A stretch of 64,000 nt of DNA from a bacterium. GTDB lineage: Bacteria > AUK180. The stretch is taken from NCBI GenBank assembly GCA_023144005.1, contig JAGLGN010000016.1, positions 1-64,000 of the forward strand, given 5' to 3'. Positions 1 to 64,000 of this stretch are shown in pieces (positions within the stretch are counted from its first letter, which is position 1; each line of letters starts with the position of its first letter). The notes below the pieces were generated by a model. That model made no database searches. It was not told the origin of the DNA and saw only the letters and a list, made by a program, of their open reading frames with translations. The translations under genes and the position numbers were made by a program.

Positions 1-304
1 ACAGCATGTCATTTTTCCTCGAACATTCGCTCCTGCCTCTAAAAGCTCTAACGATTGTTCACTCCTTCCGGAACTCTCGGTTGGGCGCACGGCTGCGCCG
101 TGCTCGAGTGTGGTGGAGAAGCAGAGAAAAGAGAGTAGAAAATAACGAATAGAAGGAGAAGAAAAGGCCAACTATTCTGGATCAACAGCGCTTTTGCCAA
201 TTTATCCCCTTCTCTTCACCTTTCAACTTTTGAACTTGGAACCTTTGAACTTTTGAACAATCTTCTATGCCTCTATTTATGAAACAGTGCACTAGACGAA
301 CAAT

Positions 305-333
305 TTTGCATTTTCCCCAAAATACTGTATAAT
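305..333 (+). promoter_or_regulatory. sigma70-type promoter for the lipoprotein at 355
   Basis: TTTGCA (305-310), 17 bp spacer, TATAAT (328-333). Confidence 0.5.
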
Positions 334-354
334 CGGACAAAATATGGAGGCATC

Positions 355-693
355 ATGAAAAAACGAATAGCTGTCTTTGCGGTTCTGTTTATTGCTCTCT
401 TTCTCTTCCTGGGATGTAATGAGAATCCTGTTGTCCGAATAATAAACAACTCTTCACTTACCCTTGAAATTTGGATCGATTTCACTTATTTGGGAGATGT
501 AGACGGTAATACCATCACTGACTTCCCCGTTGATCCCGGTGTACATTACGTTTATTGCGAAGATGTCGGAACCGGTAATTATGTTTCCACTTACACTAAT
601 GCCCTTGAAACCAGCGGTTGCTCAAACAATCCGAACCGTTTCGAGTACACAATAACTTCCACAAAAGCGGGGATTTCCGGACTAGGCGATTAA
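355..693 (+). CDS. small predicted lipoprotein, unknown function
   Basis: Signal peptide with lipobox (FLFLGC); SD ggagg before ATG; promoter-like TTTGCA-N17-TATAAT at 305-333. Confidence 0.75.
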   Translation: MKKRIAVFAVLFIALFLFLGCNENPVVRIINNSSLTLEIWIDFTYLGDVDGNTITDFPVDPGVHYVYCEDVGTGNYVSTYTNALETSGCSNNPNRFEYTITSTKAGISGLGD

Positions 694-716
694 TCTCGTT
701 CACGGCGTGAACGAGA
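694..716. terminator. 10-bp perfect hairpin directly after the stop codon
   Basis: TCTCGTTCAC-GGC-GTGAACGAGA; no T tract. Confidence 0.45.
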
Positions 717-949
717 GCACGTGTAACGTAGATCAAGACAATTGACAGTTGACAATTAAAAGATAGAATACAAAGAAATTTCTCTCTCAAACAATTTTTC
801 TCATCATATCATCCATTTCCCTTACTTCCCACTGCACTTGTGCCTTGTGCACTTGTCCCTTGTGCTCTGCGAAGCATAACCTTGAACATTGAACTTTTGA
901 ACATTTGAACCTCTCTTCTTTGTGCTGCTCACAAAGAAGAGAAAAAGAA

Positions 950-1024
950 GCGCCTGAGCAGGGATTTGAACCCCGAACCTAATGATTAACAGTCATTTGC
1001 TCTACCATTGAGCTACTCAGGCGC
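950..1024 (-). tRNA. tRNA-Asn (anticodon GTT)
   Basis: Reverse complement GCGCCTGAGTAGCTCAATGGTAGAGCAAATGACTGTTAATCATTAGGTTCGGGGTTCAAATCCCTGCTCAGGCGC; 7-bp acceptor stem, anticodon loop CTGTTAA; no encoded CCA. Confidence 0.95.
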
Positions 1025-1059
1025 ATGAGAGAACATTATAAGTGTTTTTGTGAGAATTG

Positions 1060-2196
1060 TCAAGATTTTTTCCAGAACTTCCTGAATATAAAATACTGCA
1101 CGATAATAAAGGGAAATACAGACAGATACAGAGTCGAATATCCCACTTGATCTTTCAATGACAATAGGGCAAGAGGGACAAATGCGGGAACCAATCCTGT
1201 GATGGTGCCGAACAGGCCGATGACCTTTCCCCTGTTCGCCTTATTGCTTGCCGCGGCAAGCATCACATGTATAGAGCTCATTGACAATTGTATTACCATC
1301 CAGCCAAAGACGAACATGATCGCATTACCTGTGATCACCCACAAATAGATCAGGGTAAAGTGTATCACCTGCGCAATAAAAAAGAAGTATGGAGAGGACT
1401 TTTCGGTAATATATTTCCCCGTACTCAGAGACAGAACGCCTGCCAGAAATCCACCGACCGCGAAAATGAGATTTATCTTGAGCTCGTCATAATCTAGTTT
1501 ATCTGCCATAAATATCGAAGGCAGAGGACTGAAAAGCGTGTACTGCATTAATATGAAGAAGAAGGATCCAGCAAGAAAAAGGCCCGTAAGCTTGGTGTCC
1601 AAGTGCACCTTCCAAGTCCTTTCTGCCACCGCTGGCCTGATATCCTGCTCTTCGGCTACCCAGAACAATGTTATGAGGAAAGAAAGAAGTGAAAATACCG
1701 CCGTGACAAAGAATAGGTCAGCAACGGGCATCCCGCGGGACATGAGAAAGTATCCCAAAAGCGGGCCCAAACCGAATCCCATAATAAAATATGCCTGAAA
1801 TAGCGAAAAAGCCTTCCCCATATTCTTCTTTGACGAAGTATTTGCGAGAAGTCCGCTTAGAGCCGGGAAATTCAGAGATGCCAGCACGCAGTAGATGAAA
1901 TACAGTGCGATAAGGACCTTATAGGAACGCACAAGCCCCATGCAGATGAATATCATCGGCATCAGCGACTGCAGGATGAGAAGAAGTGTCTTTTTCTTGT
2001 ATATATCCGCAAGATAGCCCCCGGGAAATTGAAACATGGTAATGCCGATATTGAAAAATGAGTATGCCAGCCCCACAGCGAACTCTGTAGCTCCCAGCTG
2101 TTTCAAATAGACGGGAAAGATATAAAGCCATGTAAATAAGCCGACAACCGTCAGAAATCTGTTGATCGGAATGAGTTGAATATTTCTTTCTATCAT
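1060..2196 (-). CDS. MFS transporter
   Basis: 378 aa, ~12 hydrophobic helices, MFS-like GGYLADIYKKK loop. Confidence 0.85.
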   Translation of the reverse strand: MIERNIQLIPINRFLTVVGLFTWLYIFPVYLKQLGATEFAVGLAYSFFNIGITMFQFPGGYLADIYKKKTLLLILQSLMPMIFICMGLVRSYKVLIALYFIYCVLASLNFPALSGLLANTSSKKNMGKAFSLFQAYFIMGFGLGPLLGYFLMSRGMPVADLFFVTAVFSLLSFLITLFWVAEEQDIRPAVAERTWKVHLDTKLTGLFLAGSFFFILMQYTLFSPLPSIFMADKLDYDELKINLIFAVGGFLAGVLSLSTGKYITEKSSPYFFFIAQVIHFTLIYLWVITGNAIMFVFGWMVIQLSMSSIHVMLAAASNKANRGKVIGLFGTITGLVPAFVPLALLSLKDQVGYSTLYLSVFPFIIVQYFIFRKFWKKS

Positions 2197-2203
2197 ATTA
2201 CCC

Positions 2204-2968
2204 TCATATCTCCAGGATCAACTCCACCGGACAATGGTCCGATCCCATTACGGATGTCAGCATATCAGCGGATATGATCTTTTCAGAGAGGTCTTCGGAT
2301 ACAAAGAAATAATCAATGCGCCAGCCTACATCCCTTTCTCTGGCGCGTGTTTTGTAATCCCACCATGAATATTTCACTTTGTCCGCGTTCATCTTTCTGA
2401 ATGTATCAACAAAACCCGAGGAAATAAATTCATCTATCCACGCCCGTTCAATAGGCAAAAACCCCGAACGGGTGCTGTTCGGCTTCGGACGGGCAAGGTC
2501 GATCTCTTTGTGCGCGGTATTGAAGTCCCCGCAGACAATGACAGAAAAACCATTTTTAATGTCCGCCTTCACCTTTTTCAAAAAGGCATTATAAAAGCCC
2601 ATTTTATATTCTAATCTGGCGTGGTCTCTCTGTCCATTGGGGAAATAGATATTATATATCAGAATATTTTCCTTTTTAAGTGCAAGCACTCGCCCCTCAC
2701 CCTCGTAAGCGGTATCATCCAGGTCTGCACAATAGAGCTCAAGCGGAACCTGTGTCAGGGAAGCAACGCCGCTATAGCCTTTCTTCTCCGCTGAATCGGA
2801 GAATACCGTACCGAATACACCGCTTCGGAGCTCTTCGGGGAATTGATCGCTTTCAGCTTTAGTTTCCTGGAACATAAGAATATCATATTCCTCATTCCTC
2901 AGCCATTCGAGAGCGTCTTTTTTGTGTATGGCACGAATACCGTTGATATTCCATGATATCAATCTCAT
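2204..2968 (-). CDS. xth: exodeoxyribonuclease III
   Basis: MRLISWNINGIRA start, FQETKAE, CGDFNTAHKEIDL, SDHCPVEL motifs. Confidence 0.95.
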   Translation of the reverse strand: MRLISWNINGIRAIHKKDALEWLRNEEYDILMFQETKAESDQFPEELRSGVFGTVFSDSAEKKGYSGVASLTQVPLELYCADLDDTAYEGEGRVLALKKENILIYNIYFPNGQRDHARLEYKMGFYNAFLKKVKADIKNGFSVIVCGDFNTAHKEIDLARPKPNSTRSGFLPIERAWIDEFISSGFVDTFRKMNADKVKYSWWDYKTRARERDVGWRIDYFFVSEDLSEKIISADMLTSVMGSDHCPVELILEI

Positions 2969-3621
2969 ATCATTCTTCTCCCGGGTTTTTTTCCAAAGGA
3001 AAAAAGCAGTGTGAAGTGTTGAGTGTGAAGTGTAAAGTGGGTATAAAATAGCAAGTAGCGAAAAATGGAAAAAGAAGAGAAAGGAGATTCGGCGAAGTGG
3101 AAAGATAGCTCCCTTGCTGCGCTATGCATGACTCTCTCCAATTCTTCATTTTTTTTCCCAGTGCTCTATTGTTTCTCTCCCTACATACAAATTCTATCAT
3201 CCTATTTCTTCTTCATTTCTTCTTTACTTGACACTCCACACCTCACACTCCACACTTGCTTAGCAAGCTCACACTTGCTGAGCAGTATCAGCTTCATGGA
3301 AATATTTTATAGGATTTGCGGTTTAAATGCAACTAATAAATGCAGGATAGAGGCTAGAGGTTCGAGGTTCGAGGTTGGTTTGGGAAGGAGAAAAGAGAGA
3401 GGCTAGAATTCGAAGATGTGTGGAGTGGAGAGGATTGTTCAAAGGTTGAAATGTTCAAAAGTTCAAGGTTGATAAACGGATGATAAGGTTATAGGGTGTA
3501 GGTAAAAAAAGAGGGAAGGAATAGGAGAAAATGATATTTGATTTTCTTCACACCGTACTTCCAACCTCGTACTCAGCCTGCGCAGTAGGCTGTTGGGTCC
3601 ACTGGTGCGTTGCGAAGCATA

Positions 3622-4260
3622 CTACTTAGGGGAATTTGAAAGCAGCAGGAAGAGGAGGCTAACCCAGGGGACAGTTTTCCGCACAGGGAAAAGGAAGCGC
3701 GAACTGATCTTGGCACCCACCATAAATATTGTTTTGGTCATATACCAGAAATAGAGTTTCAGAGACTTGTTCCTGATCCAGTGTATATCCCAATAGAGTT
3801 TTTCCCTCGGAGAGGAATAATAATCGCCTTCCACCTGCGCAATGCCTGATAAGCCTGGCAATACGGTAAATCTCTCTTTGTAATCCTCAATGGAAGCAAG
3901 GTTGGAATAGAACCTGACCGGCCTTACCGGTCTGGGGCCTATGAAAGACATCTCGCCACGGACCACATTTATCAATTGGGGTAGCTCATCCAATTTAGTA
4001 TGCCTGAGCAGCTTTCCCAATGGTGTCTTAAGGTTAAGTTCGTCTGTTAAGAGTGCTTTCCCCACGATCGCCTCCGCATTGATCTTAAGGGAACGGAATT
4101 TGTACATCACAAATCTGTGCCCGAATCGGCCGATCCTGATGCCTGAATAGAATATCGGAGCGCCGGGCTCAAATATATATATCGCTATGGCGATCAATAA
4201 CATAAGAGGCGAAAGTAAAAGCAATAAAATAAGGGCCAACATCCTTTCCCACATATTCAT
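3622..4260 (-). CDS. bacterial sugar transferase (undecaprenyl-phosphate glycosyl-1-phosphate transferase family)
   Basis: YKFRSLK, TKLDELPQLINVVRGEMSFIGPRPVRP. Confidence 0.9.
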   Translation of the reverse strand: MNMWERMLALILLLLLSPLMLLIAIAIYIFEPGAPIFYSGIRIGRFGHRFVMYKFRSLKINAEAIVGKALLTDELNLKTPLGKLLRHTKLDELPQLINVVRGEMSFIGPRPVRPVRFYSNLASIEDYKERFTVLPGLSGIAQVEGDYYSSPREKLYWDIHWIRNKSLKLYFWYMTKTIFMVGAKISSRFLFPVRKTVPWVSLLFLLLSNSPK

Positions 4261-4358
4261 TGAACAAGAGAATACAATAATTATGCCACATAGTAACTAC
4301 TTTATTATTGGGCGTTTAGGCGAATGTCGATAATATTGTGAACACCGATGTACAGGAA

Positions 4359-5783
4359 TTAACCCTTAATGTCCTTTTTGCTGATATTGTGCTTTTTCAT
4401 TCTCAATTCAAGTATCCTTCTATTGGTCCCAAGGAATTCTGAGATCTCCTGATTGGACATTTCGGGATGCAGGGCCAAGGCGCGCAGAATGATCTCCTTC
4501 TCGGCATCCTCCTGCATGAAATTCAAATGCTCAAAGCCGTTCTCTATGGGTAAAAGGCAGCGGACCTTGACCATATTCTCACCAACGCCCTCTTCGCTTT
4601 CGACAGGTGTATGAGAGGTCAAGGAGATCTGAAGTGTCTCATCTCCAAGATAATCTCCTTTTTCCATGATAACACCTTTTTCAATGATGTTCTCCAACTC
4701 CCGCACATTTCCCGGATACTCATAATTCATCAATTTTGAAAGCGCTTCCGGAGAAATGCCTTTTATCTTCTTTGAATTCTTCAGAGAGAATTTCTTCATG
4801 AAAAAACTTGAAAGCAGCGGGATATCCTCTTTACGCTGTTTTAACGGAGGAAGATTTATCCGGATAACATTAAGCCGGTAATAGAGATCCTCTCTGAAGC
4901 GCTTCTCAGCGACCTCTTCCTCTATATCCTTATTTGTACTGGCAATGAATCTGACATCGATCCTAATGCTTTTGACCCCGCCGACGCGTCTTATCTCTCT
5001 GTTCTGTACCGCATTCAGTAGTTTCGCCTGCAGTTTCGGCGACATCTCTGATATCTCGTCCAGAAAAACGGTCCCGCCGTTGGCGACCTCAAAAAGGCCG
5101 GGCTTCTCTGTCATCGCTCCCGTGAAAGCGCCTCGTTCATATCCGAAGAGCTCCGCTTCCAGAAGATCTTCAGGAACCGCAGCACAATTAATGACGATAA
5201 AGGGGCCGCTCTTTCTCTTTGAAACATAATGAATGGTCCTTGCCACAAGATCCTTGCCAGTGCCGGATTGCCCCGTCAGCAGTATATTTGCCGCCGATCC
5301 TGATATCTCTGAGATGATATCAAAGATCTCTTTCATCTTTCTGTTCTTGCCTACAACACCGGGAAAAGCCCTCTCTATCTCACTGGAAAGGTATGACTTT
5401 TCATTCCTGACGATCAAGTACATATCAATCGCCTCCTTCACCATCTTGTGTAGTATCTCAAAATCAAAGGGCTTGGAAATAAAATCGTATGCCCCTACCT
5501 TAACCGCGTTAACCGCGCTTTCTACCGAACCGTAAGCCGTAATAAGTATCACGGGAACATCAAAATCGATCTTCTTGACCTCTTTGAGAACTTCAATCCC
5601 TGATATATCGGGCATTTTAAGGTCTGTAAGCACACAATGAGGTTTGAACTTACTGAATTCTTTCAAACCGCTCTTGCCATTGTATGCGGTCTTCACCTGA
5701 TATTTCTTCTTCTCGAAGTTTATCTTCATTACATTGACAAGATTTTCTTCATCATCTATTATCAGAACTCTATACATCATCAC
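4359..5783 (-). CDS. sigma54-dependent NtrC-family response regulator (canonical)
   Basis: Receiver with IIDDEE, TDLKMP Asp, SKP Lys; AAA+ with GQSGTGKD, GAFTGA, LDEI; Fis-type C-terminus. Confidence 0.95.
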   Translation of the reverse strand: MMMYRVLIIDDEENLVNVMKINFEKKKYQVKTAYNGKSGLKEFSKFKPHCVLTDLKMPDISGIEVLKEVKKIDFDVPVILITAYGSVESAVNAVKVGAYDFISKPFDFEILHKMVKEAIDMYLIVRNEKSYLSSEIERAFPGVVGKNRKMKEIFDIISEISGSAANILLTGQSGTGKDLVARTIHYVSKRKSGPFIVINCAAVPEDLLEAELFGYERGAFTGAMTEKPGLFEVANGGTVFLDEISEMSPKLQAKLLNAVQNREIRRVGGVKSIRIDVRFIASTNKDIEEEVAEKRFREDLYYRLNVIRINLPPLKQRKEDIPLLSSFFMKKFSLKNSKKIKGISPEALSKLMNYEYPGNVRELENIIEKGVIMEKGDYLGDETLQISLTSHTPVESEEGVGENMVKVRCLLPIENGFEHLNFMQEDAEKEIILRALALHPEMSNQEISEFLGTNRRILELRMKKHNISKKDIKG

Positions 5784-7144
5784 CTCAGTAGTATTCTAAA
5801 GACCGTTCTGTCCGCGGAACTTTCAACTTCAATACGCCCGCCGTGATTATCAATGATCTTTTTCACGATGGAAAGCCCCAGGCCTACGCCCTTTGTATCA
5901 CTTGTAACAAACGGTTCCCATATCCTTTCTAACTCGACTTCAGGTATCATCGGGCCATTGTTCTCGATCTCTATTATCAAGATCCTCTGGCGATTCTTGG
6001 TCACCTTGATATCTATATATGGTCCGGATGAATTGAATCGCGTCAAGGCCGTGCTGGCATTCTCGCAGATATTGAATATCACGTTCTTCAAGAGCATATC
6101 ATCTACCTCAAAAAACAATGTTGTCGCGTTTATATTTACCTTGAGATCGATATCATCCGAAATTATGTTCAGGATATCGTCCTTCAGGTTCAAAAAGAAA
6201 TCCTTTATGTCTATTCGGTTCTTATTGATCTCGAAAGGCCGGGAGAAGTTAAGCATCTTCTCTACCAGATTGGATAAACGCTCGGTTTCTTTTATAATAT
6301 AGTCAAGAAGTTTAATATTTGACTCATCCTTCTCATCGTCCTTAATGGTAGAAGCGGAGGCCTTGATCGTTCCCAGGGGGTTTCTTAATTCATGCGCGAC
6401 CATTGAGCTGAATTTACCCATGGTGGACAATTCACTGTTTCTCTCGATCTCCTTTCTCAGAACATTTTCAGTAAGAATATCCTTGAAGAAAGCATATGTC
6501 AGGCCATGGTATTTCCTGACATAAAGATCATGCTCACGACCGTTAAAGATAACGCTCTCAAAATGCTCCGTAACTCCCTCAGACAAGGAATTCAATTGCG
6601 CCTGTATACTTTTTCCGGTAAGCGCGATCTTCTCGAGCTTCTCAAGAGAGCGTATGCCCATTCCCGCGGATGAAAAAAGCGGTATTCCACTCTGAGAAAA
6701 TATCGCGATGGGCCCATCAAGAAATCCTGTCATACCAGTAAGTTCCGGCGTAGATCTCAATGCCGCCAGATTGAGCAGAAATAGAAATATACCGGCAAGA
6801 AGCCCTATCAATAATGAAGTGCCTGAATTTCCCTTTTTCCGGTAATGTACGCGCAAATACTTAAAATCATTTGCCGCCATCTCCTTCATTTCAAAACAAA
6901 GATCCCCGGTGACCTTACCTATGTTAACGGGCGCTCCGCTGTCAAGGATGTCTATCACCTCAACACCTTCTATCATCAGAAAATCTATAAATGTTTCACT
7001 TGTCAGATCGCCTTTAGTATGCGCATCGTAAACAAGAGCTTTTTCTTTGGATAATTGAATATTATTATTGATCCCGCCAAGGATCAGAGACGCGGAAAAT
7101 ACCAGTACCGCTAATATCAATGGGAGTACAACCTTCTTTACCAT
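5780..7144 (-). CDS. sensor histidine kinase (motifs intact)
   Basis: H-box AHELRNP, N-box NICENA, G2 GVGLGLSIVKKI; 4-bp overlap with the response regulator. Confidence 0.93.
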   Translation of the reverse strand: MVKKVVLPLILAVLVFSASLILGGINNNIQLSKEKALVYDAHTKGDLTSETFIDFLMIEGVEVIDILDSGAPVNIGKVTGDLCFEMKEMAANDFKYLRVHYRKKGNSGTSLLIGLLAGIFLFLLNLAALRSTPELTGMTGFLDGPIAIFSQSGIPLFSSAGMGIRSLEKLEKIALTGKSIQAQLNSLSEGVTEHFESVIFNGREHDLYVRKYHGLTYAFFKDILTENVLRKEIERNSELSTMGKFSSMVAHELRNPLGTIKASASTIKDDEKDESNIKLLDYIIKETERLSNLVEKMLNFSRPFEINKNRIDIKDFFLNLKDDILNIISDDIDLKVNINATTLFFEVDDMLLKNVIFNICENASTALTRFNSSGPYIDIKVTKNRQRILIIEIENNGPMIPEVELERIWEPFVTSDTKGVGLGLSIVKKIIDNHGGRIEVESSADRTVFRILLR

Positions 7145-7173
7145 GGGAATATTTTACCATTAACACGAGAAAT

Positions 7174-8286
7174 TTACAAATCAGAACACTCTAGCTCGGA
7201 TAAGAGCGCAGCCCTCTCCTTATCATTCAGGAGCCAGGAACTTTCGATGGAATTGCGGCAGGTGCGAAAGAGAAATTCTTTTCCATAAAGATCGTACATA
7301 AATGACATTACACAGGCATTATCTCCGTACTTCCACATCGCTGGGTCATCGGAATTGAGCGTCACCTTTATACCGGCATCAAGAAGCCGGTCAAGGTGAA
7401 GGTCATCCAAACTTTCTATGAAGAAATTATAATTGGAGACTGGATTGGATTCAAGGCGGATATCCTGTTCTATCATCATTTCGATCATATCACTTCCCTT
7501 GTGAGAGCTTTTCCAAAGAGGGATGGCATGTCCGATCCCGCTCAGACGGAATTGCTTCAATACGACTAAAATATTATCCAGATTCTCCTCTTGCGTACAC
7601 ATCTCTCCGGTGTGGACGGTCCTCTTAATTTCGGTATCGAAGGTTAGCTCAAAGGCCTTCAAATGCTTTTCGGGGGGATTCAATGTCTCTTCGCAAGCCA
7701 GATCAATACCAAGTATGCGACCCTCGAATTTCAGAAATTCCCTGACCAGATCCTCTGTATAAACCGGGTCACTGCCCCTGTCAAGCGACAGTATCAGGCC
7801 GACCTTAACACCGGTCTGCTCAAATGCTTTCTGAAAAGCATCTAAGGATATCGAAATTATTTCCTCTATGCTCAGTCCCGCTTTCGTATGATACTGCGGC
7901 GCAAAGCGGGTTTCGGCAAACCGGGTATTCTGTGACCTGAGATAGCTGCAATGGGCAAATGCCATTGCGAAAAGATCCTCCTTCGTCTGCATCATATTGA
8001 TCGAGGAAAGAAATACATCTGTAATATTGTATTTGCGCATATCCTGCTGAAAAGTCATAAGTTTTTCGGGAGAATCAATTATCCTATCCCCTTCACCCCT
8101 GTATTTAATGACATTTCCGAAGAAATCCCTCTCGGGAAGAAAGAGGTGCTCATTTTTCTTTGCGTAGAAATTATATATGGAAGCGGCGGGAACCGAACCG
8201 TCCCAATGTATGTGCAGGGGGACGACTGGTAAGCTCATCATGGCTTTTATTTTACTTTTTTCCGGCTGAGATAAAATCGTTTTCAT
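7174..8286 (-). CDS. adenosine deaminase-like amidohydrolase (divergent)
   Basis: HIHWDGSVP, ETRFAPQ, HTGE, GIGHA, LNSDDPAMW; several motif residues differ from classical Add. Confidence 0.8.
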   Translation of the reverse strand: MKTILSQPEKSKIKAMMSLPVVPLHIHWDGSVPAASIYNFYAKKNEHLFLPERDFFGNVIKYRGEGDRIIDSPEKLMTFQQDMRKYNITDVFLSSINMMQTKEDLFAMAFAHCSYLRSQNTRFAETRFAPQYHTKAGLSIEEIISISLDAFQKAFEQTGVKVGLILSLDRGSDPVYTEDLVREFLKFEGRILGIDLACEETLNPPEKHLKAFELTFDTEIKRTVHTGEMCTQEENLDNILVVLKQFRLSGIGHAIPLWKSSHKGSDMIEMMIEQDIRLESNPVSNYNFFIESLDDLHLDRLLDAGIKVTLNSDDPAMWKYGDNACVMSFMYDLYGKEFLFRTCRNSIESSWLLNDKERAALLSELECSDL

Positions 8287-8347
8287 TTATCAGGTATTTT
8301 ACACGATGGAAAAACAAATGTCAAACTCTATTTTTCCCAAATTTCGC

Positions 8348-8375
8348 TTGACTTATGTTCAAAATCCCTTATAAT
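8348..8375 (+). promoter_or_regulatory. sigma70 promoter of the NfeD/slipin/HU transcript
   Basis: TTGACT-N16-TATAAT, 20 bp before the ATG at 8396. Confidence 0.7.
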
Positions 8376-8395
8376 ATATACGAGGGTTTTAAAAA

Positions 8396-8683
8396 ATGAC
8401 ACTACTTCTATTGGTCATCGTGCTTATTATCGTAGTATTTCTTGCAGCTATTGCTGTTTACATATCAATAATGGCGCATTTGGAGCAGGTTGCTACCGGC
8501 CCCGAAGGCCTCATCGATTCTACAGGAAGAGCGCTCACCAAGATCAATTCCCAAGGGGGAGAGATCTTCATCAAGGGAGAAAGGTGGAAAGCAGTTTCAT
8601 CAAAAAATATCAACAAGGGCGCACGCGTCAAGGTAAAAACCCTTCTGGATGAAATGAGATTAGAAGTTGAGGAGGAAATTTGA
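8396..8683 (+). CDS. short NfeD-like C-terminal (OB-fold) membrane protein
   Basis: TM helix plus [13 protein letters not shown]...[20 protein letters not shown]; overlaps the SPFH gene. Confidence 0.8.
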
Positions 8684-9432
8684 TGGTTTGGATCATTGCA
8701 GGTATCGTTGTCTTTCTAATACTTAATGCTATCAAGATCATACCGGAATATGAAAGAGCAATTATATTCCGCTTGGGTAGATTGCTGAAAACCCCGAAAG
8801 GACCGGGACTATTCTTGATCTTTCCCTTCGTGGACCAGATGAAGAGAGTGTCCTTGAGAACGATCGTCCTTGATGTTCCCCCTCAGGATATTATCACCAA
8901 GGATAATGTTTCGGTGAATGTCAACGCTGTTGTTTATTTTCGCGTTGTTGACGCGAATAGGGCGATCGTAGAAGTTGAGAATTTTAAATACGCTACTTCA
9001 CAGCTTGCACAGACCACACTCAGATCTATTCTCGGACAGTCTGAGCTCGATGAATTGCTATCAGAGAGAGAAAATATCAATAAGGAACTTCAGAAAATAC
9101 TCGACCTGGCAACTGACCCATGGGGTATCAAGGTCGGTATGGTTGAAGTGAAGCAGGTGGATCTCCCCGAATCAATGAGGCGTTCCATGGCATATCAGGC
9201 GGAAGCCGAAAGAGAAAGAAGGGCCAAGATCATCCATGCGAAGGGTGAACTTCAGGCCAGTGAAACCTTGAGAAGCGCAGCGGAAATACTCTCAGGAGAC
9301 CCGAATGGTATCCAGTTGAGATATCTTCAGGCATTGACCGAGATATCGGCAGATAACAATTCAACGATCATTTTCCCTCTGCCTATTGACCTGTTCAAGC
9401 CATTTCTCGAGAAATATCATGATAAAAAGTAA
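8680..9432 (+). CDS. SPFH/Band 7 (slipin/stomatin) protein
   Basis: [53 protein letters not shown]. Confidence 0.93.
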
Positions 9433-9444
9433 GGAGGCATATAC

Positions 9445-9711
9445 ATGACCAAGAACGAATTAGCGGAAAAAATTGCCCGTGAATTGAACGTGACCGTAGT
9501 TCAGGGAAAGGAGATCATCGGGATCATACTTGATGAGATGAAGAATGCTCTGGTAAGCGGGAAAAGTATACAATTAAGAGGCCTCGGAAGTTTCATAGTA
9601 AAAGAAAGACAAGCAATGAAGAGGAAACACCCGGGAACGGGAAAGATAATCACCATACCGAAACAGAAAGTAGTCCGCTTCATACCCGGAAAATCCATTA
9701 AGAAATTGTAA
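9445..9711 (+). CDS. HU-family DNA-binding protein
   Basis: MTKNELAEKIA...GLGSFIVKERQAMKRKHPGTGKII. Confidence 0.95.
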   Translation: MTKNELAEKIARELNVTVVQGKEIIGIILDEMKNALVSGKSIQLRGLGSFIVKERQAMKRKHPGTGKIITIPKQKVVRFIPGKSIKKL

Positions 9712-9723
9712 TCAGGCACACTG

Positions 9724-9785
9724 GTTCGTTGGTATTGACTCAAATCTAAACATTCTATTGTTATGGTATTTATGAATCAGACCAC
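9724..9785 (-). repeat. R2 MITE-like family, truncated ~62 bp end
   Basis: Reverse complement matches the left end of the element at 14325 (GTG.TCTGATTCATAAATAC.AT.ACAATGGAATGTTTAGATTT.AGTCAA). Confidence 0.8.
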
Positions 9786-10209
9786 TACGCCATTATTCTT
9801 ATTTATTATGGCTGTGTTACTGCTTTCCTCTTGTCATAGTGAATATTGGATCGAGGATCCCTCCCCTTTTTATATCGATCATATGGGCAAAGCTATTGAT
9901 CTGTATAGGGATGGAATGTTCGCCGACTCACTCATCACACTTGACTTCATTCAATTAGGAGAGAGCAGGTATTTTCATAAGGATTATTATACAATGCTGA
10001 ATTTTCTCCAATTACACTGGTTTGAAAGCGCTCTGAAGATCGCCAAGGAAATACTCCCCTATTCCCAGGATGATGAATCTACATTCATGATACATTATGT
10101 AAGATTGACCTGCCGCAAGGAATTGGAAACGATCAGCCGGCGCGAGTTGAGGATGCTGGAGGGCATACGCCTGCACAAAGAACAGATCTTGGCGGATTAT
10201 GGATTCTAA
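9772..10209 (+). CDS. predicted lipoprotein, unknown; start codon lies in an R2 end
   Basis: MNQTTTPLFLFIMAVLLLSSC lipobox; supplied ORF starts at 9763 but ATG 9772 is equally plausible. Confidence 0.6.
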   Translation: MNQTTTPLFLFIMAVLLLSSCHSEYWIEDPSPFYIDHMGKAIDLYRDGMFADSLITLDFIQLGESRYFHKDYYTMLNFLQLHWFESALKIAKEILPYSQDDESTFMIHYVRLTCRKELETISRRELRMLEGIRLHKEQILADYGF

Positions 10210-10795
10210 AGGGATCGCTGTCTTCATTTCAGGAAGAGGGTCAAATATGAACGCCCTTATAGAAAGAAGTAAGGCAGGCGACCTTGTCCCGAAAATAAAT
10301 ATGGTATATTCGAATAGAAGCGATGCCGCCGGCCTGACGATGTCCAAGAATGAGGGAATACCTGCGTTTTCATTTCCCTTCAAAGTAAAGAATCGCGGCC
10401 GTCTTCTCGGCCTTCTTAGTGATCATGGAGTAGAATTGATCGCCCTTGCCGGTTTCATGAGAATAATTCCCCCTTCTTTCTTAAAGGACTTCTCCCACCC
10501 GGTACTCAATATCCACCCGTCTCTTCTGCCTTCTTTCAAAGGGCTTGACGCACAGAAACAGGCATTCAAAGCCGGAGTAAAAATGTCTGGAGCAACCGTT
10601 CACTTTGTCGATGAGTCCCTTGACGGCGGGGAGATAATAATGCAGGAATGCATCGATATCTCGATGCATCAAAATGTGGAAGCGGTCGCAGACGCCATCT
10701 TAGAGATCGAACACAAATTATATTACAAAGCAGTAAATGCTGTCTGGAATAAAACATACTCCATAGCGGAGAGAAGGATCATCCTTGAAGATTAG
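10199..10795 (+). CDS. purN: phosphoribosylglycinamide formyltransferase
   Basis: AVFISGRGSNMNALIE, GFMRII, NIHPSLLPSFKG, GATVHFVDESLDGG. Confidence 0.95.
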   Translation: MDSKGIAVFISGRGSNMNALIERSKAGDLVPKINMVYSNRSDAAGLTMSKNEGIPAFSFPFKVKNRGRLLGLLSDHGVELIALAGFMRIIPPSFLKDFSHPVLNIHPSLLPSFKGLDAQKQAFKAGVKMSGATVHFVDESLDGGEIIMQECIDISMHQNVEAVADAILEIEHKLYYKAVNAVWNKTYSIAERRIILED

Positions 10796-11684
10796 ATCAT
10801 CCAAAGAATTTGTCTCATCCTTCTTTCGGAAAAATACTACAGCTGCGGTAAGCTCTGAATTCATAAGAGAAAACGGCCTCGTGGGATTCTCCAATGCGGG
10901 AGATGAGTACAGGGATGAGCTGCGTACCTGGGAAGTCCGCAAGATGCGGCTGAATGCTCTGTTGAATGAGTTGCTCGATCGTTTTCCCGAAATAAACTTT
11001 ACCCCCTGGAAGGGCAAGGCGCTTGAAGGGCTGTATCCTTCCGGATCAATAAGGATATACTCTGATATTGATCTGCTGGTCACTAAAAATGACTTCCGCA
11101 AATTAAGATCATTCCTTCCAAGAGAGAATGAGAGCTTGATCTTCCGAAAAAGCGGGCTTGAGATCGAGATAAAATATGATTTTCTCGACAGGTTCTTCTC
11201 TTTCTTTATGCCCTTTGAAAGACAGAAGACTCTAAAAGGCATTCTCGGCAAATTAGGCGAAGACGGATTGAATCCGTATCATGTTTTCATCCTTCTTTCA
11301 ATTCATAATCTTGCCCATATGTTCTCCCGCCTTGACAGGTTTTTCGACCTTTATTTCCTTTCTTCTTCCGAGGATTTCAAGTGGGCGGAACTCATGGCGG
11401 AGGCAAGAAGATTGAAGGCGGACAAATATGTGAGATATAATATCGCATTGATGGGACTTCTGGAATTCCCCATCGGAAAGGAAGCGGTACTCAATTCCTT
11501 TGAAAAGAATGTGCTGGCCCGGATGTATTCAAGGCAAAGAGCATTATATCGGATCGGACTCGTAATACTTAATCTTAATCCCATCGCCGCATTTCTCTTC
11601 GTCGCTCAGAAGGCGCTTTTCCTGGATATCCCTTATACCAGAAAGGTAATCAAGCAATTTCGCGCCAGGAGAAAAAGAAAGTGA
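10785..11684 (+). CDS. putative nucleotidyltransferase family protein (TTG start)
   Basis: KGKALEGLYPSGSIRIYSDIDLLV resembles NTP_transf_5-type motifs; overlaps purN. Confidence 0.75.
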   Translation: MKIRSSKEFVSSFFRKNTTAAVSSEFIRENGLVGFSNAGDEYRDELRTWEVRKMRLNALLNELLDRFPEINFTPWKGKALEGLYPSGSIRIYSDIDLLVTKNDFRKLRSFLPRENESLIFRKSGLEIEIKYDFLDRFFSFFMPFERQKTLKGILGKLGEDGLNPYHVFILLSIHNLAHMFSRLDRFFDLYFLSSSEDFKWAELMAEARRLKADKYVRYNIALMGLLEFPIGKEAVLNSFEKNVLARMYSRQRALYRIGLVILNLNPIAAFLFVAQKALFLDIPYTRKVIKQFRARRKRK

Positions 11685-11968
11685 AAGAAGTGAACAGATC
11701 GATCTTAATAACGGTCTCGGGCAGGGTTCAGGGTGTGGCTTTCCGGCATTATACCGTTAAAAAGGCGGTCGAGCTTGAGCTGACAGGATATGTGAGAAAT
11801 CTCTATGACGGCAGAACGGTAGAGATACTGGCGGAAGGTACGGAAGAATCACTGAACGATCTGCTTGAGTGGGCGAATATCGGACCAGGATCTGCTGTGG
11901 TAGATAATGTGCGAACACTTTGGGATGACGCCTCCGGGCAATTTGATTGCTTTTCAATAAGGTATTAG
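11681..11968 (+). CDS. acyP: acylphosphatase
   Basis: VSGRVQGVAFRHYT...GYVRNLYDGRTVEILAEG. Confidence 0.95.
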   Translation: MKEVNRSILITVSGRVQGVAFRHYTVKKAVELELTGYVRNLYDGRTVEILAEGTEESLNDLLEWANIGPGSAVVDNVRTLWDDASGQFDCFSIRY

Positions 11969-12027
11969 AGTGCAGTGCAAAAGAAAGTGTGAAGTGTGAA
12001 GTGGGAAGTGTGAAGTGTAAAGTGGGA
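11969..12027. repeat. STRR mosaic (GTGAAGT heptamers)
   Basis: aaagtgtgaagtgtgaagtgggaagtgtgaagtgtaaagtggg. Confidence 0.85.
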
Positions 12028-12059
12028 AAATACAATGAAGAATGACGCTGCGCGAACGA

Positions 12060-12088
12060 TTGACATTGTATTTATGGAAGAGTACACT
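12060..12088 (+). promoter_or_regulatory. candidate ligA promoter formed by a diverged R2 end
   Basis: TTGACA-N17-TACACT; spacer tgtatttatggaagag resembles the R2 terminal sequence. Confidence 0.5.
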
Positions 12089-12090
12089 AG

Positions 12091-14076
<1,986 letters not shown>

Positions 14077-14077
14077 C

Positions 14078-14121
14078 AAAGGCCCAGTGGACCCAGTAGC
14101 CCAGCGGCCCAGTGTCCCAGT
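14078..14121. repeat. STRR mosaic (CCCAGTGGA type)
   Basis: ggcccagtggacccagtagcccagcggcccagtgtcccag. Confidence 0.8.
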
Positions 14122-14173
14122 AAAAATGCAAACAATATCCACATCCGTAACCGGAAAAACAATATTTCGTTTA
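14122..14173 (+). repeat. R1 family, 5' fragment
   Basis: aacaatatccacatccgtaaccggaaaaacaatatttcgttta, matching the copy at 59620-59672. Confidence 0.8.
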
Positions 14174-14324
14174 ACACTTTAATTCTCCTGTTCCAATCAT
14201 ATCACGCCGCACCCCAATCAAGATATGGGACATGTCGTACGCCGCAGGCGTTCGTCTGTCCCGATGTAAAAGTTCCAAGCAAAGAGTTGACAGGAAGCGA
14301 AGCGTGTAAACTCTTTGCCCCGCA

Positions 14325-14596
14325 GTGTTCTGATTCATAAATACGATGACAATGGAATGTTTAGATTTAAGTCAACTCCAACGAACAATGAGTGCGGTGT
14401 ACCCTTAGTGGTACATAAGCAAAGAGAGAGGAAGAAATTGACCAAAGATGATATTCCCTTCGGGCTGAAGCTCTTTTTCCGTCTTCTGCGTTGCTCGTTG
14501 CTTACATACCGCAATGGGTATGCGCCGTTCCTAGCGCCTTGAATGCGGAATAAAATTAGCATCTGCCATTGTTACCGTCTTTATGAATCAGAGCAC
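14325..14596. mobile_element. R2: 272-bp MITE-like, near-palindromic element with ~32-bp terminal inverted repeats
   Basis: Left GTGTTCTGATTCATAAATACGATGACAATGG; reverse complement of right GTGCTCTGATTCATAAAGACGGTAACAATGG; internal arms also partly complementary; no coding capacity. Confidence 0.8.
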
Positions 14597-14660
14597 ATAA
14601 TCACACGGAAACATTCTTAACATCTGCAATAATATATTGATTGTCCCTGAAAAAGAGAAT

Positions 14661-14711
14661 GGGAAGGTGCGTGGTTTGAAAGGAGGGGGGGGGGTATGAG
14701 TGCACCTTCCC
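14661..14711. terminator. 10-bp perfect stem (GGGAAGGTGC/GCACCTTCCC) enclosing a G10 tract
   Basis: gggaaggtgc 14661-14670, gcaccttccc 14702-14711; downstream of the minus-strand activator gene. Confidence 0.5.
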
Positions 14712-14811
14712 AAGTTTGTTATTGTGTGTGTGAAAGAACACATTATATACAGCAACATCCGTGCCAATATCTTTTCTCCCAACACATCTAGAATAACGCC
14801 ATTTTGCTTTC

Positions 14812-16299
14812 TCAGGAATGTGGACTTATATTCCACTTTGTGGAATATTTTTCCATTAACTCGTATTTCTTTACCAATTTATAGAAATATGACCTGTCGA
14901 TACCGGAGATCTTGATGATGGTCTTGATATCCCATCCGTACTTCCTTATGAGGTTCTCCAGATATTCTCTGATAATTTCATCCTTCCAGTACTTAACTAC
15001 CGTCTTCATCGGTTGTTCAATATTTATTGTTATATTTGATATCCCGCCGACATTTTCTATATCTTCGATATCCTTGGAAAAAAGGATGTCTTTCGGCCCT
15101 AATGTTTTCTCAGAAGATATGATGATCGCTTTTTCGATGATATGCTCCAATTCTCTTATATTCCCGGGAAAGGAATATCTGAGTATTTTATGCTCTGCAT
15201 GTTCGGAAAGGCCCTTTACTTCTTTACCGTGTATTCTATTGAAACGGTCGATAAAATAGTATGCGAGTGGAAGAATATCCTCCTTCCTTTCCTTCAGTGG
15301 AGGAAGATGTATGTGAAACACATTTAATCGGAAATACAGGTCTTTTCTAAATCTTTTTTCCTTGACTAAGCGGGGTAACTCCTGATTTGTTGCTGCGATA
15401 AGGCGAAAGTCTATCGGTATCGTTGTAGTGCTCCCCAGACGCCGAATACTTCGCTCTTCCAGGACACGAAGCAATTTGGCCTGAAGATCATAGGGCAGAT
15501 CCCCTATTTCATCCAGAAATAGTGTCCCTTCGCTGGAGAGCTCGAAAAGGCCTCTTTTAGAGGTGTAAGCTCCGGAGAATGCACCCTTTTCATAGCCGAA
15601 TAATTCACTCTCAAGAAGCTCATGCGGTATAGAAGAACAGTTGATCGCCATGAAATGGCCATCGCGCCGAGGAGAAAGTTCGTGTATCGCTTGAGAGATC
15701 ACATCCTTTCCTGTACCGGTCTCCCCTGTTATCAATAGACTTGTGGAAGTTTTCGCCACACTCTCCATCTCCTTGAATATTCGCTGCATCTCTTTTGAGG
15801 TACCGATAATATTTGCTGATATAGCAGGAGTTGCCGATGACGCAGGCGTCTTGGAATCCTTCTTAACGCCGTTGTCTCTCTGCTTAATGTACTTCTCAAA
15901 AATAATATTAAATCTCACAAGGTTAACGGGTTTATTGATTATATCAAATGCACCGGCTTTGATGAGTGACAGCAAGAAATTCCTCTCCTTTGAGTCGGTG
16001 ATTACAAGAGTTGGCGCATTGAAGAGAGTGGAATATTTTTCCACATATGCTTTTTCCTCCTTGCTGTTGATCTCTGCGATAAGAAGATCGTACTTCTTTT
16101 TTTTGAGATGCTTCACCGCTTCCTCATGGCCGGCTACCTGTCCGGTGTTTATGCCTTCGCCCAATAGATATTGATATACAATGCTCATCTGCGGGTTTGA
16201 TGTATCGATAATAAGGACATTTATTGATCTTCTAGCCGATTCGATATATAACTCCCTTTGTTTCGGGGAAGACTTGATAGTTGAGATCATGCATTTCAA
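14812..16299 (-). CDS. sigma54 activator with degenerate receiver (phospho-Asp replaced by Glu)
   Basis: VLIIDTSN (second acidic residue lost), LLIAEIN in place of LLTDL, TDS and NKP retained; AAA+ GETGTGKD, GAFSGA, LDEIGDLP; C-terminal HTH. Confidence 0.9.
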   Translation of the reverse strand: MKCMISTIKSSPKQRELYIESARRSINVLIIDTSNPQMSIVYQYLLGEGINTGQVAGHEEAVKHLKKKKYDLLIAEINSKEEKAYVEKYSTLFNAPTLVITDSKERNFLLSLIKAGAFDIINKPVNLVRFNIIFEKYIKQRDNGVKKDSKTPASSATPAISANIIGTSKEMQRIFKEMESVAKTSTSLLITGETGTGKDVISQAIHELSPRRDGHFMAINCSSIPHELLESELFGYEKGAFSGAYTSKRGLFELSSEGTLFLDEIGDLPYDLQAKLLRVLEERSIRRLGSTTTIPIDFRLIAATNQELPRLVKEKRFRKDLYFRLNVFHIHLPPLKERKEDILPLAYYFIDRFNRIHGKEVKGLSEHAEHKILRYSFPGNIRELEHIIEKAIIISSEKTLGPKDILFSKDIEDIENVGGISNITINIEQPMKTVVKYWKDEIIREYLENLIRKYGWDIKTIIKISGIDRSYFYKLVKKYELMEKYSTKWNISPHS

Positions 16300-17569
16300 A
16301 TACCTTTCTTGTAAAAAAGATCCTCAGCGCTGATGAGGGATTATTGAGGCTTTCCAGGGGATGCTCCTGCATCTCAAGTATCCTTTCCCGGCATTTTTTG
16401 CCGCAGGCGCTCTCTATCTCAATATGTTTTTCATTGATTCGAATGATAAATTCCTTATTCTCCGAGGCGAGATTCAATGTATCCTTCAAAAGCAGCTCAA
16501 ATGCCTTTTTGAATAATTGTATATCGTATTTGAAATGCGACCATTTCGAAGTGTAATCCTTCTTTACGCGGATCCCTTTTTCGATTATAACTCCTTTTTG
16601 CTCAAGCAGTATATAATCAAATAAGGTCGGCAGGTCGTAATTAGAGCGGACAAGAGTTCCCGAATCCTTTTCCATGCGGGAAAGCCCGTCGATCAGATCG
16701 CAATTTTCCAGTATCTTCGCGACCTCGTCCTTCAAAGGCTGAAACGCCATACTCATATCCGTCTTGCCATCCTTCAAGAGCTGTACATATCCGTCAATAA
16801 CGGAAATAGAATCCTTCAAGGTGCGAGTAAAAAGATTGCCGAAGCACTCCTTCTGCGAGTACATCTCCATAAGTTTCTTATCAAGCTCGCTTATTCTCTC
16901 TTCCTCTCTACCCAGGATAAACAAGGTGGCGACGAAATACAAAAACGGTTCGATCATCCCCCTGTCAGTGATCTGAGATTCCGGTATAAGGAATGCGGCT
17001 ACGAAAGGGTCTTCGAGTATTTTAAAGCAGAGGTGATCCACACCGCCGATATTTATCTTTCCGGATCTGCTGAGCTGCTCGAGGTCAAGGATCTTATTCG
17101 GCGCTATATCGGTTTTGCCGTTGATATCAGCGGTTATGACCACATTGTCAATAAGAGCGATAAAGGAATTTATGGAGAAGCGCTTATTCAGCCGTACAAT
17201 AATATTTTCAGCGGTCCTTCTCTCAAATGTATCGGAGGTTTCAACACCCGAATGTTTTTTGCCTATATTGAATCCGTAAAAGACCTTATCCATAATGGAG
17301 GAAAGAGATTGGTCCAAGTCATAATAGGAAAGTGTAACGAATGTATATTTCTGATCTTCGGGTTTGTAAAATTGGATCGAGGTGTTACCTAATTCCGGTA
17401 TTATCCTCTGCATATGGGTGAAGTGTTCCCCTGTGGCATCGAATTCCTTCAGCAGGGCCTTCAGAAATCCCTTTAACTCACTGAAATATTCATTTGTGAA
17501 TGGTAGATCTCCTGAACTTAAGACCTTCTTGACATTGCCTTTTTCTGCTAAAAAAGAAAAATTTAACAC
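16232..17569 (-). CDS. putative pseudo-histidine kinase
   Basis: DHp-like FGNLFTRTLKDSISVIDGYVQLL without the His; degenerate ATPase-like C-terminus; adjacent to activator. Confidence 0.65.
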   Translation of the reverse strand: MLNFSFLAEKGNVKKVLSSGDLPFTNEYFSELKGFLKALLKEFDATGEHFTHMQRIIPELGNTSIQFYKPEDQKYTFVTLSYYDLDQSLSSIMDKVFYGFNIGKKHSGVETSDTFERRTAENIIVRLNKRFSINSFIALIDNVVITADINGKTDIAPNKILDLEQLSRSGKINIGGVDHLCFKILEDPFVAAFLIPESQITDRGMIEPFLYFVATLFILGREEERISELDKKLMEMYSQKECFGNLFTRTLKDSISVIDGYVQLLKDGKTDMSMAFQPLKDEVAKILENCDLIDGLSRMEKDSGTLVRSNYDLPTLFDYILLEQKGVIIEKGIRVKKDYTSKWSHFKYDIQLFKKAFELLLKDTLNLASENKEFIIRINEKHIEIESACGKKCRERILEMQEHPLESLNNPSSALRIFFTRKVFEMHDLNYQVFPETKGVIYRIG

Positions 17570-17589
17570 AGGACTCTAATTTACCTCTT

Positions 17590-18045
17590 TTATATAAGCC
17601 AGAGAGAAAGTATCTCCAGATTCTTATTCGTTTGGCGAAGCCTCATTGAGAGGGTCTGGATAACGAGTTCGAGAAATTTATTGGCAAGATCAGGTTTTTC
17701 CTTTCTCAACTTGTCATAACCCTTTCTTTCCATAATGAGAAGCTTCGAGTCCTCAAAACTCCTTACAGTCGCGGATCTGGGGTAATTATCAAAGAGGGAC
17801 ATCTCACCAAAGAGTTCGCCCTTCTCAAGGATCTTCAATGTCTGATCCTCTCCCATCACCTCTCGCTCAACCCTGACCTTTCCGTCGACCAGCAGGAAGA
17901 GTTCCTGTCCTTCCGATTGTTCATTGACGATTATCTCATTAACTTTGAACAGTTTTTCTTCAAAATACTCTATAAACCCTTTAAGGTCGGTATCGTTCCA
18001 CTGTCCGAAACCTTCAAATTTCTTAAGATCAGAATATTCCTTCAT
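17590..18045 (-). CDS. single-domain cyclic nucleotide-binding (cNMP) protein
   Basis: ELFLLVDGKVRVEREVMG...ILEKGELFGEMSLFDNYPRSATVRSFEDSKLLIM; no HTH. Confidence 0.9.
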   Translation of the reverse strand: MKEYSDLKKFEGFGQWNDTDLKGFIEYFEEKLFKVNEIIVNEQSEGQELFLLVDGKVRVEREVMGEDQTLKILEKGELFGEMSLFDNYPRSATVRSFEDSKLLIMERKGYDKLRKEKPDLANKFLELVIQTLSMRLRQTNKNLEILSLWLI

Positions 18046-19318
18046 TCCCTCTCTCCTCTTTTAAATTAAGCCTGGAATTAATAACCTCCAGGTGCAGTTC
18101 AACTACCTGCTTGGATGATTCGTGATCAGATACCTCTACGAACCATTCAAATAGCAGTTTTGCCTTAGTCAGTATGCCGGCGTTCTCTAAGATCATACCG
18201 ACATTGAACAGGGCTTCGATATACATCGGGTCAACCGATTTTATTTTCTCCAATATTGGAAGTACTTTTTCAAATTTACCTCTGTTTATATACAAGAAAA
18301 TGATCGTCAGAAGCAATGTGATATTATCAGGGAACTTCTCAATACTTTTTAAAACGGTGCTTTCCGCCTCAGAAAATTCATATGAAAAGAAGTAAGCGTA
18401 GGAAAGTAGAGAAAGTATTTTAGGTGACTCATTTCCCCTTGTCATCTCGTCCTTGATGAATGTTATGAGTTTCTCCAAGTTTCCCCTTCTTAACATGAAT
18501 TTCCCTATCTCCAATACAATGCTGGGGCTCTTTGGGTGACGCGCCAATTCCTCTTCAAGGTCGATCTCATATTCAGGAGGCAGGATCTTTCCGATACCCG
18601 CATGAAGAAAACTGTTTCCGATATTGTAGGATTTCAGCTTCTCAACCACGATATTTGACTCCTCGATCTCACCCAGATTAAAAAGAAGGACACCATAATT
18701 GGAAAGCAGAGTAATATCATCCGGGAATTCCTTCAGACCCTCTTTGAAATACTTCTTTGCCAGAACCTGATTTCCGAGCTCATTATAAATAAGCCCCATT
18801 GAATTATAAGTAAGCGGGTCATTCTGCATGACCAGGGATTTCTTGAACGACTGGAGAGCGGCTTTGTAATCCTTTAATTCCCATAAAAGAAAGCCGAGCT
18901 TATTATTCGACTGAGCATCCTTCGGAGTGCCGATCTCACTATTGAAGAAATCTATCGCTCTCTTGTAATCCCCTATCAATTCAAATGCGTCGATGATCTT
19001 ATTGACATATGACTTATCTTTCAAATTGTAATAACAATACAGATCAAGGCCCAATACCTTTTCAATATCGCCTGTAAGCGCCCATTCCTTCTCCAGAGCC
19101 ACAAGTTTATCTTTCGGGTAATCGAACTCATAAAGTTCATTGTTCTGAAGATAATAGACCGCAAGATAGGTAAATATTACATCGGGTTCATCTCCCAAAT
19201 GCCGGAACTCCTCTTCCCCGATGAGCGCCAATGCTTGCTTATACTTACCTTTTTGCACAAGGGAGAAAAATTGACCCCCTGCGAATTTGCCTTTTTTCTT
19301 ACCGCCGAATAATATCAT
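18029..19318 (-). CDS. TPR-repeat protein
   Basis: Multiple TPR-like helices (YNSMGLIYNELGNQVLAKKYFKEGLKEFPDD). Confidence 0.85.
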   Translation of the reverse strand: MILFGGKKKGKFAGGQFFSLVQKGKYKQALALIGEEEFRHLGDEPDVIFTYLAVYYLQNNELYEFDYPKDKLVALEKEWALTGDIEKVLGLDLYCYYNLKDKSYVNKIIDAFELIGDYKRAIDFFNSEIGTPKDAQSNNKLGFLLWELKDYKAALQSFKKSLVMQNDPLTYNSMGLIYNELGNQVLAKKYFKEGLKEFPDDITLLSNYGVLLFNLGEIEESNIVVEKLKSYNIGNSFLHAGIGKILPPEYEIDLEEELARHPKSPSIVLEIGKFMLRRGNLEKLITFIKDEMTRGNESPKILSLLSYAYFFSYEFSEAESTVLKSIEKFPDNITLLLTIIFLYINRGKFEKVLPILEKIKSVDPMYIEALFNVGMILENAGILTKAKLLFEWFVEVSDHESSKQVVELHLEVINSRLNLKEERGNEGIF

Positions 19319-20754
19319 TAATTACCCATTCCCAGAAATTGTATCTCCGCAAAATATGCGATATACGGGTCAGCGTCATTCATGGCCTTCTCAAGTATGG
19401 GTTTTGCGATGTCACGCGGATACTTGATCACTTCAATAAGGACCTTCTCTTTCAATTCCATCGCGTACTCCTCGCTTCCGAAGACACTTTCCATATAAGG
19501 GAGGAGGGAGTCGCATTGTATCTCCGAACCTGCTTCCAGCGCGGCGAAGATAACCGAGAAAATAGGAAGAGTGACCAATTTGGGAAGGCTGTCGCAAACC
19601 TGAATGAATTTCCACTCCTTCGAATAGTTCAATGCCAGTTCCACTGCCTTCAGGTCCTTGGATCCCAGGAGTTTAATGATATTCGCCTTGTATGCGGTCT
19701 CACCGTATGAATAAAGGATACCGTAAGCCATTACCCAGATATGATCGTTCTTATAGACCTTAACAAGTCTTTTCATTGTCTTTGAGATCGTCGCATCTTT
19801 GCCAACATCTTTGAATACCTTCAGTATCTCCGCGATGAAAATGGGATGGTCAAAGTAGAATCCGTCAAGAACATCCGCGCAAAGTGCCTCTATGCCCCTA
19901 TTGTAGCCACAGAGCTTCATCAAATGGCCCGCTTCCGCCCGTACCCTGATGTCTACTTCCGAATAGGTGAAAATTGGATTGAGCACCCTCATCGCCCAAG
20001 TAGTTTTAAAACGCCCCTTGCCTATAGAACGGATCGTGCGAAGCGCCGAAAGGAGATAGTCGGAATCGTCATCCGGTTTGATATAATCAATTATGGCATC
20101 TGCAAGTGAGGGGTCTCCGATCTCCTGAAGTGATTGTACGGCAGCTATGCGCAGCAGGTAATTATCGCTTTTCAAAAGTTCGATCAATTTACCTGATACC
20201 TGGCTGGCCTTCAGTTTTCCCAGTGCCTTGGCGCTGGCGATCATAAGATTATCATTTTTTGTGTCAAAATTCTTTGCCAGATCAACAATAACAGATTTAT
20301 CGCCGATAGAACCCAGTACCTCAATAACAGAGATCTTTGTGAAATCATCGCCTGTTTTCAAGAGGCTCTTCATTGCCGGAAGAGCGGGTTTACCTATACT
20401 GATAAGCAATTCCAGCGCTCCCAACTTGATATAATCATTATCGCTATCCAAAAAGAGCGCGAGATCAGGTATGATTATTTCCCCATAGGTCTTAAGTGTT
20501 TCAAAGGCCGCAATGCGGATCTTCGCGTTCTCCGAACCGAGGAGTTCTATGATCTGCGGTATCGGCTCGGCGAAGAATTTCCCGCTATTGTTCATTTCCG
20601 TGGTACTCTTTAAGGCATTCATCACCTTTCCGAAGTACTGCTTGGGATTGGCATTAAGATCTCTTAATATCTGCTGATTCGCGGAATCCTGATTACATGC
20701 GTTGAACATCAGCAGGAAAGCAACGAAGGTTAACATTAACGCTCTTTTTTTCAT
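19318..20754 (-). CDS. HEAT-repeat lipoprotein
   Basis: Lipobox MFNAC; repeated KIRIAAFETLKTYG / LLRIAAVQSLQEIGDPS units. Confidence 0.88.
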   Translation of the reverse strand: MKKRALMLTFVAFLLMFNACNQDSANQQILRDLNANPKQYFGKVMNALKSTTEMNNSGKFFAEPIPQIIELLGSENAKIRIAAFETLKTYGEIIIPDLALFLDSDNDYIKLGALELLISIGKPALPAMKSLLKTGDDFTKISVIEVLGSIGDKSVIVDLAKNFDTKNDNLMIASAKALGKLKASQVSGKLIELLKSDNYLLRIAAVQSLQEIGDPSLADAIIDYIKPDDDSDYLLSALRTIRSIGKGRFKTTWAMRVLNPIFTYSEVDIRVRAEAGHLMKLCGYNRGIEALCADVLDGFYFDHPIFIAEILKVFKDVGKDATISKTMKRLVKVYKNDHIWVMAYGILYSYGETAYKANIIKLLGSKDLKAVELALNYSKEWKFIQVCDSLPKLVTLPIFSVIFAALEAGSEIQCDSLLPYMESVFGSEEYAMELKEKVLIEVIKYPRDIAKPILEKAMNDADPYIAYFAEIQFLGMGN

Positions 20755-21159
20755 CTATTTCTCCTCTTCACCAACAATTATATTGTGAATGTACCACAGG
20801 TCTTTTATGTCTCTTATGACGACCTTGATCTTTTCGGTCTTCCCGGTACCTTTCTCTCTTAAAAAAAGGTGCACGACATTGATATTGCCCAGTGTATCAT
20901 CCAAAATAAAATCAGTTTTAACTATCTTTACATATCCCGAAGAAAGCAGCTTCATAATACTCTTTATCTCCGCATCCGTAGGATTATAATGCTTTTCATC
21001 AAGCATCATGCGGAATTCCTTCAAATTTCTAATGGTAGAAACACTTTTCAGGGTTTCGATCGTAGAATTAGGGGTTCTGAGATCCAAGTCCACATAGCAG
21101 GACAGGAACAGAAATACCGTTAATATCAGGAGTGAAATGCGGAGTCCTTTCATCGTCAT
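20755..21159 (-). CDS. small lipoprotein
   Basis: Lipobox LFLSC. Confidence 0.7.
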   Translation of the reverse strand: MTMKGLRISLLILTVFLFLSCYVDLDLRTPNSTIETLKSVSTIRNLKEFRMMLDEKHYNPTDAEIKSIMKLLSSGYVKIVKTDFILDDTLGNINVVHLFLREKGTGKTEKIKVVIRDIKDLWYIHNIIVGEEEK

Positions 21160-21186
21160 TTATTTTACTCTATTTCGAAAAGAAGG

Positions 21187-21849
21187 TCAAGAAATCTTTT
21201 CCTTTTCCTGGAATTTCATGACATCTTCCATTTTACCCATCACCATCAGAATATCGTTCTCTTTGATAACGGTATCCGGAGAAGGTATAAGATTAACATC
21301 CCCATTGCTTTTAACTCCTATAACATTGAGATTATAGACATTTCTGATTTTGAGCTCGATTATCGATTTTCCAGTAAAACTCTTCGGTGAACGGAATTCA
21401 ATATAGTAAACATCACCGGAAAATTCAAAGGAATCGAGAATATTAGGCCCAACAAGAGAATTGGCGAGTCGTTTACCACCCTCAACCTCGGGAAGTACTA
21501 CCCTGTCGGCGCCGATCTTCATAAGGACCTTTTCCTGCAGGCCGGTCACAGCCTTCGCCACGATCTTCTCAATACCCATTTCCTTCAATAAAACCGTGAT
21601 CATTACGGAAGATTCCAGGTCTGTGCCGATAGAAACAACGGCAACATCGTATTTGCTGACACCGATTGCCTTTAATGCGTTTTCATCGGTAGCGTCTATA
21701 GCCACACTGCTTGTGGCGAATGATTGAGCGAATTGCGCCTTTTCCGGGTCCTTGTCTATCGCAAGGACCTCCATATGCAATTCATTTAAACGCTTACATA
21801 CAGAGAGACCGAACTCCCCCATCCCTACAATGATGTACTTCTGAGCCAT
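21187..21849 (-). CDS. trkA: TrkA/KtrA potassium uptake regulatory subunit
   Basis: YIIVGMGEFGLSVCKRL Rossmann start, RCK-type C-terminus. Confidence 0.93.
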   Translation of the reverse strand: MAQKYIIVGMGEFGLSVCKRLNELHMEVLAIDKDPEKAQFAQSFATSSVAIDATDENALKAIGVSKYDVAVVSIGTDLESSVMITVLLKEMGIEKIVAKAVTGLQEKVLMKIGADRVVLPEVEGGKRLANSLVGPNILDSFEFSGDVYYIEFRSPKSFTGKSIIELKIRNVYNLNVIGVKSNGDVNLIPSPDTVIKENDILMVMGKMEDVMKFQEKEKIS

Positions 21850-21858
21850 TACTGCCTC

Positions 21859-23217
21859 CTAACCGACCATTACCTGTTCCTCGGGGTATTCGATCTGTAC
21901 GGGCCTGTCGCTTTTCTTAATACTCAAGGCGATGAGCGTAGGGCCTAACCTGCCAAGGAACATCGTTATAATTATAATCATTTTTCCTATATTATTCAAA
22001 TACGGGGTCACCCCTGTGGAGAGGCCGACCGTGCCGAAAGCGGATACCAGCTCAAAGAAAAGTCTTTGAGAAACATCCTGTCCGGCGGATGATGGAACTT
22101 GCATATTTGTCATAAGCAATGCCATAAACGAAATAAACAGCCAGAATATGGCTACCAGAAATATAGTGATCGTTCTATAAACAATAATTTGCGGGATCGC
22201 CTTATTGTGCGCGACAACCCTGTCTTTCTGACGGAAGAACGAACCGAGTATCAGCAGAAGGAGGAAGAAAGTGGTAACCTTGATACCTCCTGCCGTGGAA
22301 CCCGGGCCTGCACCGATGAACATGAATAATTCATTCAACATCAATGTAGCGGGACGCGCGCCTCCGAGATCGATCACATTGAACCCCGCTGTCCTTGCGG
22401 TAGCGGAGTGGAAAAATGAAACCAATATCTTCTCGAAAAAGCCCATCGAACTGAGTGTATTGTCCTTCTCAAGAAAGAACATCGCTATCGTTCCCCCCGC
22501 CAAAAGGACAACGGTGCCGAGAAGCATCAGTTTTGTCTGAACTGAAAATTTCTTCATTCTTATATTGAGGCCTTTGTTGAAGATATTCAACTCAAAAAGT
22601 TCGTAAAGAATAAGAAAGCCCAAACCACCGAATATAAATAAGGTGGAAGAGGTCAAGAGCACAAGAGGCGAATCCGAAAACGCGGAAAAAGAATCTACAA
22701 AAGTAGAGAATCCCGCATTACAGAAGGAGGACACCGAGTGAAATATTGAATAAAACAGTCCTTTCCCCCATCCATACAAGGGAATAAATTTCAAGCAGAA
22801 GAAAAATGCGCCGAATGCCTCAAAGATCACTGTGTAAGTTATAACCTTCACGGAAAGGTTGACAATATCAAAGAAGTCGCCCTTGGGAGCCACGAGCTCT
22901 CTGATCACAAGCTGATGCCGTAAGGAGAGATCCCTCTTGATAAGCTGATAGAAAAAAGTTGAGATCGTCATTATACCCAAACCGCCAAGTTGAATCGAGA
23001 TAAGAAGGATCAGCTGACCGAAAAAGGTAAAGTCCTGGCCGGTATTCTTCACGATGAGCCCGGTCACACAAACAGCTGAGGTCTCTGTGAACAGGGCGTC
23101 AATAAAGGATATGCCATTCTTTGTGGAGAATGGCAACATTAATAATAATGTTCCCGATAGTATGACTAAAAGAAAGATGAAAACTATCAGAACGGGAGGA
23201 GAAAATTTCTTTCTCAT
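21859..23217 (-). CDS. trkH: TrkH/KtrB potassium transporter
   Basis: 452 aa membrane protein; ETSAVCVTGL, GAGPGSTAGGIKVTTF, GTVGLSTG. Confidence 0.95.
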   Translation of the reverse strand: MRKKFSPPVLIVFIFLLVILSGTLLLMLPFSTKNGISFIDALFTETSAVCVTGLIVKNTGQDFTFFGQLILLISIQLGGLGIMTISTFFYQLIKRDLSLRHQLVIRELVAPKGDFFDIVNLSVKVITYTVIFEAFGAFFFCLKFIPLYGWGKGLFYSIFHSVSSFCNAGFSTFVDSFSAFSDSPLVLLTSSTLFIFGGLGFLILYELFELNIFNKGLNIRMKKFSVQTKLMLLGTVVLLAGGTIAMFFLEKDNTLSSMGFFEKILVSFFHSATARTAGFNVIDLGGARPATLMLNELFMFIGAGPGSTAGGIKVTTFFLLLLILGSFFRQKDRVVAHNKAIPQIIVYRTITIFLVAIFWLFISFMALLMTNMQVPSSAGQDVSQRLFFELVSAFGTVGLSTGVTPYLNNIGKMIIIITMFLGRLGPTLIALSIKKSDRPVQIEYPEEQVMVG

Positions 23218-23228
23218 TAAACTCCGTA

Positions 23229-23591
23229 TTAATTCTTAGCCAAAACTTCTTTTACTCTGTCAACTACCTTTTCAAATTCAGTCGGGTCCTCAATGGCCAT
23301 ATTTGAAAGGATCTTTCTATTAAGGTCCATTTCCGCCATTTTTAAGCCGTGAATAAAGCGGCTGTACGAGATCTCATACTGGGTAAGAGCATTGTTTATT
23401 CTCTTGATCCAAAGTTTTCTGAAATCTCTTTTGCGCTGCTTTCTATGGATATAGGAATACCGTAGGGAATGTATAACCTGTTCCTTTGCTCTTCTGAACT
23501 CTCTTGATCTCAGTCCCCTGTAACCGGAGGCCTGATCCATTATTTTCTTTTTTCTCTTTTTCCTTGCAACTGAAAATTTTGCTCTGGTCAT
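23229..23591 (-). CDS. rplT: 50S ribosomal protein L20
   Basis: Sequence and operon position. Confidence 0.97.
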   Translation of the reverse strand: MTRAKFSVARKKRKKKIMDQASGYRGLRSREFRRAKEQVIHSLRYSYIHRKQRKRDFRKLWIKRINNALTQYEISYSRFIHGLKMAEMDLNRKILSNMAIEDPTEFEKVVDRVKEVLAKN

Positions 23592-23600
23592 CTTTCTCTC

Positions 23601-23807
23601 CTAACTTCTTCCGTAAGGCAGAAGCCCTTTCACTTTTTTTGCAACCGAATTTGAGAGAACCGAGGCATTTCTTAATCTTCTTTTTCTCTTCGAGCTCTTT
23701 TTTGTCAATATATGACCTTTTCCTTCATGATTTACTTTCACCTTTCCTGTGCCGGTGATCTTAAATCTCTTCTTTGCACCCTTGTGGGTTTTTAATTTTG
23801 GCATCAC
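23601..23807 (-). CDS. rpmI: 50S ribosomal protein L35
   Basis: [22 protein letters not shown]. Confidence 0.97.
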
Positions 23808-23813
23808 TTCCTC

Positions 23814-24347
23814 CTACTTCTTCTTTTTAGGCATCAATACTACTGAAAGGCTCCTGCCCTTCATCTGCGGCTTCTTATCAATGATCACAAGTTCCTGCAG
23901 TTCGCCGATCAACCTTTGAAGAAGCTCATAGCCCTTCTCCTGGTGGAGGATGGTCCTGCCCTTGTAAAACACCGTTGCCTTTACATAGTATCCTTTCTCA
24001 ATAAATTCAATTATATGATCTCTCCGATATGAATAATCATGATCGGAGGTCTTCGGACTGAATTTTATCTCTTTTACTACGATCTTCGTCTGGCTTTTCT
24101 TTGCCTTCTGTTTCTTCTTCTCAAGATCATATTTATACTTTCCAAAATCCATTATTTTACAGATGGGACAATCTTTTCCCTGGCTCACCATGATCAGGTC
24201 CAATCCTATTTCACGGGCTTCTGCCAAGGCAGCAGCCGTATCCACAAGGCCTCTCATATTCCCATCCGCATCAATTAAACGCACTTTCCCTCTCGGGACT
24301 CTCTCATTGACCAAAAAGGTCTCTCGGTTTCTATTGGTTGATACCAA
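23814..24347 (-). CDS. infC: translation initiation factor IF-3; TTG start proposed at 24347
   Basis: NERVPRGKVRLIDADG...; the upstream in-frame ATG (24383) would place the AGGAGG SD inside the ORF. Confidence 0.9.
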   Translation of the reverse strand: MVSTNRNRETFLVNERVPRGKVRLIDADGNMRGLVDTAAALAEAREIGLDLIMVSQGKDCPICKIMDFGKYKYDLEKKKQKAKKSQTKIVVKEIKFSPKTSDHDYSYRRDHIIEFIEKGYYVKATVFYKGRTILHQEKGYELLQRLIGELQELVIIDKKPQMKGRSLSVVLMPKKKK

Positions 24348-24467
24348 ACTTACCTCCTGAAAATTCAATAAATATTTAAACATCGGTCTTCGTTTACCTT
24401 TCTCCCGCGAACGGGGGCAAGGCGGAGCTACCCGCTGTCAGACAGGCGTCTCGTCTTTGTTCCGTGT

Positions 24468-24496
24468 ATTATACTGATTCGCTCGCAGAAAGTCAA
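24468..24496 (-). promoter_or_regulatory. sigma70 promoter for infC-rpmI-rplT
   Basis: Minus strand TTGACT-N17-TATAAT, leaving a ~115-nt leader with GC-rich inverted repeats. Confidence 0.85.
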
Positions 24497-24525
24497 GCGC
24501 ATGCGCGTTGCGCGTGAAGATAGAG

Positions 24526-24597
24526 GTTGGAGGCTGGAGGTTGGAGGTTAGTGGGGAAATGAATAATTAAGAAATGAACAATGAACAATTGGGGAAG
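24526..24597. repeat. STRR mosaic (GGAGGTT and AATGAAC types)
   Basis: gaggttggaggctggaggttggaggtta... aatgaacaatgaacaattgg. Confidence 0.85.
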
Positions 24598-24605
24598 GAT
24601 AGAAG

Positions 24606-24780
24606 AAACACATCCGTAACCGGGAAATCGTTATTTCGTTTACTTTATTAGAATAGTCCGTTAAAACAATAGAACGCCGGAGCTATCAGCCTACGGGACG
24701 GCAGGTTGAATATTTTAAATAATTACATCAAACTCAGATAAATAAGTGGGTTGAAAAATTCACCACCTCCGTCCCTGGAG
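24606..24780 (+). repeat. R1 structured repeat copy
   Basis: catccgtaaccgg... acgccggagctatcagcctacgggacggcaggttgaatattttaa... ttgaaaaattcaccacctccgtccctggag. Confidence 0.9.
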
Positions 24781-24784
24781 AATG

Positions 24785-24885
24785 GTGTTCTGATTCATAA
24801 ATACGATACAATGGCTGAAGCTATTTTGTTTAGCATGAGAGGCGCGAGGAGCGCTGCATACCCGCAGCGGTATGTGATATCTGGA
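24785..24885 (-). repeat. R2 MITE-like family, ~100 bp end
   Basis: Reverse complement aligns with 14500-14596 (tacataccg..gggtatgc...agcatctgccattg.. ttatgaatcagagcac). Confidence 0.8.
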
Positions 24886-25107
24886 GACGGTGGTTGCAAA
24901 AGTTGCACGTTCACACGCGCGATCTTCGTATCGCTCCTTTGTCATTATATTTAACACCTATTCAAACCTCACGTCAAGATATTTCTCTATTCACCCCCTA
25001 CAGCCCGTATCACATTTTTCATAATATGTATTCGCCCCAGTATAAAATGAATTATATGATTATAAATCCGAATATTTTCATATTGTGCAACTTTTGCAAC
25101 CACCGTC
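24886..25107. mobile_element. R3 element with 23-bp perfect terminal inverted repeats
   Basis: GACGGTGGTTGCAAAAGTTGCAC (24886-24908) / GTGCAACTTTTGCAACCACCGTC (25085-25107). Confidence 0.75.
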
Positions 25108-25189
25108 CCCATTTCCCCCGTCCCCATTTCCCCTCTTTCTAAAAAGCAAAATAATTGCTATAATCAAAGCAAAGCAAAAAGGAGTTCAT

Positions 25190-26767
25190 GTGAGAAAGAA
25201 AGCGCAGCATAATCTTTGGTTATTTCCCCTGCTTTGTATTACATTCCTGCTTATTGCCTCAAGCGCGAAGTTTCCGTACTCAAAAGAAGTAATAGATACA
25301 TTGAAAAAGGCTGGGAAGAATAAAGGCGAGCTGATCAAAGTGCTCGAACATTACAATGCTGATCCAGAGAAGTCAAAGGCAGCTCACTATCTGATCGAAA
25401 ATATGACGGGCCATTGCTATGCACCGTTTCAGCTTCTGGATGAAAAGAAGAACAAGGTATGCTTCAATATTCTTGACTATCCCGATTATAATGCATTGAA
25501 GGAGGCATTGAACGAAATAGAAGAGGAAAAAGGAGAATTACAATTCAAGGTGGAGAAGCTGATCTATGATGCGAAGGTCATCAAAGCGGAGTTCCTTATC
25601 AAGCAGATCGACCATGCTTTCAGAGCGTGGAAAGAGAGGCCATGGGCTAAGCAGTATTCATTCGAGGTATTTTGTGATTATATCCTCCCCTACCGTGGCA
25701 GCAATGAGCCGCTTGAAAATTGGAGAGAACCTCTTTTTAATAAGTACAAGGACATCGCTAAAGACATGAAAGACCCCACCGATCCCACCGAAGCGGCAGT
25801 CATCATCAATAATGACATCCGTTCCTGGTTTAAATTCGACTCGAGGTTCTATGTGCACCCCACCGATCAGGGATACGCTGAAATGTTGAAAACCGAAATG
25901 GGAAGATGCGAGGATATGACGAATATGACGATCTACGCTCTCAGGGCAAATGGCATCGCTGTCACAAGTGATTATACGCCGCATTGGGCGAATAGCGGGA
26001 ATAATCATGCATGGAACGCGATCGTACTCCCCGGCGGAAAGGCGGTCCCTTTCATGGGCGCGGAGGCGAATCCCGGGAAATACCGTTTATCCAATAAGGT
26101 GGCAAAGGCATACCGGAAGATGTTCAGAAAGATCAAAGACAATCTCTACTTCCTGAAGAAGAAGCAAAAGCATATCCCACCATGGCTCGGCGGCAAAAGC
26201 TATCTTGATGTTACCAAGGATTACTCGGATGTGGGCGATGTAAGTTTTCATTTTACAGGAAAGCTGCGCAAGAAATACGATATCGCTTTTCTGACGGTTT
26301 TCAATTCCGGAAAGTGGAAGGCGATGCAATGGGGAAAAATCGTGAATAATGAAGCGGTTTTTGCGGATATGGGAAATGACGAGATACTCTATTTACCTGC
26401 CCTTTACATAAAGAAAAAGATAATCGGCCGGGGTAATCCCTTTGTTTTACACAAAGATGGAACAAAGGCATCTATTGACCTGGACAAAAGCACCACAATT
26501 ACCGTAAAATTGCTTTCCACAACGCGCAGAAAGGAATTACTGTCAACCGATGGAATAGTAAGCTCTTCATTAAAAGACGATACCGAGTATGAACTTTTTT
26601 ATTGGGAGGATGAGTGGGTATCATTCGGGAAGAAGACCGCGGGAAAGGAAGAGGCGATGGTATTTGATGGCCTCCCAGCGCATGGGCTTTACTGGCTGGT
26701 CGAAGTGGAAGGAGATAAAGAAGAAAGGCCTTTCACCTATAAAAATGACAAGCAGATATTCTGGTAA
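25190..26767 (+). CDS. secreted transglutaminase-like protein (GTG start)
   Basis: Signal anchor after VRKKAQHNLWLF; GRCEDMTNMTIYALRANGI ... NNHAWNAIV; SD aaggag. The supplied ORF start at 25085 lies in repeat. Confidence 0.8.
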   Translation: MRKKAQHNLWLFPLLCITFLLIASSAKFPYSKEVIDTLKKAGKNKGELIKVLEHYNADPEKSKAAHYLIENMTGHCYAPFQLLDEKKNKVCFNILDYPDYNALKEALNEIEEEKGELQFKVEKLIYDAKVIKAEFLIKQIDHAFRAWKERPWAKQYSFEVFCDYILPYRGSNEPLENWREPLFNKYKDIAKDMKDPTDPTEAAVIINNDIRSWFKFDSRFYVHPTDQGYAEMLKTEMGRCEDMTNMTIYALRANGIAVTSDYTPHWANSGNNHAWNAIVLPGGKAVPFMGAEANPGKYRLSNKVAKAYRKMFRKIKDNLYFLKKKQKHIPPWLGGKSYLDVTKDYSDVGDVSFHFTGKLRKKYDIAFLTVFNSGKWKAMQWGKIVNNEAVFADMGNDEILYLPALYIKKKIIGRGNPFVLHKDGTKASIDLDKSTTITVKLLSTTRRKELLSTDGIVSSSLKDDTEYELFYWEDEWVSFGKKTAGKEEAMVFDGLPAHGLYWLVEVEGDKEERPFTYKNDKQIFW

Positions 26768-26781
26768 ATAATGTAGTTGAT

Positions 26782-28047
26782 GTGAAGAATACAGAGAGTA
26801 ACGATTTATTCGTCAAAGCATTGATGAGCCGGGCGGAGGTTTATGAACTCGTCGGAGAGCCAAACAAGTCTTTGATTGATTATAAAGTGGCACAGGAATA
26901 CTCTGAAGGGGAAGGTTTCCTTCAGATCAGATTGAAAATTGCTGACACGCTTTTGCAGGGATTGAGTGATTACGACAAATCAAATGCTATCATAAAAGAG
27001 ATCCTGAACGAAATTGATGAGAGGAAATATCCAAAGATCCATGCGCTGGCATTGAAAATAATTGGCGGGATTTACCTTGATCAAAGCAAATATAATGAGG
27101 CATTGAAGTACTTCAAGAACTTTTTGCTCTCATGCGAAAAACTATCCTATAAAGCCGGGATAGGCGAGGCTTATCACAACATTGCCATGGCTTATCAGTC
27201 CACAGGGAGAATAGAAGAAGCTTTACCATGTTTTATGAAGTCCTTGGCGATCAGTAAAGAGGAAGACAATCTAAGGAGCTTAGGCGAGGATTATAATTGC
27301 ATCGGGGGGATATACTGGGGGCGAGGTGATTATGATGAAGCGCTTTCATATTTTAATGAGTCCTTGAATATCGCAAATAAGATCGGGGATAAACAGGGCG
27401 CTGCGATAGCTATCGGAAATATCGGGATAATATATCGTTCTAAAGGGGAATCCAAGAAAGCTTTGAGTAATCTCTTCATATTTGAAAAACTGTGTAAAGA
27501 GCTGGGCAATCCTAAAAGAAACGGGGTGGCCTGTTGTAATATCGGTAATGTATATTTCGATATGGAAAAATATGATAAGGCATTGGACTATTATAAAAAA
27601 TATTTGCGCATTTCACAGGAGATCGGATATGAAAAAGGGATCTCAACCGCTTATGGGAATTTCGGCATTATTTACGGCTCAAAAGGAGAGTTTGACAAGG
27701 CTTTGAAATACTTCAAGAAGAATCTGAAGGCCGCAAGAAAGATAGATTATCAACAAGGAATATTGGATGCAATAGGAAATATCGGCTCGGTCTATGAGGC
27801 AAAGGAAATGAACAGCAAGGCAATTGAATTTTACAAAAAAGCATTGGACCTCTCTACAGTAATTGAAGATTACCGCGGAAGCGCGATATACTTACAAAGC
27901 ATCTGCGAGCTATATAAAAGCGAACAAATGCACGACAATGCCGTTACATATCTGAATAAACTAAAAAAGAACTTTACCGGATCGTCCAATAGCAGACTCC
28001 TTGCGGAAATCTCCACTCAGCTCGACAAGCTCGAAGATACAAGATAG
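26782..28047 (+). CDS. TPR-repeat protein
   Basis: Repeated AIAIGNIGIIYRSKGESKKAL / YGNFGIIYGSKGEFDKALKYFKK. Confidence 0.88.
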   Translation: MKNTESNDLFVKALMSRAEVYELVGEPNKSLIDYKVAQEYSEGEGFLQIRLKIADTLLQGLSDYDKSNAIIKEILNEIDERKYPKIHALALKIIGGIYLDQSKYNEALKYFKNFLLSCEKLSYKAGIGEAYHNIAMAYQSTGRIEEALPCFMKSLAISKEEDNLRSLGEDYNCIGGIYWGRGDYDEALSYFNESLNIANKIGDKQGAAIAIGNIGIIYRSKGESKKALSNLFIFEKLCKELGNPKRNGVACCNIGNVYFDMEKYDKALDYYKKYLRISQEIGYEKGISTAYGNFGIIYGSKGEFDKALKYFKKNLKAARKIDYQQGILDAIGNIGSVYEAKEMNSKAIEFYKKALDLSTVIEDYRGSAIYLQSICELYKSEQMHDNAVTYLNKLKKNFTGSSNSRLLAEISTQLDKLEDTR

Positions 28048-28266
28048 GTGATAGGTTGATAGGATGATAGGGTTGTAGGTGGAGATAAATCGTATGAGAT
28101 ATGATTTTTCTGTGTTCTACCTTATAATTGTCAACTGTCAATTGTCAATTGTATTTAGCCATTATTCACTTTCTTTTGTTCCACTGGGTCCACTTGTCCC
28201 TGGGTCCACTGCGCAGCGTCACTTCACACTTCACACTTCACACTAATCGACGCGTTTGCGTCGATG
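28047..28266. repeat. STRR mosaic (GATAGGTT, CAATTGT, CCCTGGGTCCACT, TTCACAC)
   Basis: ggtgataggttgataggatgatagg...tcaactgtcaattgtcaattgt...cacttcacacttcacacttcacac; ends in hairpin CGACGCgtttGCGTCG. Confidence 0.88.
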
Positions 28267-28320
28267 TATTTGACTTTTAATCGGGTAAAGGGCATAACAT
28301 AATCAAGTGAAGGAGGATAT

Positions 28321-29100
28321 ATGAAAATATCTCAAATCTATTTACTGATCATTGTTCTGATGCTCAGCGTTGTAGGATGCACAAAACAGATCGACAGCTC
28401 AAAACTCGAAAAACGGGACGGAATATTTTATGAAATCGGCAATTCTGAGCCATACACAGGGAAGACCGTTGATTCCTATGAGGACGGTAAATTGAAGAAT
28501 GAAAAATCGTTCAAAGACGGACTGAAGTCTGGTAAGTGGGTATGGTATTATGAGGACGGCAATATAATAGAGATAGGACATTATGTCAACGGCAAAGCGG
28601 AAGGAGAATATATTTCCTATTTTAAGGACGGTAAATTGAAGGTGAAGGGACAATTGAAAGATAATAAGAAAAACGGCCTATGGGTCTATTATTACAGCAA
28701 TGGCAATGAAAAATACAGAGGAACCTTCTTGGACGGTAAGGAACATGGCGAGGTGATACAATATTTCGAAAACGGGCAGCTGCAATCTAAGAGCACCTAT
28801 GAGAACGGAAGAGGATATGGTGACCACATATCTTATTATGAAAACGGAGAGATCGGAGAAAGTTACAAATCGACCGGCGAGTATATTTCTTATTACGACA
28901 ATGGACAGATCAAGGCAAAAGGGAAATACAAAGATAAAAAGAAGGATGGTGAGTGGGTGGCATATTATGAGAATGGGCAGATTCAGATGAAAGGAACTTA
29001 TACCGCTGATTTACCTGATGGGAAATTCGTTTCATACCTCGAAGACGGCAAACTCGAAGCGAAACAGACCTTCAAAGACGGGAAACTGCAGGAAAAATAA
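28321..29100 (+). CDS. MORN/YwqK-type repeat lipoprotein
   Basis: Lipobox VVGC; repeated YYEDGNI..GHYVNGKAEGEYISYFKDGKLKVKG units. Confidence 0.88.
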   Translation: MKISQIYLLIIVLMLSVVGCTKQIDSSKLEKRDGIFYEIGNSEPYTGKTVDSYEDGKLKNEKSFKDGLKSGKWVWYYEDGNIIEIGHYVNGKAEGEYISYFKDGKLKVKGQLKDNKKNGLWVYYYSNGNEKYRGTFLDGKEHGEVIQYFENGQLQSKSTYENGRGYGDHISYYENGEIGESYKSTGEYISYYDNGQIKAKGKYKDKKKDGEWVAYYENGQIQMKGTYTADLPDGKFVSYLEDGKLEAKQTFKDGKLQEK

Positions 29101-29367
29101 TAGGTAATAAGTTGATAGGGTGATAAGTTAATAAGTGCAGAGGGAGAATCAGAAATGGATAATTATAATACAAATAACAAAGAGATTCTTATCTCAAACG
29201 GTTTTTCGGTTATGGATGTGATTCCTTATCCCATTCTCAAACCAACCTCTAACCTCCAGCCTCCAACCTCTCTCTGTAATTCTTCATCCTTCATTCATCA
29301 TTCTTCATTTCTTAATTGTTCACTATTCACTATTTTTAATTGTCAATTGTCAATTGTCCATTTCTGC
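29098..29367. repeat. STRR mosaic
   Basis: aataagttgatagggtgataag; aacctctaacctccagcctccaacctc; cttcattcatcattcttcattt; aattgtcaattgtcaattgtcc. Confidence 0.88.
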
Positions 29368-30402
29368 TCAATGCAACTCCCTCCAGATCGCCAGATTTTC
29401 AAATTGATCGCCGCCTTGAGGGGTGATAACGGTCTTTACCCCGAAGTGATGCGCGAGGATCAGTGAATTCGTCCCGCCATGAGAGAGCAATAGGTCTATA
29501 TGCGGAAGGATGCTGCTCAAGGAAATATTGTAAAGATAATTAAGCTCACCCGGGTCGTCAGGCTCCGGGCCTGTAATAAATACATTATACTTGCTCATAT
29601 CTATATGTAATTTCTTTAACATGTTCTTTGCGCGTGCCGGCTTATTGAAGATGGTGCCCAGAGATATCAGAATATTCTGCTTGCCGTTATTCGGAGGGCT
29701 GAATTCGCCGGGAAAAAGCAGATTGGGCTCCGGCAGATACGGAATTAGTTCGACATTACGGGGAAATGATCTTATATAGGAATGAAATTCTCGGGGAGGG
29801 GTGACTATGACCTTCTCCATCTTTGGCATTTCTTGAGAAAGTACATCCGCCTTGACCCCTTTTGAAAGGGCGTAAGGAAATATGAAGGCCCAATACAACA
29901 GATTAAACCAGAACTTCCTCAATCGATTCAAAAGAGGGTAATATAATCGGGATATCGGGGTGGGATAAAATCTGAAAGACCTCTCAGTCCCCTCTCTAAA
30001 TGGATACACAATGGGATAAACCATCCAATATCCGATCGAATGTTTTTTACAGATCATATGGGAATATGCCATGAAGAAATCCGATGCGATCGCATCATAT
30101 CCCTCTTTCCGATGAAGGTCCTCAGCGAAATCCGCCGCCTTTTTATTGTAGGCGGGCAGCTGGAAGTACATCTGATAGTCACCGAGTAATCTGATATTAG
30201 GTACATTAAGATCAAATTCAAGCGGGACCTCGTGGACCTTATCTATTTCTTCCAATTGGCTGAAGATCTTTGAATATTTCTTTTCACATACTACGGAAAA
30301 CGAATACCCCAATTTCGAATAATGCCTGATGACACCGACCGCGGGCAGCATGTGGCCGACCAAGGGGGCGGTGACATATAGAACTTTCTTTTTCTCTTTC
30401 AC
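29368..30402 (-). CDS. MGT-type glycosyltransferase, likely 3'-truncated
   Basis: VTAPLVGHMLPAVGVIRHY start; LLSHGGTNSLILAHHFGVKTVITPQGGDQFENLAIWRELH* ends soon after the nucleotide-sugar-binding motif, next to STRR. Confidence 0.8.
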   Translation of the reverse strand: MKEKKKVLYVTAPLVGHMLPAVGVIRHYSKLGYSFSVVCEKKYSKIFSQLEEIDKVHEVPLEFDLNVPNIRLLGDYQMYFQLPAYNKKAADFAEDLHRKEGYDAIASDFFMAYSHMICKKHSIGYWMVYPIVYPFREGTERSFRFYPTPISRLYYPLLNRLRKFWFNLLYWAFIFPYALSKGVKADVLSQEMPKMEKVIVTPPREFHSYIRSFPRNVELIPYLPEPNLLFPGEFSPPNNGKQNILISLGTIFNKPARAKNMLKKLHIDMSKYNVFITGPEPDDPGELNYLYNISLSSILPHIDLLLSHGGTNSLILAHHFGVKTVITPQGGDQFENLAIWRELH

Positions 30403-30482
30403 GATTTATTATACATTTTCTCACGATGTTTTCAAAACAGAATAATGGGGACGGTGGCTTCAACCAATGAACAATGTATTAT

Positions 30483-30511
30483 TTGACAAAATACCGAGAA
30501 TCCAATAAAAT
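30483..30511 (+). promoter_or_regulatory. sigma70 promoter; ATG (30519) 8 nt after the -10
   Basis: TTGACA-N17-TAAAAT. Confidence 0.6.
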
Positions 30512-30518
30512 GTTTACC

Positions 30519-30881
30519 ATGAGAAGTTTTCAAATAAAAAGAATATTCTTTCTTCTTTCACTTATGGGACTTGTGTTCATATTACCGCTTGATAAACTCT
30601 CAGATATTTCTTTTCTGAATTTCTGTCAAACTTGTCCCATCTACATGGAAGGCGCTGCATCTAATGTATCTTTAGGTGTATTTGTGCAAAATATCCTTTT
30701 AGCAATACTCTATTATACGCTGGGGACCATCCCTATTTTCGCATTCATCGTCGGAGGATCATATAAATCCCCTGTCCAACAACTCCGTTATCCTATTCGC
30801 GGCTTATGCCCTCTTCACAGGACAAAGGCGATAGGTTTCAGATATACATTCTCAGTGAGAAAAGATCAATTACCGAAATGA
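30519..30881 (+). CDS. small predicted membrane protein
   Basis: MRSFQIKRIFFLLSLMGLVFIL N-terminus plus a second hydrophobic segment; supplied ORF starts at 30474. Confidence 0.45.
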   Translation: MRSFQIKRIFFLLSLMGLVFILPLDKLSDISFLNFCQTCPIYMEGAASNVSLGVFVQNILLAILYYTLGTIPIFAFIVGGSYKSPVQQLRYPIRGLCPLHRTKAIGFRYTFSVRKDQLPK

Positions 30882-31492
30882 AAATGAACCGCGTATTCCA
30901 GCTTTACAAAGATCTTCTTGAAAAATACGGGCAACCGCAATGGTGGCCAGCGGAATCTCCTTTTGAAGTCGCTGCCGGTGCGATACTGACACAGAATACC
31001 AATTGGAAAAATGTGGAGAAAGCCATTACTAAATTAAAGGGGCTTGGACTAATGACAGCAGAATCTATAGTTGCCGTTGACACCAAGATCCTCGAAACAG
31101 CCATCCGCTCCAGCGGCTACTTCCGTCAGAAGGCGGAGCGGCTGAAAATACTCTCACGCTTTCTCATGGACAAATATCTTGAAGACGGAGTACTCACTGA
31201 AGGCCTTTCGCCGAATCAATTACGGGCAGGTCTTCTTGCCCTGAAGGGAGTAGGCCCTGAGACCGCGGATTGCATCCTTTTATATGCTTTTGACCTGCCG
31301 TTTTTCGTGATCGATGCCTATACAAGGAGATTTGTAAAAAAGCACAGCTTATGCGCACCAGATCTGAAATATGAGAAGATGAGAAAATTCTTTGAAATCA
31401 ATCTTCCGAAAGATGCCCGCATATACAATCAATATCATGCACTGATAATAATTGACGGAAAAGCGGAGCAGGCAAGAACGTATGACTCGTAA
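30878..31492 (+). CDS. HhH-GPD DNA glycosylase (EndoIII-related), lacks FeS-cluster C-terminus
   Basis: AILTQNTNWKNVEKAI; LKGVGPETADCILLYAF...FVIDAYTRR; ends before a Cys cluster. Confidence 0.8.
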   Translation: MKMNRVFQLYKDLLEKYGQPQWWPAESPFEVAAGAILTQNTNWKNVEKAITKLKGLGLMTAESIVAVDTKILETAIRSSGYFRQKAERLKILSRFLMDKYLEDGVLTEGLSPNQLRAGLLALKGVGPETADCILLYAFDLPFFVIDAYTRRFVKKHSLCAPDLKYEKMRKFFEINLPKDARIYNQYHALIIIDGKAEQARTYDS

Positions 31493-31560
31493 CAAAGGGA
31501 GAGGTGCACAATAGCACAAGTATTCACGTGTGAAGTGTGAAGCAGTGCTTCACATTGTTG

Positions 31561-31589
31561 TTGACAATGCAGGCGTAATTTGATAGAAT
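31561..31589 (+). promoter_or_regulatory. sigma70 promoter; ATG (31596) 7 nt after the -10
   Basis: TTGACA-N17-TAGAAT. Confidence 0.6.
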
Positions 31590-31595
31590 AAATGC

Positions 31596-33185
31596 ATGAA
31601 GATAACCGATATTATTTATGTGACTCCGAATGATGTCACATATCAAGAAGTTTTTTTATTTCTTGTCAGGAACGGTTTCAGTCCATTCTGGATGCCCGAA
31701 AAAAACTCTTTCGACGCTTTTTTCGAACACTACCCTGATCTGAAATTAATTATTATTGACTCAAAGGTCATTAATGACGACTTCTCCATCATTCAGAGAT
31801 TGAAATTCTCACCGAAAACAGCGGATTGCGGCATCATTTTCATTTCAGACGATGAAAAAACATGCAATCAGGCCAAGTTCCTCGGTGCGGATTATGTTCT
31901 GGTTAAACCTTTTAACCCCGAGAAGCTGCTTTTCGCGATAAAAGAAGTGATGTCCAAGCATGACTTTTTCTCCATAGAGCCGAATGAATCACTTTCCGTT
32001 ATTCATAATGTCAATCCTTCATTGATGATCAATTTCAAGAAGATCATTAATCTCACGAAGGTCTATAAGAACATCAGAATATACGTTCATGAGTTCAACG
32101 ATCTCCCGAAAGAGAAAGAGAAGATGGTCGTGGAACAGATACGCGCTGAGATGAATAAGGTGATCAGCGCCCAAGTGCCTTTCAAGAACAGATTCCTTCT
32201 CATCCCATATACACAAAACGATATTGTCCTGATGGTCTTTTATCCCGACTCCTTTTCCAAGAACCTCTTCCTTGAGTTGACAAATGACATGGAGAAGTCC
32301 ATCCTGCCGATCGTAAATGAACATAGGGGCAGCTACACCTACGGCTTTTCCGATTCCTCCTTCTCCACTGATATGGAACACTTTGAGATCACTGTTTACT
32401 CTCTGCTGAAGAGGGCATACGAGGTGATCTGGGATACCAAAAAGGACAAATTTTCGAAGTACATTAATGAATTTGGACGGATTATTTCCGATGAATCCAT
32501 TTGGACTGAATACCAACCTATTATTGACCTCTCGGATATGAGCATATACGGGTACGAGGCCTTGTCAAGGGGGCCCGTAAATACCATCTGGCAGGCGCCT
32601 GAATTCCTCTTTGAGATGGCCTTTAAATTCGATAAGATCGCTCAACTGGAAAGCGTGTGCGCGCAAAGCAGCTTGAAGCGGTTTGATGTCATGGATCAGA
32701 GTTCCAAGCTCTTTGTTAATATTCACCCGTTGGCATTGGAAGAATTACTTCCCTCTTTCGAAGATTATTTGAGTAAATATCCGAATATCGAACTGGTTGT
32801 CGAGATCACTGAACGCAAGCTGATACAGGATTTCAAGAAATTCAAAAGACTTTTCAATAATATGAGGGAAAGGGGCATCAAGATAGCTCTTGATGATGTG
32901 GGTTCCGGCTATTCATCTCTACAGTACCTAGTGGAGCTTGAGATCGACTATATGAAGATCGACCGCAGCTTGATAACGGCATTGCATAAGAATTTCATCA
33001 AGGAATCCGTAGTGAACGCCCTTGCGGAGATCGCAAAAGATCTTGGAGCCAAGGTGATAGCAGAAGGCATCGAAATGACTACTGATCTGGAAGCGATAAA
33101 GAAACTGGATATTCAATTGGGTCAGGGTTTTCTCTTTGCTCATCCCACGATACACCCGCCCAAGAAGATCGAATTTCATGGGTAA
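31596..33185 (+). CDS. receiver-like / degenerate GGDEF-like / EAL phosphodiesterase
   Basis: EAL motifs YEALSRG, FVNIHP, VEITER, LDDVGSGYSSL, MKIDRSLI, AEGIE, GQGFLFAHP. Confidence 0.9.
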   Translation: MKITDIIYVTPNDVTYQEVFLFLVRNGFSPFWMPEKNSFDAFFEHYPDLKLIIIDSKVINDDFSIIQRLKFSPKTADCGIIFISDDEKTCNQAKFLGADYVLVKPFNPEKLLFAIKEVMSKHDFFSIEPNESLSVIHNVNPSLMINFKKIINLTKVYKNIRIYVHEFNDLPKEKEKMVVEQIRAEMNKVISAQVPFKNRFLLIPYTQNDIVLMVFYPDSFSKNLFLELTNDMEKSILPIVNEHRGSYTYGFSDSSFSTDMEHFEITVYSLLKRAYEVIWDTKKDKFSKYINEFGRIISDESIWTEYQPIIDLSDMSIYGYEALSRGPVNTIWQAPEFLFEMAFKFDKIAQLESVCAQSSLKRFDVMDQSSKLFVNIHPLALEELLPSFEDYLSKYPNIELVVEITERKLIQDFKKFKRLFNNMRERGIKIALDDVGSGYSSLQYLVELEIDYMKIDRSLITALHKNFIKESVVNALAEIAKDLGAKVIAEGIEMTTDLEAIKKLDIQLGQGFLFAHPTIHPPKKIEFHG

Positions 33186-33405
33186 AAGTGATCTACTAAT
33201 AGAGGATGGAGGATAGAGGATAGAGGTTAGTGCAGAATAAAGGAACCACATCCTTCATTCTCATGAAGTTTATCCCTATTATATCGGGGATCGGTAATCC
33301 ATCTTTTTCTACCTACAACCCTATCACCTTATCATCCTATCATCCCTTTCCATGTTCCACTGGGTCCACTTGTCCCTGGGTCCACTGCGAAGCGTCATTG
33401 TTAAG
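33186..33405. repeat. STRR mosaic
   Basis: gaggatggaggatagaggatagagg; cctatcaccttatcatcctatcatccc; ccactgggtccacttgtccctgggtccactgcgaagc. Confidence 0.85.
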
Positions 33406-33428
33406 GTATTTATGAATCAGAACACTAG
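33406..33428 (+). repeat. R2 terminal sequence supplying an ATG
   Basis: cattgttaaggtatttatgaatcagaacactag. Confidence 0.75.
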
Positions 33429-34521
33429 TACCGGTCTGGATCTTTTTCTTGGATCAACCGAATATCGAAACAGAAATATTGGAATACTGACAAATCAAAG
33501 CGGCGTGGGCTCTTGCGGCACGCCGAATATTGAATTACTGCTTGCTGCCGGCTTCCGCATCAAGACCATCTTTGTTCCCGAACACGGCTTAAGAGGAAGT
33601 AAGGGCGGCGGAGAGAGGATCGAGGATCATATGGACCCTCATTATAATATTCCGGTAGTCAGCCTGTACAATGAAAAACTCAGAATCGATTCCGATAAAT
33701 TCAAGGACATTGATATGCTCCTCTATGACATCCAGGATGTAGGAGCAAGGTTTTATACCTATATTGCCACATTAAAAGCAATTCTGGGATCGATCTCCGA
33801 GTCAGGGCAAGATATCAAAATCGCGATCCTTGATAGGCCGGCGTTCCTGGGAGACAGCATTCAGGGAACACTTCCTGATGAGATCTCTTTTTTATCGCCC
33901 GAATTCATCCCAATCAGATACGGCCTTACCGTCGGAGAATTCGCATTATACACCGCCCGGATCAACAATTATGACACGGAAATTGAGATTTTCCACATCC
34001 CTGATTATCATAGGGGAATGCAATTCCCCGATACCGGTGTGCCGTTCATCTCTCCGTCATCTGCCATCAGAAATTACGAGACCGCGCTGATCTACTCGGG
34101 AACCTGTCTTTTGGAAGGCACAGACCTGTCCGAGGGCAGAGGCACCGATACTCCGTTTTTGGCATGGGGAAGCCCCGATATGCCCGATATAAAAGTTGAT
34201 TTTTCAGGATTCGAAATAAAAGCATACGAGTTTATACCGGAATTCAGCAAATTCAGCGGCAAGAAGATCAAGGGTTTCCGCGCAGCGTTGACAGACCGCG
34301 ATTCGGCTGAGCCCTTTCGCGATATGGTACTGTTCTTAATGGCATTTCACAAGCAGCGCCCCATTGATTTCCGTCTGCCTCATTTTGACCATCTCACGGG
34401 AGGCAGTTTCATCAGGGAAATGATCTGTGAGGGTAACAAAGCCGGGTTTTTATCCCGCTTGAAAGAGGATCAGGAAAAATTCAGAGAAAGTTCGGAAGAT
34501 TTCCGCTTATATTCTTTTTGA
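33412..34521 (+). CDS. NamZ/DUF1343-family putative exo-beta-N-acetylmuramidase; no signal peptide
   Basis: GILTNQSGV, FVPEHGLRG, DIQDVGARFYTYI, DRPAFLGDSIQG, EGTDLSEGRGT. Confidence 0.9.
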   Translation: MNQNTSTGLDLFLGSTEYRNRNIGILTNQSGVGSCGTPNIELLLAAGFRIKTIFVPEHGLRGSKGGGERIEDHMDPHYNIPVVSLYNEKLRIDSDKFKDIDMLLYDIQDVGARFYTYIATLKAILGSISESGQDIKIAILDRPAFLGDSIQGTLPDEISFLSPEFIPIRYGLTVGEFALYTARINNYDTEIEIFHIPDYHRGMQFPDTGVPFISPSSAIRNYETALIYSGTCLLEGTDLSEGRGTDTPFLAWGSPDMPDIKVDFSGFEIKAYEFIPEFSKFSGKKIKGFRAALTDRDSAEPFRDMVLFLMAFHKQRPIDFRLPHFDHLTGGSFIREMICEGNKAGFLSRLKEDQEKFRESSEDFRLYSF

Positions 34522-35328
34522 CCTGAGAATTATCAACTCCGGAGGTGACATGAACCGAAGCGGAAAGAGTGTTGTCCCCAAACCCCATGTATGCAATATC
34601 TGGACACCTTTATAAGTTGAGATCCCTCTTTTTGTGATTTTACCCCGGCGGATATTGTTAAATATAGAACCGATCAGAGGAATACGGATCTGACCGCCGT
34701 GTGTGTGGCCGTAGAGAAGCAGGAAAGGAGAATATTCCCCTATATCATCCAATATCTCCGGAGAGTGTGAGAGGAATATACATTTCTCCTCTTTGTCTAT
34801 TCCCTTGAACGCCGCATCAATATCATCACGGAACTTATGAGGGTCATCTACTCCGGCTATCGTCCATCCTGGAAACAATTCGCGATGCTCATTTATCAGG
34901 ACCTTCATGGAGTGCCTCTCAAAGATCTCAAGGATCTCCTTCATTCTTTCCGGGGTTGACCCGGGGCCATGATCATTATTTCCCAGTACAAAAAAGCATC
35001 TTTTATCGTCAAAGCATTTGAAAAAGGGGTAGTCGGCGACATTCTCAAAGGTATCGCCAAGGCAAAAAAGCGTTTTTATCGGACTGGCGGATATCAGGGC
35101 GCCGAGCCTACGATGGAATCTCTCCTCTCTTTTCATATGAAGGTCGGATATGACAATGATATCCTCCGGGAGGCCTTCGATCTCGTACTCAACGATCCTT
35201 AGCCTTGTCCTCTCGAAAAAGTATGAATATATTATTACAGAGATGGGGATCAGAGAAAGGAGAATTCCAAGAAGCGTATCATTCATCCATTTTCCTGAGG
35301 ATGAATCCTTTGGGAGTATCCTCAACAA
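34507..35328 (-). CDS. calcineurin-like metallophosphoesterase (membrane-anchored)
   Basis: IVISDLHM, CLGDTFE, VLGNNDHG, LSHSPE, GHTHGGQIRIP. Confidence 0.93.
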   Translation of the reverse strand: MLRILPKDSSSGKWMNDTLLGILLSLIPISVIIYSYFFERTRLRIVEYEIEGLPEDIIVISDLHMKREERFHRRLGALISASPIKTLFCLGDTFENVADYPFFKCFDDKRCFFVLGNNDHGPGSTPERMKEILEIFERHSMKVLINEHRELFPGWTIAGVDDPHKFRDDIDAAFKGIDKEEKCIFLSHSPEILDDIGEYSPFLLLYGHTHGGQIRIPLIGSIFNNIRRGKITKRGISTYKGVQILHTWGLGTTLFPLRFMSPPELIILRSKRI

Positions 35329-36670
35329 TATATCCCATTTCTGTGATTTCTCCCCTCAATTCATCCGCGCGGGAATAATCCTTGTCCTGACGCGCTTGAT
35401 AACGCTCTTGGGCAAGTGTATTTACATCGGCGGGGATCTTGTTTTCGGTCATTTCCAATTGAGAGATGTCAAGTATGGTATTGAATCTTGTAAATGCCTT
35501 AATTACAGCTTCTTTGGTCGCGGCATTGACCTTAAGAGGATCGGCAGAATTGATATTGTTTATTATAATGAATAGATGCGACAGGGCATTACCTATTCCC
35601 AGATCGTCCATGAGTGCATCGAAGAAAGCCTTCTCATGCTCCCTGACCATATCGACCAGGTCCACGGACCCTTCTCCGCCCGCCATAAGGTGCTGCACGA
35701 ATACCTTGATATTAGAGATCGTGCTTTCCGCTGCTTTCAATCCTGTGATCGTGAAGTTCAGCTGCGCCCGGTAATGACTCGAAATAAGCATATATCTGAC
35801 CGAATCGTAGTCAAAGCCCCTATCTTCCAATTCTCTTAATGTATAAAAATTGCCCAATGATTTGGACATCTTTTTGCCTTCCACGATAAGGTATTCGGAA
35901 TGTATCCAGTAATTCACCGTTTTCACGCCGCAAAAGGCCTCGCTTTGAGCTTTTTCATTCTCATGATGCGGGAAGATCAGGTCAACTCCACCGGTGTGAA
36001 TATCAAATTGTTCCCCGAGATGCTTTCGGCTGATGGCGGAACATTCGATATGCCATCCGGGACGGCCTTCTCCAAAGGGCATCTTATAAGAGGGCTCATT
36101 ATCCTTTTTCCCCTTCCAGAGCGCGAAATCGCCCGGACTCTCCTTCTCATATGTATCCACATCCACTCGAGCTCCGATCTTAACCTTGCTCAAGTCCAAT
36201 TTTGAAAGTTTTCCGTACTCCGGATATGATGCTAAACTGAAATATACAGATCCGCTACTTTCATAGGCATATCCCTTTTCAATGAGAAATTGTATCATTT
36301 CACTCATGAAGTCGATCTCGTCGGTAGCGCGCGGGGCAAGATCGGGACGGCTGCATTTTAATTTTTCCAGATCCTCAAAGAAGATCTTTTCATATTTCAA
36401 TGAAATTTCGTGGAAGTCAACCCCCTTTTCATTCGCTCTCTTTATGGTCTTGTCATCAATATCGGTAATATTCATGACCTGATATAGAGAATATCCCGCT
36501 TCTTTCAGAATACGCTTAAGCAGATCGACAAAAACAAAGTATCTTAAGTTGCCGATATGAGCATAATCATATACCGTGGGGCCGCAGGAATACATCTTAA
36601 CTTCATTGCCGTTGATGGGTGTAAAGTTCTCGATCTTTCGACTTAAGGTGTTGAAGATCTTGATCGTCAT
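35279..36670 (-). CDS. cysS: cysteinyl-tRNA synthetase
   Basis: YSCGPTVYDYAHIGNLR, GWHIECS, HPHHENE-type, KMSKSLGN. Confidence 0.97.
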   Translation of the reverse strand: MTIKIFNTLSRKIENFTPINGNEVKMYSCGPTVYDYAHIGNLRYFVFVDLLKRILKEAGYSLYQVMNITDIDDKTIKRANEKGVDFHEISLKYEKIFFEDLEKLKCSRPDLAPRATDEIDFMSEMIQFLIEKGYAYESSGSVYFSLASYPEYGKLSKLDLSKVKIGARVDVDTYEKESPGDFALWKGKKDNEPSYKMPFGEGRPGWHIECSAISRKHLGEQFDIHTGGVDLIFPHHENEKAQSEAFCGVKTVNYWIHSEYLIVEGKKMSKSLGNFYTLRELEDRGFDYDSVRYMLISSHYRAQLNFTITGLKAAESTISNIKVFVQHLMAGGEGSVDLVDMVREHEKAFFDALMDDLGIGNALSHLFIIINNINSADPLKVNAATKEAVIKAFTRFNTILDISQLEMTENKIPADVNTLAQERYQARQDKDYSRADELRGEITEMGYIVEDTPKGFILRKMDE

Positions 36671-37593
36671 GCTTCCTTGATCTTTTCTTCTATCTTTTCC
36701 GCGATCTCAAGGGCTTTTATCCCGTCGTCAAGCGTAACCCTCGGCGGCCGCCCTTCATCGACTGCATTGAAGAATTCCTTCTGCTCGAGCATAAGGGTCT
36801 CTTTCCTTTTAAAACGCTTCAAAAGGGGTTTAAGGGCTAACTTACCGCCTTCCAGAGAGCCAGTAACGGACTTGACCTTTAATTTCAGCAGATCAAGTGA
36901 AAAATACCCCTGTTTCTGAAAGATCCTCATCTTGCGTTCTTTCTTCAAACTCAGACGGGAAACCGAAAGGATGGCATAGCATCCGTTCTGGAATTTCAAT
37001 CTGGTTATCGCCATATCATCTTTCTCGCCAAGCGCTGAAAGCCCAACGGTCTCAATATCGATCAGAGGACTTTTCACAAAAGCGTTTATCAGGTCGATAT
37101 CATGTATCATCAAGTCCAAAATGGCGCCCACATCCGTGATCCTTCCTGAGACGGAAAACGGTGCAAGACGCTCCGCCTGAATAAAACGCGGTGTATCGAT
37201 CTTGTCTTCGACCCAGGTTATCACCGGATTGAATCTTTCAACATGTCCGATCTGAACAATACTTCCGCTCTTATCGGCCATTTGCTTCAATTTCTTAGCA
37301 TCACTGAGTACCGATGCCACGGGTTTTTCAATAAAAGTGTGAATCCCCTTTGAAATAAAATATGACGCTATCTCATAATGCGTGGCCGTTGGAGTAACTA
37401 TGAGCACACAATCGAGCTCGGGAAGCTCTTGATATGTACTAAAAAACGGAATATCATGGTCTTTCTTCAACTCTTTGACCCTTTCAGAAGATGATTCCGC
37501 AACTCCGACAAGATCTATGTCAGGGTTCTTCACAAGATACTTTAGATGTATGGAGCCAAGAACTCCCGCCCCTACCAGTCCCACCCTTTTCAT
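36667..37593 (-). CDS. Gfo/Idh/MocA-family oxidoreductase in the lipid A cluster
   Basis: VGLVGAGVLGSIHLKYL, EKPVA; overlaps lpxA and cysS. Confidence 0.93.
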   Translation of the reverse strand: MKRVGLVGAGVLGSIHLKYLVKNPDIDLVGVAESSSERVKELKKDHDIPFFSTYQELPELDCVLIVTPTATHYEIASYFISKGIHTFIEKPVASVLSDAKKLKQMADKSGSIVQIGHVERFNPVITWVEDKIDTPRFIQAERLAPFSVSGRITDVGAILDLMIHDIDLINAFVKSPLIDIETVGLSALGEKDDMAITRLKFQNGCYAILSVSRLSLKKERKMRIFQKQGYFSLDLLKLKVKSVTGSLEGGKLALKPLLKRFKRKETLMLEQKEFFNAVDEGRPPRVTLDDGIKALEIAEKIEEKIKEA

Positions 37594-38372
37594 TATAAGA
37601 GTATTCCCCGGTCTGAGGATCGGATGAAATCAACAAATTTCTTAACTGTCCTTTCATTGCTGTCAAAATCAGCTTCGATCTTCTCCAGAGCCTGAGCGGT
37701 ATTAAGTTTTGAGTGATAAACTATCCTGTAAAGCTCTTTCACGATAGCTATCTCTTCTTCTGAGAAGCCGTTTCTGCGCAGACCGATGATATTGAACGCC
37801 TTGATCTTGGTTGGCTGAGATACAACGATGGCATACGGAGGTATGTCCTTTCTTATAAGGCATCCCGCTCCGACCATGGCGAACGACCCTACCCTTGTGA
37901 ATTGATGAAGCCCGGTCAGGCCTCCGATTATCGCATTATCATGTATATCAACATGGCCGGCTAAGTTAACCGCATTTGCCATGATAACATTATTGCCGAT
38001 ACTGCAATTGTGAGCGACATGAACATATGCCATAATATAACACCCGTCACCGACGGTGGTTATACTTCCTTCACCTGTTGAAGTATTAAAGTCGCAATAC
38101 TCTCTGATAACGGTATTTGCTCCGATCTTGAGATATGTCCTCTCACCTCCGAATTTTAGGTCTTGAGGTTCTGAACCCAAGGTAGCAAAAGGAAATACTC
38201 TCGTATTCTCTCCAATCTCTGTATCATGAACTATATTTGCATGGTGCATCACTTCCACGCCTTTGTGAATGTGGACATTATCTCCCACATAAGAGTAGGC
38301 GCCGATACTTACACCATCTTCCAATTTTACATCTTCTGAAACGATAGCCGTTGGATGGATTTTAACGGACAT
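37593..38372 (-). CDS. lpxA: UDP-GlcNAc acyltransferase
   Basis: MSVKIHPTAIVSEDVKLEDGVSIGAYSYVGD; hexapeptide repeats; GLRRNGFS. Confidence 0.97.
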   Translation of the reverse strand: MSVKIHPTAIVSEDVKLEDGVSIGAYSYVGDNVHIHKGVEVMHHANIVHDTEIGENTRVFPFATLGSEPQDLKFGGERTYLKIGANTVIREYCDFNTSTGEGSITTVGDGCYIMAYVHVAHNCSIGNNVIMANAVNLAGHVDIHDNAIIGGLTGLHQFTRVGSFAMVGAGCLIRKDIPPYAIVVSQPTKIKAFNIIGLRRNGFSEEEIAIVKELYRIVYHSKLNTAQALEKIEADFDSNERTVKKFVDFIRSSDRGILL

Positions 38373-38831
38373 TTAAACCTCTCTTTTCGCTCCTATGGCG
38401 GTCATAATAGCTTCTGCAACTACCTGCTCTCCAACATAGGCCTTACCATTGAATTTTGCTCTGGGGCGGGTCGGATCCTCTACTTGATGAACCGTTTCAA
38501 CCTTATATACCAGCTTATCCCCGGGAGTAACCGGTTTTCTGAATTTAACCTTATCTATGGTCATGAAATACATAACGATATCTTCCGGAAGGTCCATATT
38601 TTCAAAAAGCATGATCGCGCCTGTTTGAGCCAGGCCCTCTACGATCAGGACACCGGGCATAACCGGATGACCCGGAAAATGACCTTGAAAGAACCACTCA
38701 TTATAGGTTACATTCTTATACGCGACAATGTTTTTCTCGCCGATCTCCAATACACGGTCGAGCATAACAAAAGGAAATGCATGGGGAAGACGCTTTAAGA
38801 TCCCTTCAATATCAATCACTCGTTCTCCCAT
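38373..38831 (-). CDS. fabZ: 3-hydroxyacyl-ACP dehydratase
   Basis: LPHAFPFVMLDRV, FQGHFPGHPVMPGVLIVEGLAQTGAI. Confidence 0.97.
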   Translation of the reverse strand: MGERVIDIEGILKRLPHAFPFVMLDRVLEIGEKNIVAYKNVTYNEWFFQGHFPGHPVMPGVLIVEGLAQTGAIMLFENMDLPEDIVMYFMTIDKVKFRKPVTPGDKLVYKVETVHQVEDPTRPRAKFNGKAYVGEQVVAEAIMTAIGAKREV

Positions 38832-39835
38832 TTTTTCTTGACCTCCCTGATAAAATCATATATCTCCGGCAATCGTTTGGAAATTGCCTGTATCTTCAAC
38901 TCCTCCATATGCGGTTTTGCGGGAATACCCGAATACATCACATTTGAAGGAACTGATTTTGAAACTCCGCATTTGGCGCCGATAATTGAATTCTCACCGA
39001 TCTCGATATGGCCGACTATACCGGCTTGCGCCGCTATTATCGCATTGTCCCCGATCTTCGTTGACCCCGCGATACCCGATTGCGCTATGATCAGGCAATT
39101 CTTTCCGACATGAACATTATGCGCGATCTGGACAAGGTTATCTATCTTGGTATTATCACCTATCACGGTATCCTCAACGGTTCCCCTGTCGATCGTTGTA
39201 TTCGCGCCTATATAAACATTTTTCCCCACGACCACACTGCCGACCTGAGGAATTCTTCCAATGGACCCGTCCTTCAATTTCGGGAATCCGAACCCTGAGG
39301 TTCCGATCTTTGCTCCGGAATCGATCACAGTATCTTCACCGATCTTCACGCCGCGGCCTATATAAACGCCGGACATGATCACAGCGCCGGGTCCGATATG
39401 GGCATTCTCATCTATGACAACTCCACCGTAAAGGACAGCGCCCTTGTCAATTCTGGAATTGGCGCCCACGGAAGCAAGCGGCATAATTACCACATCTTTA
39501 CAGATCATCGCGTTTTCATGAACGAAAGCTCTTTCCGAGATCTGCGGATCGGGCAAGGACGGTTCAAAAACCTGAAGCACGCCGCCAAAATAGATCTGCG
39601 GCTCTTCGGCTTCGATGACGGTGTTCTTGACCGTATCGCAATGCGGAATATCGCTCTTTTCAAGTATGATCGTCATTCCCGAAAGATCTTTCAGGTATTT
39701 GGTGTACTTCTTATTGGCTAAAAAGGTAATATGGCCGGATCTCGGCATATCAATGGTGCAGGGAAAGGTTATTTCCCTTTCCCCTTCACCATGAATGATA
39801 CCGCCTAATCTCTTAACGATATCAAATGCATTCAT
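38816..39835 (-). CDS. lpxD: UDP-3-O-acylglucosamine N-acyltransferase
   Basis: Hexapeptide repeats; IGTSGFGF, QIAHNVHVG, IAAQAGIVGH. Confidence 0.96.
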   Translation of the reverse strand: MNAFDIVKRLGGIIHGEGEREITFPCTIDMPRSGHITFLANKKYTKYLKDLSGMTIILEKSDIPHCDTVKNTVIEAEEPQIYFGGVLQVFEPSLPDPQISERAFVHENAMICKDVVIMPLASVGANSRIDKGAVLYGGVVIDENAHIGPGAVIMSGVYIGRGVKIGEDTVIDSGAKIGTSGFGFPKLKDGSIGRIPQVGSVVVGKNVYIGANTTIDRGTVEDTVIGDNTKIDNLVQIAHNVHVGKNCLIIAQSGIAGSTKIGDNAIIAAQAGIVGHIEIGENSIIGAKCGVSKSVPSNVMYSGIPAKPHMEELKIQAISKRLPEIYDFIREVKKKWENE

Positions 39836-39840
39836 TGATG

Positions 39841-40356
39841 CTATTTTGATTTTTTCTTTGCGGGTTTTCTGCCGTTCATCTCACGAATAACATCAGATGT
39901 TATATCATTGCCTGAACCGGCGTAGATCACTGCCTCTTTGAGAACTACCATATCGTAACCCAGCTTGTCGGCTACTTTCTGTACGGCAACGGCGAGTTGA
40001 GCCTGAAAGGTCTCATAGATCATCTGCTGCTTCTGATTAAGTTCCTGCTGCGCAGCCTGAAAATCCTTGACCAATGCTTCATATTTCGTCTTCAACTCAT
40101 TGGTTTTCTGCTCTCTTTTGGTCTTATCCATTAACTCAGACTGATCCTGCAGAGCTGACAATTCTCCTTCTATCTGAGATTTCTTGGTATCAATCTCTAC
40201 CTGTTTACTCTGAAAATAATTGGAGAGTTTTTCAAACTCGGCCTTGAACTGATCAACATTCTGAAATACTTCCATTGCATCCACATATGCGATCTCTGAC
40301 GCAAATGCCATAAGCCCTGTCAACATAACGATGAAAAGTGTTAATGTCTTCTTCAT
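39841..40356 (-). CDS. OmpH/Skp periplasmic chaperone
   Basis: Signal peptide, AYVDAMEVFQ, coiled coil, position between lpxD and bamA. Confidence 0.9.
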   Translation of the reverse strand: MKKTLTLFIVMLTGLMAFASEIAYVDAMEVFQNVDQFKAEFEKLSNYFQSKQVEIDTKKSQIEGELSALQDQSELMDKTKREQKTNELKTKYEALVKDFQAAQQELNQKQQMIYETFQAQLAVAVQKVADKLGYDMVVLKEAVIYAGSGNDITSDVIREMNGRKPAKKKSK

Positions 40357-40383
40357 ATATCCTCCTAGGGATGTTCTACACTG

Positions 40384-42987
40384 TTAAAACACATTGCCAA
40401 TTGTAAAGTGGAGTTTTGTATTGGAAAAGTTCTTGCCAACCTCCGAATCGGTGGGATGGGAAAATCCGTATGCATAATCCAATCTCAGTACTCCTAACAT
40501 GGGTACTTCAAATCTTATGCCAAAACCTATGGAATGTGCTAATTTAAAATTATTCAGGCTGAAAGGTTCGGAGTATATTTCGTCTAATTCCCCGTCCCCA
40601 TCAATATCTCTGTAAATATCCGTCCAGATATAACCGGCATCATAAAAAAATGCTCCCCAGAACTGTTTTCCGTATATCGGGAATTTGTACTCCGCGTTAA
40701 AATTGAACAATTTAGTTCCGCCGATGGGATAATAAGAGACACCGTAATCTTTATAATATGATGAATTTATGAGTTTGGTCTGATCATCTCCCGTATCTTT
40801 ATCTATGATGACGCCTGTATAGGGATCGATCCAATCACCCGTATCGGGGTTAACTATGACCCATTTCTCGGTATCACCCCAGATGGAATAGAGCCATGTC
40901 CAATGTTCTCTCGCGAATGCAAGCTCTGTGTATCCGATGGAACGGTCCTCGTAACCGCGGACAGAATAATCCCCACCCATGAAAAATCGCTCATAGACAG
41001 GAGGAATTTTCTGATCGGAGAAGCTCTGTATGAAACCGAATTGTGCCCTTAGTCCCAGAACGAATTTCCAGAAAAGAGGCTTATAGACCTCGGCTTGTGT
41101 GACTATCTTCAGATAATGGGCATTACCGCCGAATCCGAACCAGTCATCGGCGCCGGTCTTTATGAAATCACCTGCGAGTGTGGAAGAAATACTGAATTTC
41201 GAGCCCCTTGTCGGATTGAAGAAATAATCCCTCTGATCACGGGAGAAACTCAGGGAAATGGCGTTCGTTACGTTCCAGCCGAGATTTGTGGTGACATCAG
41301 CGGGAGCGGACTGCATATTTTCTTCCTCTACATCTAATCTGATATCATCATGTCTGAGCTGAAGGTTCACTTGATAATATCTCCAGAAATTCTTTCCGAA
41401 TCTCAGAGAGAAGCCATTCTTCAATTCGGTATAAAAGAGCTCATAACGATCAAATGTCTGATGATAAATATCAAGTCCGAACGCGATCTGGCCCTTTATT
41501 ACCCAGGGATTCAAGAACCATGGGTCTGTAAAATTAAGATTAAAGTCATCCCTGTACTGCGAATGCTCGTATTTGAAATTTAATTTGTACCCGTATCCAA
41601 GCAGATTGGATTCTCCGATCTCGACAAAACCGATCAGTTTTTCCTCATTTGAATATCCACCGCCAAGCTGTGCCTTTCCTGTAGGTTTTTCTTTCGCGTA
41701 CCAGATCAGGTCATAGCTGTTCGTGCCGGCGACTTGTGTATATATCGGGTAAATATTGTCAAAATAATTCAGATTGTATAATTTCTGCTGAGTTTCCTGA
41801 AGCTCTTTTACTGAAAACGGAGAATCTTCCTCCACATACATCTCTCTCAAAAGTACCCAGGGTTTGGTCTTCATCGCCTGAGCGCCGATCGGTTTAATGG
41901 AGATCGTACTGATAAATGCCTGCTCGCCCTGTTTGACCTTGAGAATAACATTGACCTTACTTCCTTCAAGATCAAAAACCTTTTTTGAATCGACCAGCAC
42001 ACCAAGATACCCGAGGTCGGTGTATAATATCCGAAGGTCGGAGATCATTGCGCCGAATATCTCATCGGAGTAAGGGGCGTTGGAATACTTCTTGGCCCTT
42101 GCTCTCAATCTCTCAACCGGTATAACCGGCTCTTCACCTTCTCCGAAGCTGATATCGACCTCGCCTATATTAAAGGGTTTACCCTCGTCAATAGCCACAT
42201 GAAGACGAATACTTCCCTCAACTGTCTCCACCTCTTCCAATTCTATTCTGGCGGAGATGAAACCGTTTTTCTTATAGAATTCCCTAAGTCCGTTCAGGCC
42301 GTCCTCGATCTTCTGCTGATCGTAATATCCCCTTGACATAAGAGATCGCTTCTTGATCTTAAGAGCAGAGGCGATCTTTTTTTGAGTAAAAGCCTCAACA
42401 CCTTTTATTTCGATCTCTGAGATGAAGAATTTCTCCCCTTCCAATATCTCATAGGTAACGGATTTTGAAAAGTCACCGGCATCGGTAACATCCTTGCTTA
42501 TCTTCACATTGAAATAACCCTTTTTCATATAATACTTTTTGAGCTTCTTCAGGGCTTCAAGAAATAAATATTCATCGTAATACGGGGGAAATTCTTTGCT
42601 TTCACCGGTCAATTCGCATTTATCCAATAAGCGTTTGCCCGAAAATTCTTCATTTCCCGTAAAATGGATCTCCTTCAAATGGGATTTGTCGGTAAATCTG
42701 AATTCGACGATTATGCCGATCTCTCCTTTAGAAAGGTCAACGGCTATATTATCATAATACCCGAAACCCCAGATCTCGGTGATATCCTCATTGAGGGACT
42801 TTATAGAGAATGTTGTCCCCTTTTCGATCCTCAGGATCAGGCGCAGATCATCATCCTTACTGTCCAGGTCCTTGTCGTGAACGAATTTGACATCTTCGAT
42901 ATACTTCCCTTCATAGTCGTTATAGTTCACACCAAAGGTGGGGATCACAAGCCCAATGATAAGAAATAACAATGCTAAATGTTTCAT
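40384..42987 (-). CDS. bamA: outer membrane protein assembly factor
   Basis: POTRA repeats then barrel; FMGGDYSVRGYEDRSIG, C-terminal LHFTIGNVF. Confidence 0.95.
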   Translation of the reverse strand: MKHLALLFLIIGLVIPTFGVNYNDYEGKYIEDVKFVHDKDLDSKDDDLRLILRIEKGTTFSIKSLNEDITEIWGFGYYDNIAVDLSKGEIGIIVEFRFTDKSHLKEIHFTGNEEFSGKRLLDKCELTGESKEFPPYYDEYLFLEALKKLKKYYMKKGYFNVKISKDVTDAGDFSKSVTYEILEGEKFFISEIEIKGVEAFTQKKIASALKIKKRSLMSRGYYDQQKIEDGLNGLREFYKKNGFISARIELEEVETVEGSIRLHVAIDEGKPFNIGEVDISFGEGEEPVIPVERLRARAKKYSNAPYSDEIFGAMISDLRILYTDLGYLGVLVDSKKVFDLEGSKVNVILKVKQGEQAFISTISIKPIGAQAMKTKPWVLLREMYVEEDSPFSVKELQETQQKLYNLNYFDNIYPIYTQVAGTNSYDLIWYAKEKPTGKAQLGGGYSNEEKLIGFVEIGESNLLGYGYKLNFKYEHSQYRDDFNLNFTDPWFLNPWVIKGQIAFGLDIYHQTFDRYELFYTELKNGFSLRFGKNFWRYYQVNLQLRHDDIRLDVEEENMQSAPADVTTNLGWNVTNAISLSFSRDQRDYFFNPTRGSKFSISSTLAGDFIKTGADDWFGFGGNAHYLKIVTQAEVYKPLFWKFVLGLRAQFGFIQSFSDQKIPPVYERFFMGGDYSVRGYEDRSIGYTELAFAREHWTWLYSIWGDTEKWVIVNPDTGDWIDPYTGVIIDKDTGDDQTKLINSSYYKDYGVSYYPIGGTKLFNFNAEYKFPIYGKQFWGAFFYDAGYIWTDIYRDIDGDGELDEIYSEPFSLNNFKLAHSIGFGIRFEVPMLGVLRLDYAYGFSHPTDSEVGKNFSNTKLHFTIGNVF

Positions 42988-44465
42988 TTATTCAATCCTT
43001 CTTTATATATTTTCAAATATTTTTTTGCTGAGGCCACCCAGGAATGATCGGAATTAAAGGCGTTTTTCCTTGCCTTGATAAAATCCTTTCCCCTGAATAA
43101 CTCCACAGCGCTTTTAATAGTTTTCAGTAATTGTTCCGAAGAAACGGACTCAAAAATCAAGCCGTTCCCGCTTTTGCGGTCCTTTCTTATATCAAATACA
43201 GTATCCTTCAGGCCGCCCGTCGCTCTTGCTATGGGCAAAGCACCGTATCTCATAGCGATCATCTGCCCGAGGCCGCAGGGCTCGAATACAGACGGCATGA
43301 GGAAGTAATCGGAGGCGGCATATAAGCGATGCGCCAAAGGGTTGTTGAATTCTTTGGAGAACTTAAAATGACCCTTGTATTTCGAGGCGAGGCGCTCCAT
43401 CGCTTTTTCATATTTGACATCGCCGCTGCCCAGAATAAAGAGGCTAATATCCATCTTAAGAAGATCCTCCATCACCTCTAAAAGCAGCTCTACGCCCTTT
43501 TGATGTGTTAATCTGGAGACCATTACAAATAATGGAGCGGCCGGAGATGTAAAATCCATTTCCTTCACAAAGTGCGCCTTGAAGCGTTCCTTTCCCTTCG
43601 AATCACCCGATTTGAATCTGTATTCCCCAAGATAATCGTCTGTTGCGGGATCCCATTCCTTATGATCAATGCCGTTCAGAATGCCGGAGAGTTTATCCGA
43701 CCATTCCAGAAGCAGATCGGCAAAACCGCATCCGTACTCCTCTTTCTGTATCTCTTCACAGTAATTGGGAGAGACGGTATTAACGGCATCCGAATAAATA
43801 ACAGCTCCCTTTAAGAGATTGACCTCTCCCCAGGATTCAAGTTTATCCAGATGGATATAAGAATCATCTAAACCGCAATTCGTGAATTCTTCCATGGGGA
43901 AACTACCCTGAAATGCGAGATTATGTATCGTATGTAAGAGAAAAGGCCTTTTGCTTTTCTCTGAAGAATAAAGGTCAGATGTCAGGTACACAGGGATCAA
44001 AGCCGTTTGCCAATCATGTGTATGTACGATCTCAAAGTCCCCCGTATCGGTAATATAGCGTGAAACCGCTCTTGAAAACAATGCGAATCTTTTAAAATTA
44101 TCCGAGTATCCCGTGATCTCAGGAATACCATTCACAGAGGTCGAGGTGATATAGAGATTATCCCTGTTGAAAAGCGAATCGTTCTCGACAAAGATAATTT
44201 TAACATTCTCATATTCGAAATATAACAGGCCGAGTTCATGATCCACACCGTCCCAATCGAAATGATAGGAAGTAAGAGTTTGTAGCGGAAGGGAGATATT
44301 TCTCTCACTCAAGGCCTTCTCAACGATATCTCTGTAATAAGGCATTGCGATGTATACATCCATTCCCTGATCGGACAATGCCAGCGGTAAGGTGCCTGAA
44401 ACATCGGCAAGTCCGCCCGTCTTCGCGAATGGAGTAACTTCAGAGGCTACTGAGATCAATTTCAC
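42984..44465 (-). CDS. glgA: glycogen synthase
   Basis: SEVTPFAKTGGLADV, HTHDWQTALIP, PSVFEPCGLGQMIAMRYG. Confidence 0.95.
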   Translation of the reverse strand: MKLISVASEVTPFAKTGGLADVSGTLPLALSDQGMDVYIAMPYYRDIVEKALSERNISLPLQTLTSYHFDWDGVDHELGLLYFEYENVKIIFVENDSLFNRDNLYITSTSVNGIPEITGYSDNFKRFALFSRAVSRYITDTGDFEIVHTHDWQTALIPVYLTSDLYSSEKSKRPFLLHTIHNLAFQGSFPMEEFTNCGLDDSYIHLDKLESWGEVNLLKGAVIYSDAVNTVSPNYCEEIQKEEYGCGFADLLLEWSDKLSGILNGIDHKEWDPATDDYLGEYRFKSGDSKGKERFKAHFVKEMDFTSPAAPLFVMVSRLTHQKGVELLLEVMEDLLKMDISLFILGSGDVKYEKAMERLASKYKGHFKFSKEFNNPLAHRLYAASDYFLMPSVFEPCGLGQMIAMRYGALPIARATGGLKDTVFDIRKDRKSGNGLIFESVSSEQLLKTIKSAVELFRGKDFIKARKNAFNSDHSWVASAKKYLKIYKEGLNK

Positions 44466-45493
44466 CTATTGAGCCTCCTTTTTAATACTTCGGCGGCTTC
44501 TTCAGGCGGGACCGGATTGATATAAAAACCGGTGCCCCACTCGAATCCGGCTATGCGCTTCATCTTGGGAATGATCTCGAAATGCCAATGATAATAATTG
44601 TCACAATTGCCGTTGATCGGGGAACTGTGAAGAATGACATTATAAGGGGGATTGCCCAGAACATCGTCAAGCGCGCGCAGCGTAGAAAGTAATATCTCTG
44701 CTTGAGACCTCAGCATCTCATCGTCCGAATTCTCCCATGTGCTAAAATGCTTTTTTGGTAAAACCCACATCTCAAATGGGAATCGTGCCGCGAAAGGTGA
44801 TATAACGCACATATTGTCGTTCTCTATTACTACTCTTTCCTTGAAAAAGCGATTGTCAAGCTCAAGCATATCGCAGAAAACGCACCGTTTTTTATAGGAA
44901 TAGTAGAATTCAGCTCCATCCAGCTCTTCCTGCACTCTTTTCGGGATTATCGGAGTCGCGATTATCTGTGAATGAGAATGTTCGATCGACGCGCCGGCTG
45001 AATGACCCTCATTCTTAAAAAGAAGAACATGGCGAAAGCGCTCATCCTTCTTCAATTCATTGAATCTGGATCTGAAAACCTTCAATACTTCGGTGAATTG
45101 CTCAACGGTAAGAGAGGTAACGGATGCGAGATGGTCAGGCGTCTCAATAATTACTTCATGAGCGCCAATTCCGGACATCTTATCAAAAAGGCCCACACCT
45201 TCTCTTTTTATTTCACCTTCTGAAGATAAAGCGGGGTACTTATTCGGTATGACACGGATCTGCCATTTGCCGTCCTTCTCCACTGAAAGTATTTCAGGAG
45301 GAGTGGAGGCTTCATTTCCGGGACAAAATGGACATGAAGGGTTCTCTTTTCTTTCTATGCTTTCCTTCTTCTCCGCCACATAACCTTTGTCATGCCCGAC
45401 AATAACCCATCTTCCGATGACCGGGTCCTTTCTTATTTCTGAATTAAGGTCATTTCCATTATTCCGCATTCGTAATCCCTCTAATACGCACAA
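44462..45493 (-). CDS. galT: galactose-1-phosphate uridylyltransferase
   Basis: RKDPVIGRWVIV, CPFCPGNE, GHSAGASIEHSHSQIIATP; likely start 45469. Confidence 0.95.
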   Translation of the reverse strand: MCVLEGLRMRNNGNDLNSEIRKDPVIGRWVIVGHDKGYVAEKKESIERKENPSCPFCPGNEASTPPEILSVEKDGKWQIRVIPNKYPALSSEGEIKREGVGLFDKMSGIGAHEVIIETPDHLASVTSLTVEQFTEVLKVFRSRFNELKKDERFRHVLLFKNEGHSAGASIEHSHSQIIATPIIPKRVQEELDGAEFYYSYKKRCVFCDMLELDNRFFKERVVIENDNMCVISPFAARFPFEMWVLPKKHFSTWENSDDEMLRSQAEILLSTLRALDDVLGNPPYNVILHSSPINGNCDNYYHWHFEIIPKMKRIAGFEWGTGFYINPVPPEEAAEVLKRRLNR

Positions 45494-46076
45494 AGTGCTC
45501 GTAATTTAACATAATATTTGTTATTTTATCATTTTCCCTTCTGATATGCAACAAAAACTGGTTTTTTCCCTTTAATATCGGGGCAATAATATCACCGGGG
45601 TCATTTACCGCCGAAATGATGTTCTCAGGGACGCTGTATGTCGCGAAGGAAAATATGCAGGCGTCGAAAGAAGGTATGTCATCTCTCTTCAGTAAATTGC
45701 CGCAGTGACACTCAATATTTTTATACTTCTTCAGGCGTTGCGAGGACCATTCACAAAGTTCCTTATCCACTTCCCAGGTGATCACTTTCCCGAACAATTC
45801 AGATAATATGGCGGATTGATACCCGCTTCCTGTGCCGAGTTCCAGGATCACTTTATCCTTGGAGGGTTTGATAATTGTCAAGAACCTCCCGATCGTAGAC
45901 GGCTTTGTGGAGGTCTGACCGTTCATCACGGGCAAGGCCCTGTTGACAAAGGCGACCTTTGAATATTCCTCAGGAAGAAATAGCCGGCGGTCAATTTTTC
46001 TGAACGCCTGCAGTATTTCTTTATTGTATATGGAAAATTCCTCGATAAGGGTGTTTATGAGATTATCTACCCTCAT
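45459..46076 (-). CDS. pcm: protein-L-isoaspartate O-methyltransferase-like
   Basis: Methyltransferase motif ILELGTGSGYQSAILSEL; TSTKPSTIGRFL; adjacent to surE. Confidence 0.88.
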   Translation of the reverse strand: MRVDNLINTLIEEFSIYNKEILQAFRKIDRRLFLPEEYSKVAFVNRALPVMNGQTSTKPSTIGRFLTIIKPSKDKVILELGTGSGYQSAILSELFGKVITWEVDKELCEWSSQRLKKYKNIECHCGNLLKRDDIPSFDACIFSFATYSVPENIISAVNDPGDIIAPILKGKNQFLLHIRRENDKITNIMLNYEHFVRIRGITNAE

Positions 46077-46782
46077 CCGAATCGGCCTCGGTCCAATCGG
46101 TGGAGAGTAAGGTTACGGAAATATATCCTTCGTTAAGGGCATAATAATCAGTGCCTTCACGAAGGTCCGGAATATTTTCCGCGGGTTTCAATATCGCTCG
46201 GGCTGTATCGTCTTCCCATTTGCTGATCTCAAAATGGTCCATATATGTCCTGGAACCCAATCTTGTTTCTTTGACCCCTTTTATGGGCTTGGTCGGGTCA
46301 TAATTCACATTGAGAAAAGTTCCGGGCTTTGATCTAAGCGCTCTTTCTATCAATTCTTTCATAAATGGGGATATGGCCATATAATCACCGTGTACTCTCG
46401 AAGACAGGGAGACCGCCATTGAATAATATCCCGCAAAAGCCGCCTCGACCGCAGCAGCGACCGTTCCCGAGTAATGCACATCCTCCCCCATATTGCCCCC
46501 CTTGTTAATACCGGAGATCACCAGGTCGGGCTTATCGATAAGTCCCGCGTTCATCGCCACGACAATACTGTCGGCGGGAGTTCCGGTTAAAGAGTAAATA
46601 TCGTCGCCATGTCTTTTCACAAGTATCTCTTTTCCAAGAGAGATAGAATGCGATATGGCGGAATTGTCTTCATGCGGAGCGATCAGAGCTACTTCATGGC
46701 CCAATTCCAAGAGTATCTTGCGAAGGCATTGAATGCCGGGTGCTAAATATCCGTCATCGTTTGTGATCAGTATCCGCATCAA
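46063..46782 (-). CDS. surE: 5'/3'-nucleotidase SurE
   Basis: RILITNDDGYLAPGI, LTGTPADSIVVA, SGINKGGNMGEDVHYSGTV. Confidence 0.97.
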   Translation of the reverse strand: MMRILITNDDGYLAPGIQCLRKILLELGHEVALIAPHEDNSAISHSISLGKEILVKRHGDDIYSLTGTPADSIVVAMNAGLIDKPDLVISGINKGGNMGEDVHYSGTVAAAVEAAFAGYYSMAVSLSSRVHGDYMAISPFMKELIERALRSKPGTFLNVNYDPTKPIKGVKETRLGSRTYMDHFEISKWEDDTARAILKPAENIPDLREGTDYYALNEGYISVTLLSTDWTEADSDEGR

Positions 46783-47939
46783 AAGAACTCCGTAACGAAG
46801 GAGGTTTTCCTTCCAATAAGATTCTGAAGATATCGTTTTTCGGATAAAGTGAGTTCATTGAATTTCAGAGAAAATCCCAGCGCTTCACTCGAGAAGAGCA
46901 TGGAGCAGAATGTCCCGATGGGAATACGGGCATGGGAATCGCTAACTTTCTTAACCTTATTCTTTTTTCCATCTGATTCGACCAGAAACAGGCCGTTATT
47001 AGCGGGAATGAGATCATCCTTGATCCCTAATCTGTAAGTTCCCCTTTTTACCTTCAATCTTTTCAGAAGTTCCTTCAGTCCCAATATCCTGATCATCTGT
47101 CTCGTGGAGGATTTTCTTGTGAAGTAAAAGGTATCCATCGCCCATTCCAATCTCATATCCTCCGCCAGATGCATCTTGATCTTCTTCGCCTGATCTCTGA
47201 AAGAACCCGCATATGCGAGAAATGTGTTCAATGCGGTCCTGTCGTGAAGAAAGATATCAAAGAAGACCAGCTTCTTGCTGTCCTTGGTAAGATGGAAAGA
47301 GAATATCCCCTTCGGATCTTTTGCGCTGCCGATGAAAATGCGCTTTATTTTTACCGCATAGTCATACTCGATCATCCATTTATCCATATTCTTTTCATCT
47401 TTGACGGATTTTCTGTACATGCCGTTGTATTCGTAGAAATATCTCTTATTGAAGTGGGCGACATAGGATTTAAGGGTATCCTCGGTCACATATTCCAGAG
47501 GGTATTTTTCACCCTTTATTTTAGGAAAATGCTTTGGCTTCATTTCATATTCCAGGGCGTCGCAGGCGACTTCATAACCGAACATACGGTAATACTCTAT
47601 TTTGAAAGCGTAAAGCGAGCTTAATACAATACCTTTCTTTGCCTGCGCCTTAAGCAGTCCGTTAAGGATCTGCCTCACATACCCTCTATTGCGGTATTCA
47701 GGAAGGGACGCGACATAGGAGACCGCGCAGGTAGAAAAGGTATCCCCGCCGAAGTGAAGAGGTCGCTGCAGATGAAAGACAGTACTCGCGATCACATCTC
47801 CCTCCATAGCGGCAAGGGCGGTAAAATCCTTGATCTCTTTATTGAAGAACTTCTGTACATTCTTTCCCATTCCAAAGGAAAGGGATTCAAGCTCCCATGT
47901 TTTCTCTTTATCTTTTCCTATTAATTCAACTTCTTTCAT
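46779..47939 (-). CDS. GNAT acetyltransferase, Eis-like with SCP2-type C-terminus
   Basis: YVASLPEYRNRGYVRQIL; 386 aa, Eis-like layout. Confidence 0.82.
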   Translation of the reverse strand: MKEVELIGKDKEKTWELESLSFGMGKNVQKFFNKEIKDFTALAAMEGDVIASTVFHLQRPLHFGGDTFSTCAVSYVASLPEYRNRGYVRQILNGLLKAQAKKGIVLSSLYAFKIEYYRMFGYEVACDALEYEMKPKHFPKIKGEKYPLEYVTEDTLKSYVAHFNKRYFYEYNGMYRKSVKDEKNMDKWMIEYDYAVKIKRIFIGSAKDPKGIFSFHLTKDSKKLVFFDIFLHDRTALNTFLAYAGSFRDQAKKIKMHLAEDMRLEWAMDTFYFTRKSSTRQMIRILGLKELLKRLKVKRGTYRLGIKDDLIPANNGLFLVESDGKKNKVKKVSDSHARIPIGTFCSMLFSSEALGFSLKFNELTLSEKRYLQNLIGRKTSFVTEFF

Positions 47940-48488
47940 CTATAACCCCATTTTATCAGAAATTCCCTTCATCGCATTAAGGACTATTGTAATAAATTCA
48001 TCTTCTTCTATGCCCATCTCAACAGAATCATGTATGGGCTGCCTGTTCGCGTTCGCGGCGAATCTCTTCTCCTTCATACGCTTTTTTACGAAGGCAAGGT
48101 CGATCGGTGCCAAAATCTTCTCCGGCCGTATCAAGGCACAGGCGACGATCAGCCCGGTCAGCGGGTCAACGGAATAAATGGCCTTTTTCAGCTGCGTATC
48201 CCTGGGAACCCTCCCCACATGCGCTTCAACGGCATCACAGATCTCGGAGCTGTAGCCTTCGTCGCTGAGCATCTGCTTGCCGACCGTACCGTGCATTTCG
48301 GTATCATCCGCCGTGCGCTCATAATCAATATCATGTATCAGGCCTACCGTTTCCCAGAGCTCCTCGTTCTCGCCGAAATGCTTCGCAAGAGCCTTCATCG
48401 CTGCGGCGCATGCATACATGTGCTTTTTTAGATTATTATTCTTGACATGCTTATTCAGCATATCAATGGATTCTTTAAGATCTTTCAT
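47940..48488 (-). CDS. HD-domain hydrolase
   Basis: GLIHDIDYERTADDTEMHG HD motif. Confidence 0.88.
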   Translation of the reverse strand: MKDLKESIDMLNKHVKNNNLKKHMYACAAAMKALAKHFGENEELWETVGLIHDIDYERTADDTEMHGTVGKQMLSDEGYSSEICDAVEAHVGRVPRDTQLKKAIYSVDPLTGLIVACALIRPEKILAPIDLAFVKKRMKEKRFAANANRQPIHDSVEMGIEEDEFITIVLNAMKGISDKMGL

Positions 48489-48924
48489 TATTGCCTCGTT
48501 TTAAGTGTACTGTCTCATAAAGCGGTATACAATCAATTAGTGCTCTAAAAAAAGATTGTTCAAAAGTTAAGCTTCGCAGTGCACAAGGTACAAGGCACAA
48601 GGTACAAGGGACAAGCTTCGCAGAGCACAATGGAGAAGCAGAGGTTGGAGGCTGGAGGTTATGCTTCGCAGAGCACAAGTGGCACGCTTCGCAGTGGACC
48701 CAAGTACAAGTGGACCCAGTGGAACATGGGATAGGAATAAGAAAAATCATTTGAGATAGGAATTCTCTGTGTTCTATTCTGTAATTGTCCATTGTCAATT
48801 GTCCATTGTCAATTTCTCTTATTACCCTCTTCAATTCTTCATTTCCCCACTTTACACTTCACACACCACACTTCACACTTGCTTTTGCACTTGTTCATTG
48901 TACTTATCCACTTTACACTTCACA
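48489..48924. repeat. largest STRR mosaic, with four exact GCTTCGCAG words
   Basis: gcacaaggtacaaggcacaaggtacaagg; ggttggaggctggagg; tggacccaagtacaagtggaccc; attgtccattgtcaattgtccattg; acttcacacaccacacttcacac. Confidence 0.9.
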
Positions 48925-49830
48925 TTAAACATGATGCAGGTCTTTCAGTATCCTGATACGCTCCCCTATAGGAGGATGAGTGTCCATCAGTCCTGACTTT
49001 TCCTTCACTTTTTTCAATGGGTTCACAATATAAAGGTGTTGTGTCCCGCGATTAGCTGCTTCCAGCGGTTCCTTGTCGCTTGAGATCTTCTCCAATGCCC
49101 TCGCCAATCCGATGGGATTACGCGTCATCTTCGCCGCGCTGGCATCCGCAAGGAATTCCCTTTGACGGGAAACAGAGAACTGTATGATCCTCGCGAGCAC
49201 GGGGGCTAAGATGGCGAAGACCAATGCTATGATCATAAGCGGCCCGGCGGACTTGCCTCCGGAAGACGAGCTGGATGACGATCTTCTTCTGTTCCCGTAA
49301 AAGAGACTGCGCAGAAAAAAGTCGGCTATCAATACGATAGTCCCCACCATTACAGCGATCATAGTGCCGAAAAGTATATCATAATTCTGTATGTGGGATA
49401 ATTCGTGAGCCATGACGCCTTGAAGCTCTTCTCTGTCAAGCTTATCGAGCAGGCCGCTTGTAATAGCCACGGATGCGTGCTCCGGATTCCTTCCGGTAGC
49501 GAATGCATTGGGCGCCGTATCATCGATCATATAGATCTTCGGCATCGGAAGGCCGGAGGCGATGCTCATTTCCTCCACAACATTCCACAAACGCTGATGA
49601 TCCTTCTTCTCAATACGCTTTGCCCTTGAAAAAGCCATTATGATGGAATCACCGGAATAGAATGCACAAAGTCCGGATATTGTTGCCAGGACCCCCGCTA
49701 TTACCACTCCATAGACACCGGCTTCAAAGAAATACTCTCCGATAAGAAATCCGAGAACTATTAGAACAGCGATCAGGGCTAAAAATAGAAAAACGGAATT
49801 CCGTTTATTTTTTTCGATTAAATTATACAT
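48925..49830 (-). CDS. htpX: M48 family protease HtpX
   Basis: GVMAHELSHIQNYD; NAFATGRNPEHASVA. Confidence 0.97.
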   Translation of the reverse strand: MYNLIEKNKRNSVFLFLALIAVLIVLGFLIGEYFFEAGVYGVVIAGVLATISGLCAFYSGDSIIMAFSRAKRIEKKDHQRLWNVVEEMSIASGLPMPKIYMIDDTAPNAFATGRNPEHASVAITSGLLDKLDREELQGVMAHELSHIQNYDILFGTMIAVMVGTIVLIADFFLRSLFYGNRRRSSSSSSSGGKSAGPLMIIALVFAILAPVLARIIQFSVSRQREFLADASAAKMTRNPIGLARALEKISSDKEPLEAANRGTQHLYIVNPLKKVKEKSGLMDTHPPIGERIRILKDLHHV

Positions 49831-49839
49831 CTTCTGGAA

Positions 49840-50400
49840 TTAAAACTTTACTTCCGGTGCCTTTCTCTCAGCTTCGGTCTCCACTTCAAAGAACTCGGAC
49901 TTCACGAAGTTGAACATACCCGCAATAATATTATTGGGAAATACCTCGAGCTTGGTATTATAGACCATCACCTGATCATTATAATGCTGTCTTGCGAAAG
50001 AGATCTTGTTCTCTGTGGATGTAAGCTCTTCCTGCAGGGAAAGCATATTCTGATTTGCTTTGAGATCAGGATAATTCTCGGATACGGCGAAAAGAGATTT
50101 CAATGTCTGAGAGAGCATATTCTCCATCTTGGCGACTTGCTCCACATTATCCCCTTTGATATCGACCGCCATCTGACGCGCCTTTATCACCGCCTCGAGC
50201 GTCTCCCTCTCATGTTTCATATACCCTTTGCAGATCTCAACGAGATTGGGGATAAGGTCATGCCGCCGTTTCAATTGAACATTGATCTGCGACCATGCAT
50301 TCTTCACACGATTCCTGATGGTGACCATTCGATTGTAGATTCCGATCACCCATGAAATTACTACCACAACAATTACTAATAAAACGATAAATCCGCCCAT
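49840..50400 (-). CDS. lemA: LemA family protein
   Basis: VKNAWSQINVQLKRRHDLIPNLVE. Confidence 0.97.
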   Translation of the reverse strand: MGGFIVLLVIVVVVISWVIGIYNRMVTIRNRVKNAWSQINVQLKRRHDLIPNLVEICKGYMKHERETLEAVIKARQMAVDIKGDNVEQVAKMENMLSQTLKSLFAVSENYPDLKANQNMLSLQEELTSTENKISFARQHYNDQVMVYNTKLEVFPNNIIAGMFNFVKSEFFEVETEAERKAPEVKF

Positions 50401-50416
50401 AATATCTCCTAAGGGT

Positions 50417-51799
50417 CTATTTAGATCTTTCTAATGCTTCTGCGGCAAGATTCGGCTTATCCAGATTCTGATATGTCTGGGAAAGATTATACCAGGCATC
50501 CTTATTCTTGGGATTGATCTTGACAACCTTCTCAAAAGCGGCGGCCGCATTGGAATATTGGCCAAGCTCGAAATAATCGCCGGCGAGATATTCCCAAAGG
50601 GACTCGTCGTTCGGAGCATAACTCAGAGCTTTCAGATAGGCCTTTATAGCTTCTTCATAATTCTTTGACTCATCATAGATGATGCCAAGATAAAGGAAGC
50701 TGGCAGTATATGAAGGCTTCAATTCAGATGCCTTCTGAAATCCTCTTACAGCGGCGGTTTTATTGCCTAATTTATATTCGCAAAAACCCAGGGCGTACCA
50801 TGAGCCGTAAAAATTATTCTTTGCTGAAATGGACTTCTTAAATTGACCAATGGCTTCTTTGAACTTATCCTGTTTCAAGAGCTGATACCCCAGACGGTAA
50901 GCTGCGGAATAATCCACTGAATCCATGGATTTCGCTATTTCCAGATACTTATTGGCATTAGAAGAATCACCTTTTTTCTTATACAGCTCTGAAAGCTCGA
51001 ATGCCGCCTTCTGATTCTTGCTGTCCTTCTTATAGAGCAGCTCGTAATAATAGATCGCCTTCACGGTGTTTCCTGTCTTTTTATATCCGAAACCCAGCCA
51101 CCCGATATCATCGGTGGAAAGGGAGGATTCCTTCACCTTCGCCAGAGTGCTTACGCCATTGGCCCAATCCCTCGTCTTGAAGTATGTGTAGGCGAGAAGA
51201 ACGAGCATCTTATGCTCCTTTTTTATGGCAAGGGCTTTCTTATAATAGACCTGGGCATTTTTCAATTGATCCAGCTTGGTGGCGTATATCGTCGCAATGC
51301 TCTTATATGCCTTCAACGCGAGTTTCTTATCAGCCGCAGCCGCTGCCTTATAAACCTTGACTGCCGCTTCATAGCTGCCCTGCTTTTTCAGGATATCACC
51401 CTCAATAAGCTTCGCGCTCGTATTATTCGGCTCGAAATCATAGACCTTTCTTATCGTCGAGGCGGCCTCTTTATACCTCGCCAGTCTCACATATATGTCT
51501 GACAGTGTAAGATAGATGGCAACATCCTTGGGGTCGTTCTCAATAAGCATCTTACAGTACTTAATGGCTTCCGGCCATTCCTGTTTTGTGCTGTACAGCT
51601 TAACCAATGCCCACATACCGTCAACAAAATCAGGTTTTGATTTCAATGCATGTATAAGATGGGGTTCGGCACTTATATAGTCACCCAACTCCATATACTT
51701 CACACCCTGATTGTAGTATTTGAAATAATTCGCCCATGCAGGCAAGCTCAGGATAACGATCAAAATGGTCAAAACGATCTTTTTAGCTTTCATGAACAA
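50417..51799 (-). CDS. TPR-repeat exported protein
   Basis: Signal peptide; multiple TPRs. Confidence 0.9.
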   Translation of the reverse strand: MFMKAKKIVLTILIVILSLPAWANYFKYYNQGVKYMELGDYISAEPHLIHALKSKPDFVDGMWALVKLYSTKQEWPEAIKYCKMLIENDPKDVAIYLTLSDIYVRLARYKEAASTIRKVYDFEPNNTSAKLIEGDILKKQGSYEAAVKVYKAAAAADKKLALKAYKSIATIYATKLDQLKNAQVYYKKALAIKKEHKMLVLLAYTYFKTRDWANGVSTLAKVKESSLSTDDIGWLGFGYKKTGNTVKAIYYYELLYKKDSKNQKAAFELSELYKKKGDSSNANKYLEIAKSMDSVDYSAAYRLGYQLLKQDKFKEAIGQFKKSISAKNNFYGSWYALGFCEYKLGNKTAAVRGFQKASELKPSYTASFLYLGIIYDESKNYEEAIKAYLKALSYAPNDESLWEYLAGDYFELGQYSNAAAAFEKVVKINPKNKDAWYNLSQTYQNLDKPNLAAEALERSK

Positions 51800-51879
51800 C
51801 TCCTATTCTGTTAAAATATACTATCATAATTTTCATATTTTTCAACCTCACAAACATTTTAGCAAGTATTGTTCCACTT

Positions 51880-53508
51880 TTAAATATGCTCAATATACTT
51901 TACTTTAAGATACATTTGCCCTCTAAATTCTTCCCAGAAAGGGCTGGCGATTATATCAATTGTACCGTTTTTTCCAAAATCCGTCTTGTTATTCCAGTCC
52001 TGAAGCTGAAAAGGGATGTCCCGCTGATAGCAATCGTAGAATCTATACTTCTCCTTGACCAACTTATTTTCCCTGATATCAACTCCTCTGATCAAAAAAC
52101 GGGGTGAGGGATTTCCAATTCCGAATGGCTTAAGCTTCTGCAGTTTCAAATGAAGATCATATGTGAATTTTGTGAGATCAAGTTCCATATCCGCGACGAT
52201 CTGCTTTGTGAAACCGTCGGGATACAACTTCTGGAAATTCTTATCTATTTCCGCCTTGACAGCCTCGAGGTCAGATTTATTGATCCTGAGGCCGCAAGCC
52301 ATTGTATGGCCTCCGAAACTCAGGAATTTCTCACTTGAAGCGGAAAGAAGCGCGTGCAGGTCGACACCCGGAACGCTTCGCCCCGAACCATGCAGCATGC
52401 CATCAGCGTCTTCTTCAAATATTATCGACGGCTTGTGAGTAAGTTCGACCATGCGGGAGGCGATGATCCCGTTTATCCCGCGGTTGAATTGATCGGAAGA
52501 AAGGATCAGAACAGATGAATCCACATCCTTAGACATCTCTTTCGCCCTGTCTATGAGTTCTTCCTGCAGCTTTCTCCTCTGACTGTTTATTTCATTGAGC
52601 AAGTGCGCGGCTTCAACGGGTGAATCACTGAACATCAGATCGACCGCAAGGGAGGCATCCTCCATCCTTCCCGCCGCGTTCAGCCGGGGGGCCAGCATAA
52701 ATCCCAAGTGATATGCCTCAAAGGGGGGATTCGAGCCGATATTGTCCATAAGTTCTTTGATGCCCTTGATGTACGCATTGTTCAAAACGTCCAATCCCAA
52801 GGTGGTGATTATCCTGTTATCCATGGTCAGCGGGACCACATCCGCGACTGTGCCGAGAGCGCCGAAGAAAAACAGTTCCTTCAATAGCGGTGTTATTTCT
52901 CCAAGTAATTGACGGGCGATATACAGGGCCACCCCTGCGCCGGCAAGTTCTCTGATCTGAGGAATATCATTGAGTTTGGGATTAACTATTAATGTATCCG
53001 GAAGTTCGGGCTCAGGTGTATGATGATCCGTAATAACTATGTCCATCCCCTGTTCGAATGCGTATTTCACCTCATCGGTCGATGTTATCCCGCAATCCAC
53101 GGAAATGACCTTCCTGATCCCCATTTCGATAAAACGGTCAATGCCCTCTTTGGAGATCCCGTATCCTTCGTCAAAACGATTCGGGATCATGATCGTGGCC
53201 TTACCGCCGATACCTGCAATCGCCTTCTTCAAGATGACGGAGGCAGTAATGCCGTCAACATCATAGTCGCCGTATATACCGATCTCTTCGTCAGCTTCTA
53301 CATTCCGCCTTAAGAAATTAGCGGTTTCCTTAACATTGGGAATATCTTCTGTACGCATAAGGTATTTTAATTTGGGATTGAGAAATTTCTCCACCGCTTC
53401 GGGAGAATCGACACCTCTGGAAGCCAGAAGCGCCAAGATCACAGGGTCTTCTTCTGAGCCTAATAATGAAGGAGGGATACCGTTTGCCTTGAGAATAACT
53501 TCTTTCAT
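51880..53508 (-). CDS. recJ: single-stranded-DNA-specific exonuclease RecJ
   Basis: GIYGDYDVDGITAS, DHHTPE, LGTVADVVPL, SFGGHTMACGL. Confidence 0.97.
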   Translation of the reverse strand: MKEVILKANGIPPSLLGSEEDPVILALLASRGVDSPEAVEKFLNPKLKYLMRTEDIPNVKETANFLRRNVEADEEIGIYGDYDVDGITASVILKKAIAGIGGKATIMIPNRFDEGYGISKEGIDRFIEMGIRKVISVDCGITSTDEVKYAFEQGMDIVITDHHTPEPELPDTLIVNPKLNDIPQIRELAGAGVALYIARQLLGEITPLLKELFFFGALGTVADVVPLTMDNRIITTLGLDVLNNAYIKGIKELMDNIGSNPPFEAYHLGFMLAPRLNAAGRMEDASLAVDLMFSDSPVEAAHLLNEINSQRRKLQEELIDRAKEMSKDVDSSVLILSSDQFNRGINGIIASRMVELTHKPSIIFEEDADGMLHGSGRSVPGVDLHALLSASSEKFLSFGGHTMACGLRINKSDLEAVKAEIDKNFQKLYPDGFTKQIVADMELDLTKFTYDLHLKLQKLKPFGIGNPSPRFLIRGVDIRENKLVKEKYRFYDCYQRDIPFQLQDWNNKTDFGKNGTIDIIASPFWEEFRGQMYLKVKYIEHI

Positions 53509-54257
53509 CAGAAGCCGGTGGGGATATCGATGAACTCGCTCTTGAGGCCGAATTCCTTTTCGAGCAGATCGCCCAATTTCAATATGCCGAATTTTTCCGT
53601 ATTATAATGGCCGCCAAAGACAACATTCAGGCGGGCCTCTTTCACGAAATGGTACATGGAATGTGAGGCCTCACCTGTAATATAAAGGTCGAGCCCTTCC
53701 TTGATCGCGTCCGGTATCAAAGAAGCAGCGCCGCCGGAGACGACACCTATATTTCTGATCTCCTCTTTTCCGAATTGAAGAAGCTGATAATCTCCGAAAA
53801 GTCCGCCGAGAACATCCTTGAATTCCTTCATCTTCAAGGGTTCGGCAAGCATGCCTTTGAAGCCGATCTTCGTGCCCTTGTAATCCCCGAAAGGCAGGAT
53901 ATCGGTCAGCCCCAGTTCAGCGGCTATACGCGCATTATGTCCGATCACCGCGTGAAGGTCCAGCGGGAGATGGGCGGCATACAGTGAGAGCTCATTGTCA
54001 AAGAGCTTCTTAAAGCGTTCGTAATGTATCCCCGTAATGGCAAAAGATGAACCCCAGAACAGGCCGTGATGCACCACAAGTAATTTATTGCCGCGGCCGG
54101 CCTTTTCAAATAATTCCAAAGACGCGTCCACAGCGAGAACGACAGAATCTATCTCAGCATCCATGTCTCCAAATTGCAGCCCGTTGAGGGACATATCGTC
54201 AACTGCATCAATATCCAGGTAATTATCGAGAAATTCAACGATCTTATTTAATTTCAA
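53508..54257 (-). CDS. Nif3-like dinuclear metal center protein
   Basis: LNGLQFGD, VVHHGLFWG, YAAHLPLDLHAVIGHN, GGHYNTE. Confidence 0.95.
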   Translation of the reverse strand: MKLNKIVEFLDNYLDIDAVDDMSLNGLQFGDMDAEIDSVVLAVDASLELFEKAGRGNKLLVVHHGLFWGSSFAITGIHYERFKKLFDNELSLYAAHLPLDLHAVIGHNARIAAELGLTDILPFGDYKGTKIGFKGMLAEPLKMKEFKDVLGGLFGDYQLLQFGKEEIRNIGVVSGGAASLIPDAIKEGLDLYITGEASHSMYHFVKEARLNVVFGGHYNTEKFGILKLGDLLEKEFGLKSEFIDIPTGF

Positions 54258-54289
54258 ACCCGACTCCTATTTATATCTTCTCAGTACCG

Positions 54290-54475
54290 AAGCGTTCAAA
54301 GGTTGCAAGTTCAAAAGTTCAAAGTTGAAAAATTCAGTGAACAATTCAAAAATGAACAATGAACAATGAGTAGTAAGTGCCCCAGTGGACCCAGTGACCC
54401 AGTGGAACAAGAGAAAGAGAGCTTCTTTTCTCAACAAACCTCTAGCCTCCAACCTCTAACCTCTGCGCAGCGCCA
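54290..54475. repeat. STRR mosaic
   Basis: gcaagttcaaaagttcaaagttgaaa; aatgaacaatgaacaatg; cccagtggacccagtgacccagtgg; ctagcctccaacctctaacctc. Confidence 0.88.
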
Positions 54476-54479
54476 TCTT

Positions 54480-56543
54480 TCATTTGCCGGCCTCATTTAT
54501 TTCCTTCAATTTCCTTACGATCATTTCATTATCTATGTCCGGGATATCTGTCCTGGAAAAATACTCGATCCCCCGTTCTATATCATAGGTCGCGTAAAAT
54601 GCCGATAATCTTGTTATCGCAAGTTCTTTGGCCTTGATATTCTGAATATCCGGAATTAAGCCCTCATATGTTTTTATAATAGCATAGGGCTCATTTGTCT
54701 CCATATAGGCGAATTCAAGTATGCGGAATAACTCAGCTCTGTCCGGTTTTATTTTGAGGTCGAGTTCAATTTCAGTACCCAGCTCGGAAAGAAGCTTTTT
54801 CTTCTTTTCCACTTGTCCTGTGCGATTATATATATCGATCATCATCTTATAGACCTCAAGATCGACCGGATCCTGATGCAGATACAGCTCAAATTCATAT
54901 AAGGCCTTCTTGTATTCTCTAAGATAATAATAAGTCCTCCCCTTAAGAAAGTGGACTTGAACATAATGCTCAGAAAGCTTCTGCAGATGCTCATATGCCT
55001 TGATAGCTTCCCGTAAATGCTCTTCATCTTGTGTGGAAATATAGAGGTCCTGCAGCAATGTTCCCGTAAAATACCGTGCAATGATATTATTAGGGTCATA
55101 TCTCAAGGCCTCTTTATAGAGCTCCTGCGCTTTTATAAAAGAGCCTTTTGCCCTGTTGACATGTTTGTGGCTTCTCAAGGCAAGACCATCCTTTGACCGG
55201 GCGATCGCCTTATTCAGTATCAGGCTTGAATGATAGCGTCTCATCGATAAAAAGAGCAGAAAGCCGCCGAGCAACGCGAGCACGATAAGAAAAAGAGGCC
55301 TGACCCTGAAGCTCCATTTCCGCTTATATATTCTAGCGGCATAAGCGGAGCCCAGTGCCAGCAGAAGATATATCACGATTATGGATGAGAGCCATTTGGA
55401 ATTTACAGAAAAGAGATTATCCAGCATCAGTCCCATCAAGCCGAGATTGACCCCGAGAAGTGAAATAGCGGTCTTCTCCCGCCCGGACTTCATAGCGGTA
55501 AATGCGGCGCGGAAAAAGAAGAAGAAAAAGCCGATGAACATGAATAAATAAAGTGCAAAACCGAATATCCCCAGATCGACCGCGCTTTCAATGGGATCCG
55601 AATGGGCATGTATCGTTTCGGCATTGTGCTTGCCTTCAAAAAGGAATATCTGCTTGCTTTTATATTCAGGATAATAGGCACGGAAATTACCCGGCCCCAC
55701 TCCCATCGGATTATCTTTGATTATCTGCAGAGAAGAATTCCATGTATATACACGAAACATCGGAGTCCCTTTTCCTATGTCCGTCATTGAGCGTATACGC
55801 CCCCAGTAATCCGAAGGGACAATGAAGAGAATAGCTATCGCAAGCATCGCCAATGGAATAAACCTTGTCCAAAGCCTTTTCTTCCATATTAGAATTATTA
55901 TCAGGAATGCTATCAGAACAGGAATAAGCCCTACGAAAGCCGCCCTTGTTCTAGTCAGAAATATAGCATAGCTCTCCACGCCGATGAATAAAAGGTGTAA
56001 CGCCCTCATCCGTATGCCTTCAGCAAGAAAATACTTGGTCAAGGAGATCAGTATGAAGGGGATCAGCAGCGCGGCGAAGAAATTGGAATTTCCATAAAAA
56101 GACGGCGGACGGATCCCGGTGGGAACGGGATAAAGCCGTAAAAGATCCACTTCATAATAGAGTAAAATACCGTAAACGGCACTCAATACACCTATCACTT
56201 CGAAAGCAGACAATAATCTCTCCGGTTTGATCATCCTCAGAGAAAAATACATCATCGTGGCGGAAAGCGATATCTGAACATAATGAAAGGCAAATGAATG
56301 GTATCTGAGAAACGGCAGCATTACAATAGAGAAGAGAGGCAGCGCCAGGATCACAAGGTCCAATAGCGCGATTTTGATGCTCTTTTTCTTTTCAAAATAA
56401 AATAGGAAGACGAAGGAAAAAAAAGACAGAAATATGAAGAACGGCTCTTTTATCTCGGTAATATTATAGGAAGATTTGTTCATGACAAGAAGCGAGATCA
56501 ACAGCAATAATAGAACAAATCCCTCTCGAATTTTCCTATTCAC
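54480..56543 (-). CDS. O-antigen ligase/polymerase-like membrane protein with C-terminal TPRs
   Basis: Multi-TM; GPGNFRAYYPEYKS, HAHSDPIESAVDLG; TPR tail. Confidence 0.87.
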   Translation of the reverse strand: MNRKIREGFVLLLLLISLLVMNKSSYNITEIKEPFFIFLSFFSFVFLFYFEKKKSIKIALLDLVILALPLFSIVMLPFLRYHSFAFHYVQISLSATMMYFSLRMIKPERLLSAFEVIGVLSAVYGILLYYEVDLLRLYPVPTGIRPPSFYGNSNFFAALLIPFILISLTKYFLAEGIRMRALHLLFIGVESYAIFLTRTRAAFVGLIPVLIAFLIIILIWKKRLWTRFIPLAMLAIAILFIVPSDYWGRIRSMTDIGKGTPMFRVYTWNSSLQIIKDNPMGVGPGNFRAYYPEYKSKQIFLFEGKHNAETIHAHSDPIESAVDLGIFGFALYLFMFIGFFFFFFRAAFTAMKSGREKTAISLLGVNLGLMGLMLDNLFSVNSKWLSSIIVIYLLLALGSAYAARIYKRKWSFRVRPLFLIVLALLGGFLLFLSMRRYHSSLILNKAIARSKDGLALRSHKHVNRAKGSFIKAQELYKEALRYDPNNIIARYFTGTLLQDLYISTQDEEHLREAIKAYEHLQKLSEHYVQVHFLKGRTYYYLREYKKALYEFELYLHQDPVDLEVYKMMIDIYNRTGQVEKKKKLLSELGTEIELDLKIKPDRAELFRILEFAYMETNEPYAIIKTYEGLIPDIQNIKAKELAITRLSAFYATYDIERGIEYFSRTDIPDIDNEMIVRKLKEINEAGK

Positions 56544-57354
56544 TTATCTTCTTATATTTCTCGATCCATTGTAAGATCTCATCATCGTCGTAATTGTACC
56601 CGGTATATTTCACTGTATAGAGAAAATCAATAATGTCCAGAATGGTCTCTCTCCTGTCAAGATTAACTTCTTTTGTCTCCAGGGCGGAAGAGATGTCATC
56701 CTTCAAGGCATTCTGCGAGATACTATATTTCGCCAGGAGAAATCCCCTGAGCAATTCTTCAAGTTTAGAAAATTTTTCGGTCTTCGCGAGGGAATGGAAA
56801 GGATCTTCTTTGATCTCACTTTCCTCTTGCACATCCGTGGATGATCTCCCCTTTTTTTTCTGTTTTATCCCGACAATAACTACTATGACCACCACAAACG
56901 CGATAAGAAAGAAAAGCAGGAGCAAAGGCAAAGGGCTGTTCGTATTCTTTAACACAACAATTTTCACGGGGTCTGTTTTAAGTTCGATATTCAGATCCGC
57001 CTCGGGATTATAATACGGCAGGGACACTGAAGGAAAGATATACTCCCCGGCTGCAAGGGCCTTGTATTTCACTTTGTAGGATAATATCTGCTGGGCCTTG
57101 TCCTTGACCACATTGATCCTGGTAGTGGATGAGGACAATACCCTGGAAGCCCACTCCGGCGCAGGCATCTTGGGAGACGCTATTCTGATCTCGGTCGAAC
57201 CTACCTTCTGTATCTCTAAATTGAAGGTGAACATTTCTCCCACTTTGACCTCATTCTTATCCAATGATGAATTGATGGAAACCTGGAACGAAGCCCCCTG
57301 CAGAAGGACTAAAAGAATGAGTATTGCGGGAATCGTATAAAGCCTAATTTTCAT
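56536..57354 (-). CDS. BatD-like (oxygen tolerance) protein
   Basis: Signal peptide, SINSSLDKNEVKVGEMFTFNLEI, TM, cytoplasmic tail. Confidence 0.75.
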   Translation of the reverse strand: MKIRLYTIPAILILLVLLQGASFQVSINSSLDKNEVKVGEMFTFNLEIQKVGSTEIRIASPKMPAPEWASRVLSSSTTRINVVKDKAQQILSYKVKYKALAAGEYIFPSVSLPYYNPEADLNIELKTDPVKIVVLKNTNSPLPLLLLFFLIAFVVVIVVIVGIKQKKKGRSSTDVQEESEIKEDPFHSLAKTEKFSKLEELLRGFLLAKYSISQNALKDDISSALETKEVNLDRRETILDIIDFLYTVKYTGYNYDDDEILQWIEKYKKISE

Positions 57355-57387
57355 ATATGGATATTATATACAAAAGAGGGAATTATT

Positions 57388-58419
57388 TCAATCTTTTCTA
57401 AGCATTTCCTTGATCTCTTCCAATTCTTTCTCAAGGCGCTCAAGCTTCTCCTCAAGAATATCGGATGTATTTACCTCGATCTTTTTTATTTTTTCAAGCT
57501 TCCGCTTGATCATGTATTTATTCAGCTCTGTCTTAGAACCCAATTCAGCCTTGATCTTCATTCTATCGCCGTCTCTTATGACCTCGATCATTACGGTTTC
57601 TCCAGAGGATCTTGAGCCGATGGAATTGATCACATCTTCAACACGCAGCATCTCTTCTTTATCAACCTTGACAATGATATCACCTTTTTTAAACCCGGCC
57701 TTTTCAGCGGGAGAATCCTCATAAACGGAGGCAATGCTTATCAGGTCATTGTGAATGCGCAAAGTTATACCGAGCCAAGCCCTGGTCTTAACAGGCCTGT
57801 CCGCCAGTTTTTGCAATTCTTCCAGATCTAGGAATTTTCCGGAAAAGGCATCCTCTACCTCAACTTCATTGATGCGGTCGCAATTCATAAAAATGGTTTT
57901 GATAAATGAGGTCACATGATAATTGTACAGCAACCCGAGAAGCTCACCGTCATTATTGAAAATGACGCGTAATCTCTTCGCCTGTATATCTTTTTCAAAA
58001 TCCCTTGGAGCGGTATTGAAAGAGGAATACAGCAGGGCGCCGTCTGAAAGGACCTGCAGGCTGAAGTACCATTGCACTTCCGTGTAATCCGTCTTAGCGC
58101 CCTTCAATGCGGATTTCTTCATTGAGGGATTCTTATAGAAGTAAAGCCCGTTATCGACCTTGATCAGGTCAGAGGCATCAATCTTCACTGTATTATTATT
58201 CAGATCGACAATTCTATCACCGGGATTCAAGGAGTAATTCGAGATCATGATCCCATTGCTTAAATTCAAGGCGCAAAAGGTCTTCCCCGTACTATTGGTA
58301 ACCTTTAAGATGCGGGAATTATATCTGGAACCGATTTTTCTGATCAGCTGATCAGAACTCTGGGCAAATGCGAAAAGGACAAATAGAACGCTCACAATAA
58401 TGAAAATACTTCTCTTCAT
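57388..58419 (-). CDS. PDZ-domain exported protein
   Basis: WLGITLRI...VYEDSPAEKAGFKKGDIIVKVDKEEM; C-terminal coiled coil; no catalytic triad recognised. Confidence 0.83.
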   Translation of the reverse strand: MKRSIFIIVSVLFVLFAFAQSSDQLIRKIGSRYNSRILKVTNSTGKTFCALNLSNGIMISNYSLNPGDRIVDLNNNTVKIDASDLIKVDNGLYFYKNPSMKKSALKGAKTDYTEVQWYFSLQVLSDGALLYSSFNTAPRDFEKDIQAKRLRVIFNNDGELLGLLYNYHVTSFIKTIFMNCDRINEVEVEDAFSGKFLDLEELQKLADRPVKTRAWLGITLRIHNDLISIASVYEDSPAEKAGFKKGDIIVKVDKEEMLRVEDVINSIGSRSSGETVMIEVIRDGDRMKIKAELGSKTELNKYMIKRKLEKIKKIEVNTSDILEEKLERLEKELEEIKEMLRKD

Positions 58420-58420
58420 T

Positions 58421-59530
58421 TTACTTCCTCCTGAAATGCATACCCGGGCTGGACATGCCGCGGGAAATATCGGTATAAACTACGGTATCACCCTTAGACA
58501 GACCTTCCGTAACTTCAATAAAACTGCCGTCATTCTTACCGAGAGTGACTTCCTTCTTCTCGCCGGCTTTTAACTTCACAAAGGTTTTCGGGCCTTCCCA
58601 TAAAACCGCCTTCAAGGGGATCGTCAGTACATCGCGTGCTTCCAGAACTATGATCTCGGCATTAGCGGAAACACCCGGTTTGATCAGGTCTTTCGGGTTT
58701 TTCGCGATATCTATTTTGACGGTAAATTGATTGAAGATATTCTTTCTCACCGCATTGAGGGAAATGTAACTCACCACACCCTTTGTCCTTACCGCGGGGA
58801 AGGCATCAAAGGTGATCCTGGTGGGCATGCCCTTCTTTATCAAGGGATAATCTATTTCATCCACATCCAGAACGATCTGAAGATTACTGAGATCGCCGAT
58901 ATATCCCAATACCGTACCGGATGAGTAATTCTCCATGGCGGATCTGATGAATTCTCCGTCCTGAACAGCCTTACCGTAGAATGTGCCGGCAGCGGGGGCG
59001 TTCACCGAAAGGACCAGACTGCCGTCGATCTTCTTCTCCTGAACATCCGCCAGATAATCCTTCTCGATCTTGGAATTCTCATAAGCCATCTTTGCGCTGA
59101 TGTAATTCTTTTCCACTTCGTCATATTCGCTTTGAGATACAAATCCTTTCGCGAGCATGTCCTTATTGGATTCATACCTTACCTTGATATTATTGAAATC
59201 CTTTTGAGCGATCACATAATTCCGCCGTATTGAATTTATCTTCTGGATCTCATTGATATCGGGATAAATGTACATAAGGGCCTGGCCCTCTTTCACTATA
59301 TCCCCTTCCTCAACAAGAAACTCGGCGACCTTTCCGCTGATCTTAGCCATCAGTGGAACAACGGTCCGTGGCTGGCATTCACCGGTTTCCGTGATCTTCT
59401 TTTCAATGGTGCCCTGCTTGACACTGTATTCAACTTCTTTCTTTGCCATGCCGCCTGGAGCGGGTTTTTTTTTGGCACAGCCCGCCAGAAGGGTGAAAAT
59501 TACAAGTGAATATAATATGATCTTTTTCAT
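58421..59530 (-). CDS. RND efflux periplasmic adaptor (HlyD/MFP family)
   Basis: Lipobox LLAGC; GKVAEFLVEEGDIVKEGQALMYI; SAPAAGTFYG-type. Confidence 0.92.
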   Translation of the reverse strand: MKKIILYSLVIFTLLAGCAKKKPAPGGMAKKEVEYSVKQGTIEKKITETGECQPRTVVPLMAKISGKVAEFLVEEGDIVKEGQALMYIYPDINEIQKINSIRRNYVIAQKDFNNIKVRYESNKDMLAKGFVSQSEYDEVEKNYISAKMAYENSKIEKDYLADVQEKKIDGSLVLSVNAPAAGTFYGKAVQDGEFIRSAMENYSSGTVLGYIGDLSNLQIVLDVDEIDYPLIKKGMPTRITFDAFPAVRTKGVVSYISLNAVRKNIFNQFTVKIDIAKNPKDLIKPGVSANAEIIVLEARDVLTIPLKAVLWEGPKTFVKLKAGEKKEVTLGKNDGSFIEVTEGLSKGDTVVYTDISRGMSSPGMHFRRK

Positions 59531-59619
59531 TCTTACTCCTCAAGAACAAATACGATTATTTTGAAAAAATATTTCAGTGGAAGCGAGAATCCATTCATTT
59601 GAGGTTCGGGGTACGAAGT

Positions 59620-59925
59620 AAAAACGAAAACAATATCCACACCCGTAACCGGAAAATCAATATTTCGCTTACCCCATTAATTTATCCGTAACAAAATATA
59701 TAACGCCGGAGCTATCAGCCTACGGGACGGCAGGTTGAATATTTTAACTTCATACATCCAATTTAGACAAATACGTTGGTTGAAATATTCACCACCTCCG
59801 TCCCTGGAGGATTAGGGTGGGTGGAGGGAGAATGGGTGTAGAATCATATGGAAATATTCTCCACACATCTTCGAATGCTATCCCTCTCTCTTTTCTCCTT
59901 CCCAAATCAGCCTCTAACCTCTATC
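59620..59925 (+). repeat. R1 structured repeat, long (~300 bp) copy
   Basis: acacccgtaaccgg...ccgtccctggagg...tattctccacacatcttcgaatgctatccctctctcttttctccttccc; parallel to the copy at 63490-63810. Confidence 0.9.
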
Positions 59926-59999
59926 TGTAATTGTTCATTGTACTTACCCACTTTACACTTCACACATCACACTTCAGACTTGCTGAGCAAGCTCAGTCT
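59926..59999. repeat. STRR mosaic ending in the CTTGCTgAGCAAG palindrome
   Basis: actttacacttcacacatcacacttcagacttgctgagcaagctcag. Confidence 0.8.
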
Positions 60000-60880
60000 T
60001 CAAATATATATCTGAATTTCTTCAGGTCATCGCGCCGGCGGGCGTTGACCGTTTTTTCATTTGAAAAAAGGAATTGGCCGGGCTTTCCGCGCCTCACCTT
60101 CCTCAAGTACTTCTTTTGAGTGTATATGACCTCCTCCGAGTCGGAGGCCGCGGCCTTCGAATTGGAGAGCGCCAGGGCGGAGCCGAAAAGTATAAGGTCG
60201 AAGTCGGGAGGTTCCTTGCTTCCCAGAATGAGGACGACATGACTGCCCGGGTAATCCTTGATATGGAACCACCAGTCATTGCCATTGCCTACATGCTTCA
60301 CCAATTCATCATTTTCCAGATCGCTTCGACCAACAAAGAAGAGATACCCTTTGAATAAATACGCTTTCCCTACCTGCTTGCGTACCCTTTTCACCTGTTT
60401 CTTAGCGGCAACGGGCGGAAGAAGTTTTTTATATACCTCCTTCAATTCAGCGATATCGGTCATACTCTCAACTTCATTGATCTGCTTATTTATTTTCGAG
60501 GCCTCTTTCATTCCCTCTTCATATCGTTTACCGGCGATTTCGCTTCCCCTTTTCATCTTCGAGGCCTTCTTAAAAAAGAGCGACATATTCTGTTTGACGG
60601 TCAGGAGAGGATCCAAAGTTAATGCTATTTCCTTATCATTCTCCCAATCCTTCACATTTACGGTAGATGCCTTAAGCGGAAGCCGGTGAAGCTGAGCTTT
60701 GATCATCTCGCCCATTTTTGACAATTCACTATGACGCTTGAATGCCGAAAGGTCCTTGGAAATATTTTTAATGCGCTTGTTCACCTTTTTGAGCTTTTTT
60801 CCAAGGATTACAGTGATTTTTTCTTTGAGAAGTTCAACTCCCCTGTCAGGGTCGTTTTGTCTTTGGCCGAAATTGCTCAT
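59993..60880 (-). CDS. NFACT-R domain protein (RqcH/FbpA-related) without NFACT-N
   Basis: Coiled coil; FVGRSDLENDELVKHVGNGNDWWFHIKDYPGSHVVL; VIYTQKKYLRKVRRGKPGQF. Confidence 0.9.
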   Translation of the reverse strand: MSNFGQRQNDPDRGVELLKEKITVILGKKLKKVNKRIKNISKDLSAFKRHSELSKMGEMIKAQLHRLPLKASTVNVKDWENDKEIALTLDPLLTVKQNMSLFFKKASKMKRGSEIAGKRYEEGMKEASKINKQINEVESMTDIAELKEVYKKLLPPVAAKKQVKRVRKQVGKAYLFKGYLFFVGRSDLENDELVKHVGNGNDWWFHIKDYPGSHVVLILGSKEPPDFDLILFGSALALSNSKAAASDSEEVIYTQKKYLRKVRRGKPGQFLFSNEKTVNARRRDDLKKFRYIFED

Positions 60881-61233
60881 TTGGGATCATTATCAAATAG
60901 ATGAAAGGAGAATCCCTGATCTCCGATCCTGAAGGAATCTCCCGAATGAAGTATTTTCTTCTTTATACGCAGATCGTTTATAAAGGTCCCGTTGGAGGAA
61001 TCCATGTCCTCAAGGATGAAACTAGAGTAATTGTCATGGATCGCGCAATGTATTCGGGAAATAGAGTCATCATCCAAAACCAGGTCACAACCGGGTGCGC
61101 GGCCTATAACGAATCGTTTTCTGCCGAGAATGATCTTGCGATTGCTTTTCAATTCAAATATATATCCTTTAGGAGTATAGCCCGAAACGGCACCGTCGGT
61201 AATATTTGTCTGCTCATTCCACTCATCATTCAT
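60877..61233 (-). CDS. FHA-domain protein
   Basis: FVIGRAPGCDLVLDDDSISRIHCAI...DMDSSNGTFIND. Confidence 0.95.
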   Translation of the reverse strand: MNDEWNEQTNITDGAVSGYTPKGYIFELKSNRKIILGRKRFVIGRAPGCDLVLDDDSISRIHCAIHDNYSSFILEDMDSSNGTFINDLRIKKKILHSGDSFRIGDQGFSFHLFDNDPK

Positions 61234-61235
61234 TT

Positions 61236-61682
61236 TTATTCTTGCCTCCCCTTGATCACATAGAACGGGATATTGCCCTTTCGGTGATCGACCCTAATAA
61301 TATTTTTCTTCTTCAAATTGTTCAAAAGCGTTGATACATATGTCTTTGAATATTTAAGATGTTCTGATACCTCCAGAGTTGAACGGGGAGATCTTAAGAA
61401 CTTAAGTACCTTGTGATCCCGGGATTTTCCTCTCTTATTCTTCGTTTTCGAACGGGAGGAATGCTTGTTTAGAATGCCGGAATCCTTGATCATCTCATTT
61501 AATCCGCCAAGGCCGCCGATTACCGCCACGATCCGCTTTTCAACATCTTCCAGACGCTGCAGCTTCTTCTCGATCTTCTCAAGACGGCCCTCCACCTGAT
61601 TGATCCGCCCGATAATCTTTGTTTCAGAACTCTTGATAATATCCAGAAATTCTTCGTATTTCAGATTACCGAACAAAGGCAT
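61236..61682 (-). CDS. coiled-coil plus winged-HTH protein
   Basis: VLKFLRSPRSTLEVSEHLKYSKTYVSTLLNNLKKKNIIRVDHRKGN. Confidence 0.75.
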   Translation of the reverse strand: MPLFGNLKYEEFLDIIKSSETKIIGRINQVEGRLEKIEKKLQRLEDVEKRIVAVIGGLGGLNEMIKDSGILNKHSSRSKTKNKRGKSRDHKVLKFLRSPRSTLEVSEHLKYSKTYVSTLLNNLKKKNIIRVDHRKGNIPFYVIKGRQE

Positions 61683-61685
61683 TTA

Positions 61686-62201
61686 TCAACCAAGGGCAAA
61701 TATCAGCGCGACAATGGAGATAACGAATGAACCCACCGACAGATAAAAGAGTGATGAATTATTCTTGGAAGATGATGAATCCACCTTCTTTTCCAATTCC
61801 TTTACCCGGACATGTGTCTTCTGTATGGAGTTCTCGTTCATATTGACCTTCACCTGAAGATTGTTCATCGCGTTCTTGAGCTCTTTCACCAGATTGGACT
61901 GGAGCTTAAAATTTTCGTCGCTGAGATCGATATCCACGCTGCTGCTGTCTTCGGGCTGAATGTCCATGATCTTATTCAGCAATCTGTCCATGGCGACTGA
62001 GAATTCGTATCTACTGAGGGATTTGGAACCCTGAAAGGTCAGCTGGCCGTTCTTGACTATGCCTTTGAAGAGGCCGAACTTAGTCATTCGAACGACGGAA
62101 CCGTACGCCCAATGATCCTTGCTGAGATCTGTATAATTGGTTTCGGCAGCGGTACACACGGCAAAAAGCAGGATCACGATCATCAAAAATGCACTTTTCA
62201 T
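61686..62201 (-). CDS. SLH-like domain exported protein with C-terminal TM
   Basis: Signal peptide from MKSAFLMIV; TDLSKDHWAYGSVVRMTKFGLFKGI...LSRYEFSVAMDRLL; supplied start at 62264 likely too early. Confidence 0.75.
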   Translation of the reverse strand: MKSAFLMIVILLFAVCTAAETNYTDLSKDHWAYGSVVRMTKFGLFKGIVKNGQLTFQGSKSLSRYEFSVAMDRLLNKIMDIQPEDSSSVDIDLSDENFKLQSNLVKELKNAMNNLQVKVNMNENSIQKTHVRVKELEKKVDSSSSKNNSSLFYLSVGSFVISIVALIFALG

Positions 62202-62205
62202 ATAA

Positions 62206-63360
62206 TTACTCCTTAAATTTGCTATAAACCTGCTGGATCTCCTCGTATCCCTTAAAGAAAGCATCTACAACATAGGGACAGAATTGCTGCCCTCTCTCTT
62301 CCCTGATCAATGCAACTACCTTTTCAAGGGGCCAGGCTTCTTTGTAAACCCTCTTGACACTAAGGGCGTCAAAGACATCCGCAAGTGCTGAGATCCTCCC
62401 TTCAATGGGGATCTCCTCTCCCTTAATACCCTCGGGATAACCCTTGCCGTCCCATCTCTCATGATGTGTCATGGCAATGGACCTTCCCATCGAAATAAGG
62501 TCATTATCGGGATTTTTCAATATGTCCGCACCGATTATGGTGTGTTTTTCCATTATACTTCTTTCATCAACGGTCAGCCGGCCCGGCTTCAGCAATATCC
62601 GGTCAGGAGTACCTAATTTGCCGATATCGTGCATCGGGGACGCATACAATAGAACTTCCAGAAACTCATCATCGTATCCCAGCTGCTCGGCGATAATACG
62701 GGAATAATTACTCATCCTCTCCAGATGGTACGCGGTATCGGGATCCCTGTATTCCGCGGCGTTGACCAGGCGGTAAATGGTTGAAAGGTGAGCATCCTTT
62801 ACATTCTGCGAAAGCATGGCGTTCTTCAGTGAAATAGCGGCAAAGGAAGCAAGGGTAGAGAGCGCTTTTACCGCATTGTCATGAAAAGAGACTGTTTCAC
62901 CGTTCTCATCCTTCGCATTGATCAGCTGCAATACGCCGATCACATGGCCGTCCCGGTCGGTAAGGGGAAGGACCAGCATGGATTTTGAGCGGTATTCAAA
63001 TCTGTTATCAAAAGATTTGAAAAAACTGTAAGGGGTATCTTTGGGAAGATGGTAAACATCTTTGATCTTCAATATCTCGCCGGTGAGGCAGACATAGCCG
63101 GCGATGTTCTCACGCGTCAATGCCAGCGGGAAGGGCTTGAAGAGACGGTTGCCGTCGATCTTGAATCTCTTCTCAAGGGTCTCATTCTGGCTGGATATGA
63201 ACTCCAATTGATGCGCTTTCTTGATATACAGACTGCCTGCATCCGCGTTCGCGACTTCTCTGGATGTTTTGAGGATCTTATCGAATAATTTCTCAAGATT
63301 CCGCTCGGAAGAAAGAAGAAGTCCAACTTCAATGATTTTACTGAGATCACTCTTATTCAT
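62206..63360 (-). CDS. GAF plus HD-GYP phosphodiesterase
   Basis: SPMHDIGKLGTPDRILLKPG; HHERWDGKGYPEGIKGEEIP. Confidence 0.95.
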   Translation of the reverse strand: MNKSDLSKIIEVGLLLSSERNLEKLFDKILKTSREVANADAGSLYIKKAHQLEFISSQNETLEKRFKIDGNRLFKPFPLALTRENIAGYVCLTGEILKIKDVYHLPKDTPYSFFKSFDNRFEYRSKSMLVLPLTDRDGHVIGVLQLINAKDENGETVSFHDNAVKALSTLASFAAISLKNAMLSQNVKDAHLSTIYRLVNAAEYRDPDTAYHLERMSNYSRIIAEQLGYDDEFLEVLLYASPMHDIGKLGTPDRILLKPGRLTVDERSIMEKHTIIGADILKNPDNDLISMGRSIAMTHHERWDGKGYPEGIKGEEIPIEGRISALADVFDALSVKRVYKEAWPLEKVVALIREERGQQFCPYVVDAFFKGYEEIQQVYSKFKE

Positions 63361-63419
63361 AACTAAAGTATATAATAATACACACTAAAAATCAATAATT
63401 GCGGCGCAGGAAACAAAGG

Positions 63420-63465
63420 CCGCGCTTCGCAGTGGACCCAGGTACAAGTGGACCCAGTGGAACAG
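63420..63465. repeat. STRR mosaic with GCTTCGCAG
   Basis: cgcttcgcagtggacccaggtacaagtggacccagtggaac. Confidence 0.8.
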
Positions 63466-63489
63466 GAGGGAAGAGACAAGTGGTTAAGG

Positions 63490-63810
63490 AAAAAGAAACA
63501 CACCCGTAACCGGAAAAACAATATTTCGTTTACCCCGTTAAAATTATCCGTTAATAACATAGAACGCCGGAGCTATCAGCCTACGGGACGGCAGGTTGAA
63601 TATTTTAACTAAATACATCCAATTCAGATAAATAAGTGGGTTGAAAAATTCACCACCTCCGTCCCTGGAGAAATAGTGATCTGATTCATAAATCAGATCA
63701 CTTGGGAGGGTGGCGGGAGGATGGGTATAGAATCACGCGAAAACATTCTCCACACATCTTCAAATGCTATCCCTCTTTCTCTTTTCTCCTTCCCAAACCA
63801 ACCTCTACTC
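63490..63810 (+). repeat. R1 structured repeat, long copy interrupted by a minimal R2 palindrome
   Basis: Same layout as 59620-59925 plus AGTGATCTGATTcataAATCAGATCACT at 63675-63702. Confidence 0.9.
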
Positions 63811-63838
63811 TACCTATTTCTTATACCGTTTGGTATAA

Positions 63839-64000
63839 TTAGGGACGGTCTTTGAATTTGTACACTATTGACATGTGGAAATATGAATCAAGTTGAATAT
63901 TGTATTTCCTGCAATGCAGGCATATTTGTTTTCCGCAGTTTCTAATTCAGTGAATTATCGCACTCAAATGCTAGTGTCCAAATTCAACCACCGTCCCTAA
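63839..64000. mobile_element. R3 element, ~162 bp, 28-bp imperfect TIRs, ends at the window edge
   Basis: Left TTAGGGACGGTCTTTGAATTTGTACACTA; reverse complement of right TTAGGGACGGTGGTTGAATTTGGACACTA; no ORF. Confidence 0.75.

Follow-up and report, generated by a model that had tools for sequence, protein, structure and literature searches.

How does a kinase and response regulator pair go on working once both partners have lost the residues that pass on the phosphate? The question is raised by two overlapping genes in the stretch of DNA analysed here (hereafter the window: positions 1 to 64,000 of contig JAGLGN010000016.1, assembly GCA_023144005.1), which encode a kinase-like protein and a sigma54-dependent activator (Table 1). 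How pseudo-receivers are switched has been described as an open question (PMC12632262). At this locus the genes for a pseudo-receiver and its own pseudokinase lie side by side, an intact pair occurs in a related genus, and the presumed output is small and self-contained, consisting of one promoter and one RNA that could be rebuilt in a laboratory strain. We propose that the pair probably remains a regulator of protein synthesis, acting through a different route, and that it apparently switches on a small RNA that had previously gone unnoticed.

The window's own genome (G000) was compared with a second species of the same genus (G001), with representatives of three other genera of the same family (G002, G003 and G004), and with two genomes of the sister family (G005 and G006), giving seven genomes of the class. 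The module itself was counted in only five genomes from four genera, so that covariation counts are small (n = 5); most of these assemblies are fragmented MAGs. When GTDB species genomes were scanned with the C-terminus of the activator, only these relatives and remote matches came up.

Table 1. Coordinates of the features of the locus within the window
Feature	Position	Strand	Remark
Predicted small RNA, ~90 nt	14650..14740	-	start placed from the -12 element; 5' tail, hairpin and U-rich terminator tail
Loop ACCCCCCCCCCUCCUUUC (anti-Shine-Dalgarno) of RNA hairpin 14712-14660	14678-14688	-	
Perfect sigma54 -24/-12 promoter, TGGCACG-N4-TTGCT (TGGCACGGATGTTGCT)	14751..14766	-	pattern match
UAS-like dyad TTCCACAAAGTGGAA	14831..14845	.	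core of 35-bp imperfect palindrome 14821-14855
NtrC-family sigma54 activator, 495 aa	14812..16299	-	AAA+ domain, C-terminal HTH-like region
GAFSGA loop of activator	15568-15585	-	
Pseudo-receiver, residues 28-135	15895..16218	-	
Codon of Glu76 at phospho-Asp position	16072-16074	-	
Pseudo-histidine kinase, 445 aa	16232..17569	-	N-terminal region and degenerate DHp and CA domains
DHp segment, residues 236-300	16670..16864	-	without any His
Codon of Arg249 at phospho-His position	16823-16825	-	
Single-domain cyclic-nucleotide-binding (cNMP) protein	17590..18045	-	next gene upstream
Upstream cluster	18029..23217	-	TPR protein, HEAT-repeat lipoprotein, small lipoprotein, TrkA-like and TrkH-like K+ uptake

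Catalytic residues of the kinase and the receiver

Both open reading frames were found where the original prediction had placed them. The activator, which starts at TTG 16299 or ATG 16290 and overlaps the kinase gene, matched the Pfam domains Sigma54_activat (E = 3.6e-69) and Response_reg (E = 1.8e-8, weak but significant). It has the features of a sigma54 enhancer-binding protein, namely AAA+ Walker motifs, a loop of the GAFTGA type and a C-terminus weakly matched as HTH. The loop reads GAFSGA instead of GAFTGA, one of the variants expected to keep activity (PMC4641369).

Alignment of the receiver with the canonical paralogue placed Glu76 (LLIAEINS) at the phospho-Asp and retained the switch Thr (VITD) and the Lys (NKP), just as had been read by eye. 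In addition, the second acidic position, which is the Mg-binding Asp, is occupied by Thr33 (IIDTSN), and the pair reads Asp-Thr. The five receiver positions thus read D-T, E, T and K in both species of the genus; at all five, every other sigma54 activator whose receiver could be read in the seven genomes is canonical (32/32).

The kinase alone gave zero matches in a Pfam search. Meanwhile, a profile built from it and its homologues matched solved histidine kinases (SrrB 6paj, E = 8e-7), and the protein is homologous to the kinase of G002 (E = 4e-15). In the profile alignment SHELR falls on FTRTLK of the window protein, putting Arg249 at the phospho-His, as predicted. The expected loss of the N-box Asn and of the glycine-rich boxes was also borne out: Asp takes the place of the Asn, G1 reads SACGKKC and G2 reads SALRIF, so both boxes are missing. 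A scan of residues 180-344 revealed no His, hence no alternative His in the DHp domain, and with no Asp at the receiver acceptor either, the claim that both acceptor sites are gone stands.

Structure prediction with AlphaFold2, one of the checks suggested originally, returned a DHp-CA fold for the kinase core together with 12 homologues (pLDDT 84.5), and Foldseek matched this model to histidine kinases, among them DivL (4q20) and RetS (6dk7). This supports the fold and does not prove it, because true kinases were in the alignment. A model of the entire kinase from 3 sequences reached a pLDDT of 46 and was discarded.

Collectively, the pair retains the DHp-CA fold and ancestry of a canonical two-component system, and lacks the phospho-His and the full receiver set of acidic pair, Asp, Thr and Lys. 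It fits a pseudo-histidine kinase and pseudo-receiver, with recognisable domains, missing phosphotransfer residues and constrained genes. By way of background, 0.9% of HisKA domains lack the His and 2.0% of receivers lack the Asp (PMC12632262). Judged by these residues, His-Asp phosphotransfer within the window pair is almost certainly impossible.

Homologous pairs and selective constraint

The two losses occur together again in G001, where the syntenic pair is 98-99% identical to that of the window and degenerate in the same way. The syntenic pair of G002 has the His and the receiver Asp: its kinase carries HELRNS, the N-box Asn and a GIG motif, and its receiver has Asp, Thr and Lys, with Ala-Glu as the acidic pair. 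Against G002, the kinase is the most diverged of the set at 22-25% identity; the activator reaches 52% and the cNMP protein 68%. In G004, where the activator was read across two contig ends (C36 and C24) taken as abutting, its gene apparently follows directly after the cNMP gene, the receiver is canonical and no kinase gene appears to adjoin. The activator of G003 is relocated, without a kinase beside it, and its receiver has kept the Asp and lost the acidic pair, the Thr and the Lys. The different residues lost suggest that the receiver degenerated by at least two routes. As far as gene order tells, the module can in some genera do without a kinase-like partner (G003 and apparently G004).

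The genes of the sister family provide a further point of comparison. TPR and cNMP genes are present in G005 and G006, and no kinase-activator pair lies beside them in these two genomes; the cluster upstream of the pair may supply its signal. Trees gave key-node support of 30-65% (TPR/cNMP) and 49-88% (activator), and the order of events is settled by neither.

Comparison of the two species of the genus revealed purifying selection on both proteins. The kinase differs by 10 nonsynonymous and 17 synonymous changes (dN/dS 0.15), against a neutral expectation of 21 nonsynonymous among the 27 (p = 3e-6). Its DHp-CA part (residues 231-445) shows 3 and 9 (dN/dS 0.08, p = 8e-5). In the receiver the counts are 0 and 4 (p = 0.002), and the whole activator has a dN/dS of 0.04. 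Low dN/dS in both degenerate domains indicates that the kinase and the activator are functional proteins. By comparison of the two sequences, the degenerate state is older than the split of the two species. The original prediction would have been undermined by intact homologues combined with recent decay in this genome alone. Intact homologues do exist, in G002; recent decay is rejected, because the degenerate state is common to two species and under constraint. Synonymous divergence from G001 is uneven, at about 0.06 in the kinase and receiver and 0.25 in the rest of the activator, perhaps as a result of overlap, expression or recombination.

The promoter and predicted small RNA behind the activator gene

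The earlier reading missed what adjoins the pair, a conserved RNA and a sigma54 promoter that are likely to be its output. The promoter lies 45 bp past the activator stop codon. A sigma54 promoter follows this activator in 5/5 genomes, including G003 with its relocated gene, and all five encode RpoN and Hfq. Perfect sigma54 sites are rare (2, 2, 2, 1 and 1 per genome; 0 in a reversed control), and 4 of these 8 lie directly downstream of this activator; the site in G004 is near-consensus (TGGCACAATTCTTGAT). The dyad falls within the 3'-terminal part of the activator ORF. It has the consensus TTCMAC-N3-RTKGAA and promoter spacings of 79, 79, 78, 78 and 79 bp (G000 to G004), a conservation that is partly protein constraint, as the site lies in coding sequence. 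Among the other dyad matches examined, which were part of all matches, none was near a sigma54-like site.

Other sigma54-related sites were noted in these genomes. The window's genome has its only other perfect site on contig C35 (237269-237284), just upstream of a predicted secreted protein or lipoprotein gene, and this site is kept in G001. The canonical activator and kinase pair of the window (4359-7144) adjoins a sugar transferase gene, and in G004 a perfect sigma54 promoter follows the relative of this activator and stands ahead of the transferase gene.

The predicted RNA is structured and measures 90-180 nt across the family, with one or two hairpin loops bearing CCCCUCCUU (5/5 genomes); in G002, G003 and G004 it is longer, with an extra hairpin carrying the same loop before the terminator hairpin. 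The loop core CCUCCUU is identical to the 3' tail of 16S rRNA as read in G004 (GGATCACCTCCTTA), and the loops are therefore anti-Shine-Dalgarno sequences. Fold z-scores range from -4.0 to -7.1, and the terminator stem is 100% paired, with two compensatory pairs. Rfam gave no family match, only RAGATH-23 far below the cut-off in G002. A covariance model scored 65-85 bits at the locus in all five genomes, and its matches elsewhere in 386 genomes did not exceed 30 bits; these weaker matches are probably ordinary terminators, a judgement made without inspecting each one. From these searches, the RNA family is apparently undescribed and belongs to an uncultured lineage.

Searching for targets with the exact 11-nt loop complement GAAAGGAGGGG returned essentially the RNA itself and one in-gene site. 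By duplex energy, the Shine-Dalgarno sequences of trkA and of the gene for the cNMP protein rank among the first in several genomes, a ranking that mostly reflects strong Shine-Dalgarno sequences, was noticed after the fact and serves as a lead only. Between the small RNA and ligA, the segment 14325-14596 has 31-nt inverted arms, 87% complementary and 210 nt apart; it is missing from the same place in G001 and looks like a MITE-like insertion. The stretch 14253-14322 matches G001 at another place.

Proposed control of the switch and comparison with known systems

We favour, with a probability of roughly 0.6, a module of the CbrB-CrcZ type, an activator with its small RNA, in which the phosphorelay has been replaced in the window's genus by a switch based on contact or expression. 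The loss of catalytic residues, the selective constraint and the conservation of dyad, promoter and RNA are read from the sequences themselves, and from them we infer three steps: activation of the promoter by the activator, production of an RNA that blocks translation, and contact between pseudokinase and activator. The activator would bind the dyad that its own gene carries at the 3' end and would drive the single -24/-12 promoter just downstream. Through its loop, the resulting short RNA would pair with the Shine-Dalgarno sequences of its target mRNAs and so reduce translation. At least some members of the family would take their input from ordinary His-Asp phosphotransfer, given that G002 has a kinase and a receiver that seem intact. 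Both partners have, in the window's genus, lost the phosphotransfer residues and been kept; most likely, the pseudokinase would contact the activator directly, as NifL does NifA, and activator activity would then depend on contact and protein level, not on phosphate.

A broader reading is more tentative, at a little short of even odds. In it, with phosphotransfer lost in both partners, a contact-controlled sigma54 switch serves a single new small RNA with loops that mimic the 16S anti-Shine-Dalgarno tail, and related genera, with an intact pair, an absent kinase or a differently degenerate receiver, represent other stages, forming a natural series of phosphosignalling replacement.

It is unlikely, we think, that the switch is simply constitutive, with Glu76 mimicking aspartyl phosphate, the RNA level tracking activator expression and the pseudokinase a bystander or scaffold. 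A Glu placed at the phosphorylation site of NtrC does activate, bypassing phosphorylation (Klose 1993, as cited in PMC4973870), CbrB has the same architecture and barely depends on phosphorylation (PMC6296734), and the window receiver has kept its Thr and Lys. However, its Mg-binding Asp is gone, the G003 orthologue degenerated without gaining a Glu and kept its Asp, and the kinase is under purifying selection, which is unexpected for a bystander. Of the original prediction, the loss of His-Asp phosphotransfer is supported, and the "Glu-locked" state is not established, since the Mg-binding Asp is lost as well and G003 degenerated with its Asp in place. Of the inputs it suggested, protein contact is plausible, with NifL-NifA as a precedent (PMC9866876), and ligand sensing in the pseudokinase N-terminal region would be another candidate. 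VpsR and FleQ are sigma54 activators with atypical receivers, and this precedent makes phosphorylation-independent control by a small ligand, as by c-di-GMP in those proteins, or through the neighbouring cyclic-nucleotide-binding protein, conceivable; we regard it as doubtful. The receiver of G002 weakly matches the Pfam VpsR domain (E = 2.6e-4), but the protein that matched is a homologue of the window activator, and the receiver fold alone may account for the match; no ligand-binding motif was identified.

It seems very improbable that the hairpin does no more than terminate the activator operon and that the promoter-like site is there by chance. A hairpin with a U-tract does resemble an intrinsic terminator, yet four genomes have one of the rare perfect sites at this place, where the fifth has a near-consensus one, against no perfect site in the reversed control, and the loop motif is conserved, as is the extra upstream hairpin with the same loop in three genera. 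Least probable of all, and only barely credible, is a loss in progress, with relaxed selection on the phosphorelay and both proteins drifting towards disappearance. The intact homologues of G002, the absence of a kinase gene next to the activator in G003 and G004 and the strong divergence of the kinase (22-25% identity to G002) would suit such a course, but the frames are open and under strong constraint in both species (10 nonsynonymous changes where 21 are expected), and the degenerate state predates the species split.

The preferred reading, a contact or expression switch, has parallels among known sigma54 systems. In Pseudomonas, CbrA is a membrane transporter-kinase and CrcZ antagonises Crc/Hfq through CA motifs. 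CbrAB-CrcZ resembles the window's module in that an NtrC-type activator, little dependent on phosphorylation, has a separate sigma54-dependent RNA directly downstream (PMC6296734, PMC8871633), the layout of sigma54 promoter and structured non-coding RNA found here in 5/5 genomes. Unlike that system, the window RNA carries anti-Shine-Dalgarno loops and the window receiver lacks the Asp. LuxO of Vibrio is controlled by phosphorylation. The gene of this sigma54 activator also adjoins a sigma54-dependent small RNA gene, qrr1, but there qrr is opposite in orientation to luxO (PMC10162802).

In NifL-NifA, a kinase-like protein without phosphotransfer contacts a sigma54 activator (PMC9866876); here, only gene adjacency and overlap are seen. 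The C-terminus of Klebsiella NifL resembles GHKL domains only slightly and lacks ATP/ADP-binding features (PMC9866876). Unlike the window pair, NifA has a GAF domain in place of a receiver and NifL has PAS domains. Degenerate receivers or repurposed kinases are likewise kept in use in VpsR, FleQ, DivL and RetS; to our knowledge, none of them occurs as a kinase and receiver pair whose genes adjoin and have degenerated together.

The RNA has counterparts of its own. The csRNAs of Streptococcus, which belong to the CiaR regulon, are also controlled by a response regulator and carry anti-Shine-Dalgarno sequences in unpaired regions (PMC3091779), although there the sequence is flanked by two stem-loops and CiaR does not belong to the sigma54 activators. 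The alpha-r14/NfeR1 (cuckoo) RNAs of alphaproteobacteria share with the window's family the combination of variable stems and an invariant anti-Shine-Dalgarno motif left unpaired in each hairpin (PMC10746234). The motif is CCUCCUCCC in alpha-r14 and CCCCUCCUU here, and NfeR1 is activated by LsrB and repressed by NtrC.
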